Below, piece after piece: positions 1 through 52,702 of a DNA stretch of 52,702 nt (positions within the stretch are counted from its first letter, which is position 1; the number at the start of each line of letters is the position of its first letter). This stretch comes from an uncultured Bacteroidales bacterium. Its GTDB lineage: Bacteria; Bacteroidota; Bacteroidia; Bacteroidales; UBA932. The notes under the pieces were generated by a model. The model saw nothing but the letters and a program-made list of their open reading frames with translations. It did not search any database and was not told the origin of the DNA. The stretch spans positions 1-52,702 of the forward strand of contig ONQC01000013.1 of NCBI GenBank assembly GCA_900319855.1. The letters are read 5' to 3'. A program made the translations under genes and the position numbers.

Positions 1-410
1 AGTATCCCGGCCTTTGCTCCGAAATCGGTAAAGCCAAGAGGACCGATCATCTGCTCCATTCCATGCGCCTTACCATAATCCTCTACTGCCTTGAAGAGTG
101 TGCCACTCACCTCAATATCATCGATGAAATCAATCCAGCCAAACCGGACTTCCTTGTGGTTCCAGCGTTCGTTGGCGCGATGATTGACAATCGCAGCTAC
201 GCGACCGGCAAGCTGCCCGTCCTTATAAGCCAGGTAAAGGGCCGCCTCGCTGAATTCATACGCGGGATTCTTCTTCGGATCCAGGGTGGACGCCTCATCC
301 ATTGCGATCTTGGGGACGAACCACGGATTTCCTTTGTACAGGTCGTTCTGGAACTGGATGAACTTCCGGAGGTCCTTCTTACTGCGGACCTGTTCGATGA
401 GTATTGCCAT
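1..410 (-). CDS. GNAT-like acetyltransferase family protein (3' part cut by window edge)
   Basis: The minus-strand frame opens with ATG at 410-408 and stays open to the window edge, giving 136 residues of what I recall as a roughly 380-residue cytoplasmic protein common in Bacteroidetes and annotated as GNAT-type N-acetyltransferase (YghO-like). The visible part starts MAILIEQVRSKKDLRKF and has the typical blocks NPWFVPK, AGRVAAIVNHR and GPLGFTDFG. The substrate is unknown, and the acetyl-CoA-binding part lies partly outside the window. A TATCTTTG promoter box at 442-449 precedes it, and the gene is divergent from the next one. The family call is from memory of the motifs. The reading frame itself is firm. 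Confidence 0.72.
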   Translation of the reverse strand, partial: MAILIEQVRSKKDLRKFIQFQNDLYKGNPWFVPKIAMDEASTLDPKKNPAYEFSEAALYLAYKDGQLAGRVAAIVNHRANERWNHKEVRFGWIDFIDDIEVSGTLFKAVEDYGKAHGMEQMIGPLGFTDFGAKAGI

Positions 411-441
411 AACAGGAGGTTTAGGGTGTACGTTGTATAGA

Positions 442-449
442 CAAAGATA
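442..449 (-). promoter_or_regulatory. -7 promoter element for the GNAT-like gene
   Basis: TATCTTTG read on the minus strand matches the Bacteroidetes consensus TAnnTTTG and lies 31 bases upstream of the ATG. A clear -33 TTG is not evident. Confidence 0.6.
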
Positions 450-481
450 GTGATTTTTAGTTAACTCTTCCGTAAAAAACG

Positions 482-489
482 TATCTTTG
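482..489 (+). promoter_or_regulatory. -7 promoter element for the secreted barrel pair
   Basis: TATCTTTG on the plus strand ends only seven bases before the ATG at 497. The expected transcription start therefore leaves a leader of a few bases at most. It lies 32 bp from the divergent box at 442-449. Confidence 0.6.
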
Positions 490-496
490 TATCTAG

Positions 497-1054
497 ATGA
501 AACACGTGTACCGCTTCCTGACCGCAGTTTTGCTGCTGTCGTCCTGTCACAGCCTTCTCGCGCAGCAGGACGGGAAGTTTCATCGTCGCCTGGAAGCCGG
601 GGGTATCTTTTCCTTCAAAGGATGCGGCCTTTCACTGGTCGCTCCCATGAAGGGCGGGGGAATGGGGGAAATCCGTTTGTTGGCGGACTTCGAGCACGTC
701 CTGATCAATCACGAAGCCCGGCCGGGTACCCGGATCCAACTGCTCAGGCATTTCGGACTCAAAGAGAAGGATTTGGGTGACGATCTGGCGATCCAGCTGA
801 CCGGCGGACCCGGACTGACGGCCGGCCTGGTCTGTGACCGCGGGAAAGACGCCGGCTATCTGATTGCACTCAGCGTGGGCGGGGGAGCCGACTTCCTGTT
901 CAAAACCGTTCCGGTTTCCGTCTTTGTCGGTCTGTCGGCGGATATCGGGGCGCACGTGATCATTCGGAACCAATACGACAACACCATGACCTTTTACCAA
1001 AACGGCTGGCGTCGGGCCTGGTATCCTGAGGTCTCCGTAAAATACAGATTCTGA
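497..1054 (+). CDS. Small secreted protein, probable outer-membrane beta-barrel
   Basis: This 185-residue protein has a signal peptide (about residues 1-22, MKHVYRFLTAVLLLSSCHSLLAQ). After it come alternating hydrophobic/polar stretches and glycine-rich turns, ending in KYRF. That is typical of small outer-membrane barrels, whose last strand ends in an aromatic residue. I do not recognise a named family. The stop TGA overlaps the next start by one base (TGATG), so the two genes are translationally coupled and the two proteins may work together. A Cys near residue 17 precedes the likely Ala-Gln cleavage site, so I do not call it a lipoprotein. If ATG 497 is wrong, GTG 506 is the next candidate start. 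Confidence 0.7.
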   Translation: MKHVYRFLTAVLLLSSCHSLLAQQDGKFHRRLEAGGIFSFKGCGLSLVAPMKGGGMGEIRLLADFEHVLINHEARPGTRIQLLRHFGLKEKDLGDDLAIQLTGGPGLTAGLVCDRGKDAGYLIALSVGGGADFLFKTVPVSVFVGLSADIGAHVIIRNQYDNTMTFYQNGWRRAWYPEVSVKYRF

Positions 1055-1653
1055 TGCGTTTACGTTTGTTTATAGCATTGATTTTCAGCTGCTTATGCTG
1101 TCTTTCGCGGGGCCAGGAAATCACCTGGAGCGTGGAATGGGGGACTGCAGCCACGTTTTATACGCATCATGATTACCAGTATACGACCCTGGACGGGCAC
1201 CACATCGACGAGCACTATTATGATACCCAAACGCATTTGCACGGCCTGATGACGGCACGGGTCGGAATCCAGGCCAGCCGCCGCCTGAACCTGTCATTGG
1301 GAACAGGCTGGCAAGGTTTGCAGCGCGAGATACGTTGCATGCCGGTGAGTCTCCGTGCAACACTGGATCTGGGCGATCCTCAGAAAAACGGCATGCTGAC
1401 CTTTTTGGAAGGCGGCATCGGAATTACCGAGGATTTCAAAGAGAAAGCCGGTGATTTCGCAAAACTGGGTATGGGATACCGGATTCCACTGGGATATGGG
1501 GTACAATTGCGGTTTCTGGCTGCCTTACAAGCCAGCCTGTGCCATCCACAGCTCTTCGATATCTATGACAATATCACTGTTGATGATAACCATCTGGAAT
1601 ACAGCGACAGGAGTGCCGGGGCAGTGGTCATCAGCATGGCTTTGGAATTCTAG
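1054..1653 (+). CDS. Secreted hypothetical protein, probable outer-membrane beta-barrel
   Basis: This 199-residue protein has a signal peptide of about 20 residues (MRLRLFIALIFSCLCCLSRG, then QEITW) and a beta-rich body. Aromatic-ending strands such as LNLSLGTGWQGL and VQLRFLAAL are visible, and it ends MALEF with a C-terminal aromatic as in barrel proteins. It is similar in size and build to its upstream neighbour, overlaps it by one base, and must be co-transcribed with it. A histidine/tyrosine-rich segment (about residues 36-62, FYTHHDYQYTT onward) is unusual and could bind metal, but that is speculation. No named family is recognised. It is followed by a 65-base gap and a convergent gene. 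Confidence 0.68.
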   Translation: MRLRLFIALIFSCLCCLSRGQEITWSVEWGTAATFYTHHDYQYTTLDGHHIDEHYYDTQTHLHGLMTARVGIQASRRLNLSLGTGWQGLQREIRCMPVSLRATLDLGDPQKNGMLTFLEGGIGITEDFKEKAGDFAKLGMGYRIPLGYGVQLRFLAALQASLCHPQLFDIYDNITVDDNHLEYSDRSAGAVVISMALEF

Positions 1654-1718
1654 ACGCAACTTAACATAATATAAATTGTGTAACAAAGCGGGCGAGTCTT
1701 CCTTACAGGGGTCGACTA

Positions 1719-4172
1719 CTATATATAACGACCCGTCAGGCTCTGCGGACACGCCGCAACTTCTCGCGGCGTCCCTTGCACGACGACCCGTCCGCCGGCT
1801 TGTCCGCCGCCAGGTCCCATGTCTACGATATAATCCGCCTGCCGGATCACATCCAGGTCATGCTCGATAACGATGACTGTGGCGCCGTTTCCGATCAGAT
1901 GACGGAAAACCTTCATCAGGGTCTGCACATCCAGCGGATGCAGACCGATCGTCGGCTCGTCAAATACGAAAACCGTATCTCCCTGACCGCGTCCCATTTC
2001 GCTCGCCAGTTTGAGACGTTGGGCTTCGCCGCCGGAAAGACTGGGCGTCGCTTCGCCTAGCGTCAAGTATCCAAGTCCCAGATTATGAAGGACTTGCAAA
2101 CGGTTTTTCACCAAAGAAAGATCGTTGCAGGCCACCAGGGCCTCGTCCACGCTCATCGACATCAGTTCCGGCATGGTTCCGCCATTTTTCCGATGCAGAT
2201 AGAATGCTTCCCGTGCATACCGGGCCCCGCCGCATTCCGGGCACGGGATATCGACGTCAGGTAGGAACTGAACGTCCAGGCTGATACTGCCGGTCCCGTC
2301 GCAGACCGGGCAGCGGAGCCGGCCCGTATTGTAGGAAAAATCCCCGGCCTTCCATCCGCACGCTTTCGCTTCTTCGCCCCGGGCGAAGACTTTCCGCAAT
2401 TCGTCGTGGATATTGGCATACGTCGCAACGGTCGAACGGACATTGATTCCGATAGGAGTCGCATCGATCAGTTTCACCTGACGGATGCCATCCGCTTGTA
2501 CTGAAACAACATGTGAAGGCAGTTTATTACCTGAAACATACGCATTTAATCCAGGAATCAAACTCTCCAGGATCAACGTCGTCTTGCCGGAACCCGACAC
2601 CCCGGTCACCACACTCAGCCGCCCTTTGGGGAAACGTACGGACAAAGGGCGGACCGTATGGATCGGGCCGGTCGACAAGGATATCTCTCCCTGCGCGAAC
2701 AGATCCGTCCGATCCGGAGCCAGGACTCCCCTTCCCGCCAAGAACGGTCCAATCCGGGATGCCGGGTTGTCAGCCAACTCCCCTGCCGAGCCTTCCGCGA
2801 TGACCCGACCGCCTTTGGCTCCAGCCTCCGGCCCCAGTTCGATGATATGGTCAGCATGCGCAAGTACCTGTGTATCATGATCTACAAGGACGACTGTATT
2901 GCCGTCCGCCACCAGGTCGTCCATCACTCCGGTCAAGCCTTCCAGGTTCGAGGGATGCAAGCCGATCGAAGGTTCATCAAGGACATACAGGACCCCGGTC
3001 GTCCGGTTGCGTACGGCACGGGCCAGCTGCACCCGCTGCCGCTCCCCTGTCGACAAGGTTGCCGCGGAACGGTCCAGTGAAAGGTAGGATAAACCCAAAT
3101 CAATCAAGCGTTTGGCTGTATCTTGAAAAGACTCGCAAATCCGCTCCGCCATCGGCCGCATTTCTTCCGGCAGCGATGCCGGGACGCCGGCGACCCATTC
3201 CACCAGCTCCGCTAGGGTCATTTTGCAGGCATCCGCCAGGCTGATCCCCCGCAGGCGGGGTGCCCGGGCTTCTTCGGAAAGGCGGGTGCCGCCGCAATCG
3301 GGACAGACATCCTCCCGGAGGAACTTTTCCACCCGTTTCATCCCCGCTTCGTCCTTGACTTTCGCCAGGGCATTCTCCACGGAATAGACCGCATTATAAT
3401 AGGTGAAATCCATCTCCGCGAAATTGTTGGTCTTCTCGTTCCGGTACAGGATGTGTTTTTTCTCGGCCGGACCATGATAGACGATCTCCTTCTCTTCCGG
3501 AGTCAAGTCCTTGAAAGGCACATCCGTACGTACGCCCATCTCACGTGCGATATCCTTCATCAAGGACCACATCAGGCTTCCCCAGGGAGCAACGGCGCCC
3601 TGGTCGATGGTCAGACTCTCATCCGGAACGAGCTTGGACTCATCGACCGTCCGGACGATCCCGGTACCGCCGCACCGGCGACAGGCACCTTCACTGTTGA
3701 AAGCCAGCTGCTCCGCTCCGGGAGCCATGACGCGCGCACCGCACACGGGGCAGTAAATGGGCTGTTCCGCAGCCACATCCAGCGTAGGTTCCAGGTAATG
3801 GCCGTTCGGGCAGCGGTGGGAAGCAAGCCGGGAGAACATCAGCCGCAGGCTATTCAGCAATTCGGACATCGTCCCGAACGTGCTGCGGATACCCGGAACG
3901 CCCGGGCGCTGGTGCAAGGCCAACGCCGCAGGTACATACCGTACGTCATCTACCTGTGCACGGGAAGCCTGGGTCATCCGGCGCCGGGTATAGGTAGAAA
4001 GGGATTCCAGATAACGACGCGACCCCTCGGCGTAGAGAACACCCAGGGCCAGCGAAGATTTGTCCGAGCCGGACACCCCGGCAATGCCCACAATCTTTCC
4101 CAGCGGGATATCAACGTCTATGTTTTTCAGGTTATGGGCCTTTGCGCCCCGGATTTCTATGTGGTCAGGCAT
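1719..4172 (-). CDS. UvrA-like ABC ATPase (UvrA2 type) with altered first Walker A
   Basis: This 817-residue protein has the double-ABC layout of UvrA: NBD1 Walker A at 32-39, signature LSTGERQR, Walker B LYVLDEPSIGLHP; NBD2 Walker A GVSGSGKTT, signature LSGGEAQR, Walker B VFVFDEPTIGLHP. Zinc-finger cysteine pairs are present (CPVCGA, CRRCGGTG, CPDCGGTR, CPVCDGTG, CPECGGAR). It is much shorter than repair UvrA (about 940 residues) and lacks the UvrB-interacting region, as in the UvrA2 group linked to drug or damage tolerance. Its exact role is unknown. Walker A in NBD1 reads GVSGSDKS instead of the canonical GVSGSGKS (Asp37, codon GAC at 4064-4062). A TAAATTTG box lies just upstream. The protein is otherwise intact and full length. 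Confidence 0.88.
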   Translation of the reverse strand: MPDHIEIRGAKAHNLKNIDVDIPLGKIVGIAGVSGSDKSSLALGVLYAEGSRRYLESLSTYTRRRMTQASRAQVDDVRYVPAALALHQRPGVPGIRSTFGTMSELLNSLRLMFSRLASHRCPNGHYLEPTLDVAAEQPIYCPVCGARVMAPGAEQLAFNSEGACRRCGGTGIVRTVDESKLVPDESLTIDQGAVAPWGSLMWSLMKDIAREMGVRTDVPFKDLTPEEKEIVYHGPAEKKHILYRNEKTNNFAEMDFTYYNAVYSVENALAKVKDEAGMKRVEKFLREDVCPDCGGTRLSEEARAPRLRGISLADACKMTLAELVEWVAGVPASLPEEMRPMAERICESFQDTAKRLIDLGLSYLSLDRSAATLSTGERQRVQLARAVRNRTTGVLYVLDEPSIGLHPSNLEGLTGVMDDLVADGNTVVLVDHDTQVLAHADHIIELGPEAGAKGGRVIAEGSAGELADNPASRIGPFLAGRGVLAPDRTDLFAQGEISLSTGPIHTVRPLSVRFPKGRLSVVTGVSGSGKTTLILESLIPGLNAYVSGNKLPSHVVSVQADGIRQVKLIDATPIGINVRSTVATYANIHDELRKVFARGEEAKACGWKAGDFSYNTGRLRCPVCDGTGSISLDVQFLPDVDIPCPECGGARYAREAFYLHRKNGGTMPELMSMSVDEALVACNDLSLVKNRLQVLHNLGLGYLTLGEATPSLSGGEAQRLKLASEMGRGQGDTVFVFDEPTIGLHPLDVQTLMKVFRHLIGNGATVIVIEHDLDVIRQADYIVDMGPGGGQAGGRVVVQGTPREVAACPQSLTGRYI

Positions 4173-4194
4173 GGTTTTTTCATGGTTTTGGGTG

Positions 4195-4202
4195 CAAATT
4201 TA
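4195..4202 (-). promoter_or_regulatory. -7 promoter element for the UvrA-like gene
   Basis: TAAATTTG on the minus strand, 22 bases upstream of the ATG at 4172. It is divergent from the rlmD promoter 23 bp away. Confidence 0.6.
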
Positions 4203-4225
4203 CGAAAACAATCGGCAATTATTCC

Positions 4226-4233
4226 TATATTTG
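4226..4233 (+). promoter_or_regulatory. -7 promoter element for rlmD
   Basis: TATATTTG on the plus strand, 23 bases before the chosen rlmD start. It also argues against a longer N-terminus reading from 3453. Confidence 0.6.
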
Positions 4234-4256
4234 TAAGTTTAGAATCCGTAAATCCC

Positions 4257-5675
4257 ATGTCGAAGAAAAAGGTCGACCTCGTCCTGGAAAACGTACAGAT
4301 CGAATCCGTTGCCGCGGAAGGAAAAGCCCTCGCCCACTTCGAGGGAACCGTCGTTTTCGTGGAGTTCGCTGTTCCGGGCGACATCGTCGACATCCAGGTA
4401 TACAAAAAGAAAAAGAATTACATGGAAGGCTTCATCCGCCGGATCGTCAAGCCTTCCCCGCAGCGGTTGGAGCCCTTCTGCCAGCATTTCGGCGTCTGTG
4501 GCGGCTGCCGCTGGCAACCCCTTCCCTATGAACTCCAGCTCCAGGCGAAACAGCAGCAAGTCTGGGACCAGCTGGTCCGGATCGGGCACTTGGAGATCCC
4601 CCCGGTCTCCCCTATCCTCGGATCGGAAAGGACCACTTTCTACCGGAACAAACTGGAGTTTTCGTTCAGCGACAAACGCTGGATCCTGCGGGACGAAGAT
4701 CCCGCCTCCATCCCGCAGGAAGACCGGGTCGGGCTGGGATTCCACGTCGGAAAATTCTTCGATAAGGTATTGGATATCAAGCAGTGCTGGTTGCAGCGCG
4801 ACCCTTCCAACGCCATCCGGCTTTTCATCAAGGACTACGCAATCCGCCACGGATTGGCATTCTATGACATCCGTGAGAATCACGGTTTCCTGCGGAATAT
4901 GTTCATCCGCACCACCGAAGCCGGCGCCGTCATGCTGATCCTGTGTTTCGCCCGGGAGGACCGCGAAGCCCGCACCGCCCTGCTGGATGCCATCGTGGCA
5001 GAATTCCCGCAGATCACCTCCCTGTACTACGTCATCAATACCAAGCTGAACGACTCGATCGCAGACCAGGACTGCATCCTGTACCATGGCGATGACTCCA
5101 TCTATGAGACCATGGAAGGGCTCTCTTTCAAGATAGGCCCGAAGTCCTTTTACCAGACCAACAGCCTGCAGGCTTATCAGTTATACGCCAAGGCACGCGA
5201 ATTCGCAGCGTTGACCGGCCGGGAGACGGTTTACGACCTGTACACCGGCACAGGGACCATCGCCCAGTTCGTATCCGGGAAAGCCGCCAAGGTGATCGGC
5301 ATCGAGTATGTACCCGAAGCCATCGCCGACGCCAAGGATAACGCCCGTCGCAACGGCATCGACAACTGTGAATTCTTCGCCGGTGACATGAAGGACATCC
5401 TGACTACGGATTTTATCCGGGAACACGGCCATCCGGATGTCGTCATCCTGGATCCGCCCCGTGCCGGCATCCATCCGGATGTGGCGCAGGTCATCCTGCA
5501 AGCCGCGCCCGACCGGATCGTCTATGTCAGCTGCAATCCGGCATCGCAGGCCAGGGACCTGTCCATCCTCTGCAAGGATTACGAAATCACAGCCGTACAA
5601 CCCGTGGATATGTTCCCGCATACCCAGCATGTCGAAAATATCTGCGCGCTCAGGAGGCGCTCCAAGGATCAATAA
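4257..5675 (+). CDS. rlmD: 23S rRNA (uracil-C5)-methyltransferase, RlmD/RumA type
   Basis: This 472-residue SAM-dependent enzyme methylates C5 of a uracil in RNA, by homology U1939 of 23S rRNA. An N-terminal TRAM-like domain (about residues 1-60) precedes the iron-sulphur cysteine cluster CQHFGVCGGC (about 77-86). The SAM-binding motif is YDLYTGTGTIAQF, followed by LDPPRAG and the catalytic cysteine in VYVSCNP near the C-terminus. The same frame is open from 3453, but residues before 4257 lie antisense to the UvrA-like gene, and the promoter at 4226-4233 sits between. The ATG at 4257 (MSKKKVDLVLENV) is therefore the start. The exchanger gene begins two bases after its stop, indicating an operon. 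Confidence 0.92.
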   Translation: MSKKKVDLVLENVQIESVAAEGKALAHFEGTVVFVEFAVPGDIVDIQVYKKKKNYMEGFIRRIVKPSPQRLEPFCQHFGVCGGCRWQPLPYELQLQAKQQQVWDQLVRIGHLEIPPVSPILGSERTTFYRNKLEFSFSDKRWILRDEDPASIPQEDRVGLGFHVGKFFDKVLDIKQCWLQRDPSNAIRLFIKDYAIRHGLAFYDIRENHGFLRNMFIRTTEAGAVMLILCFAREDREARTALLDAIVAEFPQITSLYYVINTKLNDSIADQDCILYHGDDSIYETMEGLSFKIGPKSFYQTNSLQAYQLYAKAREFAALTGRETVYDLYTGTGTIAQFVSGKAAKVIGIEYVPEAIADAKDNARRNGIDNCEFFAGDMKDILTTDFIREHGHPDVVILDPPRAGIHPDVAQVILQAAPDRIVYVSCNPASQARDLSILCKDYEITAVQPVDMFPHTQHVENICALRRRSKDQ

Positions 5676-5677
5676 TC

Positions 5678-6634
5678 ATGGCTATCCAGATCTTACTGTT
5701 TCTTCTCGGGCTCGGCCTGATCATCTATGGTGCCGACTGGCTCGTTGACGGGGCATCCAGCATCGCGCGGAAATTCGGAATCAGCGAATTCGTCATCGGA
5801 CTTACCATTGTCGGCATGGGTACTTCCGCTCCGGAAATGGTCGTCAGTTTTATCGGCGCCTTCCAGGGCAATGCCGATATCGCCGTCGGCAATGTATTCG
5901 GATCCAATATCTTCAACACGCTGCTGATCTTGGGTATTACTGCCGTCATCATGCCGATGCCGATTACCCGGGCCAACCGGCTCCGCGACATCCCCATCAA
6001 TATCGGCGCCACTTGCCTGATCCTGCTTCTGGGTCCTACGGCGCTTTTGTTCGGTACCGGGAACAACACCCTCACCCGCATCGACGGCCTCATCCTGTTG
6101 TCTGTCTTCGTGGCTTACATGATCTATTCCTTCAAGTCCGGGAATATGGAAGAAGGCGGGAACACAGACGAGAAAAGTCTCAAGACCGGCCTGGCCGTCT
6201 TGATGATTGTCGGCGGTCTTGCCGGACTCATCGCCGGCGGACAATTGTTTGTCAACTCGGCCACCAAAATAGCCAAAGCGCTGGGAATCAGCGATAAATT
6301 CATTGCCATCACCATTTTGGCAGGCGGCACGTCCATGCCGGAACTGGCTACCTGCGTGGTCGCGGCCATCAAGAAAAAAGGACAGCTGGCCCTGGGAAAT
6401 ATCTTGGGATCCAACGTATTCAATATCTTGCTGATCCTGGGAGGCGCAGCCATCATCCATCCGCTTTCCTTTGCTTCCATGAACCTCGTCGATACCGGAG
6501 TCCTGCTCCTGAGCTCCCTCCTGCTGCTTGCCAGCGCCTTCATGGGGAAGAAGGATCAGCTGGACCGATTCGACGGGACCATCTTTCTCCTATGCGAGGC
6601 CGCCTATTTTACCTGGCTCTGTATCAACCTGTAA
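5678..6634 (+). CDS. Calcium/sodium antiporter, CaCA (YrbG-like) family
   Basis: This 318-residue inner-membrane exchanger has the two inverted alpha repeats of the CaCA superfamily. The first carries GMGTSAPEMVVS and GNVFGSNIFN, the second GGTSMPELATCVV and GNILGSNVFNILL. About ten membrane segments are visible, with a charged cytoplasmic loop near residues 150-167 (GNMEEGGNTDEK). It is expected to exchange Na+ or H+ for Ca2+. It starts two bases after rlmD and is followed 19 bases later by the cysteate synthase gene, so all three are probably co-transcribed. The ion specificity cannot be read from sequence. Confidence 0.9.
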   Translation: MAIQILLFLLGLGLIIYGADWLVDGASSIARKFGISEFVIGLTIVGMGTSAPEMVVSFIGAFQGNADIAVGNVFGSNIFNTLLILGITAVIMPMPITRANRLRDIPINIGATCLILLLGPTALLFGTGNNTLTRIDGLILLSVFVAYMIYSFKSGNMEEGGNTDEKSLKTGLAVLMIVGGLAGLIAGGQLFVNSATKIAKALGISDKFIAITILAGGTSMPELATCVVAAIKKKGQLALGNILGSNVFNILLILGGAAIIHPLSFASMNLVDTGVLLLSSLLLLASAFMGKKDQLDRFDGTIFLLCEAAYFTWLCINL

Positions 6635-6653
6635 ATAAATCCTATAGCATACC

Positions 6654-7934
6654 ATGTTCAAACCCACCAACTACCAGCTCGAAAATGTCGGAACCGGCCG
6701 GATTTTCTCCGACGAAGGATGGACCCTGGCGGATCCCGAATCCCCGTCCCCTTCCCTTGTACGCGCCGTCTATGAACATCGCCAGTTCAATCCCCGTGAA
6801 GAACTGAAAGGCCTGTACCGGTATGCCGACTGGATGCCGATCCAGCGGACGCTCCGCCACTCACACGCTCCGGTTACCTACAAGAGCAAAGGCCTGGCGA
6901 AAATGCTCGGCATGGAAAACCTGTATATCACCTTCTCCGGGTATTGGCCGAAAATCGGTGCCAAGATGGAAACCTGTTCCTTCAAGGAAACCGAGGCATA
7001 CTCCGTATGCGCCCGTCTTCCGCGCAAGAACAAACGGGTCCTGGTCGTCCAATCCGCAGGAAACACCGCCCGCGCATTCGCGAGGGTCTGCTCGGACAAC
7101 AACATTCCGATCGTCATCTGCATTCCGCAGGACAACATCCATGACCTCTGGTTCCTCTCCCCGCTGAAGAATTGCGTCAAAGTGATCGCCACGCCCAAAG
7201 GAACGGACTACTACGACGCCATCGCCCTGGGCGATAAACTGTGCAAGAACCCGAGATACTTGGCGGAAGGCGGTGCCAAGAACATTGCCCGCCGGGATGG
7301 CATGGGAACGACGGTCCTCTCCGCAGCCGAAGTCATCGGCCGCATTCCGGATGCCTATTTCCAGGCGGTCGGCAGCGGAACCGGTGCCATCGCTGCCTGG
7401 GAAAACGCCATGCGACTGGCCGAGGACGGCCGTTATGGTAAGAATGCCATGCGGATCTATGCCTGCCAGAATTCGCCCTTTACCATCATGTATGATTCCT
7501 GGAAGGCGGATTCCCGCGAGCTGCTCCCGCTGACCCCGCAGGAGTCCCGCCGCAATGCGGAGGTCATCCTTGCCAAAGTCCTTTCCAACCGCAAACCGCC
7601 GTACAGCCTGGCCGGCGGCCTGTACGATGCCTTGAAAGCGACGGGCGGAGACATGTTCAAGATCAACAACGACGAAATCGTCTACTGGATGCTCCAGTTC
7701 TTCCAGTCGGAAGATGTCGACATCTTCCCGGCTTCGGCGGCTGCGGTCGCTTCCCTGGCGAAAGCGCTGGAAGAAGGGAAAGTCCAAAAAGACGAAACCG
7801 TCATGCTGAATATCACCGGAGGCGGTATGCTCAATGCCACCCGGAAAGGCTTTACGCTGAAAGAACCGGATCTGGTTCTCAGTCCGGAGCTCTCAGCGGA
7901 AGAAATCATCATGGCCGTCGACAAACTGTTCTGA
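6654..7934 (+). CDS. Cysteate synthase (PLP enzyme, fold type II)
   Basis: This 426-residue threonine-synthase-like PLP enzyme carries the pattern that marks cysteate synthase: GYWPKIGAKMETCSFKE (Schiff-base Lys in SFKE), VVQSAGNTARAFARV, GTDYYDAIALGDKL, EGGAKNIARRDGMGTT, YFQAVGSGTGAIAAWE and NITGGGMLN. The archaeal enzyme makes L-cysteate from O-phosphoserine and sulphite for coenzyme M. In Bacteroidetes the homologue supplies cysteate for capnine-type sulfonolipids. A zinc-ribbon N-terminus seen in the methanogen enzyme is replaced here by a short region without a cysteine cluster. Plain threonine synthase is the alternative, but the motifs above fit it poorly. It is last in the rlmD operon, and no cysteate acyltransferase gene is in the window. 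Confidence 0.85.
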   Translation: MFKPTNYQLENVGTGRIFSDEGWTLADPESPSPSLVRAVYEHRQFNPREELKGLYRYADWMPIQRTLRHSHAPVTYKSKGLAKMLGMENLYITFSGYWPKIGAKMETCSFKETEAYSVCARLPRKNKRVLVVQSAGNTARAFARVCSDNNIPIVICIPQDNIHDLWFLSPLKNCVKVIATPKGTDYYDAIALGDKLCKNPRYLAEGGAKNIARRDGMGTTVLSAAEVIGRIPDAYFQAVGSGTGAIAAWENAMRLAEDGRYGKNAMRIYACQNSPFTIMYDSWKADSRELLPLTPQESRRNAEVILAKVLSNRKPPYSLAGGLYDALKATGGDMFKINNDEIVYWMLQFFQSEDVDIFPASAAAVASLAKALEEGKVQKDETVMLNITGGGMLNATRKGFTLKEPDLVLSPELSAEEIIMAVDKLF

Positions 7935-7940
7935 CGGCCA

Positions 7941-7962
7941 GGGGGATGCCCTCCCCGCTTTT
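7941..7962 (+). terminator. Weak hairpin between convergent genes
   Basis: GGGGG (7941-7945) can pair with TCCCC (7952-7956) around a six-base loop, followed by GCTTTT. The stem is short and the call uncertain. It falls in the 26-base gap between two stop codons. Confidence 0.35.
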
Positions 7963-9130
7963 ATGAAGATGCGAGTTCTGCGGCAAGCTGTTCCTTGGAC
8001 AGGACAGGATTGCCGTAGATCCGCAGAAGGATATCCCGCAGATCCGCCCGGTCCAGCGTAGGTTCAACCTGGTCCAGCTGGTGCTCGATATATGCCGAGA
8101 ACTGTTCCAATTCCTCCGGAGTATATTTCTCGGCATATTTGCTGCACCCGTTTGCCAGGTCATACCCCATGTAATTGGTTTTCCACAAATGATAGCCTTC
8201 GATAACCCGCAGGTCCACCGCGTGGCGGATGGCCTGGTACCGGTCATTCTTGTTGCAGAAAGAGGCGGCATAGACCTCATCATGCGTCAGGGGGGCGCCG
8301 ATGTTCAGGTGGATATTCCCCTTCTGCTGACGGATGCCCGTCACGATGCTGATTAGGTCCTCGCGTGAGCCTTTCACATATTTTTCCGTCCGTGAGATCA
8401 ATGTTTCACGGGCTTTCATGATATCACAAGGCTCATACTCATACGAGATGCTGAGCGGAACGATGTTCAGCGCTTCGAAATTGGACGTAAAATCGCCCGT
8501 GCCGCTCATGTCCAGCATCTTCAGCAGCCCTTGCTCGGTGATGTCCACTCCATTCTTCGCACGGCCTTCCCGCTGGGCCAGCCAGATGGAACTTTTGCCG
8601 GAAGTAATGCAGGTACGGATATATTTCGAAAGGACCTGGGAGGAAAGGTACAACGTCCTGGCACTGATGCCCCGGATGACCTTGATCATCCGGTTGGAGC
8701 GGATCAGGTACTCTACATATTTATTGCTCAGCAGATTATCTCCAACTGCGATTTCCGTCAGCGGAATGCCGTTCCGATACAGGACCAATTGGGTGATGGC
8801 GGGATCGAGAATGATATCCCGGTGGTTGGAAAGGCAGAGGAATTTTTGGGAACCGAGATGTTTCAAATTTTCGACTCCGTCATAGGAAAAATTATGTGCG
8901 GAGGTCTCCAAGACCCACTCCACCGCCTTGTTCATCACCAGTTTCTGGAACTCGTCGATGCTTTTCAAGCTTTTCAGCACATCGTGGAGCAACGTCTCCG
9001 GCTGGTCCGGGAACAAGGTCTTTGAAATCAGCGGAACGTTGGGATGCTCCGCCAGGATGCCGAATGCCTTGACGGCTTCTTCATCGGTATAGGGACTGAT
9101 GCTGTCAAATTCGTTGATAGGTTCACTCAT
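7961..9130 (-). CDS. Glycerol-3-phosphate/1-acylglycerol acyltransferase-like protein
   Basis: This 389-residue protein of the PlsB/PlsC acyltransferase superfamily is expected to transfer acyl groups to a glycerolipid or related acceptor at the membrane. The acceptor motif is SNHRDIILDPA near residue 126, where the spacing is H-x5-D rather than the usual H-x4-D. A second block, SIWLAQREGRAKNG, corresponds to the substrate-binding EGTR region, and NIVPLSISYEYEPCD to the downstream proline motif. The ATG at 9130 (MSEPINEF) is chosen over upstream in-frame codons because those lie antisense to queA. A TAACTTTG box precedes it. It is convergent with cysteate synthase, so a lipid link between the two is possible but only inferred. 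Confidence 0.8.
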   Translation of the reverse strand: MSEPINEFDSISPYTDEEAVKAFGILAEHPNVPLISKTLFPDQPETLLHDVLKSLKSIDEFQKLVMNKAVEWVLETSAHNFSYDGVENLKHLGSQKFLCLSNHRDIILDPAITQLVLYRNGIPLTEIAVGDNLLSNKYVEYLIRSNRMIKVIRGISARTLYLSSQVLSKYIRTCITSGKSSIWLAQREGRAKNGVDITEQGLLKMLDMSGTGDFTSNFEALNIVPLSISYEYEPCDIMKARETLISRTEKYVKGSREDLISIVTGIRQQKGNIHLNIGAPLTHDEVYAASFCNKNDRYQAIRHAVDLRVIEGYHLWKTNYMGYDLANGCSKYAEKYTPEELEQFSAYIEHQLDQVEPTLDRADLRDILLRIYGNPVLSKEQLAAELASS

Positions 9131-9147
9131 AGTACACGTATAACATT

Positions 9148-9155
9148 CAAAGTTA
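9148..9155 (-). promoter_or_regulatory. -7 promoter element for the acyltransferase gene
   Basis: TAACTTTG on the minus strand, 18 bases upstream of the ATG at 9130, inside the 50-base gap after the queA stop. Confidence 0.6.
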
Positions 9156-9180
9156 CGAAAAAAAGAATCATGCAGCAATT

Positions 9181-10395
9181 TTATTTGCCGCTCCGCTCCA
9201 ATAAGGAGCTGTCTCCGTAGCTGAGGAACCGGAAACCATGCATCAAGGCATAGCGGTAAATCGTTTTCCAATCGCCGCCGACGAAGGCGGAGACCAACAG
9301 GATCAAGGTGCTCTCCGGCTGGTGGAAGTTCGTAACCAGCAAGTCTACGATCCGGAAACGGAAGCCCGGAACGATGATAATACGGGTCCCCACCTTGAGT
9401 TCGTCCAAATGATGGGAATCCAGATAATTCACGATGGCCTCCAACGCCTGTTCCGTGGAGGGTTCCCATTCCCGTTCATACGGCATCCATTGTCCGACAT
9501 CCTGAGGTTCAGAGGTTTCCAGAATGCTGACACCCACATAATACAGCGATTCGAGCGTACGGACGGAAGTCGTCCCTACCGCGATGACCTTCCCTTTTGC
9601 CGCGATCAGGCGCTGCAGGAATTCTTTGCTGACCACGAACGGCTCCCGGTGCATCGGATGCTGGGAGACGTCGGATGTCTTCACAGGAAGGAAAGTCCCC
9701 GCTCCAACATGGAGACACACCGTTCCGGTCTCGATTCCCTTTTCCCGTATACGGGACAAGACATCTTCCGTAAAATGCAGTCCTGCCGTCGGTGCGGCCA
9801 CGGATCCGCGGAAATGGGCGTAAAGGGTCTGGTAGCGCTCTACGTCGATGGCTTCGGTCTCCCGGTTCAGATAGGGCGGTATCGGGACAGAGCCGCAGAT
9901 TTCCAGGACACGGGAAAACGGGCTGCCGTCTTTCCAGGCGAATTCGACCAGGCCGGTCTGTCCGTCCCGGGAAAGCAGTTGCGCCTCGAGTCCCATGGAG
10001 ATGATTTCAGGGCGGTTCTCGGGATTATACAGGGTCAATACATCGGACTTCCACCGCTTCGCATTGCCGATTACGCATTTCCAGACGCACCGGTCTGTCG
10101 TACTGAAAGACAGATTATACTCGTTGGGGGTATGGGGTTGCAGACAAAATATTTCAATGTGCGCGCCCGTCGGCCGCTGGAAATGAAGACGCACTGGGAC
10201 CACCTTCGTGTCATTGAAGACCATCAGCGCACCTTCGGGCAATTCGTCAGGGATGTTGCGGAAAATAGTTTCCGAGACAGTCCCTTTCCGATAAATCAAT
10301 AATTTCGAGGCATCCCGTTCGGGAAGGGGATATTTAGCGATCCGCTCATCTGGCAACGGATAATTGTAATCTTTTATATGCAACTGAGGTATCAT
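9181..10395 (-). CDS. queA: S-adenosylmethionine:tRNA ribosyltransferase-isomerase
   Basis: This 404-residue cytosolic enzyme transfers and isomerises the ribose of SAM onto 7-aminomethyl-7-deazaguanine in tRNA, giving epoxyqueuosine. Hallmarks are YPLPERDASKLL near residues 22-33, MVFNDTKVVPVRL, the long conserved block FRGSVAAPTAGLHFTEDVL, LHVGAGTFLPV and TTSVRTLES. The length is near that of Bacteroidetes homologues, which are longer than the roughly 350-residue E. coli enzyme. The other queuosine genes are not in the window. A minus-strand TAATTTTG box at 10455-10462 precedes it. Confidence 0.95.
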   Translation of the reverse strand: MIPQLHIKDYNYPLPDERIAKYPLPERDASKLLIYRKGTVSETIFRNIPDELPEGALMVFNDTKVVPVRLHFQRPTGAHIEIFCLQPHTPNEYNLSFSTTDRCVWKCVIGNAKRWKSDVLTLYNPENRPEIISMGLEAQLLSRDGQTGLVEFAWKDGSPFSRVLEICGSVPIPPYLNRETEAIDVERYQTLYAHFRGSVAAPTAGLHFTEDVLSRIREKGIETGTVCLHVGAGTFLPVKTSDVSQHPMHREPFVVSKEFLQRLIAAKGKVIAVGTTSVRTLESLYYVGVSILETSEPQDVGQWMPYEREWEPSTEQALEAIVNYLDSHHLDELKVGTRIIIVPGFRFRIVDLLVTNFHQPESTLILLVSAFVGGDWKTIYRYALMHGFRFLSYGDSSLLERSGK

Positions 10396-10454
10396 ACGTC
10401 TTCATTAATCCGGACGATGGTTTTTGTTTCGTCCATGAGATTTTAAAATCTGCG

Positions 10455-10462
10455 CAAAATTA
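10455..10462 (-). promoter_or_regulatory. -7 promoter element for queA
   Basis: TAATTTTG on the minus strand, 60 bases upstream of the queA ATG. Confidence 0.5.
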
Positions 10463-10897
10463 CACAATCCTTCACAAATACAGAAAAATCCGGACAAGGA
10501 TTATTCCAGGCCATCCTGCCATTAACATTTTTGTAAATCAAAAAAGATTTGTGAAGTTTACTTTTGTTGACAAGAAATGTAAATTTTAAATTGGAATTAT
10601 TTATTATTGTAAAATAAGCAAATATTATCATATCCGTCATATTTATCTAACCTATTGTAATTCAGTTAGTATAGACAATATCATCTAAATCTTTAATTAT
10701 TGTAGAAATTGTAAATTACAAATAATACACCCTCGACGATGGTTTAAATAATCTGTTTTAGATATTTAATAATCGGATAATGAGATAATTAGATACGTTT
10801 ATATCAATAAAGAATTAAAGCAATTTGACCACTTTGACTCCCCTCCCCATCCCCGGCTGGAATCCGCGGAGCCCTTGCATTCTTCTCCTTGATTTGC

Positions 10898-10905
10898 TAC
10901 ATTTG
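10898..10905 (+). promoter_or_regulatory. Promoter of the HTH regulator
   Basis: TACATTTG (-7), with TTG at 10875-10877 giving a 20-bp spacer, as in Bacteroidetes sigma-ABfr promoters. The ATG follows 20 bases later. Confidence 0.65.
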
Positions 10906-10925
10906 TAAAAAGAATCGTCAGAATT

Positions 10926-11381
10926 ATGAACAACAGACTGGAGCAGTTCCTGGCAGCGGAAAACATCAGCCAGGCAGAATTTGCAGATGCAATCGGCGTT
11001 GCACGGGCAAGCGTATCCCATATCCTGGCCGGAAGGAACAAACCCAGTTACGACTTCCTCACGGGAATGCTGCTGCACTACCCCCGCCTGAACATGGAAT
11101 GGCTGCTGGCTGGGAAAGGCAAGATGTACAAAGACCCGCTGGAAAGCCGGATTCCACCGGCACCGGCTGCAGAACCTGAGCCCGCACCGGATCTGTTCTC
11201 CATTCCCCCGCGAGAAGAGCCTTTGGCGCCACCTACTGCACGACCGGACACGGATACGGCCGTCCCAGCGACGAATCCGGCCCTGGAAATGACAACGCAA
11301 AAGACTGATAACCAACGAAAAATAACCAAAATTATCGTCTTTTTCGATGATAATACTTTTCAGGAATTGCCAGAAGTCTGA
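10926..11381 (+). CDS. XRE-type helix-turn-helix transcriptional regulator
   Basis: This 151-residue DNA-binding protein has an N-terminal Cro/C1 HTH over about residues 5-60 (LEQFLAAENISQAEFADAIG, then ARASVSHILAGRNKPSYDFL) and the tail motif MEWLLAGKGKMYK. A proline/alanine-rich linker of about 55 residues follows, then a short conserved-looking end, KITKIIVFFDDNTFQELPEV. Such single-gene regulators are common on Bacteroidales chromosomes. Their targets are generally unknown. It has its own promoter and is followed 38 bases later by pyrD, which has its own -7 box. The AT-rich upstream region with repeated ATTGTA could include its operator, but this is only inference. Confidence 0.85.
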   Translation: MNNRLEQFLAAENISQAEFADAIGVARASVSHILAGRNKPSYDFLTGMLLHYPRLNMEWLLAGKGKMYKDPLESRIPPAPAAEPEPAPDLFSIPPREEPLAPPTARPDTDTAVPATNPALEMTTQKTDNQRKITKIIVFFDDNTFQELPEV

Positions 11382-11390
11382 TAGATTTCT

Positions 11391-11398
11391 TACCTTTG
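11391..11398 (+). promoter_or_regulatory. -7 promoter element for pyrD
   Basis: TACCTTTG ten bases after the regulator's stop and 22 bases before ATG 11420. Its position rules out the in-frame TTG at 11396 as a start. Confidence 0.6.
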
Positions 11399-11419
11399 TA
11401 CCGTCCTAATGCAACCGAC

Positions 11420-12460
11420 ATGTACAAATTAATCTTCCGGCCGATTCTCTTCCGTTTCAACGCAGAAACGGCCCACAGGATGATCATCAACTTCCTCAAG
11501 AGATCCCGGACCTATGCTTTGATGCGGCCGTTGGTGAGACTCTTCTTCAAGCGCAAATATCCGGCGCTCGAACGGGATGTCTTCGGTCTTCATTTCCCCA
11601 ATCCCGTCGGCCTGGCCGGTGGTCTCGACAAGAACGCTGAGTGCTACAACGAATTGTCGGACTTCGGATTCGGATTCGTTGAGATCGGATCGCTCACGCC
11701 CAAGTTCCAGGATGGCAATCCCCGGCCCAGGCTTTTCCGGCTTCCCAAGGATAAGGCGCTGATTAACAGAATGGGAATCAACAACAAAGGGGTCTTGGTA
11801 GCCATCCGCCACCTGAAAGAAAAGCACCCCAAGGTGTTGATTGCCGCGAATATCGCAAAGAACACCACCTCCGACGATCCCGAGCAAATCAGCCGGGACT
11901 ATGACTACGCCTTCTCGATGCTGTATGAGTTCGTCGATTTCTTCGTCATCAACGTTTCCTGCCCGAATGTAGAAGGACTCACCAGCCTACAGGATATTTC
12001 CTATCTGTCTGATATAATGGATGTTGTGCTGGACAAGCGCATGAATATGGACCAATACCGGCCCATCTTGATCAAGATCTCCCCGGATATCGGGCATGCC
12101 CAGGTTGATGAGATCGTCGACTATGCCTTGCGGAACGGCGTCGACGGCATCATCGCCTGCAATACGACACGCTCCCGGGAGGGACTGCAGACGCCGGCCC
12201 AGAAAGTCGAAGCGATCGGAAATGGCGGGCTTTCGGGCGCCCCGCTCTTCGAAAAGAGCCTGGCGATGGTCCGATACCTGGCCGAAAAGACGGGTGGGAA
12301 ATTGCCGATTATCGGTACCGGCGGCATCATGACGCCGGAACAGGCCCGCGAAATGCTGGCTGCAGGAGCCTCATTGATAGAGATTTACACCGGATTTATC
12401 TATGAAGGACCGTCTTTCCCGAGAAAGATTCTCAATTATCTAAACAAGCACCCGCTATGA
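11420..12460 (+). CDS. pyrD: Dihydroorotate dehydrogenase, class 2 (quinone-linked)
   Basis: This 346-residue FMN enzyme oxidises dihydroorotate to orotate in pyrimidine synthesis. The class 2 mark is the N-terminal membrane-associating helix region MYKLIFRPILFRF onward. Core motifs are PVGLAGGLDKNAE, FVEIGSLTP, NRMGINNKG, IACNTTRSR and IIGTGGI. At the catalytic position the sequence is INVSCPNVEGL, with Cys181 where class 2 enzymes such as E. coli and human carry Ser. Cys is the class 1 residue. ATG 11420 fits the promoter box and the family start. The last four bases overlap the cinA start (ATGA). Confidence 0.93.
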   Translation: MYKLIFRPILFRFNAETAHRMIINFLKRSRTYALMRPLVRLFFKRKYPALERDVFGLHFPNPVGLAGGLDKNAECYNELSDFGFGFVEIGSLTPKFQDGNPRPRLFRLPKDKALINRMGINNKGVLVAIRHLKEKHPKVLIAANIAKNTTSDDPEQISRDYDYAFSMLYEFVDFFVINVSCPNVEGLTSLQDISYLSDIMDVVLDKRMNMDQYRPILIKISPDIGHAQVDEIVDYALRNGVDGIIACNTTRSREGLQTPAQKVEAIGNGGLSGAPLFEKSLAMVRYLAEKTGGKLPIIGTGGIMTPEQAREMLAAGASLIEIYTGFIYEGPSFPRKILNYLNKHPL

Positions 12461-13728
12461 TACAAGCTTCTATCTGCACGATCGGAGATGAAATCCTGAT
12501 CGGACAGGTTGTTGACACCAATTCCTCCGAAATATCCCGCGCGCTCGGCGCCCTCGGTATCCGCACCGACCGCATGGTTTCCCTGGCGGACGACCACGAT
12601 GCCATCATCCAGACCCTGACCGCGGAACTGGAGACCCATGACATCGTCATCACCACCGGCGGACTCGGCCCGACCCGGGATGACATCACCAAGTCGGCGC
12701 TGGCCGAGTTGAGTGGCACGTCCCGTTATGTCGAACATGCCGGTCAGCTGGAGAAGGTCCATGAGATCCTCCATGCCCGCGGATTGGACGTCCTGGACAT
12801 CAACCGGGCCCAAGCCCTGGTCCCAGACACCTGCGAAGTAATTGTAAATCAAAGAGGTACGGCGCCCATTATGGTATTCCGCTTCCCGGAAAACCGCTTC
12901 GGGCACCCCGCCACCCTGTATGCCATGCCGGGCGTACCGTTCGAAACGACGGCGGCCCTCCCCGATGTCGTCAAGGACATTGCGGCGCACCACCAGCTGC
13001 AGACCATCTGGCACCGCAACCTCATGACTTACGGGATGGCAGAGTCCGCGCTGGCCAAGAAGATCGAACCCTGGGAAACCGCCCTCCCCGCCGACATGCA
13101 CCTGGCCTACCTGCCAAATCCGCTCACAGGCGTGCGTTTAAGGCTGTCCGTGTACGGAGGGACCATCGAAGAGGATAAAACGCGCGTAGAGGCCGAAATC
13201 GACCGTCTGAAGGCCATTTTGGGAGACGTCATCTATGCCGACGGTGACGACACCCTGGAGCATGCCCTGGGAGTCCTTCTCAAGGCCCATGGAAAAACCG
13301 TTTCCGCGGCCGAATCCTGTACCGGCGGCGAAATCTCCCACCTGATCACGAATGTCCCGGGATCATCCAATTATTATCTCGGATCCGTGACTTCGTATGC
13401 CATTTCTGTCAAAGAAAAGGTGCTGGGCGTACCGGACCAGGTAATCCAAGACTATGGCGTGGTCAGCAGCGAAGTCGCCGCTGCGATGGCTGAAGGTGTG
13501 CGGAAACTGACTGGAAGCGATTATGCCGTCTCGACCACCGGCCTGGCCGGTCCGGGCGGCGACGGGGTCAATCCGGAAGGGACCGTGTGGGTCGGCGTGG
13601 CCACTCTCAAGGCTGTCCTGACGCGGAAATACCAATATCACAACGACCGGAAGCGCAATATCCAGCGTTTTGCCGCTTCTGCGCTGCATTTTTTGCTCTC
13701 CGCCGTCAAGGATGATTTATCTATTTGA
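12457..13728 (+). CDS. cinA: CinA-family protein with nicotinamide-nucleotide amidase domain
   Basis: This 423-residue two-domain protein has an N-terminal molybdopterin-binding-like domain (about 1-170; CTIGDEILIGQVVDTN, VITTGGLGPTRDDIT) and a C-terminal CinA/PncC domain (about 265-420; AAESCTGGEISHLIT, STTGLAGPGGD, GTVWVGV). The C-terminal domain of relatives deamidates NMN to nicotinate mononucleotide in pyridine nucleotide recycling. The N-terminal domain in some species has ADP-ribose pyrophosphatase activity. It overlaps pyrD by four bases, so the pair is co-transcribed. It ends before a good intrinsic terminator. Confidence 0.93.
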   Translation: MIQASICTIGDEILIGQVVDTNSSEISRALGALGIRTDRMVSLADDHDAIIQTLTAELETHDIVITTGGLGPTRDDITKSALAELSGTSRYVEHAGQLEKVHEILHARGLDVLDINRAQALVPDTCEVIVNQRGTAPIMVFRFPENRFGHPATLYAMPGVPFETTAALPDVVKDIAAHHQLQTIWHRNLMTYGMAESALAKKIEPWETALPADMHLAYLPNPLTGVRLRLSVYGGTIEEDKTRVEAEIDRLKAILGDVIYADGDDTLEHALGVLLKAHGKTVSAAESCTGGEISHLITNVPGSSNYYLGSVTSYAISVKEKVLGVPDQVIQDYGVVSSEVAAAMAEGVRKLTGSDYAVSTTGLAGPGGDGVNPEGTVWVGVATLKAVLTRKYQYHNDRKRNIQRFAASALHFLLSAVKDDLSI

Positions 13729-13755
13729 AAGACAATTAGAATAACATAAATGTTT

Positions 13756-13790
13756 AAGGCTGTAACTTTTTTGTTATAGCCTTTTTTCTT
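13756..13790 (+). terminator. Intrinsic terminator of pyrD-cinA
   Basis: AAGGCTGTAAC (13756-13766) pairs with GTTATAGCCTT (13773-13783) around a T6 loop, followed by TTTTCTT. The 3' half overlaps the end of the convergent dipeptidase gene. Confidence 0.85.
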
Positions 13791-14868
13791 GAGAAAACGC
13801 CTCGGAAATCGCCATGACACGGAGGAAATTGCCACCGGCGACCTTCCCGATTTCTTCTTCGGTGTAGCCGCGCCTGCGCATCTCATCGAAGATGATCCCT
13901 ATCTTGGAAACATCTTCCAGACCGGCCGGAGGAACCGCGATTCCGTCGAAATCCGAGCCGATGCCGACATGGTCGATACCGGCAACCTGGACGGCGTGGT
14001 CGATATGGTCGACCACCATTTTATAAGACGGCCTGTCCAAAGCCAGCAGCCGGTCCTGTACGGCATGCCAGGCAGCCACCCGTTCCGGATCGGAAGGATC
14101 CGCGATAAAAGCCGCTTCCAGCTGCTCTCCCTCGTCTTCCAGGCCAGCAGCGGAAAGAACGGCGGCAAAATCATCCGTCAGGAAGCAGGGATAGAAATTA
14201 ATCTGGATGACACCCCCGTTTTCGGCCAGCGCCCGCAGCATCTCATCCGTCATGTTCCGCCGATGATGGCAAAGCGCCCGGCAACAAGAATGCGTCGAAA
14301 CGATGGGAACCTTAGAATAGCGGATGCAGTCGAAGAAGGTCTCATCCGAAACATGGGCCACGTCGATGAGCATGCCCAGCCGGTTCATTTCCGCAACGAC
14401 CTCCTTTCCGAAAGGGCTCAGACCATGCCAGGTCGTCCCCTGGGCGGCGGAATCCGCAATGGCATTGTCACCGTTGTGGGTCAGGGTCATGTAGCGCACA
14501 CCCATTCTCCAAAACAGCCGCAACAAAGGAAGCGACTGCTGGACGGGGGCCCCGTTTTCCATCCCCAACAAGATGGAAATCAGTCCCTTTTCTTTATTTC
14601 GTAAGATCTCTTGCGTCGTGCATGCGAGTGCCACCTCATCCGGATGGGCTTCGATGGCATCATACACGCCGGCCATCATTTCCAAGGCGTAACGTGTCGC
14701 GGCATCCGGGGCCAGGTCCCGGGATGTATACAGGGCAAAAAAGGACGCGTCGACTCCCCCGCGCCGCAGTTTGGGGAAATCGACATGTCCATACCGGTTA
14801 TCCAGACCCAGGTCACGGCGCCGGATAATCTGTGACGGCGTATCGCAATGCGAATCCAGTATCAGCAT
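13774..14868 (-). CDS. Membrane dipeptidase-like metallopeptidase (family M19)
   Basis: This 364-residue protein of the renal dipeptidase family has a binuclear zinc site. Visible ligand motifs are DSHCDT (His7, Asp9), GMENG (bridging Glu), VSTHSCCRALCHHRRN (two His) and GIGSDFDG. Relatives cleave dipeptides, including some with a D-residue. No signal peptide is present, so it should be cytoplasmic. It starts one base after the upstream GIN-domain gene ends, as the last gene of the run tatA-tatC-ABC-F-GIN-dipeptidase. Its 3' end lies inside the cinA terminator stem. The physiological substrate is unknown. Confidence 0.92.
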   Translation of the reverse strand: MLILDSHCDTPSQIIRRRDLGLDNRYGHVDFPKLRRGGVDASFFALYTSRDLAPDAATRYALEMMAGVYDAIEAHPDEVALACTTQEILRNKEKGLISILLGMENGAPVQQSLPLLRLFWRMGVRYMTLTHNGDNAIADSAAQGTTWHGLSPFGKEVVAEMNRLGMLIDVAHVSDETFFDCIRYSKVPIVSTHSCCRALCHHRRNMTDEMLRALAENGGVIQINFYPCFLTDDFAAVLSAAGLEDEGEQLEAAFIADPSDPERVAAWHAVQDRLLALDRPSYKMVVDHIDHAVQVAGIDHVGIGSDFDGIAVPPAGLEDVSKIGIIFDEMRRRGYTEEEIGKVAGGNFLRVMAISEAFSQEKRL

Positions 14869-14869
14869 C

Positions 14870-15784
14870 CTACTTGCGCTTGACTCCGGTATAATGCATC
14901 AGGGAAGAGGAAGAAATATTGACGACGCCGATTTTCGGATCTCCGCTGAAGGAGACGTTGGCGCCACTCTTCAAATCGACCTTCAGTTCGTCAGTGGCAT
15001 TGACATACAATTTGCCGTTGGACATGACGACGTCGGCCGTCTTCAGCGGAACACCGATCAGGTCTACTTCGGAGGAGCCCTTTCCATCGTGCCGGAGCGT
15101 TTCGGCCGTTCCGGTCATCAGGACTTTCGCGGAGTTTTGGCTGGCTGTCAGGAGATCGGTCGTGTTGCCGGTCAGCGTAACAGACGAACTGCCTGCAGCA
15201 TTGACCGAAAGCGATTCAGAAGACTGCACCAGATCCACGACGGCCTTGTTGTCCGTTTTGACCGAGACCTCAGGGGCTTCCAAGGTGAGGTTCACCTGCC
15301 CCTCTTTCACAGCCTCGACCGAAGCTTTCCGGGCAGCGACAATCAAGTTGGCAACCTTGGACTTCCCGGTGGCCGAAACGGAAAAACTCTCGGTTTCGAA
15401 CCGGTTGCCCAGTCCCTCGAACGAAGCATTGTCAGACAGGGTCAACTCGCTGAAATAAGGGGCGTAAACGGCGACCTTAAGCACCATTTTCGGTGCATTG
15501 CGGCCTTTGTACGTCTTTTTCAACTCGGAAGACATCCCTTTTTTGTTAAAGTCGATATAAAGGGTTTTCCCGGTCACGAACACGCTGACCAGGTCGGCCA
15601 GGATCGTATCATAGGTCCAGTTGACTTTGTAAGTATCCGACACATTGAAGGTCACTTCGAAATCGCTGGCGACTTCAATCCGGTCGAAAGACACGAAATC
15701 ATTCGTTTTGGTTGTTGTCTGCGCTCCCGCAGCCAGGCACAGGCTGACGGCTGCCAAGGCAGCGAACATTTTCTTCATCTTCAT
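14870..15784 (-). CDS. Secreted GIN-domain (DUF2807) beta-helix protein
   Basis: This 304-residue protein has a signal peptide (about 1-21, ending AAGAQ) and a body of short repeating beta strands rich in Ser, Val and Asn (for example SLSVNAAGSSSVTLTGNT). This is the build of the GIN/DUF2807 'putative auto-transporter adhesin head' family of Bacteroidetes. The function of the family is not established. It should be periplasmic or surface-exposed. An alternative start three codons in (MKKMF) would not change the signal peptide. It lies 12 bases downstream of the ABC-F gene and one base upstream of the dipeptidase. Confidence 0.85.
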   Translation of the reverse strand: MKMKKMFAALAAVSLCLAAGAQTTTKTNDFVSFDRIEVASDFEVTFNVSDTYKVNWTYDTILADLVSVFVTGKTLYIDFNKKGMSSELKKTYKGRNAPKMVLKVAVYAPYFSELTLSDNASFEGLGNRFETESFSVSATGKSKVANLIVAARKASVEAVKEGQVNLTLEAPEVSVKTDNKAVVDLVQSSESLSVNAAGSSSVTLTGNTTDLLTASQNSAKVLMTGTAETLRHDGKGSSEVDLIGVPLKTADVVMSNGKLYVNATDELKVDLKSGANVSFSGDPKIGVVNISSSSLMHYTGVKRK

Positions 15785-15796
15785 ATGCGTATCAAT

Positions 15797-17725
15797 TTAA
15801 TCATCCAATTGCAACATGATGTTCTCCCATTCTTCCGTTTTGGCATCCAGGTCCCGTTTGCTCTCCAGATAGGACCGCGTCAGTTCCATGATATCATCCG
15901 ATGGACCCGGTGCAGCCAGGACCGACTCGATCTCCTTCATCTGCGACTCCAGTTTGCCGATTTCCTTTTCCAGGAAATCCACCCGGTTGCGCAGTTTCCG
16001 CTCCTCTTTCGAGACGAACTTCCGCTGGTGATACTCCTGCTTGGCAGCAGATTCCGTTTTTACCTCAGCGGGTTTTTCTACGGGCTGGAACCGGCGTTCC
16101 AGTTCCTGCAGCGTCTCCAGGCGGCGCGAATCGAGAAAGTCCTGGACCGATCCCAGGAACTCCTTGACGCGACCGTCCCGGAACTCATACAGTTTATCTA
16201 CCAATCCGTCCAGGAACGCACGGTCATGCGATACCACAATGAGCGTGCCATCATAGGCTTTCAAGGCTTGTTTCAGAATATCTTTCGACTTGATATCCAT
16301 ATGGTTGGTCGGTTCATCCAGCGCCAGCAGGTTATACGGCTGGAGCATCAGCCGGGCCATGCCGAGCCGGGCCCGTTCCCCACCGCTCAGTATGGACACC
16401 CGCTTATCGATATCCTGCCCGCGAAACAGAAACTGGGCCAGGATATCCCGCAGCCGGGTCCGGATCTCCCCCACGGCAATCCGGTCCAGGGTACTGAACA
16501 CGGTTTCATTCTTGTCGAGGACATCTTCCTGATTCTGCGCAAAATAACCGATATGGACATTGTGCCCGACCTTCGCCTGCCCGGCGAACGGAGCCAGCTG
16601 TCCCATGATGACCCGCATCAAGGTGGTCTTTCCTTCTCCGTTCCGCCCGATCAGCGCGACCTTCTCACCCCGCTTGATTTCGATATCCGCATGGGAGAAA
16701 ACCACTTTTTGCGGGTAGCCCACCTCCAGGTCCGTCGCTTTAAACACGACATCGCCGGAACGGGGTGCCGGCGGGAACTTGACCGTCAGCGTGGCATTGT
16801 CCGTTTCATCCACCTCGATCCGATCCAGTTTCTCAAGGGCTTTGATACGGGATTGGACCTGATTGGATTTCGTCGGTTTATACCGGAACCGGGCGATGAA
16901 ATCTTCGGTCTTTTCAATCATCCGCTGCTGGTTCTCATAGGCGGCCGTCTGCTGGGCCATCCGCTCTTCCCGCAGCAAGACATACTGGCTGTAAGGGACC
17001 TTGTAATCGTGGACATGCCCGAGCAGGACCTCGATGGTCCGGTTCGTCACGTTGTCCAGGAAACGCCGGTCATGCGAAACCAGCATCAAAGAGCCCCGGT
17101 ACGCTTTCAAATAGTCCTCCAGCCATTCGATGGACTCGATGTCCAGGTGGTTGGTTGGCTCGTCCAGCAGGAGGACATCCGGACGGGAAAGCAGGATCTT
17201 CGCCAGTTCAATGCGCATGTTCCAACCTTGACTAAAGGTTTCGGTCGGACGATCGAAATCGCTATCCCTGAAGCCTAAACCAAGGAGAACTTTTTCCGCC
17301 TGGACCCTGGGCGGCTCAGCTTTTTCCAAAGCCAGCACATCATTGATCTCCCCCAGCCTGTCAATCAGCGCGGCATAGGCCGGCGACTCGTAATCCGTAC
17401 GTTCCGCCAATTCCCGGTTAATGGCATCCAGCTCTTCTTCCAGCCTGGCCATGGCTTCGAAAGCGGTCATCGTCTCTTCCATGACCGTGACACCTTTGTG
17501 GTGTTCCATGATCTGGGGAAGATAACCGATCTGGACATGGGCGGGTTTGTCGATATGTCCGGACGTCGGATTCTGCTCGCCGCAAATCAGTTTCATGATC
17601 GTGGACTTCCCGGCTCCATTCTTTCCGACCAGACCAATCTTGTCGCTCTCGCTAATGTGGAAACTGATCCCGTCCAGTAAGGTAAAACCTCCGTACGCAA
17701 CGGTTAAATTACTGATGGAAATCAT
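15797..17725 (-). CDS. ABC-F family ATPase
   Basis: This 642-residue soluble protein has two ABC domains and no membrane segment. NBD1 has Walker A GLVGKNGAGKS, a divergent signature FSQGWNMR and Walker B LLLDEPTNHLD. NBD2 has GRNGEGKTT, LSGGERARL and LALDEPTNHMD. The linker is charged and helical, and a C-terminal coiled coil (about 560-640) resembles the Uup/YheS type. ABC-F proteins act on the ribosome, resolving stalled translation or protecting against antibiotics. A housekeeping role is more likely here. Its start overlaps the tatC stop by four bases, so it belongs to the tat operon. Confidence 0.93.
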   Translation of the reverse strand: MISISNLTVAYGGFTLLDGISFHISESDKIGLVGKNGAGKSTIMKLICGEQNPTSGHIDKPAHVQIGYLPQIMEHHKGVTVMEETMTAFEAMARLEEELDAINRELAERTDYESPAYAALIDRLGEINDVLALEKAEPPRVQAEKVLLGLGFRDSDFDRPTETFSQGWNMRIELAKILLSRPDVLLLDEPTNHLDIESIEWLEDYLKAYRGSLMLVSHDRRFLDNVTNRTIEVLLGHVHDYKVPYSQYVLLREERMAQQTAAYENQQRMIEKTEDFIARFRYKPTKSNQVQSRIKALEKLDRIEVDETDNATLTVKFPPAPRSGDVVFKATDLEVGYPQKVVFSHADIEIKRGEKVALIGRNGEGKTTLMRVIMGQLAPFAGQAKVGHNVHIGYFAQNQEDVLDKNETVFSTLDRIAVGEIRTRLRDILAQFLFRGQDIDKRVSILSGGERARLGMARLMLQPYNLLALDEPTNHMDIKSKDILKQALKAYDGTLIVVSHDRAFLDGLVDKLYEFRDGRVKEFLGSVQDFLDSRRLETLQELERRFQPVEKPAEVKTESAAKQEYHQRKFVSKEERKLRNRVDFLEKEIGKLESQMKEIESVLAAPGPSDDIMELTRSYLESKRDLDAKTEEWENIMLQLDD

Positions 17726-18474
17726 TCTATTTCAGCGGGTTTATCTTTACAAACAAGAATGGAGAACTCGTATAGGCCGTATAAGGGCAAGGCCAATACG
17801 ATCATCGAAACCGGATCTGACGGGGTAATCAGGGCTGCCAGGATCAGGATAACGACCACGGCATATTTCCGTCCTGCCTGCAGCATCCGACGCGTTACGA
17901 TGCCCAGATGGGAAAGGACGACAGCCACAGTCGGGAACTCGAAAACGATGCCGATGAGGAAGACCATGGAAATGAACATGGAGATATACGAATTCAGCGA
18001 AATCGTATTGACGACGGCATCGCTGACCGTATAATTCATGAAAAACATCAGGCAGACCGGCAGCACGATGCAGTACCCTACCGCGCAACCCAGATAAAAC
18101 AGGCCGGACGACATCAGGAAAGCCTGGCGCACCGGCCGGGTCTCATTATCGTAGAGGGCCGGGGCCACGAATTTCCAGATCTCATAGACGATGTACGGGA
18201 AGGCCAGGATGGTTCCCGCCAGGACCGACATTTTGAGATGGACGAAAAACTGGGCGGATACGTCAATGTTGATCAGTTCCATCCGGAAGTCGAGCCCCAG
18301 CCAACGGTACAGGAAGAAATCCGGTTGGGAAGGCCACAGCACGACCTTGAAAAGCCAGGTTTTCGTACATAAGAAGATGACGGACAGCAGCAAGATGGCC
18401 CCGACTGAGCGGAAAATCGTTCCCCTCAGTACATCCAGATGATCCCAGAAGGACATCTCGGTCTGTCCGGCCAT
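17722..18474 (-). CDS. tatC: Twin-arginine translocase subunit TatC
   Basis: This 250-residue inner-membrane protein has six predicted membrane segments. The N-terminal motif SFWDHLDVLRGTIFRS and the first-loop sequence PYIVYEIWKFVAPALY are the usual TatC hallmarks (twin-arginine signal recognition, conserved Glu). It exports folded proteins with TatA. It lies two bases downstream of tatA and overlaps the ABC-F gene by four bases. No tatB gene is present next to it, as is usual in Bacteroidetes. Confidence 0.95.
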   Translation of the reverse strand: MAGQTEMSFWDHLDVLRGTIFRSVGAILLLSVIFLCTKTWLFKVVLWPSQPDFFLYRWLGLDFRMELINIDVSAQFFVHLKMSVLAGTILAFPYIVYEIWKFVAPALYDNETRPVRQAFLMSSGLFYLGCAVGYCIVLPVCLMFFMNYTVSDAVVNTISLNSYISMFISMVFLIGIVFEFPTVAVVLSHLGIVTRRMLQAGRKYAVVVILILAALITPSDPVSMIVLALPLYGLYEFSILVCKDKPAEIE

Positions 18475-18476
18475 TC

Positions 18477-18692
18477 CTACTCTTTGTCTTTCTGGGCAGG
18501 ATCGGCTTCGATATCTTTCTTGATATCAGAAACTTCCTTTTCCACTTCGCTCATTCCCTCCTTGAAACTCTTGACGCCCTTGCCCAAACCTTTCATCAAT
18601 TCAGGAATCTTCTTGCCTCCGAACAGAAGCAGGATAACGAGAACAATGACAATCAGTTCCCATGTACCGATAAAAAGCGGATACGTAATCAT
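18477..18692 (-). CDS. tatA: Twin-arginine translocase subunit TatA
   Basis: This 71-residue protein has one N-terminal membrane helix (about residues 9-24, TWELIVIVLVILLLFGG), the conserved hinge LFGGKKIPEL, an amphipathic helix, GLGKGVKSFKEGM, and an acidic tail. This is the TatA/TatE pattern. It forms the pore-like assembly used with TatC and probably also fills the TatB role here. It sits two bases from both neighbours (thioesterase upstream, tatC downstream). Confidence 0.95.
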   Translation of the reverse strand: MITYPLFIGTWELIVIVLVILLLFGGKKIPELMKGLGKGVKSFKEGMSEVEKEVSDIKKDIEADPAQKDKE

Positions 18693-18694
18693 AA

Positions 18695-19108
18695 TTATCT
18701 GTCGTTTAACCGTGATTCAATCAACCGGGCCAGTTTTTCCGGGCAACGGACCGGATGCCCCGTTTCCTTGTCCAGGAAACCCAGCATGACCTCTCCAGAA
18801 GCACAAACCACTCCGTCCTGGTTCCGGACTTCCTGGCGGATGACCATCTTGGCCAGCGGGACTTTGTCGATCGCCGCGGAAGTCGTGATGATATCCCCCA
18901 TCTTGGCCGGATGCTTATAGCGGCACTGGACGGACACGATCGGTATCGTCACGCCGTCCGCTTCGCACTGCTCGATCGGATATCCTCCGTCCGCCATCAT
19001 CCCGTTCCGCGCACATTCAAAGAACCGGATATAATTGGAGTGATGTACGATTCCCATCTGGTCCGTTTCATAGTATCGGATCGGGAAAGAGGTCTCAAAA
19101 TACATCAT
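18695..19108 (-). CDS. Acyl-CoA thioesterase, 4HBT/YbgC family
   Basis: This 137-residue hotdog-fold protein has the active-site region RYYETDQMGIVHHSNYIRFFE at about 10-30, with catalytic Asp in the ETDQMG motif. Members hydrolyse acyl-CoA or acyl-ACP thioesters, and YbgC-type proteins associate with envelope phospholipid metabolism. The substrate chain length is unknown. The start could be Met1 or Met2 (MMYF). It is the first gene of the tat cluster. A hairpin at 19134-19159 separates it from valS, and only a weak TATTTTG-like box is seen just upstream. Confidence 0.88.
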   Translation of the reverse strand: MMYFETSFPIRYYETDQMGIVHHSNYIRFFECARNGMMADGGYPIEQCEADGVTIPIVSVQCRYKHPAKMGDIITTSAAIDKVPLAKMVIRQEVRNQDGVVCASGEVMLGFLDKETGHPVRCPEKLARLIESRLNDR

Positions 19109-19133
19109 AATGCGGGCAAAATAGATGCTTCCG

Positions 19134-19159
19134 AAGTGTTAACAAAAATGTTAGCACTT
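19134..19159. terminator. Hairpin between valS and the tat cluster
   Basis: An 11-bp stem (AAGTGTTAACA with TGTTAGCACTT, one G-U pair) closes an AAAA loop. No T-tract follows on either strand, so it may only attenuate read-through from valS. Confidence 0.45.
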
Positions 19160-19176
19160 TGAACACAAATGTTTTA

Positions 19177-21840
19177 TTAATTGTTTTTCAGAGCTTTCAG
19201 CTGAGATTGATAACTTTCAATCTTCAACAGGGAGTCAGCCTCTTTTTTGCGCTCGTTCGCAATGACAGCCTCCGGTGCATGGGCGGTAAACCGCTCGTTG
19301 GACAGCTTTGCGCGCACGCCGGCGAGGAATTTCTGCTGGTATTCCAATTCTTTTTCGAGTTTGGCAACCTCTTCTTCGACATTGACCAGGCCGGAAAGCT
19401 CGATGAACATTTCCACGGTCCGGACCATGAAGGACACCCCCGCGACGGAGCCGAAATCCGCAACGGTTTCGACGGATGACAGATTGGCCAGTTTCTTCAC
19501 GACCGGGATGAAAGCCGGATCGAAGCCGTCTTTGACTTTCAAATCGAGTCCTTCGCGCGGGGCGATGTTCTTCTGGTTGCGGATACCGCGGATGGCATTG
19601 ACTGCTTCTTGCGCCATCTCGAACTTCGTAAGCACATCGGCCTCATAGGGCTGGACCTTCGGACTGGGAGCGAACAGGATGGTCTCCCCTTCTTTCCGCT
19701 CATAGACGGCATGCCAAAGCTCTTCGGTGATGAACGGCATGATCGGATGGATCATCGTCAGCAGGGTCTCGAAGAACTTCAGGGTCGCCTCGTAGGTCTG
19801 CGCATCGATCGGCTGGGCCTGTCCGTTGACGTAAGCAGGCTTGATGATCTCCAGATACCAGGAGCAGAATTCATCCCAGAACAACTTGTAGATGGCCATC
19901 AGGGCATCCGAGATGCGGAACTTCGAATAATGGTCTTCCACGCTCTCGACGACCTGATTTAACTTATTCTGGAACCACTTGACAGCAATTGCATTGACAT
20001 CGCTCTGCTGAAGTGATGCATCAACTTTCCAACCCTGGATCAGACGGAAGGAATTCCAAATCTTCGCACAGAAATTGCGCCCCTGCTCGACCTGGCTTTC
20101 ATCATAGAAAATATCGTTGCCGGCCGAGGAGCACAGCAGCATGCCGATACGGACGGCATCCGCACCATACTTGGCAATCAGGTCCAGCGGATCCGGAGAA
20201 TTGCCGAGCGTCTTGGACATCTTCCTGCCCAGCTTGTCACGGACGATACCGGTAAAATAGACATTGGAGAACGGCTCCTTCCCCATGAATTCCGCGCCGG
20301 CCATGATCATGCGGGCGACCCAGAAGAAGATGATATCCGGACCGGTCACTAGGTCGTTCGTCGGATAATAATAAGCCAGGTCTTTGTTGGGCTTGTGGTC
20401 CGGATGGCCGGGCATCTGGGGATCGAACACGGAGATCGGCCAGAGCCAGGAACTGAACCAGGTATCGAGGACATCCTCGTCTTGGCGGATGTCCGCTGCG
20501 GTCAGGGAAGGATCAATGGCCTGGGCAGCCTTGAGCGCCGTCTCCGCATCGGGTTCGACAACAATCTGTCCATCAGGGAGATACCAGGCGGGAATCCGCT
20601 GGCCCCACCAAAGCTGGCGGGAGATGCACCAGTCGCGGGCATTCTCCATCCAGTGCCGGTAAGTATTGACGTAGCGCTCCGGAATCAGCCGGGTACGGCC
20701 GCTGTCCACGGTCTCCATGGCCATCTTGGCCAGTTCGCCCATCTTGAGGAACCACTGGGCGGAAAGCTTCGGCTCGATGACCGCATTGGTCCGCTCCGAA
20801 TAACCGACCGGCGAGACATATTCCTCGACTTTCAGCAGGTTGCCGGCTTCTTCCAGCATCTTCACGATCTTCTTGCGGGCGACGAAACGGTCCTCGCCCA
20901 CCAGGATCTGCGCCTTCTCGTTCAGCCGGCCATGGTCATCGATGATTTCCAGCACCGGGAGGTTGTGGCGAAGTCCGATCTCATAGTCGTGGACATCGTG
21001 CGCAGGAGTAACTTTCAGGCAGCCGGTTCCGAAATCCATTTCGACATAGCTGTCTTCGATGACCGGAATCTCCCTGTTGATCAACGGAATGAGCACTTTC
21101 TTGCCACGGAGCCAATGGTGGCGTTCATCCGCCGGGTTCACGCAGATGGCGGCATCCGCCATGATCGTTTCCGGACGGGTCGTCGCGATGACCAGATACT
21201 GGTCGGTCGGATTTCCCTGACCATCGGAGATATAGTATTTCAGGTGATAGAAATGGCTCTTGGTATCCTTGTGGATCACTTCGTCATCACTGACGGCCGT
21301 CAGGGCCTCCGGATCCCAGTTGACCATGCGGACGCCCTTGTAGATCCAACCTTTCTTATAAAAATAGACAAAGGTATTGATCACGGCCTCGGACAGTTCC
21401 GGTTCCATCGTAAACCGCGTACGGTCCCAGTCGCAGGATGCACCCAGTTTACGAAGCTGCTGCAGGATGATGCCGCCATGCTCCTCCTTCCAGGCCCAGG
21501 CGTGCTTGAGGAACTCCTCGCGGGTCAGATCCTCCTTGGAGATTCCCTGCGCCTTGAGCTTGGCGACGACCTTGCTTTCCGTTGCGATGGAAGCATGGTC
21601 AGTACCCGGCACCCAGCAGGCGTTCTTGCCGTCCATGCGCGCCTTGCGGATCAACACGTCGTTCAGGGTGTTGTTCAGCACATGGCCCATGTGCAGGATA
21701 CCCGTCACGTTCGGCGGCGGGATGACGATTGTATAAGGTTGCCTTTCATCGGGTTCCGAATGAAAGAATTTGTGTTCAAGCCAATAGGCGTACCACTTGT
21801 CCTCGACGAGGGAATGGTCGTATTTCGCGGATAGTTCCAT
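19177..21840 (-). CDS. valS: Valyl-tRNA synthetase
   Basis: This 887-residue class I aminoacyl-tRNA synthetase has the HIGH-type motif ILHMGHVLN and the preceding PPNVTG. The editing (CP1) domain has TTRPETIMADAAI, and the KMSKS-type loop reads KMSKTLGNS. The specificity block DPLDLIAKYGADAVRI follows, then an anticodon-binding helical domain, and a C-terminal coiled coil (last 65 residues, VEEEVAKLEKELEYQQ). It charges tRNA-Val and proofreads Thr-tRNA-Val. The length is normal. A TACTTTTG box at 21881-21888 precedes it. Confidence 0.97.
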   Translation of the reverse strand: MELSAKYDHSLVEDKWYAYWLEHKFFHSEPDERQPYTIVIPPPNVTGILHMGHVLNNTLNDVLIRKARMDGKNACWVPGTDHASIATESKVVAKLKAQGISKEDLTREEFLKHAWAWKEEHGGIILQQLRKLGASCDWDRTRFTMEPELSEAVINTFVYFYKKGWIYKGVRMVNWDPEALTAVSDDEVIHKDTKSHFYHLKYYISDGQGNPTDQYLVIATTRPETIMADAAICVNPADERHHWLRGKKVLIPLINREIPVIEDSYVEMDFGTGCLKVTPAHDVHDYEIGLRHNLPVLEIIDDHGRLNEKAQILVGEDRFVARKKIVKMLEEAGNLLKVEEYVSPVGYSERTNAVIEPKLSAQWFLKMGELAKMAMETVDSGRTRLIPERYVNTYRHWMENARDWCISRQLWWGQRIPAWYLPDGQIVVEPDAETALKAAQAIDPSLTAADIRQDEDVLDTWFSSWLWPISVFDPQMPGHPDHKPNKDLAYYYPTNDLVTGPDIIFFWVARMIMAGAEFMGKEPFSNVYFTGIVRDKLGRKMSKTLGNSPDPLDLIAKYGADAVRIGMLLCSSAGNDIFYDESQVEQGRNFCAKIWNSFRLIQGWKVDASLQQSDVNAIAVKWFQNKLNQVVESVEDHYSKFRISDALMAIYKLFWDEFCSWYLEIIKPAYVNGQAQPIDAQTYEATLKFFETLLTMIHPIMPFITEELWHAVYERKEGETILFAPSPKVQPYEADVLTKFEMAQEAVNAIRGIRNQKNIAPREGLDLKVKDGFDPAFIPVVKKLANLSSVETVADFGSVAGVSFMVRTVEMFIELSGLVNVEEEVAKLEKELEYQQKFLAGVRAKLSNERFTAHAPEAVIANERKKEADSLLKIESYQSQLKALKNN

Positions 21841-21880
21841 CTAAGCTGTCTTAATAGATTTTCAACTTCACATTAACTTA

Positions 21881-21888
21881 CAAAAGTA
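21881..21888 (-). promoter_or_regulatory. -7 promoter element for valS
   Basis: TACTTTTG on the minus strand, 41 bases upstream of the valS ATG. It is divergent from the box at 21901-21908. Confidence 0.6.
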
Positions 21889-21900
21889 AGCAATTTTTGT

Positions 21901-21908
21901 TAAATTTG
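21901..21908 (+). promoter_or_regulatory. -7 promoter element for the DUF3467-kdsC-maf operon
   Basis: TAAATTTG on the plus strand, 14 bases before ATG 21922 and 26 before the alternative ATG 21934. The two divergent boxes lie only 12 bp apart. Confidence 0.6.
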
Positions 21909-21921
21909 CGACATCTTACAG

Positions 21922-22257
21922 ATGACTCTACACATGGAAGAAAAGAAACAGAACCCGATCAGCCTGGAGATCAAGCCGGAAATCGCCAAGGGCACCTATT
22001 CCAACCTGGCCATCATCACCCATTCCCGCAGTGAATTCATCGTCGATTTCGCAACCATGCTGCCCGGCCTGCCGAAACCTGAAATCGGCAACCGCATCGT
22101 CATGACGCCGGAGCATGCAAAACGGCTGCTCAACGCCTTGCAGGACAATATTATCAAATACGAGAACCAGTTCGGTTTCATCGACCTGGAAGGCAACAAA
22201 GGCGGACTGGACCTGGGGAATTTCGGTCCATTCAACAACGGTGGCCCGAAATCATAG
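21922..22257 (+). CDS. DUF3467 family protein
   Basis: This 111-residue soluble protein has the DUF3467 pattern: EIAKGTYSNLAIITHSRSEFIVDF, then PGLPKPEIGNRIVMTPEHAKRLLNALQDN. The family is widespread in bacteria and its function is unknown. No signal peptide is present. A second in-frame ATG at 21934 (MEEKKQ) is an equally good start and gives a 107-residue product. It is first in a tight plus-strand set with kdsC (4-base gap) and maf. Confidence 0.9.
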   Translation: MTLHMEEKKQNPISLEIKPEIAKGTYSNLAIITHSRSEFIVDFATMLPGLPKPEIGNRIVMTPEHAKRLLNALQDNIIKYENQFGFIDLEGNKGGLDLGNFGPFNNGGPKS

Positions 22258-22261
22258 GTAA

Positions 22262-22783
22262 ATGGATATCAGTAAGATAAAAGCATTCACCTTTGACGTC
22301 GACGGCGTCTTTACCGACGGCGGGATCCTGTGTGACCTGCAGGGAGAACTGTACCGTACCTTCGATGCGAAGGATGGTTTCGCCATCCGGATGGCCGAGA
22401 TGAACGGCTACCCGGTCGGCATCATCACCGGCGGCCGCTCCGAGTCGATCCGCAAGCGGTTCCTGACCAGCGGAGTCCCCGCCGACGACATCTACCTGGG
22501 ATCCAGGGACAAGGTGGCCGATTTCAAGGCTTTCTGCCAGAAATACGGCTTGAAGGAAGACGAAGTCCTGTTTATCGGTGACGATATTCCGGATATCCCG
22601 GTCCTGGCGATCTGCGGCTGCGCCGTATGTCCGTCAGATGCTGTTCCGGAAGTCAAAGATACCTGTGACTGGGTTTCGGAATACCCGGGAGGCAAGGGCT
22701 GCGTCCGCCACACCCTCGAAACCATCATGAAACAGCAAGGCCACTGGCAATTCGACGTGGCTGAATACAAAAGGAGATTCTAA
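22262..22783 (+). CDS. kdsC: 3-deoxy-D-manno-octulosonate 8-phosphate phosphatase
   Basis: This 173-residue HAD phosphatase (C0 type) removes phosphate from KDO-8-P in lipopolysaccharide inner-core synthesis. The nucleophile motif is FTFDVDGVFTDG (Asp pair), motif II IITGGRS, motif III Lys in GSRDK, and motif IV FIGDDIPD. The short length without a cap domain matches tetrameric KdsC. It sits four bases after the DUF3467 gene and four before maf. Together with lpxB elsewhere in the window it indicates a lipid A/KDO-type outer membrane. Confidence 0.93.
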   Translation: MDISKIKAFTFDVDGVFTDGGILCDLQGELYRTFDAKDGFAIRMAEMNGYPVGIITGGRSESIRKRFLTSGVPADDIYLGSRDKVADFKAFCQKYGLKEDEVLFIGDDIPDIPVLAICGCAVCPSDAVPEVKDTCDWVSEYPGGKGCVRHTLETIMKQQGHWQFDVAEYKRRF

Positions 22784-22787
22784 AGCC

Positions 22788-23366
22788 ATGGACCTGCATG
22801 GAAAACGGCTGATCCTCGCCAGCAATTCTCCGAGACGTCGGGAGCTTCTTGCCGGACTGGATGTTGATTTTGAGATCGATACCGATATCAACTTCCAGGA
22901 AGACTTCCAGCCGGACACGCCGCATATGCAAGTGCCGGTCCTGATGTCTGAAGGGAAATCCCTGGGGTTCCATCGTCCGCTGGAGGAAAATGAAATCCTG
23001 CTGACATCCGATACCATGGTCCTTTGCGGGACGGAAATCCTCGGCAAGCCCCACAACGCGCTAGACGCCGCCAGGATGCTGCGGCTGCTTTCCGGCCGCG
23101 ACCACCAGGTAGTGACAGCCATTACCCTGCGCTCCCATGACCAGATGGAAACGGTTTCCGACGTCGCCCATGTCTGGTTCAAAGACTTGACGGAAGAAGA
23201 AATCAGCCGGTATATTGAAAGGTATAAGCCCTTTGACAAGGCCGGTGCCTATGGCATCCAGGAATGGATCGGATACATCGGAATCACACACATCGAGGGT
23301 TCCTTCTACACAATCATGGGACTCCCCGTCCATCTGGTCTACGACCGGCTCCTGCGGTTCCTTTAG
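22788..23366 (+). CDS. maf: Maf-like nucleoside triphosphate pyrophosphatase
   Basis: This 192-residue cytosolic protein has the Maf motif LASNSPRRRELLAGL at residues 9-23, the catalytic aspartate region LLTSDTMVLC, the block KPFDKAGAYGIQEW and the end GLPVHLVYDRL. Maf proteins hydrolyse non-canonical or canonical nucleoside triphosphates to monophosphates and affect septum formation when overproduced. It is last in the DUF3467-kdsC-maf operon and is followed by a bidirectional terminator. Confidence 0.93.
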   Translation: MDLHGKRLILASNSPRRRELLAGLDVDFEIDTDINFQEDFQPDTPHMQVPVLMSEGKSLGFHRPLEENEILLTSDTMVLCGTEILGKPHNALDAARMLRLLSGRDHQVVTAITLRSHDQMETVSDVAHVWFKDLTEEEISRYIERYKPFDKAGAYGIQEWIGYIGITHIEGSFYTIMGLPVHLVYDRLLRFL

Positions 23367-23375
23367 ACAAAGACA

Positions 23376-23524
23376 AAAGAAAAAGGCTCTTGAAACAGAT
23401 TCAAGGGCCTTTTACTTTCATGAGCTTTGACGCATCACGCGTGAAGGCTCATACTAACCACATAATTAATAACACTAAAACTAATAACCAATGAGCTGCC
23501 TGTGGGAGAACCCCATCAAGAACT
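23376..23524 (-). ncRNA. Candidate small RNA of about 150 nt
   Basis: A full minus-strand transcription unit is visible: -33 TTTG (23557-23560), exactly 19 bp, -7 TACCTTTG (23530-23537), then about 125 transcribed bases, then the terminator stem 23381-23413 with TTTTTCTTTTG on this strand. An imperfect 14-bp hairpin at 23419-23451 lies inside. No convincing reading frame longer than about 12 codons is present. I could not assign it to 6S, tmRNA, SRP RNA or any riboswitch. The ends are estimates. Confidence 0.5.
23381..23413. terminator. Bidirectional intrinsic terminator (maf / candidate RNA)
   Basis: AAAAGGCTCTTGAA (23381-23394) pairs with TTCAAGGGCCTTTT (23400-23413), loop ACAGA. On the minus strand the stem is followed by TTTTTCTTTTG, a better tail than the plus-strand TTTTACTTTC. 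Confidence 0.85.
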
Positions 23525-23529
23525 CGATA

Positions 23530-23560
23530 CAAAGGTAATGCTTTTCAAATTTTTGACAAA
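23530..23560 (-). promoter_or_regulatory. Promoter of the candidate small RNA
   Basis: Minus-strand TTTG at 23560-23557 and TACCTTTG at 23537-23530, spacer 19 bp. This is one of the best promoters in the window. The perfect palindrome ACTAAAATTTTAGT at 23570-23583 lies just upstream and could be an operator. Confidence 0.7.
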
Positions 23561-23758
23561 TATTTTCCGACTAAAATTTTAGTTTATTCCCGATAGTATT
23601 ACGTATCTATCTGTTTTACAACAATTTATACTCATAATAAAGTGTAAATTATTTTTCTCCGAGAATCGACGAAAACCCGTAAAACGTTTTTTATTCGGTG
23701 CTTCTTTTACCGGCCGCTATCAGATTTAAACATTTTAATTACAAATTGAAATAATAAA

Positions 23759-23796
23759 GGCCGGAAACGCTTCTGATTCAGAAGGCATTTCCGGCC
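23759..23796 (-). terminator. Terminator of the metzincin protease gene
   Basis: GGCCGGAAA and TTTCCGGCC close a long stem with an inner CTTCTG/CAGAAG pairing. On the minus strand it is followed by TTTATTATTT. Confidence 0.85.
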
Positions 23797-23816
23797 CGTA
23801 CATTTCAGTCATGCGA

Positions 23817-26240
23817 CTATTTCTTCAGCGCCTGGTCAATCTGAGCGGAAATCGCTTGCCAATGCGCTTGGGTAGCCATATCGGAGGACTTGGCTTTCGC
23901 CGCCCGTTTCTGGATATCCGTCAGGGTGCCCAACAGCAACGCACGGGCATCCGTATTCGCGGCCGCTGCGCTGCCGATTACTTCAATGGCAACCGTAACG
24001 AAACGGCGCTGCAGATAACGGCGATAACTGTCAACGGCCTTCCCTTTACCCAATTCGGCGAAGACCATGCCCGTCAGATCGGAAAGATAATCTTCCGCTT
24101 TATAGTTGGAGGAATCGTATGCGGCGAATTGCTCCAGACGGGCGATCCGGGCAACGGCCAGCAGGCCGGAGGCACTGATCACATTGTTGACCAGCGGATA
24201 GAGATAGACATCCGGACGGTCGGTCAGATTGAAGATATAGGGCACATCCACAATCCAGGATGGTTTCTGGAACAGATTGTCATTCAGGAAATTCAACGCA
24301 TCGACCTGCTTCTCTTTCGGTACGGGTTGATATACGGGGCCCGCCTGCTCGATGCTCTTGTAGGTGATATACCGCCCGCCGATATTGGAGGCGACATGGC
24401 CCATATAGCGGTTGTACTGGCCGATCAAAGCATCGTACATACGGCTGACATTCTTATACTGGTCGCCCTCCTCCGCATTCCATTCCGGCAACTGACCGAT
24501 GATGCGCTTGAGGTTCATGATGCCGTAATTGCTCGCCAGGACGGAATCGTCACCCAGGTCTTCACGCTGCGCGCGCGGGTCGGAGTCACTCCCCTCTCCG
24601 CCGAACCACAGCCGGGGATTGGCGGCCAGGCGTTCGATGATCACCTTGTTCCAATAGAGCTGGTCCTCCTTCGGCGTGGCCAGATAGGTCGGCTTGTAAC
24701 CGAACTCGATCGCCCATTTGTCGTAATCATTGATCCGCGGATACAGGCCGGCCTTGGTAATGTTGTCTTCCGGCTGAGCCACATAATTGAAACGGGCATA
24801 GTCCATAATGCTGACGGTGTGACCGTTGGCCTCGACCCAGGCCTTGTCGCGCAGCTTCTCGACCGGGGTCTGGCTGCTGGAACCCATGTTGTGGCGCAGG
24901 CCGAGGGTGTGACCGACTTCGTGGGAAGAAACAAAGCGGATCAGGTCGCCCATCAACTCTTCGTCATATTTGAACTTGCGGGCACGGGGATCCACGGCAC
25001 CGGCCTGGATCTGGTACCAGTCATGCACCAGGGTCATGACATTGTGGTACCAGCCGATATGGCTTTCCAGAATCTCGCCGGAACGCGGATCGTGCACATT
25101 CGGGCCATAGGCATTGGCCGTCGGGGAGGCCAGGTAGCGGATGACGCTGAAACGGGCGTCTTCCATGCTCATGTCCGGGTTGTCCTCCGGCCATTCCTCC
25201 GCCCGGATGGCATTCTTCCATCCGGCCTGTTCGAAGGCGACCTGCCAGTCATTCACGCCGGCGATCAGGTACTTGCGCCACTGTTTCGGCGTTGCGGGAT
25301 CGATATAATAGACGATGGGTTTGATAGGTTCGACCAATTCTCCGCGTTTCTGACGCTCAATGTCTTCCGGCTTGGCCTCCAGCCTCCAGCGGGCGATGAA
25401 ACGGACGGATTCGACGCCCTGCTGTTCATCGGAGAACTTGCTGTAGCCATCGGCAAAGTAACCGACGCGGGCATCGAACAGGCGCTGCTGCATGGGCTTC
25501 TCCGGCAACAGGACCATCGAGGTGTTGAGCACGAAGGTCACGGTACCGGCTTCCATGCCGGCCGGAAGGGAACGGGCGACGGCGGGTCCGCCGGCACTGC
25601 CGGCCGCCGGAGCATTGTAATTATAGGTCTTGGTGACCGTCACTTCCGTATTGATCGGATAGGTACGGATGCTCTCGATGAAACTCGCATCGGCCTTGAT
25701 CCCGCCCAGGTTATAGGAACGTTTGGAACGGCTCGGGAAAGAAAACACCTGGGTATCCCCTTCGAAAAGGCTGTTCACCTTGATGCGGGTACCTCCGGCA
25801 CCCCCTCCCTTCTCGGGTTTGAACGAAGCGACGATTGGATTCTCGGAACTGATTTTCACGGCTTTGCTGATATCCTGGTCCTCATCGGCGACGATGGTCA
25901 GTGCATCGGCGCGCAACAACAGGTTGCCGTTGGAGGCTTTCTCCCAATAAATCATGACCTCATTGACTTCCTCGCCGCCATACTCCGAAGCGCCGGGCGT
26001 ATTGCTGACGAACCGCGTGACGGCAAGGATACGGCGGCCCAGGATCTCATCCGGAATGTCAAAGTACCAGTCTTTCTCATTTTGGGAGACACCGAACAAT
26101 CCGCTGGTGACGGTGAGTTCGGGGGTTTTCTCCGCTTCCGCCGGCTTTTCCGCTTCCGGCTTGGCATTACTGCGCTGCCCGTAGGCTGCAGGCATCGCGG
26201 CCAGCATCAAGGCCACGACGGGAATCAGAAAGTGTTTCAT
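23817..26240 (-). CDS. Secreted zinc metalloprotease with metzincin motif (DUF5117/DUF5118 type)
   Basis: The product is 807 residues from ATG 26240, with a signal peptide (MKHFLIPVVALMLAAMPAAYG) and then a low-complexity Glu/Pro/Ala segment. The zinc site is HEVGHTLGLRH, the extended HExxHxxGxxH metzincin motif. The Met-turn candidate SIMDYARFN follows about 40 residues later. Size and layout fit the large Bacteroidetes family annotated with DUF5118, DUF5117 and DUF4953. It should act in the periplasm or outside the cell, with unknown substrates. Two upstream in-frame ATGs (26288, 26258) are less likely because they delay the signal peptide. A TATCTTTC near-match to the -7 element is at 26266-26273. 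Confidence 0.88.
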   Translation of the reverse strand: MKHFLIPVVALMLAAMPAAYGQRSNAKPEAEKPAEAEKTPELTVTSGLFGVSQNEKDWYFDIPDEILGRRILAVTRFVSNTPGASEYGGEEVNEVMIYWEKASNGNLLLRADALTIVADEDQDISKAVKISSENPIVASFKPEKGGGAGGTRIKVNSLFEGDTQVFSFPSRSKRSYNLGGIKADASFIESIRTYPINTEVTVTKTYNYNAPAAGSAGGPAVARSLPAGMEAGTVTFVLNTSMVLLPEKPMQQRLFDARVGYFADGYSKFSDEQQGVESVRFIARWRLEAKPEDIERQKRGELVEPIKPIVYYIDPATPKQWRKYLIAGVNDWQVAFEQAGWKNAIRAEEWPEDNPDMSMEDARFSVIRYLASPTANAYGPNVHDPRSGEILESHIGWYHNVMTLVHDWYQIQAGAVDPRARKFKYDEELMGDLIRFVSSHEVGHTLGLRHNMGSSSQTPVEKLRDKAWVEANGHTVSIMDYARFNYVAQPEDNITKAGLYPRINDYDKWAIEFGYKPTYLATPKEDQLYWNKVIIERLAANPRLWFGGEGSDSDPRAQREDLGDDSVLASNYGIMNLKRIIGQLPEWNAEEGDQYKNVSRMYDALIGQYNRYMGHVASNIGGRYITYKSIEQAGPVYQPVPKEKQVDALNFLNDNLFQKPSWIVDVPYIFNLTDRPDVYLYPLVNNVISASGLLAVARIARLEQFAAYDSSNYKAEDYLSDLTGMVFAELGKGKAVDSYRRYLQRRFVTVAIEVIGSAAAANTDARALLLGTLTDIQKRAAKAKSSDMATQAHWQAISAQIDQALKK

Positions 26241-26285
26241 TTTCGAATAGTTATGCATTCTCCCGGAAAGATACGCATAAAATTC

Positions 26286-26318
26286 CAATAAAAAAAGCGC
26301 TCCGGAATCCGGAACGCT
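26286..26318 (-). terminator. Terminator of tRNA-Cys
   Basis: AGCGCTCCGG (26296-26305) pairs with CCGGAACGCT (26309-26318) around AAT, followed on the minus strand by a long T-run (plus-strand A-run at 26290-26296). Confidence 0.85.
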
Positions 26319-26327
26319 CTCACGAAG

Positions 26328-26398
26328 AGGTGCCTAGCAGAATCGAACTGCTGTAGCAGGTTTTGCAGACCTGTGCCTAACCACTCGGCCAAAGCACC
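26328..26398 (-). tRNA. tRNA-Cys (anticodon GCA)
   Basis: The 71-base cloverleaf reads on the minus strand. The acceptor is GGTGCTT/AGGCACC, with the tRNA-Cys discriminator U at 26328. The D-arm is GCC/GGC, the anticodon stem CAGGT/ACCTG around CTGCAAA (GCA), and the T-arm AGCAG/CTGCT with loop TTCGATT. CCA is not encoded. It has its own promoter and terminator. No other tRNA is nearby. Confidence 0.95.
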
Positions 26399-26408
26399 AT
26401 TGGGACAA

Positions 26409-26438
26409 CAAAGATAGGTATTTTCCAGCAATCCGCAA
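26409..26438 (-). promoter_or_regulatory. Promoter of tRNA-Cys
   Basis: TATCTTTG at 26416-26409 with TTG at about 26438-26436, spacer 19 bp. The tRNA 5' end lies 10 bases downstream of the -7 box. Confidence 0.7.
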
Positions 26439-26455
26439 GGGATTTGGCAGAAAAC

Positions 26456-27649
26456 TTATTCAACATAGAGCAGGAGCCCCTTCAGGTACTCCCCTTCCGG
26501 ATGGTAAATGTTGACGGCATGATCCGCCGGCTGGCAAAGCCGGTCGAGGATGCGGACACTGCGGCCGGTCTGGGCGGCGGCGGAGAAAACAGCCAAGGCA
26601 AACGCCTCTTTGTCAACGACCTGGGAACAGCTGAACGTAAAGATGAATCCCCCCGGAGCCACTTTGGCAATGGCTGCGGCATTGAGGCGCTGATAAGCCC
26701 GCAAGGCGTTTTGCAGGGCGCCGCGGTGCTTGGCGAAAGCCGGCGGATCCACAATCATCAGATCATAAGCATCCTCCGGGGCATTTTTCAGGAAATCAAT
26801 CGCATCCGTGCAATAAGAAGTGTGCGACTGCGGATCGAATCCGTTCAAAGCGACATTCTTGTCAACCATGTCCATCGCCTTGCGGGAACTGTCGACGGAG
26901 TCAACATGGACGGCCCCGTTCCCCAACGCATAGATGGAGAAACCGCCCGTATAGCAGAACAGGTTCAACACCCGGCGGCCTGCCGCCATCTTTCCGACCA
27001 GGGCGCGGTTCTCCCGCTGATCCAGGAAAAAACCGGTCTTCTGGCCTTCCGTCCAGTTCACCAGGAAACGGTGTCCGTTCTCCAGCACCATCTGCTGGTC
27101 GTCCGTAAAGTCGGGACGACGGTAGAGATAGCCGTCGACCAGGTCCAGTCCGGCCTTGAATGGCGCCGTACCGGAGCTTTTGTCATAAACGGCTTTCAAC
27201 CGATCCCCATAGACGGCCTGCAGGGCTTCACAAATCTGCTTCTTGGCCCGGAACATACCCACGGAATGCGCCTGCATCACGCAGACGCCGTCATAGTAGT
27301 CGATGATCAATCCGGGTAGATTGTCCCCCTCCCCATGTACCAGACGGTAGCAATTCGTCTGGGAACAATCCGCCAGCCCCGCGGCCTGGCGGACCCGGAA
27401 TGCCCTGCCGATCATCTCTTTCCAGAAATCAGGAGAAAGGACATCAGCATCAAAGCTCAAGACCCGAACGGCAATCGAACCGATCTGGTAGTGACCGGCG
27501 GCGAGATAGGATCCGTCGGCAGCATACACCCCGACGATATCGCCCTCGGCAGGCGACCCGACGATCTGCGCAATCGCGCCGGAGAAGACCCAGGGATGAA
27601 AACGGCGGAGCGATTCCTCCCGCCCCTTTTTCAAGATAACCTTTACCAT
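26456..27649 (-). CDS. Class I SAM-dependent rRNA methyltransferase (RlmI-like)
   Basis: This 397-residue protein has an N-terminal PUA-type domain (about 1-80; LRRFHPWVFSGAI, EGDIVGVYAADG), then a middle EEHEE-like region and a Rossmann methyltransferase domain. The SAM motif is VLNLFCYTGGFSIYA, followed by the motif IV-like MIVDPPAF and the cysteine in FTFSCSQVV. RlmI methylates C5 of C1962 in 23S rRNA. The family also contains uncharacterised members, so the target here is inferred. It lies five bases downstream of the exonuclease gene, in an operon with it and the lipoprotein gene. Confidence 0.88.
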   Translation of the reverse strand: MVKVILKKGREESLRRFHPWVFSGAIAQIVGSPAEGDIVGVYAADGSYLAAGHYQIGSIAVRVLSFDADVLSPDFWKEMIGRAFRVRQAAGLADCSQTNCYRLVHGEGDNLPGLIIDYYDGVCVMQAHSVGMFRAKKQICEALQAVYGDRLKAVYDKSSGTAPFKAGLDLVDGYLYRRPDFTDDQQMVLENGHRFLVNWTEGQKTGFFLDQRENRALVGKMAAGRRVLNLFCYTGGFSIYALGNGAVHVDSVDSSRKAMDMVDKNVALNGFDPQSHTSYCTDAIDFLKNAPEDAYDLMIVDPPAFAKHRGALQNALRAYQRLNAAAIAKVAPGGFIFTFSCSQVVDKEAFALAVFSAAAQTGRSVRILDRLCQPADHAVNIYHPEGEYLKGLLLYVE

Positions 27650-27654
27650 ATCAA

Positions 27655-28287
27655 TTACTTTTTAACCGCCGGCTGCGGCATCATCTCTTCCGGGGTCAAT
27701 GGATTCTTTTCGCTGGACAACAACTTCTTGTACATCTCCCGGCAGACCCAGGCATCGGTGGCCGCATATTTCTGCTGCGACTCGGACAGGTGCTCCGCCT
27801 CCCAGTTGGATAATTGCTGGGTCTTGGAAATCCTGACACCCAGGATAATGGCGGCCATCTTCTTGACACTCTTGTCCTTGATGCCGTATTCCCAGACGAT
27901 TCTCTGCAGGTCCACGAATCCGCCCGCCTTGAATTTGGCGTATTTCTGAAGGCCCCTGACATCATCCGTTACGGCGGCACCGACCTTGATGATTTCCGGA
28001 TTGGAAAGGATGCTGCATAACTGACGCAACATTCCCAACGACTTGATCCGAAAGAGGAAAGCCTTCTCGGAACCGGACAACTGCAGCAAGGAAACACCGT
28101 AATGCGGTTGGTCGGGACTGAAACACGGACGCGATTCCGTATCGAAACCGAGGATCTTTTTGGTCTTCAGGTAACGGATGGCATGTTCGAATTCCTTGTC
28201 CTGCTTATCGATGACATGGATTTCCCCCTCGAAAGCCGCCAGCGGCAGCTTTTCCAACACGGTGGCATCGACCGTTTTATTGAACAT
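27655..28287 (-). CDS. 3'-5' exonuclease domain protein (RNase D-like, DEDDy)
   Basis: This 210-residue protein consists of a single DnaQ-like 3'-5' exonuclease domain. Exo I is ILGFDTES (Asp, Glu), Exo II is around VGAAVTDDVRGLQKY (Asp), and Exo III is KYAATDAWVCREMY (Tyr and Asp four residues apart). It lacks the HRDC domains of full RNase D. Such stand-alone proteins probably trim RNA or short DNA. I chose ATG 28287 (MFNKTVDATV), which overlaps the upstream lipoprotein gene by 11 bases. An earlier ATG at 28317 would overlap more. RlmI-like methyltransferase follows in the same operon. Confidence 0.87.
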   Translation of the reverse strand: MFNKTVDATVLEKLPLAAFEGEIHVIDKQDKEFEHAIRYLKTKKILGFDTESRPCFSPDQPHYGVSLLQLSGSEKAFLFRIKSLGMLRQLCSILSNPEIIKVGAAVTDDVRGLQKYAKFKAGGFVDLQRIVWEYGIKDKSVKKMAAIILGVRISKTQQLSNWEAEHLSESQQKYAATDAWVCREMYKKLLSSEKNPLTPEEMMPQPAVKK

Positions 28288-29524
28288 ACAGGGAAAACAG
28301 TTTGGGGGTATTGACAATCATCAGATTACGCAGGTCTTCCGTAAGATACTTATCCTTCAGTTCAACCAGCGAATAGGTCGGATCGGAGACATTCGAGGCA
28401 CGCGAATAACGGAACTCATCCGTCAGCCAGCCATCGGGGCCGTATGCCGATTCCGGCAGGCCATTGACAGGCGCTGTCGCATAGACCTTTACGTCCGGAT
28501 AAGCCACCTTATGGGTAAAGCGGTTGTTCTCCCGCAGATAGGCATAGCAACTCGAGGCCACGGCCGAACCGGCATCGATGATTTCAAAATCGTCAGCCAG
28601 CAGGTTACGCCACGTAATATAGCTGTCCCTGTCCACTTTCAGAATCGACGCAGCCGCTTCCTGCAGGGAATCCAGGGGAACGCTGGGATCATCCAGTACC
28701 AGGGCGGACAACTTGGCCGTATTCCCGGCGGCTGAATACATTTGCATGAATGCCATGAAACGGTCCAGCACGGTCCCCGACTCTTCCGGAGCGAAAACGG
28801 AATAGGTTGCCTTCGGGTCCCCCCGGCGGCGGGCCGCATAGGGGAAAACCGCAGACCAGATGCCGGCGCCAAGGACATCCTGGCTGGTCCAGATGCCCAG
28901 GTTGAAACCCTTGCCGTGATGCTTCCAGGCGACATCCAGCATCGCCCTTGTCAACGGGATGACCGGCACAGAACGCCCGGCGACATGGCACAGGGTGTCG
29001 ATGTTGAAATAGCCGTAAGCTGCAGAATACGAGGAAGCCAGGATAACCATCTTGGCCGGAGCCTTATGGACCAGCCTGTCCGTATCATAAGAACTTAAAA
29101 AGCAGGCCGTATCCAGGGCCGCCAGGAAATTCCGGACGGTGACCTCGGACAGGAAATCCTCGTTATTCCGGGAGAAATAGCCGGAATAAGGGGCATTGGC
29201 CACATCCAGGACGGGGGCAAAGATTTCCCCTGCGAAATCCGGCAGGCCGTCGGAATGACGGGAACCATCGATATTGTCATACCTGTCGCTGGTCAGCAGA
29301 TGCTCCGTCAGCAACAAGGCGTCCTCCGGTTCTCCGATCACGGCAATCGTACCCGCCTTGTTGGCGACGTCCCATCCGGAAAGGATCCCGTAATCGTACG
29401 ATACCGTATCGGCGAACAACGCCGCCACATAAGGAATGACCGGACGGCCGCCTGAAACCCTTTCACGACACGAGACGCAAAACAGGATCAAAGCGGCCAG
29501 GGCTATATAGGAATACTTCTTCAT
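28277..29524 (-). CDS. Lipoprotein with degenerate glutamate-racemase-like features
   Basis: This 415-residue protein has a lipoprotein signal peptide (MKKYSYIALAALILFCVSC, lipobox Cys19). No named family is certain. By eye the middle resembles MurI/Asp-Glu racemases. LDVANAPYSGYFSRNNEDF is like the VPYG segment. VILASSYSAAYGY is like the LVIACNTATA segment but without the catalytic cysteine, and VPVIPLTRAMLDVAW is like the IPVIGVI segment. If the resemblance is real, this would be a secreted, probably non-racemising member. It is first in an operon with the exonuclease and RlmI-like genes. A TATCTTTG box precedes it. It could equally be an unrelated fold. Confidence 0.7.
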   Translation of the reverse strand: MKKYSYIALAALILFCVSCRERVSGGRPVIPYVAALFADTVSYDYGILSGWDVANKAGTIAVIGEPEDALLLTEHLLTSDRYDNIDGSRHSDGLPDFAGEIFAPVLDVANAPYSGYFSRNNEDFLSEVTVRNFLAALDTACFLSSYDTDRLVHKAPAKMVILASSYSAAYGYFNIDTLCHVAGRSVPVIPLTRAMLDVAWKHHGKGFNLGIWTSQDVLGAGIWSAVFPYAARRRGDPKATYSVFAPEESGTVLDRFMAFMQMYSAAGNTAKLSALVLDDPSVPLDSLQEAAASILKVDRDSYITWRNLLADDFEIIDAGSAVASSCYAYLRENNRFTHKVAYPDVKVYATAPVNGLPESAYGPDGWLTDEFRYSRASNVSDPTYSLVELKDKYLTEDLRNLMIVNTPKLFSLYVQ

Positions 29525-29543
29525 ATAGGAATCTTGCAATATG

Positions 29544-29551
29544 CAAAGATA
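29544..29551 (-). promoter_or_regulatory. -7 promoter element for the lipoprotein operon
   Basis: TATCTTTG on the minus strand, 19 bases upstream of ATG 29524. A 17-base perfect palindrome (GGATTTGC-A-GCAAATCC, 29564-29580) lies between it and the glutamine synthetase stop. It may end that transcript or be an operator over the -33 region. Confidence 0.6.
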
Positions 29552-29579
29552 ATACTTTTGCAGGGATTTGCAGCAAATC

Positions 29580-31754
29580 CTAGAAGAAGAGTAACTCCCG
29601 GTATTTCGGTAGCGGCCACAGCTCGTCATCGACCAGCATTTCCAGATGGTCGGCACTGTCGCGGACCCGTTCCATACAGGCACGTACCTCAGAGCCATAC
29701 AGGCGGGCCCGTTCTGCCATGTCTGCGACACGGTTCGCTTTCTTCCTGGCTTCGACCAACGCTTCCACATCCCCGGACAAGGCATTGACGAAACCGGAGA
29801 TTTTCCGGAAGGTCTCCATATCCGCCTTGCATAACGTCCGGTACTCATCACCGAACGTATCCTTGGTACCCTGTATACTTTTGATCAGGATGTTCTGGTA
29901 GCTGACCGCAGCCGGGATGACATGATTGAGGCAGATGTCGCCGATCACCCGGGCCTCTATCTGCAGTTTTTTGACAAACAGTTCATTGGATACCTCATAA
30001 CGCGCTTCGATCTCGGATTTCGACAGGACATGGGTCGCTTCGAACATGGCGATGGAAGAGGGCTCCAGACAGGCTTTGAACGCTTCCGTGACATCCGTGA
30101 CGCTGCGAAGTCCCCGGCGGGCCGATTCTTCCGCCCACTCCTTGCTGTAACCATTTCCTTCGAACATGACGGGACGCGCTTCCGACAGGAAGGAACGGAT
30201 GACGGCCAGGATGGCGGTACGGCGCTCCTCTCCCGCGGATTCCAGTTTATGGACCTCGGCCCGGAAGGTTTTCAAGCTTTCCGCCACGACGGAATTCAGC
30301 ACGAACACCGAGGCGGCCGCATTCATGGAAGCACCCAGGGCGCGGAATTCGAACCGGTTGCCGGTAAAGGCGAAAGGCGAAGTACGGTTGCGGTCGGTGT
30401 TGTCCGGCATGATTTCCGGAATGGCGCTGACCATGGAAATCGGATCGACGGAAGCTCCTTCTTCCCGGGCCGATTCCGGATGCAGGATGCTGTCGAAGAC
30501 CTTGGACAGGGTTGACCCTGAGAAAATCGACATCACGGCCGGCGGAGCTTCATGTCCACCCAGTCTCCAGGAATTGCTCAAGGAGCAAACGGAACTCATC
30601 AAGAGATAGTTATGGTCGTACACGGCTTTCGCAACCGCCGCATAGAAGGCCAGGAACTGCAGGTTCTTGGTCGGGGTCTTCCCCGGAGACAGCAGATTCA
30701 CGCCCGTATCCGTCTGCAAGGACCAGTTGCAGTGCTTGCCGCTTCCGTTGATGCCGTCGAAGGGCTTTTCATGGAAGATGACTTTCAGGTGATGCTTCTC
30801 CGCCACCTTGTTCATGATGATCATCAACAGCATGTTCTGGTCAATGGCGCGGGTCGCTTCGCAGAACACCGGTGCACATTCGAATTGATTGGGAGCCACT
30901 TCGTTATGGCGGGTCGCCAACTGGATACCCAATTTGTAGGCTTCCGTCTCGAAATCCTTCATGAAGGAGGCGACGCGGGACGGGATGGCACCGAAATAAT
31001 GGTCGGACAGCTGCTGGTCCTTGGCGGAATTGTGGCCGATTACGGTCCGGTCGCACAGTTTCAGGTCGATCCGGGCATTGAACAGGGATTCGTCCGTCAG
31101 GAAATATTCCTGCTCCAGGCCGATGTTGGCGGAAACGCTGCGGACATGGCCGTCAAAGAGTTTGGCAACGTCGGTGGCCGCCTCATCCAAGGCCTGCAGG
31201 GAACGGAGCAGGGGAACTTTCATATCCAGGGCTTCACCGGTATAGGATACGAATACCGAAGGGATACACAGGGTACCGTCCAGGATAAAGACCGGAGAAG
31301 TCGGGTCCCAGGCGGAATAGCCGCGCGCTTCAAAGGTATTGCGCAAGCCGCCGTTGGGGAAACTGGAGGCATCCGGTTCCTGCTGGACGAGGGCATCGCC
31401 GCTGAAACGCTCGAAGGCTCTCCCCTCCTTCACCGTGACAAAAGCCTCGTGCTTTTCTGCAGTTGCCCCTGTAAGTGGCTGGAAGAGATGGGTATAATGC
31501 GTCGCGCCGTTTTCCAGGGCCCAGGTTTTCATGGCCGTGGCAATCTCGTTGGCCACGCTCCGGTCGATCTTTTTCCGGGAATTCATCGCCGCAACGACGG
31601 TATCATAGGCCGTGCGTGAAAGGTAGCGCTGCATCTTGTCCAGGTCAAAGACATTCTGTCCGAAATAAACGGAAGCGGGACGGGGGTCCGAGAAGAAACG
31701 GGCGGGGGCATGGTTGACAGCCTCCTGAAGGGCCATTTGGCGGAATGTTGCCAT
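29580..31754 (-). CDS. glnN: Glutamine synthetase type III
   Basis: This 724-residue GSIII enzyme makes glutamine from glutamate, ammonia and ATP. It is far longer than GSI (about 470) and has GSIII blocks such as VYFGQNVFDLDKMQRYLS, DPTSPVFI, EQEYFLTDE, RHNEVAPNQFECAPVF, KPFDGINGSGKHCNWS and FTGNRFEFRALGAS. It forms dodecamers unrelated in order to GSI. ATG 31754 (MATFRQMALQEAV) is preferred over ATG 31805, because the promoter box 31781-31788 lies between them. GSIII is a major ammonia-assimilation enzyme in gut Bacteroidetes and is usually nitrogen-regulated. No regulator is next to it. Confidence 0.95.
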   Translation of the reverse strand: MATFRQMALQEAVNHAPARFFSDPRPASVYFGQNVFDLDKMQRYLSRTAYDTVVAAMNSRKKIDRSVANEIATAMKTWALENGATHYTHLFQPLTGATAEKHEAFVTVKEGRAFERFSGDALVQQEPDASSFPNGGLRNTFEARGYSAWDPTSPVFILDGTLCIPSVFVSYTGEALDMKVPLLRSLQALDEAATDVAKLFDGHVRSVSANIGLEQEYFLTDESLFNARIDLKLCDRTVIGHNSAKDQQLSDHYFGAIPSRVASFMKDFETEAYKLGIQLATRHNEVAPNQFECAPVFCEATRAIDQNMLLMIIMNKVAEKHHLKVIFHEKPFDGINGSGKHCNWSLQTDTGVNLLSPGKTPTKNLQFLAFYAAVAKAVYDHNYLLMSSVCSLSNSWRLGGHEAPPAVMSIFSGSTLSKVFDSILHPESAREEGASVDPISMVSAIPEIMPDNTDRNRTSPFAFTGNRFEFRALGASMNAAASVFVLNSVVAESLKTFRAEVHKLESAGEERRTAILAVIRSFLSEARPVMFEGNGYSKEWAEESARRGLRSVTDVTEAFKACLEPSSIAMFEATHVLSKSEIEARYEVSNELFVKKLQIEARVIGDICLNHVIPAAVSYQNILIKSIQGTKDTFGDEYRTLCKADMETFRKISGFVNALSGDVEALVEARKKANRVADMAERARLYGSEVRACMERVRDSADHLEMLVDDELWPLPKYRELLFF

Positions 31755-31780
31755 AATAAGATGATTTGTAAGTCCAGGTG

Positions 31781-31788
31781 CAAAGATA
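31781..31788 (-). promoter_or_regulatory. -7 promoter element for glnN
   Basis: TATCTTTG on the minus strand, 26 bases upstream of the chosen ATG. The sequence TTAAAACGTTA at 31815-31825 lies just upstream. Confidence 0.65.
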
Positions 31789-31822
31789 GCGCATCCGGGC
31801 AACAACTCCGAATCTTAAAACG

Positions 31823-32458
31823 TTAAAGTTTGCAATTTAACGTATCGAAAATCGCAGGAATGAGCATTCCGAGCACGAATTCTTCCTCCATGAAGTGCGT
31901 TCCGTCATAAATCCGGTAGGTATCCCCGAAATATTTCCGCCAGGTCCGGATGCTCACGACCCCGCTTCTCCGGTAGTGGTCACGGCTGCCGAAAAAAGCG
32001 AAAAAAGAATCCGTCCCGCCCTGCCTCGGGCTGTTCGCCAGTGCCAGCCGGCGGTGCAGGCGGTATTTGCGCAGCGTGGAATACTGGAAATGCAGGCGCT
32101 GCCGATCCCCTTCCTTGGGCCGGTAGATCCGGTCGAGCAACTGCGTAATGCCAGGAATGAGGGCCAGGAAAGCCAGTCCGCCCAGATACAAGGGCGCATT
32201 CAGTGAAGGCGAGACGAAAAGATGGGGAACCCCTTTCACGCGGATGGCCTGCAACGCGCCCAACGATTCCCCGATCACCAGGGCAGGCCGGAGTTCCCGG
32301 ACCCACCCGGCAATCTGGGCAGCTCCGGTCTCCGGATCAAAATCATAGGTACGCACAACCACTTCCAGCCCGGATCGGGACGGGATGACCGAACGCAGGA
32401 TCGCCGGGATCCGGCTGTCTCCGCCTCCGCCCATGCCGTGAATATACAGAATGACCAT
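31823..32458 (-). CDS. Small alpha/beta hydrolase
   Basis: This 211-residue protein starts with the oxyanion-type motif VILYIHGMGGGG. It has the nucleophile elbow VIGESLGALQ (G-x-S-x-G, Ser at about 65) and a likely catalytic histidine in YDGTHFMEEEF near the C-terminus. No signal peptide or lid domain is evident, and the substrate is unknown. The family is similar to YqiA/RBBP9-type small esterases. The gene is divergent from the C1 peptidase gene and precedes glnN in the same direction with a 68-base gap. Its own promoter is not obvious. Confidence 0.8.
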   Translation of the reverse strand: MVILYIHGMGGGGDSRIPAILRSVIPSRSGLEVVVRTYDFDPETGAAQIAGWVRELRPALVIGESLGALQAIRVKGVPHLFVSPSLNAPLYLGGLAFLALIPGITQLLDRIYRPKEGDRQRLHFQYSTLRKYRLHRRLALANSPRQGGTDSFFAFFGSRDHYRRSGVVSIRTWRKYFGDTYRIYDGTHFMEEEFVLGMLIPAIFDTLNCKL

Positions 32459-32475
32459 CTTTTCTGGGTTTTGCG

Positions 32476-32506
32476 TTGGCGAATTTAGGAAATATCTTTA
32501 TATTTG
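32476..32506 (+). promoter_or_regulatory. Promoter of the C1 peptidase-pssA-lysozyme operon
   Basis: TTG at 32476-32478 and TATATTTG at 32499-32506, spacer 20 bp. The leader to ATG 32539 is about 25 bases. Confidence 0.65.
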
Positions 32507-32538
32507 TTGCATAACGACTCAAATAAAACCTGATAAAT

Positions 32539-33711
32539 ATGCGTTTTACCAAAGCCATCCTGGCAGCAGCCGTGCTCTTGCCGGTCGCTGCTTTCGCCCA
32601 AAAGGCTGAAGACCTGACCTTCACCGTCGTCAAAGAGAATCCGATCACCTCGATCAAGAACCAGAACCGGTCCGGCACCTGCTGGTGCTTCTCTGCCCTT
32701 TCTTTCCTGGAGTCCGAGGCCATCCGCATCAACAACCTCAAGGAAGCCGACTATCCAGACTTCTCCGAGATGTTCGTCGTCAGCCATTCCTATGTCGACC
32801 GCGCTGACAAATACATCCGCGTTGACGGTCGCATGGGTTTCAGCGCCGGTTCCTGGAGCGAAGACGCCATCAACCATGTCATGAAAGTGTACGGTCTGGT
32901 TCCTCAAAGTGCGATGCCGGGCACCAACTATGGGACGGACCTCCCGGTCCACGCCGAGGTTGACGCAGTCGCCAAGGCCTATGTCGACGCCATCGTCAAG
33001 AATCCCAACGGAACCCTCAGCACCGCTTGGAAGAAAGGTTTCCAGGGTATCATGGACGCCTATTTCGGCGCCTATCCGGAAGAATTCACCGTCAACGGCA
33101 AGAAGTATACGCCGATCAGCTATCGTGACTCCTTCAAGCTCGATGCCGACAATTACGTCAGCCTGACCTCCTTCACCCACCATCCGTTCTACGAACCGTT
33201 CGCAGTCGAAGTGACGGATAACTGGCGCGCCGACCAGGCCTACAACGTCCCGATCGACGAGCTCATGGAGGCGATCTACTATGCCCTTGAGAACGGCTAT
33301 ACCACCACTTGGGGCGGCGACGTCTCCGAGACCGGTTTCACCCGCACCGGCACCGCCCTCCTGCTCGACCCGAAGGCTTCCACCTCCGGCTCCGATATGG
33401 AACGCTGGGTCGGAAAGGCCGAGGACAAGCCGGCCGAGACAGCCCCGAAGGAGATTGTTCCGGACCAGGCTTTCCGCCAGAAGGGCTTTGACGAGAAGAC
33501 CACCACGGACGACCACGGCATGCACGCCTTCGGTATCGCCAAGGACCAGTTTGGCAACAAGTACCTCATGATCAAGAACTCCTGGGGTGAGAGCGGCAAA
33601 TACAAAGGCATCTGGTACATGTCTGACGCCTTCTGCCGCGGCAAGGTCCTCGACATCACGCTCCACAAGGACGCCCTTCCGAAGGAGCTCCGCAAGAAAC
33701 TCGGCATCTAA
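32539..33711 (+). CDS. Secreted papain-family aminopeptidase (bleomycin hydrolase/C1B-like)
   Basis: This 390-residue protein has a signal peptide (about 1-21, MRFTKAILAAAVLLPVAAFA, then Q). The catalytic triad is visible: Cys48 in NRSGTCWCFSALSF, His in DDHGMHAFGIA and Asn in MIKNSWGE. This is the C1B (PepC/bleomycin hydrolase) pattern. Bacterial PepC and yeast Blh1 are cytosolic and about 450 residues. This one is exported and shorter, so it likely digests peptides in the periplasm or outside. It is first in a plus-strand operon with pssA (two-base gap) and a GH25 gene. Confidence 0.9.
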   Translation: MRFTKAILAAAVLLPVAAFAQKAEDLTFTVVKENPITSIKNQNRSGTCWCFSALSFLESEAIRINNLKEADYPDFSEMFVVSHSYVDRADKYIRVDGRMGFSAGSWSEDAINHVMKVYGLVPQSAMPGTNYGTDLPVHAEVDAVAKAYVDAIVKNPNGTLSTAWKKGFQGIMDAYFGAYPEEFTVNGKKYTPISYRDSFKLDADNYVSLTSFTHHPFYEPFAVEVTDNWRADQAYNVPIDELMEAIYYALENGYTTTWGGDVSETGFTRTGTALLLDPKASTSGSDMERWVGKAEDKPAETAPKEIVPDQAFRQKGFDEKTTTDDHGMHAFGIAKDQFGNKYLMIKNSWGESGKYKGIWYMSDAFCRGKVLDITLHKDALPKELRKKLGI

Positions 33712-33713
33712 CC

Positions 33714-34433
33714 ATGCGTCTTGTCAAGCATATTCCCAATACGATCACCTCGATGAATCTCCTCTTCGGAATCTTCGGGGTGATCGTTTGTTTGCAGGGA
33801 CGACCGGACCAGGCGTTCCTGCTGATGCTCGCCGCTGCGGTGTGTGATTTCTGTGACGGCTTGGCAGCCAGGGCCTTGCATGCTTATTCCGATATCGGGA
33901 AAGAGCTGGATTCCCTCGCAGACCTGGTCAGTTTCGGCGTACTGCCGGCCTTGATCCTGCACCAGCTCATGGCTTTCCAGGTCCGCGGATGGGTGACGTT
34001 CCTCCCCCTGGTGCTGGCCGTCTTTTCCGCCCTGCGGCTGGCCAAGTTCAACCTGGACGAGCGCCAGCATGACAGTTTCCTCGGACTTCCCACGCCGGCC
34101 TCGGCGATGATCTGCGGCTCCCTCGCATACTATGTCTACAACGAACCGTTCACCATCCTGGCCGAATGGTGCGGGACCGTCTGGTTCCTGCCTGCCATCG
34201 CATTGGTGCTGTCCGCTTTGCTTGTATGCGAACTGCCGATGTTCTCCATGAAAATCAGCAAGGACGCCGATACGCTGACGACGATGAAACGGACCTCTTT
34301 CCTGGCCGTCACCGCCCTGATCGCAATCATGGTTGCCGTCCTGCGGCTGAACTGGGCCATGATCGTCCTGATGGCCTTCGTCGCCTATATCGTGATGAAT
34401 ATCGTCTTCAGCCTGTTTAAGGCAACCCGCTGA
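33714..34433 (+). CDS. pssA: CDP-diacylglycerol-serine O-phosphatidyltransferase
   Basis: This 239-residue integral membrane enzyme makes phosphatidylserine, the precursor of phosphatidylethanolamine. The CDP-alcohol phosphotransferase motif D-x2-D-G-x2-A-R-x8-G-x3-D-x3-D is complete in DFCDGLAARALHAYSDIGKE plus LDSLAD (about residues 44-69). Several membrane helices follow, and the N-terminal PNTITSMNLLFG is typical of PssA. A phosphatidylserine decarboxylase gene is not in the window. It is tightly linked to the secreted C1 peptidase upstream and the lysozyme-like gene 11 bases downstream. Confidence 0.93.
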   Translation: MRLVKHIPNTITSMNLLFGIFGVIVCLQGRPDQAFLLMLAAAVCDFCDGLAARALHAYSDIGKELDSLADLVSFGVLPALILHQLMAFQVRGWVTFLPLVLAVFSALRLAKFNLDERQHDSFLGLPTPASAMICGSLAYYVYNEPFTILAEWCGTVWFLPAIALVLSALLVCELPMFSMKISKDADTLTTMKRTSFLAVTALIAIMVAVLRLNWAMIVLMAFVAYIVMNIVFSLFKATR

Positions 34434-34444
34434 TCTCCAGGGAC

Positions 34445-35263
34445 ATGACGTCGAAGCAATCCCCGAAGAACAAGCCCGTCACACGCAAGAAGAAGGTCCG
34501 CCGTCGGACCATCAACTGGCAGGAAGTCAAGTCCTGGGTCCTCTTGCTGCTGATCGGGCTTGTCTTGTATTTCCTGGCCAGGCCTGCCGTGGAAGAGATC
34601 ATCGTCTCCAACATCGACAGCGGTGCGACGGTCCCTCCGGGCAACTGGAAATACGGCGTCGACCTGTCCCATCACAATGACGGGAAGATCCTGTGGGATT
34701 CCCTGTTTGTCATGACCGACGCCCGGGGACGGACGGTCCGCAACCTGGAAGATGCCCGCGAAGTACAGCCGGTCAGTTTCGTCTTCATGAAAGCAACAGA
34801 GGGGGTCTCCCACAAAGACCGGCGCTTCGCCAGCCGCTGGAAAGAAGCCGGCCAGTATCCCCTGTCGCGGGGAGCCTACCATTTTTACCGGACTTCCAAG
34901 GATCCGGCCGCGCAGGCGCAGCATTTCATCCGGACGGTCGGATCCCTCAAATACCGGGACCTTCCCCCGGTCCTGGATATCGAGACCCTGCATGGCGGTT
35001 GTACGAAAGAAAAACTGAATGCAGACCTGGCCGTCTGGCTGGAGACCGTGGAAAAGCATTACGGGAAACGTCCCATCGTCTATACCTATGAAACCTTTGC
35101 ACGGGACTTCCTGCTACCCTCCATCACGGAAAAATATCCGATCTGGATCGCCCATTATGACGTCCGGCGGCCCCAGCGCAAGGACTGGGGTTACTGGCAA
35201 TTTACGGACAAGGCCGTCGTACATGGTATCAACGGCCTTGTGGATCTCAATGTCATGCAATAA
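34445..35263 (+). CDS. Membrane-anchored GH25 lysozyme (muramidase)
   Basis: This 272-residue protein has a basic N-terminus (KKKVRRR), a single membrane anchor at about residues 30-50 (SWVLLLLIGLVLYFLA) and a GH25 domain from about 75. Hallmarks are YGVDLSHHN (catalytic Asp), FVFMKATEG, GAYHFYR, LPPVLDIET (catalytic Glu region), PIVYTYETF and YWQFTDKA. It should cut the muramic acid-glucosamine bond of peptidoglycan from the periplasmic face of the inner membrane. It is last in the operon with the C1 peptidase and pssA. The next gene is convergent, one base away. Confidence 0.93.
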   Translation: MTSKQSPKNKPVTRKKKVRRRTINWQEVKSWVLLLLIGLVLYFLARPAVEEIIVSNIDSGATVPPGNWKYGVDLSHHNDGKILWDSLFVMTDARGRTVRNLEDAREVQPVSFVFMKATEGVSHKDRRFASRWKEAGQYPLSRGAYHFYRTSKDPAAQAQHFIRTVGSLKYRDLPPVLDIETLHGGCTKEKLNADLAVWLETVEKHYGKRPIVYTYETFARDFLLPSITEKYPIWIAHYDVRRPQRKDWGYWQFTDKAVVHGINGLVDLNVMQ

Positions 35264-35264
35264 C

Positions 35265-36485
35265 CTAGCGGAAGAAACGCCGCTTGGTATAACCGGCAGC
35301 CAGTCCGCCCGCTGAAGTTTCCTTATAGAGCGACGGCAGGTCTTTGCCGGTCTGCTTCATCACTTCCACGACATGGTCAAACGAGACCCGGTGCTTGCCA
35401 TCGGAGAAGGTGGCATAGATATCCGAATCCAGCGCCCGCGTCGCAGCAAAGGCATTCCGCTCGATACAAGGAATCTGGACCAGGCCGCAGATCGGGTCGC
35501 AGGTCATGCCCAGGTGATGTTCCAGAGCCATTTCCGCCGCATATTCGATTTGCGACGGACTGCCGCCGAACAGCTGGCAGGCCGCGGCGGAGGCCATTGC
35601 GCTGGCAACGCCGACCTCTCCCTGGCAGCCCACGTCCGCACCGGAAATCGAGGCATTCTGCTTGACGATATTGCCGATCAGGCCGGCCGTGGCCAATGCG
35701 TGCAGGATTTTCGTGTCGGAGAACTGATGGCCGCGAGAAAGATGGTACAGCACGGCCGGGAGCACGCCGCTGGACCCGCAGGTCGGAGCCGTCACGATGA
35801 TGCCGCCGGCCGCATTCTCCTCACTGACGGCCAGCGCATAGCTGAAGACCAGGCCGCGGGAACGCAGGTTCGGCAGATAGCCGTTCGCCTTGACATGGTA
35901 GATCGCCGCCTTCCGGGAAAGGTTCAGCGGGCCGGGCAGACGGCCTTCCGTCTCAAGACCCCGCTGTACGGAAGCCTGCATCGCTTGCCAGATTTCCTGG
36001 AGATAGTCCCAGATATCCGGATCTTCGCACAGTCCGACATATTCCCAATAATTCCTTCCCGTACGTTCGCACCAGTCCATGATTCTCGTGAGGGTGTTCA
36101 TGGCATAGACTTCGCCGGAGTCGGACAAGTCGTGGCCTTCTCCTTCCGACAAGGCTCCCCCGCCGACACTGTAGCAGGTCCAGGCATCCGTTTCCTTCTT
36201 ATCCGCATCAAATGACTTGAAGGTCATGCCGTTCGGATGGAAGGGCAGGAAGATGGACGGCTCCCAGCAGATGGTGACGGGAGCGATGCCCGAAAGGGGT
36301 TCGGAAACGGCCACATCCGTCATGTGGCCTTTGCCGGTAGCAGCCAGGCTGCCATACAGGGTCACTTCAAAGGAGGCGGCTTCCGGATGGCGTTCGGCAA
36401 ACAGTTGTGCGGCCTTGTTCGGTCCCATCGTATGACTGGAAGAAGGGCCCTTTCCGATTTTATACAGTTCTTTCAGCGATTTCAT
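35265..36485 (-). CDS. sdaA: L-serine ammonia-lyase, single-chain, iron-sulphur type
   Basis: This 406-residue enzyme deaminates L-serine to pyruvate and ammonia. The N-terminal beta domain begins [22 protein letters not shown]. The alpha domain has [48 protein letters not shown] (cluster cysteines) and ends [13 protein letters not shown] 36485 is chosen because it fits the family N-terminus and the TATCTTTG box at 36507-36514. An ATG at 36509 would overlap that box. It is convergent with the GH25 gene. A single-chain fusion of both domains is normal for this family. Confidence 0.95.
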
Positions 36486-36506
36486 GGCTATTGACGAAAA
36501 TGCGCG

Positions 36507-36514
36507 CAAAGATA
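36507..36514 (-). promoter_or_regulatory. -7 promoter element for sdaA
   Basis: TATCTTTG on the minus strand, 21 bases upstream of ATG 36485 and directly after the gapA terminator. Confidence 0.6.
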
Positions 36515-36515
36515 C

Positions 36516-36551
36516 ACAAAAAAGGCCGGAACGTCACCGTCCCGGCCTTTT
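36516..36551 (-). terminator. Terminator of gapA
   Basis: GGCCGGAACG (36524-36533) pairs with CGTCCCGGCC (36538-36547) with one mismatch. It is flanked by A- and T-runs on both sides, so it works on the minus strand and could on the plus. Confidence 0.85.
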
Positions 36552-36568
36552 TCTTTCAAAAAATGAAA

Positions 36569-37588
<1,020 letters not shown>

Positions 37589-37639
37589 TTAAGTTGAACA
37601 ATTTCAGTCAATCAGTTTGATTTGCCTTCAAAAATCGTA

Positions 37640-37647
37640 CAAAAATA
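37640..37647 (-). promoter_or_regulatory. -7 promoter element for gapA
   Basis: TATTTTTG on the minus strand, leaving an A/T-rich leader of about 65 bases before ATG 37567. Confidence 0.5.
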
Positions 37648-37659
37648 ACGAAATTGCAG

Positions 37660-37667
37660 TATCTTTG
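37660..37667 (+). promoter_or_regulatory. -7 promoter element for surE-lpxB
   Basis: TATCTTTG on the plus strand, 63 bases before surE. The perfect palindrome TTAAACGTTTAA (37684-37695) lies in the leader. Confidence 0.6.
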
Positions 37668-37730
37668 CAACAAAAGGGAAAAATTAAACGTTTAAATTGA
37701 CAACTCCAAGAGTACTAATACGTTTCATAG

Positions 37731-38576
37731 ATGAACATCCTGGTCACAAACGATGATGGATACACGTCAAAAGGCATCCGGACCCTCGCCCGGATGATGC
37801 GCCGTTTCGGTGACGTGACAGTCATCTCCCCGATGAAGCATCAGTCCGGCATGGGCATGGCCGTGTCCATCGGACTCAAACAGATACGATACAAGGACCT
37901 GGGCACGGATGAAGACGGAATCCGCTGGAGCTGGCTCGACGCCACCCCGGCCAGCTGCGTCAAATTCGGGTTCAATTTCATGGACCCGCAGCCCGATGTC
38001 GTCATCAGCGGCATCAACCACGGGCACAACGCCACCAGCGCAGCCTGCTATTCGGGCACGCTGGGCGCCGCGGAGGAAGCCGCCCTCTATGGGACGCCTT
38101 CGTTCGGGGTTTCCCTCGACTCCCTGCACAACGATGCAGATTTTTCCTGCGTTGAAGCCTTGTTCCCGGACCTGTTCACGCGGCTGATGGCCGTGCTTCC
38201 CCAGCGATATGGCATCTTCTATAACATCAATTTCCCCGACCTTCCGACGGAACTGATCAAGGGCATCCGTGTCGCGCATCAGGGCAAAGGAAAATGGATC
38301 AAGGAGTTCAACGAATGGAATCCCGAAATCTTCAAGCGCTTCGGCATCACGCCCGAGTCGGTCGGCCTGTCCCCCAACCCCGTATTGGAAGAAGGTGAAA
38401 AGATGTTCATGATGGTCGGCCAGTATGTCGATGACGACGAGAACCAGCCCGATGCGGACAACCGGCTGCTGGAAGAAGGGTTCATCACGATTACTGCCGA
38501 CAATCTTGATAAGACGGATTATGTTGAAAACAAGCGTCTTATCGATATCGGCTTCAACCAAGACTTCAGCAAATGA
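37731..38576 (+). CDS. surE: 5'/3'-nucleotidase SurE
   Basis: This 281-residue metal-dependent phosphatase acts on nucleoside monophosphates. The N-terminal motif NILVTNDDGYTSKGI carries the metal-binding Asp-Asp. SPMKHQSGMGMAVSI, DVVISGINHGHNATSAACYSGTLGAA and FYNINFP are the other family blocks. It is slightly longer than E. coli SurE (253) through a C-terminal extension. It overlaps lpxB by four bases. The surE-lpxB pair is a recurring Bacteroidetes arrangement. Confidence 0.95.
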   Translation: MNILVTNDDGYTSKGIRTLARMMRRFGDVTVISPMKHQSGMGMAVSIGLKQIRYKDLGTDEDGIRWSWLDATPASCVKFGFNFMDPQPDVVISGINHGHNATSAACYSGTLGAAEEAALYGTPSFGVSLDSLHNDADFSCVEALFPDLFTRLMAVLPQRYGIFYNINFPDLPTELIKGIRVAHQGKGKWIKEFNEWNPEIFKRFGITPESVGLSPNPVLEEGEKMFMMVGQYVDDDENQPDADNRLLEEGFITITADNLDKTDYVENKRLIDIGFNQDFSK

Positions 38577-39733
38577 AATACTATATCATTGCAGGTGAGG
38601 CATCGGGAGACCTGCATGGTTCCAACCTGATGAAAGGCCTTTATTCGGAAGACCCGGCCGCAGATATCCGATTCTGGGGCGGCAGCCTGATGAATGCCGT
38701 TTATTCAGAGCATCAGCATGGCGACGGTTTCGTACGGGATTACAAGGAAGGAGCTGTCATGGGTTTCTCCCAGATCATCCTGCATGCCGGAAAGCACCTG
38801 AAACGGGTCCGGGAATGCTGCGAGGACCTGCTCCGGTTCCAGCCTGACGCCGTCATCCTGATCGACTATCCCGGTTTCAATTTCCGCATCGCCGAATTCT
38901 CCCACAAACAGGGACTGAAAGTTTTCTGGTACATCGCCCCGAAAGTCTGGGCGTCCCGGGAAGGACGGATCCGCAAGCTCAAAGCATACGTTGACAAACT
39001 TTTCATCGTATTCCCGTTCGAAAAGCCGTATTTCGACCGGAAGGGCGTAGACTACGTCTATAAAGGGAATCCGCTGGTCGATGCGATCGACGGCTCCCCT
39101 TCTGCCTCACAGTCCCGCCAGGAATTCCTGGCGGCTGCCGGCCTGGCGGACCGTCCTGTCATCGCCATCCTGGCCGGGTCCCGGAAAGCCGAGGTCAAGA
39201 CCATGATGCCGGTGGTCAGCGCCTTCGCGGACCGGATGCATGCACTTCCGCAATACAAAGACTATCAGTTTGTCCTGGCCGGTGCTCCTTCCCGTTCCCT
39301 GCAGGATTACGTACCCTGGCTGGCCGGTCGGGAAGAGTACCTGAAATTGGTTTTCGGCCAGACCCAGGCCATCCTGCGGCATGCGGAAGCCGCCGTTGTC
39401 AATTCCGGGACGGCCTCGCTGGAAGCCTGCCTGATCGGCACGCCCCAGGTTGTGGGCTATGCCATCTCCAACTTCAATTACCAGATCGGGAAACGGATCA
39501 TCAAGGTCAAATACATCAGCCTGGGCAACCTGATTGCGGACCGCCTGGTGTTCCGCGAATTGATCCAGCACGACCTTACAGCTGACAACCTGGTCGCGGA
39601 AATCCGCCGCCTGATCGAAGACCAGGCCTATCGCGGAACCATGCTGGACGGTTATCAGGAAATTCGCCAGGCCCTCGGCGGCACCGGTGCCTCCGCCGCC
39701 GTCGCCCGCACCATGATCCAGGAACTATCTTAG
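38573..39733 (+). CDS. lpxB: Lipid-A-disaccharide synthase
   Basis: This 386-residue peripheral membrane glycosyltransferase (GT19) joins UDP-diacylglucosamine to lipid X in lipid A synthesis. Motifs are YIIAGEASGDLHGSNL at the start, VILIDYPGFNFRIAEF, FWYIAPKVWASREGRI, FPFEKPYF, ILAGSRKAEV and the UDP-binding VNSGTASLEA. The length is normal. The stop codon TAG (39731-39733) lies inside the left arm of the inverted repeat 39729-39831. It is co-transcribed with surE. Confidence 0.96.
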   Translation: MKYYIIAGEASGDLHGSNLMKGLYSEDPAADIRFWGGSLMNAVYSEHQHGDGFVRDYKEGAVMGFSQIILHAGKHLKRVRECCEDLLRFQPDAVILIDYPGFNFRIAEFSHKQGLKVFWYIAPKVWASREGRIRKLKAYVDKLFIVFPFEKPYFDRKGVDYVYKGNPLVDAIDGSPSASQSRQEFLAAAGLADRPVIAILAGSRKAEVKTMMPVVSAFADRMHALPQYKDYQFVLAGAPSRSLQDYVPWLAGREEYLKLVFGQTQAILRHAEAAVVNSGTASLEACLIGTPQVVGYAISNFNYQIGKRIIKVKYISLGNLIADRLVFRELIQHDLTADNLVAEIRRLIEDQAYRGTMLDGYQEIRQALGGTGASAAVARTMIQELS

Positions 39734-39831
39734 ACCAACTGACCTTCTTCTACGTCGATCCTCCCCACAAGTGGGTCCCCTCCCTTTTCGGGAGCCAATG
39801 TCGACTTAAGAAGAAGGTCAGTTGGTCTAAG
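39729..39831. repeat. 103-base element: 23-bp perfect inverted repeat with two internal hairpins
   Basis: The left arm (39729-39751) and right arm (39809-39831) are exact reverse complements over 23 bases, outer ends CTTAG/CTAAG, inner ends CTTCTTCT/AGAAGAAG. After a small bulge the stem continues with GTCGA/TCGAC. The loop folds into CCCAC-AA-GTGGG (39764-39775) and CTCCC-TTTTC-GGGAG (39780-39794). It fills the space between two convergent stop codons. No T-run follows, so it is not a standard terminator. It looks like a REP- or MITE-type palindromic element, but a target duplication is not evident. Confidence 0.85.
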
Positions 39832-39833
39832 AA

Positions 39834-40496
39834 TCAATATTCTCTTGGACCGAAGATGGCGGTGCCGATACGGACCAGGGTCGAGCCGTGCTCGAGCGCC
39901 AGGGGCCAGTCATCGGACATACCCATGGAAAGTTCCTTAAATTCAGTCAGTTCCGGTAACATGGAATGAGCTTTGGCGAAGGTTTCCGCCAATCGTGAGA
40001 AATCCCCGTGAATGACCCCGGAATCGTCCGTCAGCGTCGCCATGCCCATGAGACCGCAGAACCGGATGTGCGGGAAAGCACCCCGTACTGCTTGGGTCAG
40101 GACCATCAGGATCTCCGCTTCCGTAAAACCCTGCTTGGTCGCATCCTGGCTGATATGCTGCTCCAGCAGCACTGAAACCGTCCGCTCATTCTCCGCGCCC
40201 CAGCGCTCGATACTGACCAGCAGCCGGAGCGTATCCACACTTTCCACCAGGGTGGCATACGGAAGGACCAGTTTCAGCTTGTTGGTCTGCAGATGGCCGA
40301 TGAAATGCCACTGCACATCCGCAGGCATTTGCGGCACCTTGGCCGCCATCTCCTGCGGACGGCTTTCGGCGAAAAGCCGCTGTCCGGCATCATATGCCTC
40401 CTGCAGCTTCTCAACCGGATGGAATTTGGAAACTGCCACCAGGCGGGTGCCAGATGGCAGTTTCGACTTGATATTCAGTAGATTCTCTGCGATCAT
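39834..40496 (-). CDS. YggS/PLPBP-type pyridoxal phosphate homeostasis protein
   Basis: This 220-residue PLP-binding TIM-barrel protein of the alanine racemase N-terminal fold has PLP Lys in LVAVSKFHP (about residue 24), then ESRPQEMAAKVP, WHFIGHLQTNKLK, GLMGMATL, LSMGMSDDWPLALEHGSTLVRIGTAIFG. It carries no known enzyme activity and buffers cellular vitamin B6. It sits three bases downstream of yidC on the minus strand, and its stop is adjacent to the inverted repeat element. The usual FGEN motif near residue 43 reads FAESRPQE here. Confidence 0.94.
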   Translation of the reverse strand: MIAENLLNIKSKLPSGTRLVAVSKFHPVEKLQEAYDAGQRLFAESRPQEMAAKVPQMPADVQWHFIGHLQTNKLKLVLPYATLVESVDTLRLLVSIERWGAENERTVSVLLEQHISQDATKQGFTEAEILMVLTQAVRGAFPHIRFCGLMGMATLTDDSGVIHGDFSRLAETFAKAHSMLPELTEFKELSMGMSDDWPLALEHGSTLVRIGTAIFGPREY

Positions 40497-40499
40497 AAT

Positions 40500-42377
40500 C
40501 TAGCGTCTTCCCTTTTTCTGCTGCTCGGCCTGCATCTGGCGCTGCATCTTCTGGGCTTCTTCCAGCCGCTGCTGCCATTTGCTCTTCGGTGCCGGCTTGC
40601 CGGCAGAGGCCTTCAGTTTCGCCTGGATTTCCTCCGGATGCACGAACCATTTCTTGATCACCCAGGTCTCCACCATCGTAATCAGGTTGGACAACAGGTA
40701 ATAATAGCTCAAACCGGAAGAAAGGCTGTTACAGATGAAGAACATCATGATCGGCATCATGTACAGGCTCATGAAACGCATCGACGCCGCATTCGGGTCA
40801 TTGCCGGAAGTCTGTCCCTGCATGGTGATCTTCGAGTAGAAGAACATGGAGACAGCCATCAGCAGGGCGAACAGGGAGATATGGTCGCCGAGCAGCGGGA
40901 TCCGTGTCCCGAAGTCGATGATCGAATCGTAGGCACTGAGGTCTTCCGCCCACAGGAACGGCTGCTGGCGCAGTTCGATGGAAGCCGGGAAGAAGCGGAA
41001 CATCGCCCACAGGATCGGGAACTGCAGCAGCATCGGGAGGCAGCCGCCCATCGGATTGATCCCGGCCTTCTGGTACAGGGCCATGGTCTCCTGCTGCTTC
41101 TTCATCGCATCTTCCTGACGCGGATACTTCTCGTTCAACTTGTCGATCTCCGGCTTGATGGCCTGCATCTTCGCGCTGGAAGAATAGCTCTTGAACGCGA
41201 ACGGGAAGACCACGATCTTGATGAAGATGGTCATCAGCAGGATGATCAGGCCGAAACTGGAAATGAACCGGTGCAGGAAATCGAAAAGCGGGATGATCAC
41301 GTACTTGGTGAACAATCCGACGACCGATCCGCCCAGCGGGATGGTCCGCTCATATTTCTGGTCGTAGGACTTGAGGAGCTTATAGCTGTTCGGTCCGAAA
41401 TAGAATTCGAATTCGTCCGTCACGTCCTGACCCGGCTGGAAGTCCGAGCGCATGTCGGCCTCGCAGTACATGAGGTTATGGGACGGATCATCCTCCGGAA
41501 GGAAGGTCACAGACAGGTTGCCGGAAGCAAATTCCTTCTTGGAACGCATGATGGCGGAGAAGAACTGCTGATGGAAGGTGAACCAGCTCAGACGGCTGTC
41601 GACCCGCTTGGTCGCGCTCTTGCCACGGGCAATCTCGACCGGTTTCTTGTCCCCGCTCTGATAGAAAGCCCCCTTGGAATACTGGACCTCGTTCCGGTAA
41701 CCTTTTTCCATCCGCGGCATCGTCACCTTCCAACCGAAGTCGTAGACGGAAACGTTGCGCGGGATGACACGCTCCATGCCGATAAAGGACAGGGCGCCGG
41801 TCACGTTGTAAGAATCCTTATGCAGGACATAGGATTGCTGGATATAGCCGCCACCCGCGAACGGGAGACGCATCACCAGGGAGGAATCGGTCTGTGCGGC
41901 CACTTCGAACACGAAATCCTTCGTATTGATGTTCTCGCCGGCATAGATCGTATATCCCATCTCGCTCTGTCCCTCATGGAACAGGTAGAGATCCGATTTG
42001 TCATAGTTGGAATAATCCTTGACCCGGACGGAAAGCGGCTGGGCTCCCTGGGTGGTAAAGGCTATTTCCAGTTTTTCATTTTCAAGCTTAAGTACCTGGC
42101 TCTCAGCACCCGATGCCGCTTCCAAAAGGGAATCACGATAAACGGGGGCGACCGCATTCTCCACGAGCGGGACCGCCTGTTCGAGGGTATCGCCGGCATG
42201 GAGCTCCGCATAGGCGGCGGAATCCGCCTTCATCTGGATCAGCTGCTCCGCCTGGGCGATAGAGTCCTGGTAGGCCTGCCAGGCCTGTTGTTTCTTCTGT
42301 TGGTTGGATGAGTAGAAGGTGAATCCGACAAGGATGGCACCGATCAATACAAATCCGATGATACTGTTTTTATCCAC
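40500..42377 (-). CDS. yidC: Membrane protein insertase YidC
   Basis: This 625-residue protein has the long Gram-negative form: an N-terminal membrane helix (DKNSIIGFVLIGAILVGFTFY), a large periplasmic beta domain (about 60-340) and the conserved insertase core from about 360 (LFTKYVIIPLFDFLHRF, FPFAFKSYSSSAKMQAIKPEI, LNEKYPRQEDAMKKQQETMALY, GCLPMLLQFPILWAMFRFF). The C-terminal tail is rich in Lys, Arg and Gln and may contact the ribosome. It inserts inner-membrane proteins alone or with Sec. It is followed closely by yggS, and a hairpin separates it from the DUF349 gene upstream. Confidence 0.96.
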   Translation of the reverse strand: MDKNSIIGFVLIGAILVGFTFYSSNQQKKQQAWQAYQDSIAQAEQLIQMKADSAAYAELHAGDTLEQAVPLVENAVAPVYRDSLLEAASGAESQVLKLENEKLEIAFTTQGAQPLSVRVKDYSNYDKSDLYLFHEGQSEMGYTIYAGENINTKDFVFEVAAQTDSSLVMRLPFAGGGYIQQSYVLHKDSYNVTGALSFIGMERVIPRNVSVYDFGWKVTMPRMEKGYRNEVQYSKGAFYQSGDKKPVEIARGKSATKRVDSRLSWFTFHQQFFSAIMRSKKEFASGNLSVTFLPEDDPSHNLMYCEADMRSDFQPGQDVTDEFEFYFGPNSYKLLKSYDQKYERTIPLGGSVVGLFTKYVIIPLFDFLHRFISSFGLIILLMTIFIKIVVFPFAFKSYSSSAKMQAIKPEIDKLNEKYPRQEDAMKKQQETMALYQKAGINPMGGCLPMLLQFPILWAMFRFFPASIELRQQPFLWAEDLSAYDSIIDFGTRIPLLGDHISLFALLMAVSMFFYSKITMQGQTSGNDPNAASMRFMSLYMMPIMMFFICNSLSSGLSYYYLLSNLITMVETWVIKKWFVHPEEIQAKLKASAGKPAPKSKWQQRLEEAQKMQRQMQAEQQKKGRR

Positions 42378-42397
42378 TGTGTTTCAAAGAACGTTAT

Positions 42398-42426
42398 GCA
42401 GCCGGACACCTCACGCGTCCGGCTGC
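42398..42426 (-). terminator. Hairpin downstream of the DUF349 gene
   Basis: GCAGCCGGAC (42398-42407) pairs with GTCCGGCTGC (42417-42426), a perfect 10-bp stem. The following minus-strand sequence is only mildly T-rich, so termination may be partial, with read-through into yidC. Confidence 0.55.
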
Positions 42427-42437
42427 CATTCATACTG

Positions 42438-44459
42438 CTATTCCTCGGAGGCGTCCTCCAGGGAACGGATCTGGTTCTCCAGGTCTTTCAGCTCCTGCTT
42501 GGCCTGGGCGATGCGCTCCTGCATCTGCCGGATCAGGGATTCCGAATTCTTGGAGGCGGCAAAGAAACCGATGTTGTTCTCGTAGGTATCGATTTCCTGC
42601 TGGAGTTTGTTGTACTTGAGCACCAGCTTGTCCTTTTCCGTCATCGGAGCCCGCTGCTGGACCGGACGTCCGCCACCCCGGCGTTCACCGCGCTGGGGAC
42701 CGCGTCCGCCCCGCCAATCCGGGAACTTGGCCTGCATGGCGTCACGGAAGGCCTTGGCGATATTCTCCTTTTCCTTGAACGGGACGAAGCCGATCGCCTG
42801 CCAACGCTCGCTGTAAGCCTGGGCTGCGTCATGCATCACCTGCTCGTCCTCCGTCGGCTCGAAAGCATTGATCTCCTCGATGAGGGCCTTCTTCAGGCGG
42901 AGGTTGCCATAATAGTCATTCTCAGGCTTGGCATTCTTGTCCCGCTCGGCGAAGAACGCATCGCAGGCCGCGCGGAAACGCTTCCAGAGCTGTTCGGATT
43001 TCTTGCGCGGAACAGCGCCGATCTCCTTCCACTGCTTCTGCAGGTCGATGAAAGCCTCGGTCGTCTTCTTCCAATCCGTGCTGGCCTTGAGTTCCTCGGC
43101 CTTTTCGATAAGGGCCAGCTTCTTCTCGAGGTTCTCGTTCATGCTGTCCTTGAACCCGGAATAATACAGACGCTTGCGCTCGAAGAACTTGTCACAGGCA
43201 GCGCGGAAGCGGTCATAGATCCGCTGGTTTTCCTTCTTGGTGGCAAAGCCGATGGTCTTCCATTCTTTCTGGATATCTTCGATTTCCTTGGAAAGGTTGT
43301 TCCACTCGAGGGAAGAAGCGATGTCTTCCTTGGCGGCAAGAGCCTCCACACGCTCGCAGAGCGCCTGCTTGGCAGCCAGGTTCTCGACCTGCTTTTCCTT
43401 CTGGCCTTCGAAATAGCCCTGGTACTTGCGGTTGATCACGGCCGTGGCGGCCTTGAACCGCTCCCAGATGGACTCGCGGAACTCTTTGGCCACCGGACCG
43501 AATTCCTTCCACTGTTCGTGCAGTTTCTGCAGCTCCTTGAAAGCATCCACGACATTCTCGTCCTCCGCGAGACGTTCCGCCTCTTCGCAGAACTTCTCCT
43601 TGGCTTCGAGGTTCTTCTTGAAGTCCAGGTCACGCATGTCGCGGTCCAGCTGGACCTTGTCATAGAACTTCTCCACATAGAACTGGTAAGTGTCGTTCAG
43701 GTTCCGGAAATCCGCCACGGGGACCGGGCCGATCTCGCGCCAGCGGGCCTGGAGGGCACGGAAATCCGGGAAGGAGGCGCTGACGTCTTCCTGACGCTCG
43801 ACCAGGGCCTTGAGGTCCTCGATCACGGCCTGCTTCTTGACCAGGTTGTCCGCACGTTCCGCATCCAGCTGCCGGTTGTATTCGCCGCGCTCCTTGCGGA
43901 AACGGTTATAGAGTGACTTGAATCCGCTCTCGATGGCCTCGAACGGACCGACCTGCTCGTCAGCTGCAACCGGAGCCTCTTCCTCGGCAACGTCCCCGAC
44001 AGGTTCCTCGACGGGTGCCAGGCCGGCATCCGCCTTCTCCTTGGAGAGTTTCTTGTAGAAGGCGGCCTTGATGGCCTCGGCCTCCTTGGCTCTCTTCATC
44101 CGGGCCTCGTCGGACATCAGTCCTTCGAACAGGCTTGTCAGTTCGGCCAGGGATTTCTCGGCAAAACGGGCTGCAGGTTCCAGGGCCTCCTTGACGTCAT
44201 CGACGACATCCTGCACCTTGCCGACGGCTTCTCCGGTCATCTCCGCCGCCTTCTGGGCAACTTCAACGACCTTGTCCTCGATTGCGTCGACCGTTTCCTG
44301 CAAATTGGAAGCGGCGGGTTCTTCCCCGGCAGGTTCGGCGACCGGCTCGGCGGCTACGGGTTCTTCCGTCTTCGGCGTTTCGGCGACGGGGGCTTCCTGA
44401 ACAGGATTTTCGGCTACATCTGAAGGCTTGAGCACTTCAGGATTCAATTCTTCACTCAT
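42438..44459 (-). CDS. DUF349 repeat protein
   Basis: This 673-residue cytoplasmic protein begins with an acidic Pro/Ala/Glu-rich region (about 1-70), then helical stretches and about five DUF349 units. The units recur with patterns such as LQKQWKEIGAVPRKKSEQLW followed by RFRAACDAFFAERD, and LHEQWKEFGPVAKEFRESIW. A basic Arg/Gly patch (RGGRGPQRGERRGGGRP, near 595) and a C-terminal coiled coil follow. The function of the family is poorly known. Relatives have been linked to translation or ribosome-associated stress. ATG 44459 (MSEELNPE) is chosen because the promoter at 44523-44530 leaves no room for the ATG at 44525. yidC follows in the same direction. Confidence 0.88.
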   Translation of the reverse strand: MSEELNPEVLKPSDVAENPVQEAPVAETPKTEEPVAAEPVAEPAGEEPAASNLQETVDAIEDKVVEVAQKAAEMTGEAVGKVQDVVDDVKEALEPAARFAEKSLAELTSLFEGLMSDEARMKRAKEAEAIKAAFYKKLSKEKADAGLAPVEEPVGDVAEEEAPVAADEQVGPFEAIESGFKSLYNRFRKERGEYNRQLDAERADNLVKKQAVIEDLKALVERQEDVSASFPDFRALQARWREIGPVPVADFRNLNDTYQFYVEKFYDKVQLDRDMRDLDFKKNLEAKEKFCEEAERLAEDENVVDAFKELQKLHEQWKEFGPVAKEFRESIWERFKAATAVINRKYQGYFEGQKEKQVENLAAKQALCERVEALAAKEDIASSLEWNNLSKEIEDIQKEWKTIGFATKKENQRIYDRFRAACDKFFERKRLYYSGFKDSMNENLEKKLALIEKAEELKASTDWKKTTEAFIDLQKQWKEIGAVPRKKSEQLWKRFRAACDAFFAERDKNAKPENDYYGNLRLKKALIEEINAFEPTEDEQVMHDAAQAYSERWQAIGFVPFKEKENIAKAFRDAMQAKFPDWRGGRGPQRGERRGGGRPVQQRAPMTEKDKLVLKYNKLQQEIDTYENNIGFFAASKNSESLIRQMQERIAQAKQELKDLENQIRSLEDASEE

Positions 44460-44522
44460 GTTTGATGGTGTTTCAGTTGTTAATAAAGTTTGCCGCAGGC
44501 TTCCAGAGCCGCGTACAAGATG

Positions 44523-44530
44523 CAAATATA
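44523..44530 (-). promoter_or_regulatory. -7 promoter element for the DUF349 gene
   Basis: TATATTTG on the minus strand, 64 bases upstream of ATG 44459. Confidence 0.6.
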
Positions 44531-44553
44531 TCGAAAAATTTATGAAAAAACAC

Positions 44554-44561
44554 TAATTTTG
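44554..44561 (+). promoter_or_regulatory. -7 promoter element for trmD
   Basis: TAATTTTG on the plus strand, 24 bases before ATG 44586, divergent from the DUF349 box. Confidence 0.55.
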
Positions 44562-44585
44562 CGCACTGATTGAAAATAAGTTATT

Positions 44586-45269
44586 ATGCGCATCGATATC
44601 CTCACCGTCGTTCCCGAACTGCTTGAAAGCCCGCTCAGCCACTCCATCGTCGGCAGGGCCGTCAAGAAAGGGCTCGTCGAAATTCATATCCACAACATCC
44701 GCAAATACGGTCTGGGCCCCCGCGCCACCGTCGACGACTACTGCTACGGCGGCGATGCCGGCATGGTCATGATGGTCGAACCGGTTTTCAAGATGATTGA
44801 AGAGCTGAAAGCCGAGCGGGACTATGACGAAGTCATCTACATGTCCCCGGACGGGGAACTGCTGAACCAGGGAATTGCCAACGAGCTGTCGCTCAAAGGA
44901 AACCTGATCCTGCTTTGCGGCCACTACAAGGGAATCGACCATCGCATCCGCGAGCACCTTGTCACGCGGGAGATTTCGGTCGGCGACTATGTCGTCAGCG
45001 GCGGCGAGATTCCGGCCGCCCTGCTCGCCGATGCCATCATCCGCCTGATCCCCGGCGCCCTGACGGATGAGACCTCCGCCTTGTCCGACAGTTTCCAGGA
45101 TGACCTGCTCTCCCCGCCCGTCTATACCCGGCCGGCCGAATTCAACGGTTGGAAAGTACCGGACGTCCTGCTCAGCGGCAATCCGAAACTGATCCGTGCC
45201 TGGCAGGATGAACAGGCCCTGGAGCGCACAAAACGGCTCCGTCCCGGACTGCTGCAAAAAAAATCCTGA
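44586..45269 (+). CDS. trmD: tRNA (guanine37-N1)-methyltransferase
   Basis: This 227-residue SPOUT (knotted) methyltransferase makes m1G37 in tRNAs and so prevents frameshifting. Hallmarks are [73 protein letters not shown] and [22 protein letters not shown]. The length is normal. Unlike in many bacteria it is not next to rimM, rpsP or rplS. It is a single gene, followed by the small transcription unit at 45276-45438. Confidence 0.97.
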
Positions 45270-45275
45270 CAAAAA

Positions 45276-45306
45276 TTTGCAAATCGTTTTATTTCGTGTA
45301 ACTTTG
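45276..45306 (+). promoter_or_regulatory. Strong promoter after trmD
   Basis: TTTG at 45276-45279, exactly 19 bp, then TAACTTTG at 45299-45306. It is one of the best consensus matches in the window, with no long gene behind it. Confidence 0.7.
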
Positions 45307-45328
45307 CACTCCGGAATTAAAACGTTAC

Positions 45329-45409
45329 ATGAAAACCAACCGCTCCGGCGGAAAGACATATCTTACTGACCAGATAATTATTTCCTTAACGGAAACACTT
45401 GCTAACTAA
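45329..45409 (+). CDS. Possible 26-residue small protein
   Basis: ATG 45329 to TAA 45407-45409 encodes a 26-residue peptide: basic at the start (MKTNRSGGKTYLTD), then a short hydrophobic stretch (QIIISLTETLAN). It sits about 17 bases behind the predicted transcription start and just before the terminator. No Shine-Dalgarno sequence is visible, as is normal here. Chance cannot be excluded for so short a frame. The peptide resembles nothing I know. Confidence 0.3.
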   Translation: MKTNRSGGKTYLTDQIIISLTETLAN

Positions 45410-45414
45410 CCGTT

Positions 45415-45438
45415 AAAGCCCGCTGAGAAGCGGGCTTT
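45415..45438. terminator. Terminator of the small transcript, also facing the TonB receptor gene
   Basis: AAAGCCCGCT (45415-45424) and AGCGGGCTTT (45429-45438) form a perfect 10-bp stem closed by GAGA. The T-tail is short on both strands. Confidence 0.7.
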
Positions 45439-45464
45439 ACTGCATCTGTGCGCCAGGCGCGACC

Positions 45465-47744
45465 TTAGAAACGATAGGTGATTTTCGCCATGAAATTCCG
45501 CGGAGCCTGCGGGAAGACCCCCTCTTCCTGGTACCAGCCGTCCTTCTCGAAGAACGCCCGGTAGACCCACGCATCAGCGTAATACATCCGGTTGAAGAAG
45601 TTGTTCACATACAGGGAAAGTTCCAGGGTCCCGGTCCGGAGGGCGAACGCATGGCTGAGCGATGCATTCGAGACCCAGTAGGCCGGAATACAGCGGTCGG
45701 CGCTTTCCGTACTGTCCCAATACTGTTTCCCGACGTACTTGACATCCACTGAAAAAGTCGTCGTCCGAAGGGATCCGCGGGCGAGGTTCTGCAGCGGAGT
45801 CCAGGTCAGTTGTCCCATTCCCACGACGGACGGGGAAAGCAGCATGGTCACTTCGTCGAAATGCTCCTGCTGCTGTCCCTGGTAGCTCCAATCATCCAGG
45901 TTGTCGTAGACTTCATAGAATTTCGTGTAATCCTTGATCTTGTTGGTGCTCAAGGTCGTATTACCGGCGAGCTGCAGGTTGCTCCAGGGCTTCCAGGCGG
46001 CCGAGAGTTCAACGCCCCGGCGCCAGCTCCGGTCGACATTGTCCTTGATCGCATAGCCGGAAGCGGAGAGTTCCCCCGTTTCCAGCAGCATATCCCGATA
46101 CTCCATCAGATAGACATTGGCCCCGGCGCTGAACCGGGGGCTCTCGAAGGCATAACCGGCCTCCACATCCACCATCTTTTCCGGCTTGAGTTCCCGGTCC
46201 CCTCCCTCGAGGTTGTTGCTTTCGATGATCTCCTTGATGTCGCTGCGACCCGGCTCCCGGTGGCCCAAGGCGACGGAGGCGTACAGTTTGTTGAAGCCGA
46301 ACGTCGCGGTCAGGCCCGCCCGCGGGTTGACGAAGTGCCAGGTCTTGCCGAAATCCATCGGCAGGTCGTCCTCGTCATCGATCCCCGACATATCCAGCCG
46401 GACACCCCGGTACTGCACGTCGGCATAGCCGGTCAACCACGCGTTGAAACCGTATTCGGCCCGGGCGAACACATTGGCCTCCTGCTTGATACCGGTATTG
46501 AGATACCAGTTGTTCTCCCGGCTGCGGACGTTCAGCGGAGCGTAGTCGTACCCCTTGCCCAGCGCCTGGTGCCAGAGCAGTTCCCCATAGTGGTCGCCGT
46601 CATACCGGGACACGTTGATCCCTCCCACGAAGCGGAGTCGGTTGCTGCGGAAGGTCACCTCGGAATTGGCAACCCAGTAGCCATTGGCCATGGTTTTGCG
46701 GAAAATGACATCTCCCTTGGTCTTGGCGGTTACGTCCCCATACCGGAAATCAGACGGGAATCCGTAGGCGCTCAGTTTCTTGCCGGTCTTGTAACGCTCA
46801 TTATAGCCATAGCCGTCCGTATAGTTCAGGGTCGTCGACCACGTCCAACGATCGCTGAACTGATGCGTCCAGTTGAGCTGTACATGCTGCTGCAGGTAGT
46901 TGTCGGAATGATTCCGGTAATACCGCTCATTCCCTTGGGCATCATAGTAAATGCCTTCCGGGTTCCGGGTGCGGTCGTTTTCCAGGTCCACCAGCGGGAT
47001 TCCGGTCCAGGTAATGCCCGTCGCCTGCTCGCCGCGCAGATACGTCAGGCGCAGGGAATTCCTCCCTTTCAACCATCCGGCTACGGCAAAGACGCTGGAA
47101 GCATCGCCCCAGGCATTCCGGATATACCCTTCCGTCTCATTGGTCGAATAGGCCAGGCTGAAATACAGGCCATTGGGTAGCAAGCCCGTAGAGCCGGACG
47201 CCGTCAGAATCCGGGTGTCATAGGAACCGGCCGAGAAATCGATCCGCGCCGTCGGATCCGCACCGACAAAGGCCGTGTTCATGTTGATGCTGGCCCCGAA
47301 AGCGCCCGCACCGTTCGCAGAGGTTCCCAGGCCCCGCTGAACCTGGACTCCGGACAGGATTCCCGTCAGGGCCGGGATGTTCACCCAGAAGACCTCCTGG
47401 GATTCGGCGTCATTCAGGGTGATGCCGTTCAGGGTCACGTTGATCTGGGATCCTTTCGAGCCGCGGATGGTCATCTTGGAATAGCCGATGCCCGTACCGC
47501 CTTCATGGGAAACGACGACGGAAGGTTGCAAAGCCAGCGTCATCGGCAGGGAGTTGATTGGATTGGCGCGGCGGAGTTCGTCCTTCCCTACCGTCGAATA
47601 CGTGACCGGCGTGGCCTTTCCGGCCCGGGATGCGGACACGACGACACTGTCCAGCCGCTCTTGTTTTTCAGGCGTTTGCGCCCAGGCGGCATTCTGCATC
47701 AGAAGCATGGCTGCCGCAGCCGTCAAAAAAGAAAAACCTCGCAT
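45465..47744 (-). CDS. TonB-dependent outer-membrane receptor, probably for thiamine
   Basis: The product is 759 residues from ATG 47744. It has a signal peptide (MRGFSFLTAAAAMLLMQNAAWA), a TonB-box-like region (LDSVVVSASRAGKATPV), a plug domain with MTIRGSKGSQINVTLNGITLNDAE, and a 22-strand-type barrel ending FMAKITYRF. No SusD partner lies next to it, so it is a BtuB/FepA-like single receptor, not a Sus pair. The TPP riboswitch directly upstream (47762-47857) strongly suggests thiamine or a thiamine precursor as ligand, as for the Bacteroides thiamine receptor. Upstream ATGs at 47756 and 47774 are in frame, but 47774 lies inside the riboswitch 3' strand. Confidence 0.9.
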   Translation of the reverse strand: MRGFSFLTAAAAMLLMQNAAWAQTPEKQERLDSVVVSASRAGKATPVTYSTVGKDELRRANPINSLPMTLALQPSVVVSHEGGTGIGYSKMTIRGSKGSQINVTLNGITLNDAESQEVFWVNIPALTGILSGVQVQRGLGTSANGAGAFGASINMNTAFVGADPTARIDFSAGSYDTRILTASGSTGLLPNGLYFSLAYSTNETEGYIRNAWGDASSVFAVAGWLKGRNSLRLTYLRGEQATGITWTGIPLVDLENDRTRNPEGIYYDAQGNERYYRNHSDNYLQQHVQLNWTHQFSDRWTWSTTLNYTDGYGYNERYKTGKKLSAYGFPSDFRYGDVTAKTKGDVIFRKTMANGYWVANSEVTFRSNRLRFVGGINVSRYDGDHYGELLWHQALGKGYDYAPLNVRSRENNWYLNTGIKQEANVFARAEYGFNAWLTGYADVQYRGVRLDMSGIDDEDDLPMDFGKTWHFVNPRAGLTATFGFNKLYASVALGHREPGRSDIKEIIESNNLEGGDRELKPEKMVDVEAGYAFESPRFSAGANVYLMEYRDMLLETGELSASGYAIKDNVDRSWRRGVELSAAWKPWSNLQLAGNTTLSTNKIKDYTKFYEVYDNLDDWSYQGQQQEHFDEVTMLLSPSVVGMGQLTWTPLQNLARGSLRTTTFSVDVKYVGKQYWDSTESADRCIPAYWVSNASLSHAFALRTGTLELSLYVNNFFNRMYYADAWVYRAFFEKDGWYQEEGVFPQAPRNFMAKITYRF

Positions 47745-47761
47745 ATAATGGTTCATTAATG

Positions 47762-47857
47762 CAAGGGGGTACATGAGGTTCAGCCTTCCCTACGGCGGTA
47801 CGGACCGCATCAGGTTCATTGGGTATGATCTCAGCCGGCCTGAGCCGGCACCCCCGC
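47762..47857 (-). promoter_or_regulatory. TPP (thiamine pyrophosphate) riboswitch
   Basis: The minus strand carries the THI-box core in order: P1 5' strand GCGGGGGTGCC, CTGAGA (47834-47829), TACCC, GAACCTGAT (47817-47809), a variable stem, CGTAGGGAA (around 47793-47785), and P1 3' strand ACCCCC just before the receptor start. The closeness of P1 to the start codon suggests control of translation initiation, but termination is possible. The cyclase gene ends 32 bases upstream. Confidence 0.93.
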
Positions 47858-47889
47858 TTTATGTATGTTTCCCGGATCGTCCGGGTCCG

Positions 47890-48645
47890 TTATTTCTCCA
47901 CCAGCTTCACTTCGTACAGCCGGGGCCAGTATTTCCCGGTCAGGTACGTCTTCTTCGTAGCCGGATCATAGGCAATGCCGTTCAGCACATCCGTCCGGTT
48001 ATCCCTTAACTGTCTCGGCAGCAAGCCTGTGCAATCGACGGTCGCTTCCACGTTCCCGCTCTTCGGATCGATGATCAGGATCATGTCGGAAGTGTAGACA
48101 TTCGCCCAGACCTTGCCGTCGATATACTCCAGTTCATTCAGCATATTCACGGGCCGGCCGTTCAGCTTGACCGTCACCGTCCGCTGCACGCCGAACTGCT
48201 TGTCCATGAAATACAGGCGGGCCGTGCCGTCGCTGGCGATCAGCTGTTTCCCATCCGTGGTCAGGCCCCAGCCCTCCCGGGGATAGGAGAACGCTTGCTT
48301 GTATTCCAGGGTACCGGCGTCATACACGAAGGCGACTTTGTTCGTCCAGGTCAGGATGAACAGCTGGCCGTCCAGGATGACCGATCCCTCCACGAAATAC
48401 TTCCGGCCGAAGTCCAGCTTGCGAAGCGCCTTTCCCGTCGCCAGGTCCACGATCCGGAAGGTCGATTCACCGTATTGTCCCGTACTCTCGTAAAAATGGC
48501 CGCCATCGAAGAAGATGCCTTGGGTATAAGATTGGGTATCATGCAGATAGTCCTTGACTACCTGCAACTTATACTGACGGACCTTCCCGTCCGCACAGGC
48601 GTTCAGGCTCAGCACTATCAGGATAAAAAGCAAGATTTTCTTCAT
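47890..48645 (-). CDS. Glutaminyl-peptide cyclotransferase lipoprotein
   Basis: This 251-residue protein has a lipoprotein signal peptide (lipobox LNAC, Cys17) and the beta-propeller glutaminyl cyclase family pattern: DTQSYTQGIFFDGGHFYESTGQYGES, YFVEGSVI, ILTWTNKVAFVYD, GWGLTTDGKQLIASDGTA, LNELEYIDGKVWANVY and VLNGIAYDP. It turns N-terminal glutamine of exported proteins into pyroglutamate. In Bacteroidetes this protects proteins whose mature ends begin with Gln. Several exported proteins in this window end their signal peptides just before Gln (barrel proteins, C1 peptidase, GIN protein). A TAACTTCG near-match to the -7 box is at 48687-48694. A CCCGGA/TCCGGG hairpin lies after the stop. Confidence 0.92.
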   Translation of the reverse strand: MKKILLFILIVLSLNACADGKVRQYKLQVVKDYLHDTQSYTQGIFFDGGHFYESTGQYGESTFRIVDLATGKALRKLDFGRKYFVEGSVILDGQLFILTWTNKVAFVYDAGTLEYKQAFSYPREGWGLTTDGKQLIASDGTARLYFMDKQFGVQRTVTVKLNGRPVNMLNELEYIDGKVWANVYTSDMILIIDPKSGNVEATVDCTGLLPRQLRDNRTDVLNGIAYDPATKKTYLTGKYWPRLYEVKLVEK

Positions 48646-48716
48646 GACAACCTATCTTATCAAAATCCATTCCTCTCGGAACGGCGCGAAGTTAGCAATT
48701 ATTTTTATTTTTTGCG

Positions 48717-48724
48717 TACCTTTG
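48717..48724 (+). promoter_or_regulatory. -7 promoter element for rnpB
   Basis: TACCTTTG on the plus strand, about seven bases before the estimated RNA start. Confidence 0.65.
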
Positions 48725-48730
48725 CCGGGC

Positions 48731-49106
48731 AAAGCCGCCCGAGAAGGCGGATGGAGAATGACAAGGCAGGACGATCTGCCGCGCCGGAAACGGTGAGGAA
48801 AGTCCGGACAGGACAGGGCACCCTGCTGCGGAAAGCGCAGATGGGAGTAATTTCATTCCGACCGTAACAGAAAACAACCGCCAGCCAGGTGTCTGTCACC
48901 TCGTTTTGATGACGCCGGATTGGTAAGGGTGAAAACGCGGGGTAAGAGCCCACGACGGCCGTCAGCGATGCCGGCCGGGTACGGAGACAGGGCCTGCAAG
49001 ACCAAATATACTGGCAGATGAGGGCTGCCCGCCCGATGCCAGGGGGTAGGTTGCGTAGATAAATGGCAGATTTAAAAACAGAAACCGGCTTACGGCCCCG
49101 CCTTGC
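48731..49106 (+). ncRNA. rnpB: RNase P RNA, bacterial class A
   Basis: The catalytic RNA of RNase P is recognised by its universal blocks: GAGGAAAGTCCGGAC in the 5' half, ACAGAAAACAACCGCC, AAGGGTGAAA with GGTAAGAGCCCAC, AGATAAATGGCAG and ACAGAA followed by CGGCTTA near the 3' end. P1 can be formed by AAGGCGG (48744-48750) and CCGCCTT (49098-49104). The ends are estimated from the promoter and from P1. It is a single gene between divergent and convergent minus-strand genes, with its own terminator. Confidence 0.95.
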
Positions 49107-49113
49107 AATTTAA

Positions 49114-49149
49114 AAGGACGACTGGAACCCAGCCGTCCTTCTTTTTTTT
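49114..49149 (+). terminator. Terminator of rnpB
   Basis: AAGGACG and CGTCCTT close a stem with inner CTGG/CAG pairing, followed by CTTTTTTTT. On the minus strand it can serve argH (TTTTAAATT tail). Confidence 0.88.
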
Positions 49150-49157
49150 CACGTCAA

Positions 49158-50525
49158 TCAGCCCAGCAGGGCGTCCAGGGCCGCGTGGACGCGGTCGAAC
49201 GGGAAGCGGGAGAGGATGGCATCCATCCGCGCGGCGACCCGGTCGTTGCACAGGTTTCCGACGGAGCCGATATGGGTATGTCCGAGGGTGGCCGGCGTAA
49301 CGGAGCCATCCGGTCCGGTCAGGGACGGATCCGGCCGGAAAGAGCCATCCTGCACCGCCTGGCCGACCTGCCGGTAGGCCTCACGGAACGGCACGCCGGC
49401 GGCCACGAGGCGGTTGACGGTTTCGACACTGAAGGCCGCCGCATACAAAGGCCTGGACATCAGGTCCTTCTCAACCGTCATATGACAGACCGCATAATCC
49501 AGGATATCCAGGACCTGGTCCATCTCGGCAAACAACGGCAGCCAGACCTCCTTGGTCAGCTGGAAGTCCCGGAAATAGCCCGAGGGAAGATTGGACAGCA
49601 TGCCCATCAAGGTAGCCGGGATCCCCTGCATCCGGTTGCAATGTGCCCGGATCAGTTCAAAGACATCGGGATTCTTCTTGTGCGGCATGATGCTCGAGCC
49701 CGTCGTCAGATTGTCCGGCAAATGGATGAAACCGAAATTCTGGCTCATGAACAGACAGCCGTCCATCGCGAAGCGCCCCAGCGTCTGGGCCAGCGAAGCG
49801 TAGGCCACGGAAACCGTCCACTCCATCTTACCCCGCCCCATCATGGCATGGACGGCATTGCAGTCCAGGTCCGAGAAGCCCAGCAGACGGGTTGTCATGT
49901 CCCGGTCCAGCGGTGCGGAAGAGCCATAACCGGCCGCTGCTCCCAGCGGGTTGCGGTCCGCCTGCTCCCAGGCGGCATGCAGCAGGGACAGGTCGTCCGT
50001 CAGGCGCTCCGCATAGGCTCCCAGCCACAGTCCGAAAGAAGAAGGCATCGCAACCTGCAGATGCGTATAGCCCGGCATCAGGACATCCTTCAATTCCTCG
50101 CTGCGGGCCTGCAGGTGGTCGAAGAGCGTCTTGACCTTTCCGACCGTATTCTCCAATGCCGCACGGGCGAACAACTTGACATCCAGCAGGACCTGGTCAT
50201 TGCGGGAACGGCCCGTATGGACCTTTTTCCCGATATCGCCCAGCGCACGCGTCAGTTCCAGTTCCACCTGGGAATGCACATCTTCGATTCCTTCTTCGAT
50301 GGTGAACTTCCCGTCTGCCGCCAGGGCATACAGTTTCCGCAGCTCCGGGAGCAGCTGGTCCCGCTCCCCTTCCGTGAGCAAGCCGACCGATGCCAGCATC
50401 GTCACGTGGGCCATCGTTCCCAAGATATCATAGGGAGCCAGCAACAGATCCAGTTCCCGGTCTTTCCCGATGGTGAATGCCTCGATCGAGGCATCCAGTG
50501 CATAACCCTTATCCCACAGTTTCAT
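49158..50525 (-). CDS. argH: Argininosuccinate lyase
   Basis: This 455-residue enzyme splits argininosuccinate to arginine and fumarate, the last step of arginine synthesis. Family marks are VHSQVELELTRALGDIGKKVHTGRSRNDQV, LMPGYTHLQVAMP, NPLGAAAGYGSSAPLDR and the signature GSSIMPHKKNPDVFELIR. The length is normal. The start overlaps the upstream M20 gene by four bases. It is third in argG-M20-argH on the minus strand and is followed by the shared rnpB terminator. Confidence 0.97.
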   Translation of the reverse strand: MKLWDKGYALDASIEAFTIGKDRELDLLLAPYDILGTMAHVTMLASVGLLTEGERDQLLPELRKLYALAADGKFTIEEGIEDVHSQVELELTRALGDIGKKVHTGRSRNDQVLLDVKLFARAALENTVGKVKTLFDHLQARSEELKDVLMPGYTHLQVAMPSSFGLWLGAYAERLTDDLSLLHAAWEQADRNPLGAAAGYGSSAPLDRDMTTRLLGFSDLDCNAVHAMMGRGKMEWTVSVAYASLAQTLGRFAMDGCLFMSQNFGFIHLPDNLTTGSSIMPHKKNPDVFELIRAHCNRMQGIPATLMGMLSNLPSGYFRDFQLTKEVWLPLFAEMDQVLDILDYAVCHMTVEKDLMSRPLYAAAFSVETVNRLVAAGVPFREAYRQVGQAVQDGSFRPDPSLTGPDGSVTPATLGHTHIGSVGNLCNDRVAARMDAILSRFPFDRVHAALDALLG

Positions 50526-51547
50526 ATTTCCAATCCATCCAATAATTTCACATAGACATTGACGGCCTCTTCGATTTCCGACAGGCAGATATATTCATCC
50601 GGACCATGGGAGCGGGCGGAATCCCCCGGTCCGATTTTCAGGGTCGGGAACGGGCAAACCGCGGAGTTGCTGAGGGTCGGTGAACCGAAGGGCTCCAGCC
50701 CCAGGCCGAGTCCCCGGAGGACGGCCGGATGGTCCGGCGCAATGCCGGAACTCCCCAGCCGGGTCGAACGGGCCTTGACATCCGCGTTCAGGCAACGGGA
50801 GATCCCTGCCAGGACTTCGGCATTCGTCACATGCTCATTCGTCCGGACATCCACGACAAAAGAACAGGTATCCGGGATGACATTGTGCTGCGTCCCGGCC
50901 TTGATCATCGTCACGGTCGTTTTCACCCGGCCCAGCAGGTCAGAGGGGCGTCCGAAATCAAAGGAAAGCAGCCGCCGGATATCCTCCATGGCCGCATAGA
51001 TCGCATTTTTCCCCTCATCCCGCGCCGCATGGCCGCTGACTCCGTGGGCCGTGCAGTCCAGTACCATGAGTCCGCGCTCGGCAACCGCCATCCGAAGCCC
51101 CGTCGGTTCGCCGATGATTCCCAGGGAAACCGGGCCGATCAGGGGGAAAAGCATCTCGATGCCCCCCGTTCCGGTCACTTCCTCCTCGGCCGTCAGCGAA
51201 AGGACGAGCCGGTAAGACTGCGGCCGGGACGACAGGATCCGGTAAGCCCGGACCATCGCGATGACGCTTCCGCCATCGTCATTGGCCCCGAGGCCGTACA
51301 GCCGGTCCCCTTCCAGGGTTGGCCGGAAAGGATCCCGCGTATAGCCGGCTGCCGGACGGACCGTGTCGATATGGGCGTTCAGCAGGACGACCGGCCCCTC
51401 CCCTTCCGTACTGCACCACAGGTTGTTACCCGTCCGGTGCATGGGCAGGCCCTGCTCCGCCAGCCTTGCCTGCAGCAAGTCGGCGGCGGCCCCTTCTTCC
51501 CGGCTGAAAGAGGGAATGGCGATCAGTTCCTGCAGCAACGGGATCAT
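50522..51547 (-). CDS. M20 deacylase, probably N-acyl-ornithine deacetylase
   Basis: This 341-residue M20-family metallohydrolase has the zinc-site motifs LLNAHIDTV (His, Asp), LGANDDGGSV (bridging Asp), LTAEEEVTGTGG (catalytic Glu-Glu) and a late RSHGPDEYI (His). By position between argG and argH it should release ornithine from N-acetyl- or, as known in some Bacteroides, N-succinyl-ornithine. The acyl group cannot be read from sequence. DapE-like or carboxypeptidase function is an alternative. It overlaps argH and argG by four bases each, so the three are one operon. Confidence 0.87.
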   Translation of the reverse strand: MIPLLQELIAIPSFSREEGAAADLLQARLAEQGLPMHRTGNNLWCSTEGEGPVVLLNAHIDTVRPAAGYTRDPFRPTLEGDRLYGLGANDDGGSVIAMVRAYRILSSRPQSYRLVLSLTAEEEVTGTGGIEMLFPLIGPVSLGIIGEPTGLRMAVAERGLMVLDCTAHGVSGHAARDEGKNAIYAAMEDIRRLLSFDFGRPSDLLGRVKTTVTMIKAGTQHNVIPDTCSFVVDVRTNEHVTNAEVLAGISRCLNADVKARSTRLGSSGIAPDHPAVLRGLGLGLEPFGSPTLSNSAVCPFPTLKIGPGDSARSHGPDEYICLSEIEEAVNVYVKLLDGLEI

Positions 51548-52702
51548 AACGCGTCCTTTTCTTCCGGATGAGACAGGTAATAGACTTTCAGCGGAACGGA
51601 CGTCAGGGCGATGAATCCCTTGGCCTCGTCGGAGGTCCAGCCCTTCTGACCTTCACCGTACTCGCCCAGCTTGTTCTTGACCAGGTCATTGTCGGATTCG
51701 ACGCCGACCGTCGACAGCGACTGCGGACGGAGTTCCAGGATTACGGTACCAGTGACATGGCGCTGGCTGCTCTGGAGCATCGCTTCGATGTCGCGCATGA
51801 CCGGTTCCATATACTGGCTCTCGTGCAGGAACATGCCGTACCAATTGGCCACCTGGTCTTTCCAGTATTGCTGCCATTTGCTCAGCGTATGCTTTTCCAG
51901 GTATTTATGCGCAGTGATGATGGTCATGGCCGCGGCGGCTTCGAAACCCACCCGGCCCTTGATGCCGATGATCGTATCCCCGACATGGATATCCCGGCCG
52001 ATGCCATAGGGAGCGGCAATCGCCTCGACCGCCTGGATGGCAGCCACCTTATCGGTATAGGCCGTTCCGTTGACAGAGACGATCTCACCCTGCTCGAACC
52101 CGATTTTCAGGATCGAAGGTTCCTGACAGGCAACTTTCTTCAGGTAGGCCGTTTCCGGAAGCCCCTGGGCCGAATCCAGGATCTCCCCGCCACAGATGGA
52201 GGTACCCCAGATACCGACATTATAGGAATATTTCAGTTTCTTGAAATCCGCATGGAAGCCGTGCCGGTTCAGGTAATCCGTCTCCTGCTGGCGGCTCAGC
52301 TTCATGTCCCGTGTCAGGGTGATGATCTCCATTTCCGGGGCCAGCACCTTGAACGTCATGTCGAAACGGACCTGGTCGTTTCCGGCTCCGGTCGATCCAT
52401 GGGCAATCGCACCGGCACCGATCTCCCGGGCATAGCGCGCGATGGCCAGGGCCTGGAAAATCCGCTCCGAGGAAACGGAAATCGGATAGGTCCCGTTGCG
52501 GAGCACATTGCCGAAAATCATGTATTTCAAGCTCTTGTCATAGTACTCCTGCTTTACGTCCAACGTCTTGTAGACCTTTGCGCCCAGGGCGAGCGCCTTG
52601 CTTTCATTCTCAGCCAGCTGTTCCGGGGAGAAGCCACCGGTATCCGCACAGACCGCATGGACCTCGTAGCCCATTTCCCGGCTCAGATACATGACCGTAT
52701 AG
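51544..52702 (-). CDS. argG: Argininosuccinate synthase (5' end outside the window)
   Basis: The frame stays open to the window edge, with 386 residues visible. The missing part is about the first 20 residues, including the SGGLDTS ATP-binding loop. Visible blocks include YEVHAVCADTGGFS, YPISVSSERIFQALAIARYA, IAHGSTGAGNDQVRFD, ICGGEILDSAQ, GIGRDIHVGDTIIGIKGRVGFEAAAAM and YMEPVMRDIEA. It joins citrulline and aspartate with ATP to give argininosuccinate. The in-frame ATG at 52692 is internal, since homologous sequence (YTV) continues upstream of it. The gene overlaps the M20 deacylase gene by four bases. Confidence 0.95.
   Translation of the reverse strand, partial: YTVMYLSREMGYEVHAVCADTGGFSPEQLAENESKALALGAKVYKTLDVKQEYYDKSLKYMIFGNVLRNGTYPISVSSERIFQALAIARYAREIGAGAIAHGSTGAGNDQVRFDMTFKVLAPEMEIITLTRDMKLSRQQETDYLNRHGFHADFKKLKYSYNVGIWGTSICGGEILDSAQGLPETAYLKKVACQEPSILKIGFEQGEIVSVNGTAYTDKVAAIQAVEAIAAPYGIGRDIHVGDTIIGIKGRVGFEAAAAMTIITAHKYLEKHTLSKWQQYWKDQVANWYGMFLHESQYMEPVMRDIEAMLQSSQRHVTGTVILELRPQSLSTVGVESDNDLVKNKLGEYGEGQKGWTSDEAKGFIALTSVPLKVYYLSHPEEKDAL

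Follow-up and report, generated by a model that had tools for sequence, protein, structure and literature searches.

The space between lpxB and a convergent yggS-like gene of an uncultured Bacteroidales bacterium holds a palindromic element that is probably one copy of a family of non-autonomous mobile elements of about 100-126 bp, spread in Bacteroidales and resembling the Rickettsia palindromic elements, in which template switching would keep the arms matched and flip the core. The element has a two-part build: a core of conserved sequence, whose inner helix bears two hairpins, and long arms that are variable yet complementary. It was found in the window, i.e. the whole stretch of 52,702 nucleotides that was analysed (contig ONQC01000013.1).

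The palindromic element in the window

The features of the element and of its neighbouring genes are as follows.

lpxB, 38573-39733, plus strand: upstream convergent gene, its final codons and stop at the element edge; identified by homologues, in one of which Pfam LpxB was matched
Left arm, 39728-39751, no strand: 24 bp, holding the lpxB stop TAG (39731-39733)
Conserved core, 39754-39805, minus strand (sense strand): inner helix 39754-39758 / 39801-39805 around two hairpins
Hairpin 2, 39764-39775, minus strand: CCCAC-TT-GTGGG in the consensus fold
Hairpin 1, 39780-39794, minus strand: CTCCC-GAAAA-GGGAG in the consensus fold; the single-sequence fold pairs slightly differently inside
Right arm, 39809-39832, no strand: 24 bp, the left arm in exact reverse complement, ending just short of the yggS stop
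yggS-like gene, 39834-40496, minus strand: downstream convergent gene with its stop at 39834-39836, named from the first reading

The original prediction described a perfect inverted repeat with 23-bp arms; the repeat is there, with one outer base more on each arm, and the two 24-bp arms (100% complementary) enclose a spacing of 57 bp. The position of the element between the convergent stops, with the lpxB stop codon inside the left arm, was correctly recognised, as were the lack of a terminator T-run after the right arm and the hairpins of the 57-bp centre, which RNA folding of either strand places as inner hairpins on a long stem. The folding z-scores of the two strands are -8.6 and -8.3, and none of 200 shuffles was equally stable. 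The fourth pair of hairpin 2 exchanges A-U for G-C (20 and 9 of 29 copies). In a list of 21 inverted repeats from the window (length of at least 14, spacing of up to 300), the next are one of 22 nt (82%) and one of 23 nt (78%). Elsewhere in the window, the inverted repeat at 8080-8148 has 22-nt arms at 82% and a spacing of 25 nt.

The very stable fold is one of the properties expected of a host RNA element, in which the hairpin would end or protect both convergent transcripts and RNA pairing would maintain the match of the arms. This reading is considered rather unlikely, and evidence on both of its sides is given below; against it, no Rfam family reaches its gathering threshold for the element, and the outer 3' boundary of 175 copies shows no enrichment in T. 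The Rfam scan passed only a tRNA lying elsewhere in the sequence of one locus (L006), along with two weak matches overlapping elements, scoring 27.4 (threshold 55) and 21.1 (threshold 500). A bidirectional or intrinsic terminator was rejected, since no U-tract follows the stem: T is not enriched at the outer 3' ends of the 175 copies, and the window copy lacks a T-run behind it. A terminator scan of positions 39500-40100 gave 0 sites, which is no evidence either way, because it accepts loops of 3-8 bases only and the whole element is invisible to it.

Copies in the genome of origin and distribution

A search of the own assembly (2.15 Mb, 60 contigs) with the whole element returned 11 matches, corresponding to the window copy (on both strands), seven other full copies and one copy broken into two pieces with 74 nt between them. 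The genome holds, that is, 8 full copies and 1 split copy, each with its own complementary arms; those of the full copies are distinct and complementary across about 20 bp or more, five or six of them appearing related by eye. Further copies of the arm or of the centre had been proposed as a check: the centre proved to be repeated in the genome, but the arm, at up to 3 mismatches, had no match there beyond itself and its partner arm. The dispersed copies refute a structure that is single-copy and specific to this locus, and an assembly fold-back artefact is unlikely, as the same core occurs elsewhere in the own genome and in many separately assembled genomes. In the split copy (L010/L011, at G000 C24:25340-25477) the core is interrupted by 74 nt that seemingly contain several small hairpins, and the arms are still near-complementary.

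A covariance model of the core, R1, was built from 29 copies and matched 124 of 400 genomes of the genus at E<=0.001, some of them weakly; its copies per genome were counted among scored candidates and are lower bounds. The order sample gave 2 matches in 247 genomes at E<=1e-6, the own genome and G622 of the same family, and the phylum sample 1 in 247, the own genome alone, so that outside the genus R1 was found in only 1 genome of these two samples (247 each). A DNA search matched 12 of 61 genomes (own included), all within the genus, and none of the 24 that represent the order's other families. An exact degenerate pattern of the core occurs in at least 113 stretches from named genomes, and the titles of the matches listed are Bacteroidales, Bacteroidetes or Bacteroidia bacteria, families of them, Candidatus Cryptobacteroides, Coprenecus and Cacconaster, the last three all being Bacteroidales. 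The family occurs mainly in one genus, which we infer to be Candidatus Cryptobacteroides. Carriage by phages or plasmids was dismissed, since viral contigs gave no exact match to the core pattern and plasmids and phages no blastn match to the element.

Conserved core and variable arms

In a set of 189 copies, the two arms of one copy are 88% identical (median), whereas arms of different copies have an identity of 0.52 (best of four pairings), near the 0.50 of random left-right pairs; the core has an identity of 0.88 between copies. Arms are on average 0.69 alike within genomes and 0.54 between genomes. Nine genomes (G161, G416, G136, G316, G174 and four others) contain copies with the same arms and unrelated flanks, which points to recent spread. 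A terminal inverted repeat common to the copies, as in MITEs, was not found, given the near-random arms between copies, although arms are shared inside some genomes.

Several copies lie close together. Two genomes have copies 119 bp apart with flanks about 96% identical, a common tandem pair (L081, L082); G136 has three copies inside about 350 bp (L104); and one contig of G013 (C3) has similar-armed copies within about 4 kb (L025, L032, L037).

Selection on RNA pairing would be expected from the host RNA element mentioned above, and two observations agree with it. The consensus fold has changes on both sides at 7 of 14 pairs, mainly in the inner helix, and the mismatches between family-1 arms, read on the core-sense strand with the inner stem counted, comprise 142 G.U to 64 A.C in 175 copies (14 of the 189 were dropped: 7 duplicates, 5 short and 2 with N). 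After removal of similar arms the ratio is 107 to 57 (134 copies, p 1e-4); without the inner 10 nt the excess fades to 31 to 20 (134 copies, p 0.16). The G.U excess near the core is a hint of RNA selection at that place. For the arms as a whole, RNA-pairing selection read from a G.U bias is unsupported, in view of the 31 to 20 ratio and of the reading-frame copies of a second family described below. Conservation of the core fits a host function and selection for spreading alike and does not separate them.

Genomic sites

At 80 loci of named genomes, the genes converge in 33 of 47 element-bearing pairs, compared with 45 of 341 adjacent pairs that hold no element (Fisher p 7e-16). In the first set of 123 copies, 84 have a defined neighbour on each side and are not spanned by an ORF, and 59 of these lie between convergent genes; the two sets overlap, as 44 of 110 named-locus copies were already in the first, and gene calls for placement were crude open-frame picks. 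The strong preference for convergent pairs, where both stops are often no more than about 20 nt away, agrees with a host RNA element; many copies inside long ORFs, where a terminator would be harmful, speak against it.

The window copy itself is intergenic, and the in-frame copies belong to relatives, where they occupy housekeeping genes (truB, miaA, lpxB and others). Family-1 copies stand in frame in some genomes within genes identified by Pfam as miaA, truB, a SpoU methylase, another methyltransferase, NamZ and a pseudouridine synthase. The gene names tilS, aroE and hutI are the analyst's reading, tilS being backed by a PP-loop Pfam match alone.

Empty sites were identified in 5 relatives at miaA and in 4 at the tilS-like gene, where the core and both arms are lacking. 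The copy in the tilS-like gene belongs to family 2, and the insertion is 126 nt long, counted from gap columns. By eye, a short repeat that may be a target-site duplication is seen at the tilS-like copy and none is evident at miaA; no clear target-site duplication was found. An empty lpxB-yggS site was also sought, and element-free convergent ends were seen by eye in L047, L049, L053 and L070, where the divergence is too great to place boundaries. An inverted target duplication was dropped as a general rule, because both arms are missing from the empty sites at miaA and the tilS-like gene. In the lpxB copies the left arm resembles, by eye, native codons of relatives, and it is possible that one arm was copied from the target at lpxB, where loop length varies.

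Second and third core families

Palindromes with a different core, designated family 2, occur at the same truB site in other species, and the family-2 core pattern was found in 12 of 151 genomes of the genus. The LpxB of three genomes carries family 2 at one loop, in both orientations, and measures 423-425 residues with the element versus 382-392 in four proteins without it. Open frames of at least 250 codons contain 27 of the 32 distinct family-2 copies, with the two orientations represented by 12 and 15 copies (again by crude open-frame picks). Family-2 arms have an identity of 0.96 within a copy and 0.44 between copies (32 copies), and their information content of 0.354 exceeds the 0.172 of shuffles (0 of 500 as high; 32 copies), revealing a shared ancestral pattern. 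The two arms have therefore diverged together, since an ancestral pattern is shared despite the between-copy identity of 0.44.

The arm mismatches of the 27 ORF-borne copies, read in mRNA sense, comprise 15 G.U and 29 A.C. The lack of a G.U bias in mRNA sense counts against the host RNA element and favours upkeep of the arms at the DNA level. The second family, which also resides in lpxB, behaves like family 1.

A third core was identified in L282 and L288. A miaA-like gene with a family-2 copy (L309) has an apparent second, shortened palindrome in its flank; the truB of another genome (L283) has, in the region of the shared truB site, a hairpin insert that is shorter and different; and family-1 and family-2 copies stand about 0.9 kb apart in L029 and L301 (G032 C5).

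Inversion of the core at shared loci

BLAST of the flanks identified 22 loci common to different genomes, genome identity being checked by name or handle. At 12 of these loci the core runs in opposite orientations with respect to the flanks; 7 of the 12 keep their arms (identity of at least 0.9). Six inverted pairs were aligned, among them L224/L244, L195/L249, L018/L214, L098/L126 and L020/L021, the last an inversion inside one gene with flanks 98% identical. In the miaA pair L030/L163 the core is inverted and the arms are 0.70 alike.

Arm identity at shared loci looks two-valued, not gradual: arms are at least 0.92 alike in 13 of 20 pairs with flanks of at least 84%, and at most 0.67 alike in 16 of 19 pairs with lower flanks, while the core reaches at least 0.95 in 18 of the 20 and 5 of the 19, respectively; pairs from one locus are non-independent in these counts. 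This two-valued identity makes wholesale replacement of arms, or re-insertion, possible, in which case the flips would be partly independent insertions at a preferred site. Carried further, it leads to an alternative without any in-place inversion, where an unidentified transposase would repeatedly have inserted elements into the same few tolerant sites and differences in orientation and arms would reflect independent insertions. In agreement with it, the elements found at the truB, lpxB and miaA sites differ between species in arms, orientation or core family, and arms at shared loci are for the most part either kept or unrelated. It is nonetheless judged improbable, since 7 of the 22 loci differ in orientation with the same arms, which would need a copy with those very arms to be re-inserted.

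Mobilization and a proposed mechanism

The original prediction of a recently moved palindromic element of REP/MITE type was right in kind, as copies are dispersed and two clear empty sites exist in relatives, though a recent move of the window copy itself is conjectural. Assignment to REP is not supported, the element being much longer than REPs and RAYT-like transposases being equally common with and without it. A REP/MITE-type element mobilised by RAYT or another known transposase would suit the short, hairpin-rich and dispersed character of the copies, and Y1 transposase-like genes are present in 110 of 151 genomes of the genus. PF01797, however, occurs in 24 of 33 element genomes (R1 at E<=1e-8) and in 86 of 118 others, showing no association, in a comparison where the sets were matched by hand and a genome outside the R1 sample would count as element-free. 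Neither G013 nor G136, both of which contain several copies with the same arms, belongs to the PF01797 set, and the copies have no common terminal repeat; this explanation is very improbable. No mobilising enzyme was found.

For the preferred reading, a palindromic mobile family with template switching, the following steps are suggested. The core may be the part recognised by the spreading machinery, and insertions would persist where they are least harmful, either in the gap separating two convergent stops or in protein loops that tolerate them. During replication, hairpin-templated strand switching may convert one arm to the other and so keep the arms matched: a stalled strand would copy its own arm, making an imperfect inverted repeat more perfect. 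A longer template switch, through the core, would leave the core inverted. Arms that diverge yet remain matched, even in coding sequence without a G.U bias in mRNA sense, fit such DNA-level conversion. The apparently two-valued arm identities at shared loci and the G.U excess near the core of family 1 weigh against this mechanism. In E. coli, template switching is described as turning imperfect inverted repeats into perfect ones (PMC7202029), and inversion of small hairpin loops is described for chloroplasts (PMC2939885).

A broader and distinctly tentative proposal is a class of mobile DNA that inherits only an invertible two-hairpin core, the arms being constantly rewritten as matched mirrors by replication through the hairpin; such elements could reside in essential genes in either orientation, as the core can keep an open frame on each of its strands.

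Relation to known palindromic elements and significance

The closest known relatives in kind are the palindromic elements of Rickettsia. Those of Rickettsia and Wolbachia (RPE/WPE) are described as palindromes of 100-150 bp in several families, located in frame in ORFs; orthologues carry them at identical or neighbouring positions, and the elements there sometimes belong to different groups (PMC3767692; PMC10969869). The present elements are similar in size and multiplicity (the window copy measures 105 bp and the tilS-like insertion 126 nt, against about 100-150 bp, and the own genome has 8 full copies) and, in relatives, in their in-frame residence in real protein genes. The likeness drawn here is one of size and placement, and the hosts are Bacteroidales, of a different phylum from Rickettsiales. 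Here, moreover, a conserved core inverts, arms are specific to loci or genomes and intergenic copies favour convergent genes, whereas the parts of the RPE accounts drawn on here mention no core inversion.

For the upkeep of arms, the nearest case is that of the mitochondria of Nematomorpha, where inverted repeats in coding sequence have arms that remain perfect despite turnover, and for which template-switch conversion was suggested (PMC6649704). Those palindromes differ in that both arms encode conserved regions, and a dispersed family with a shared core is not described in the part of that work used here. In chloroplast hairpins, loops of 5-50 bp invert between inverted repeats of 11-24 bp, much as the core is found inverted here, though the portion of the source used does not describe them as a dispersed family (PMC2939885). 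REPs are short dispersed bacterial hairpins that measure 20-40 bp and bear a tag on one of their ends (PMC3733652), unlike the 105-bp element of the window, the presence of which does not track RAYT. No earlier description of such elements in this Bacteroidales group was found in the open-access literature.

Protein-coding palindromes of this kind in bacteria are described, in the accounts cited, for Rickettsia and Wolbachia, and they are now seen in a genus of gut bacteria, where in-frame inserts have been added to essential enzymes. With at least 400 sequenced genomes of this genus, gain, inversion and arm turnover can be traced directly, and two points become testable, namely how palindromes spread and whether template switching acts both as the matcher of arms and as the flipper of loops.
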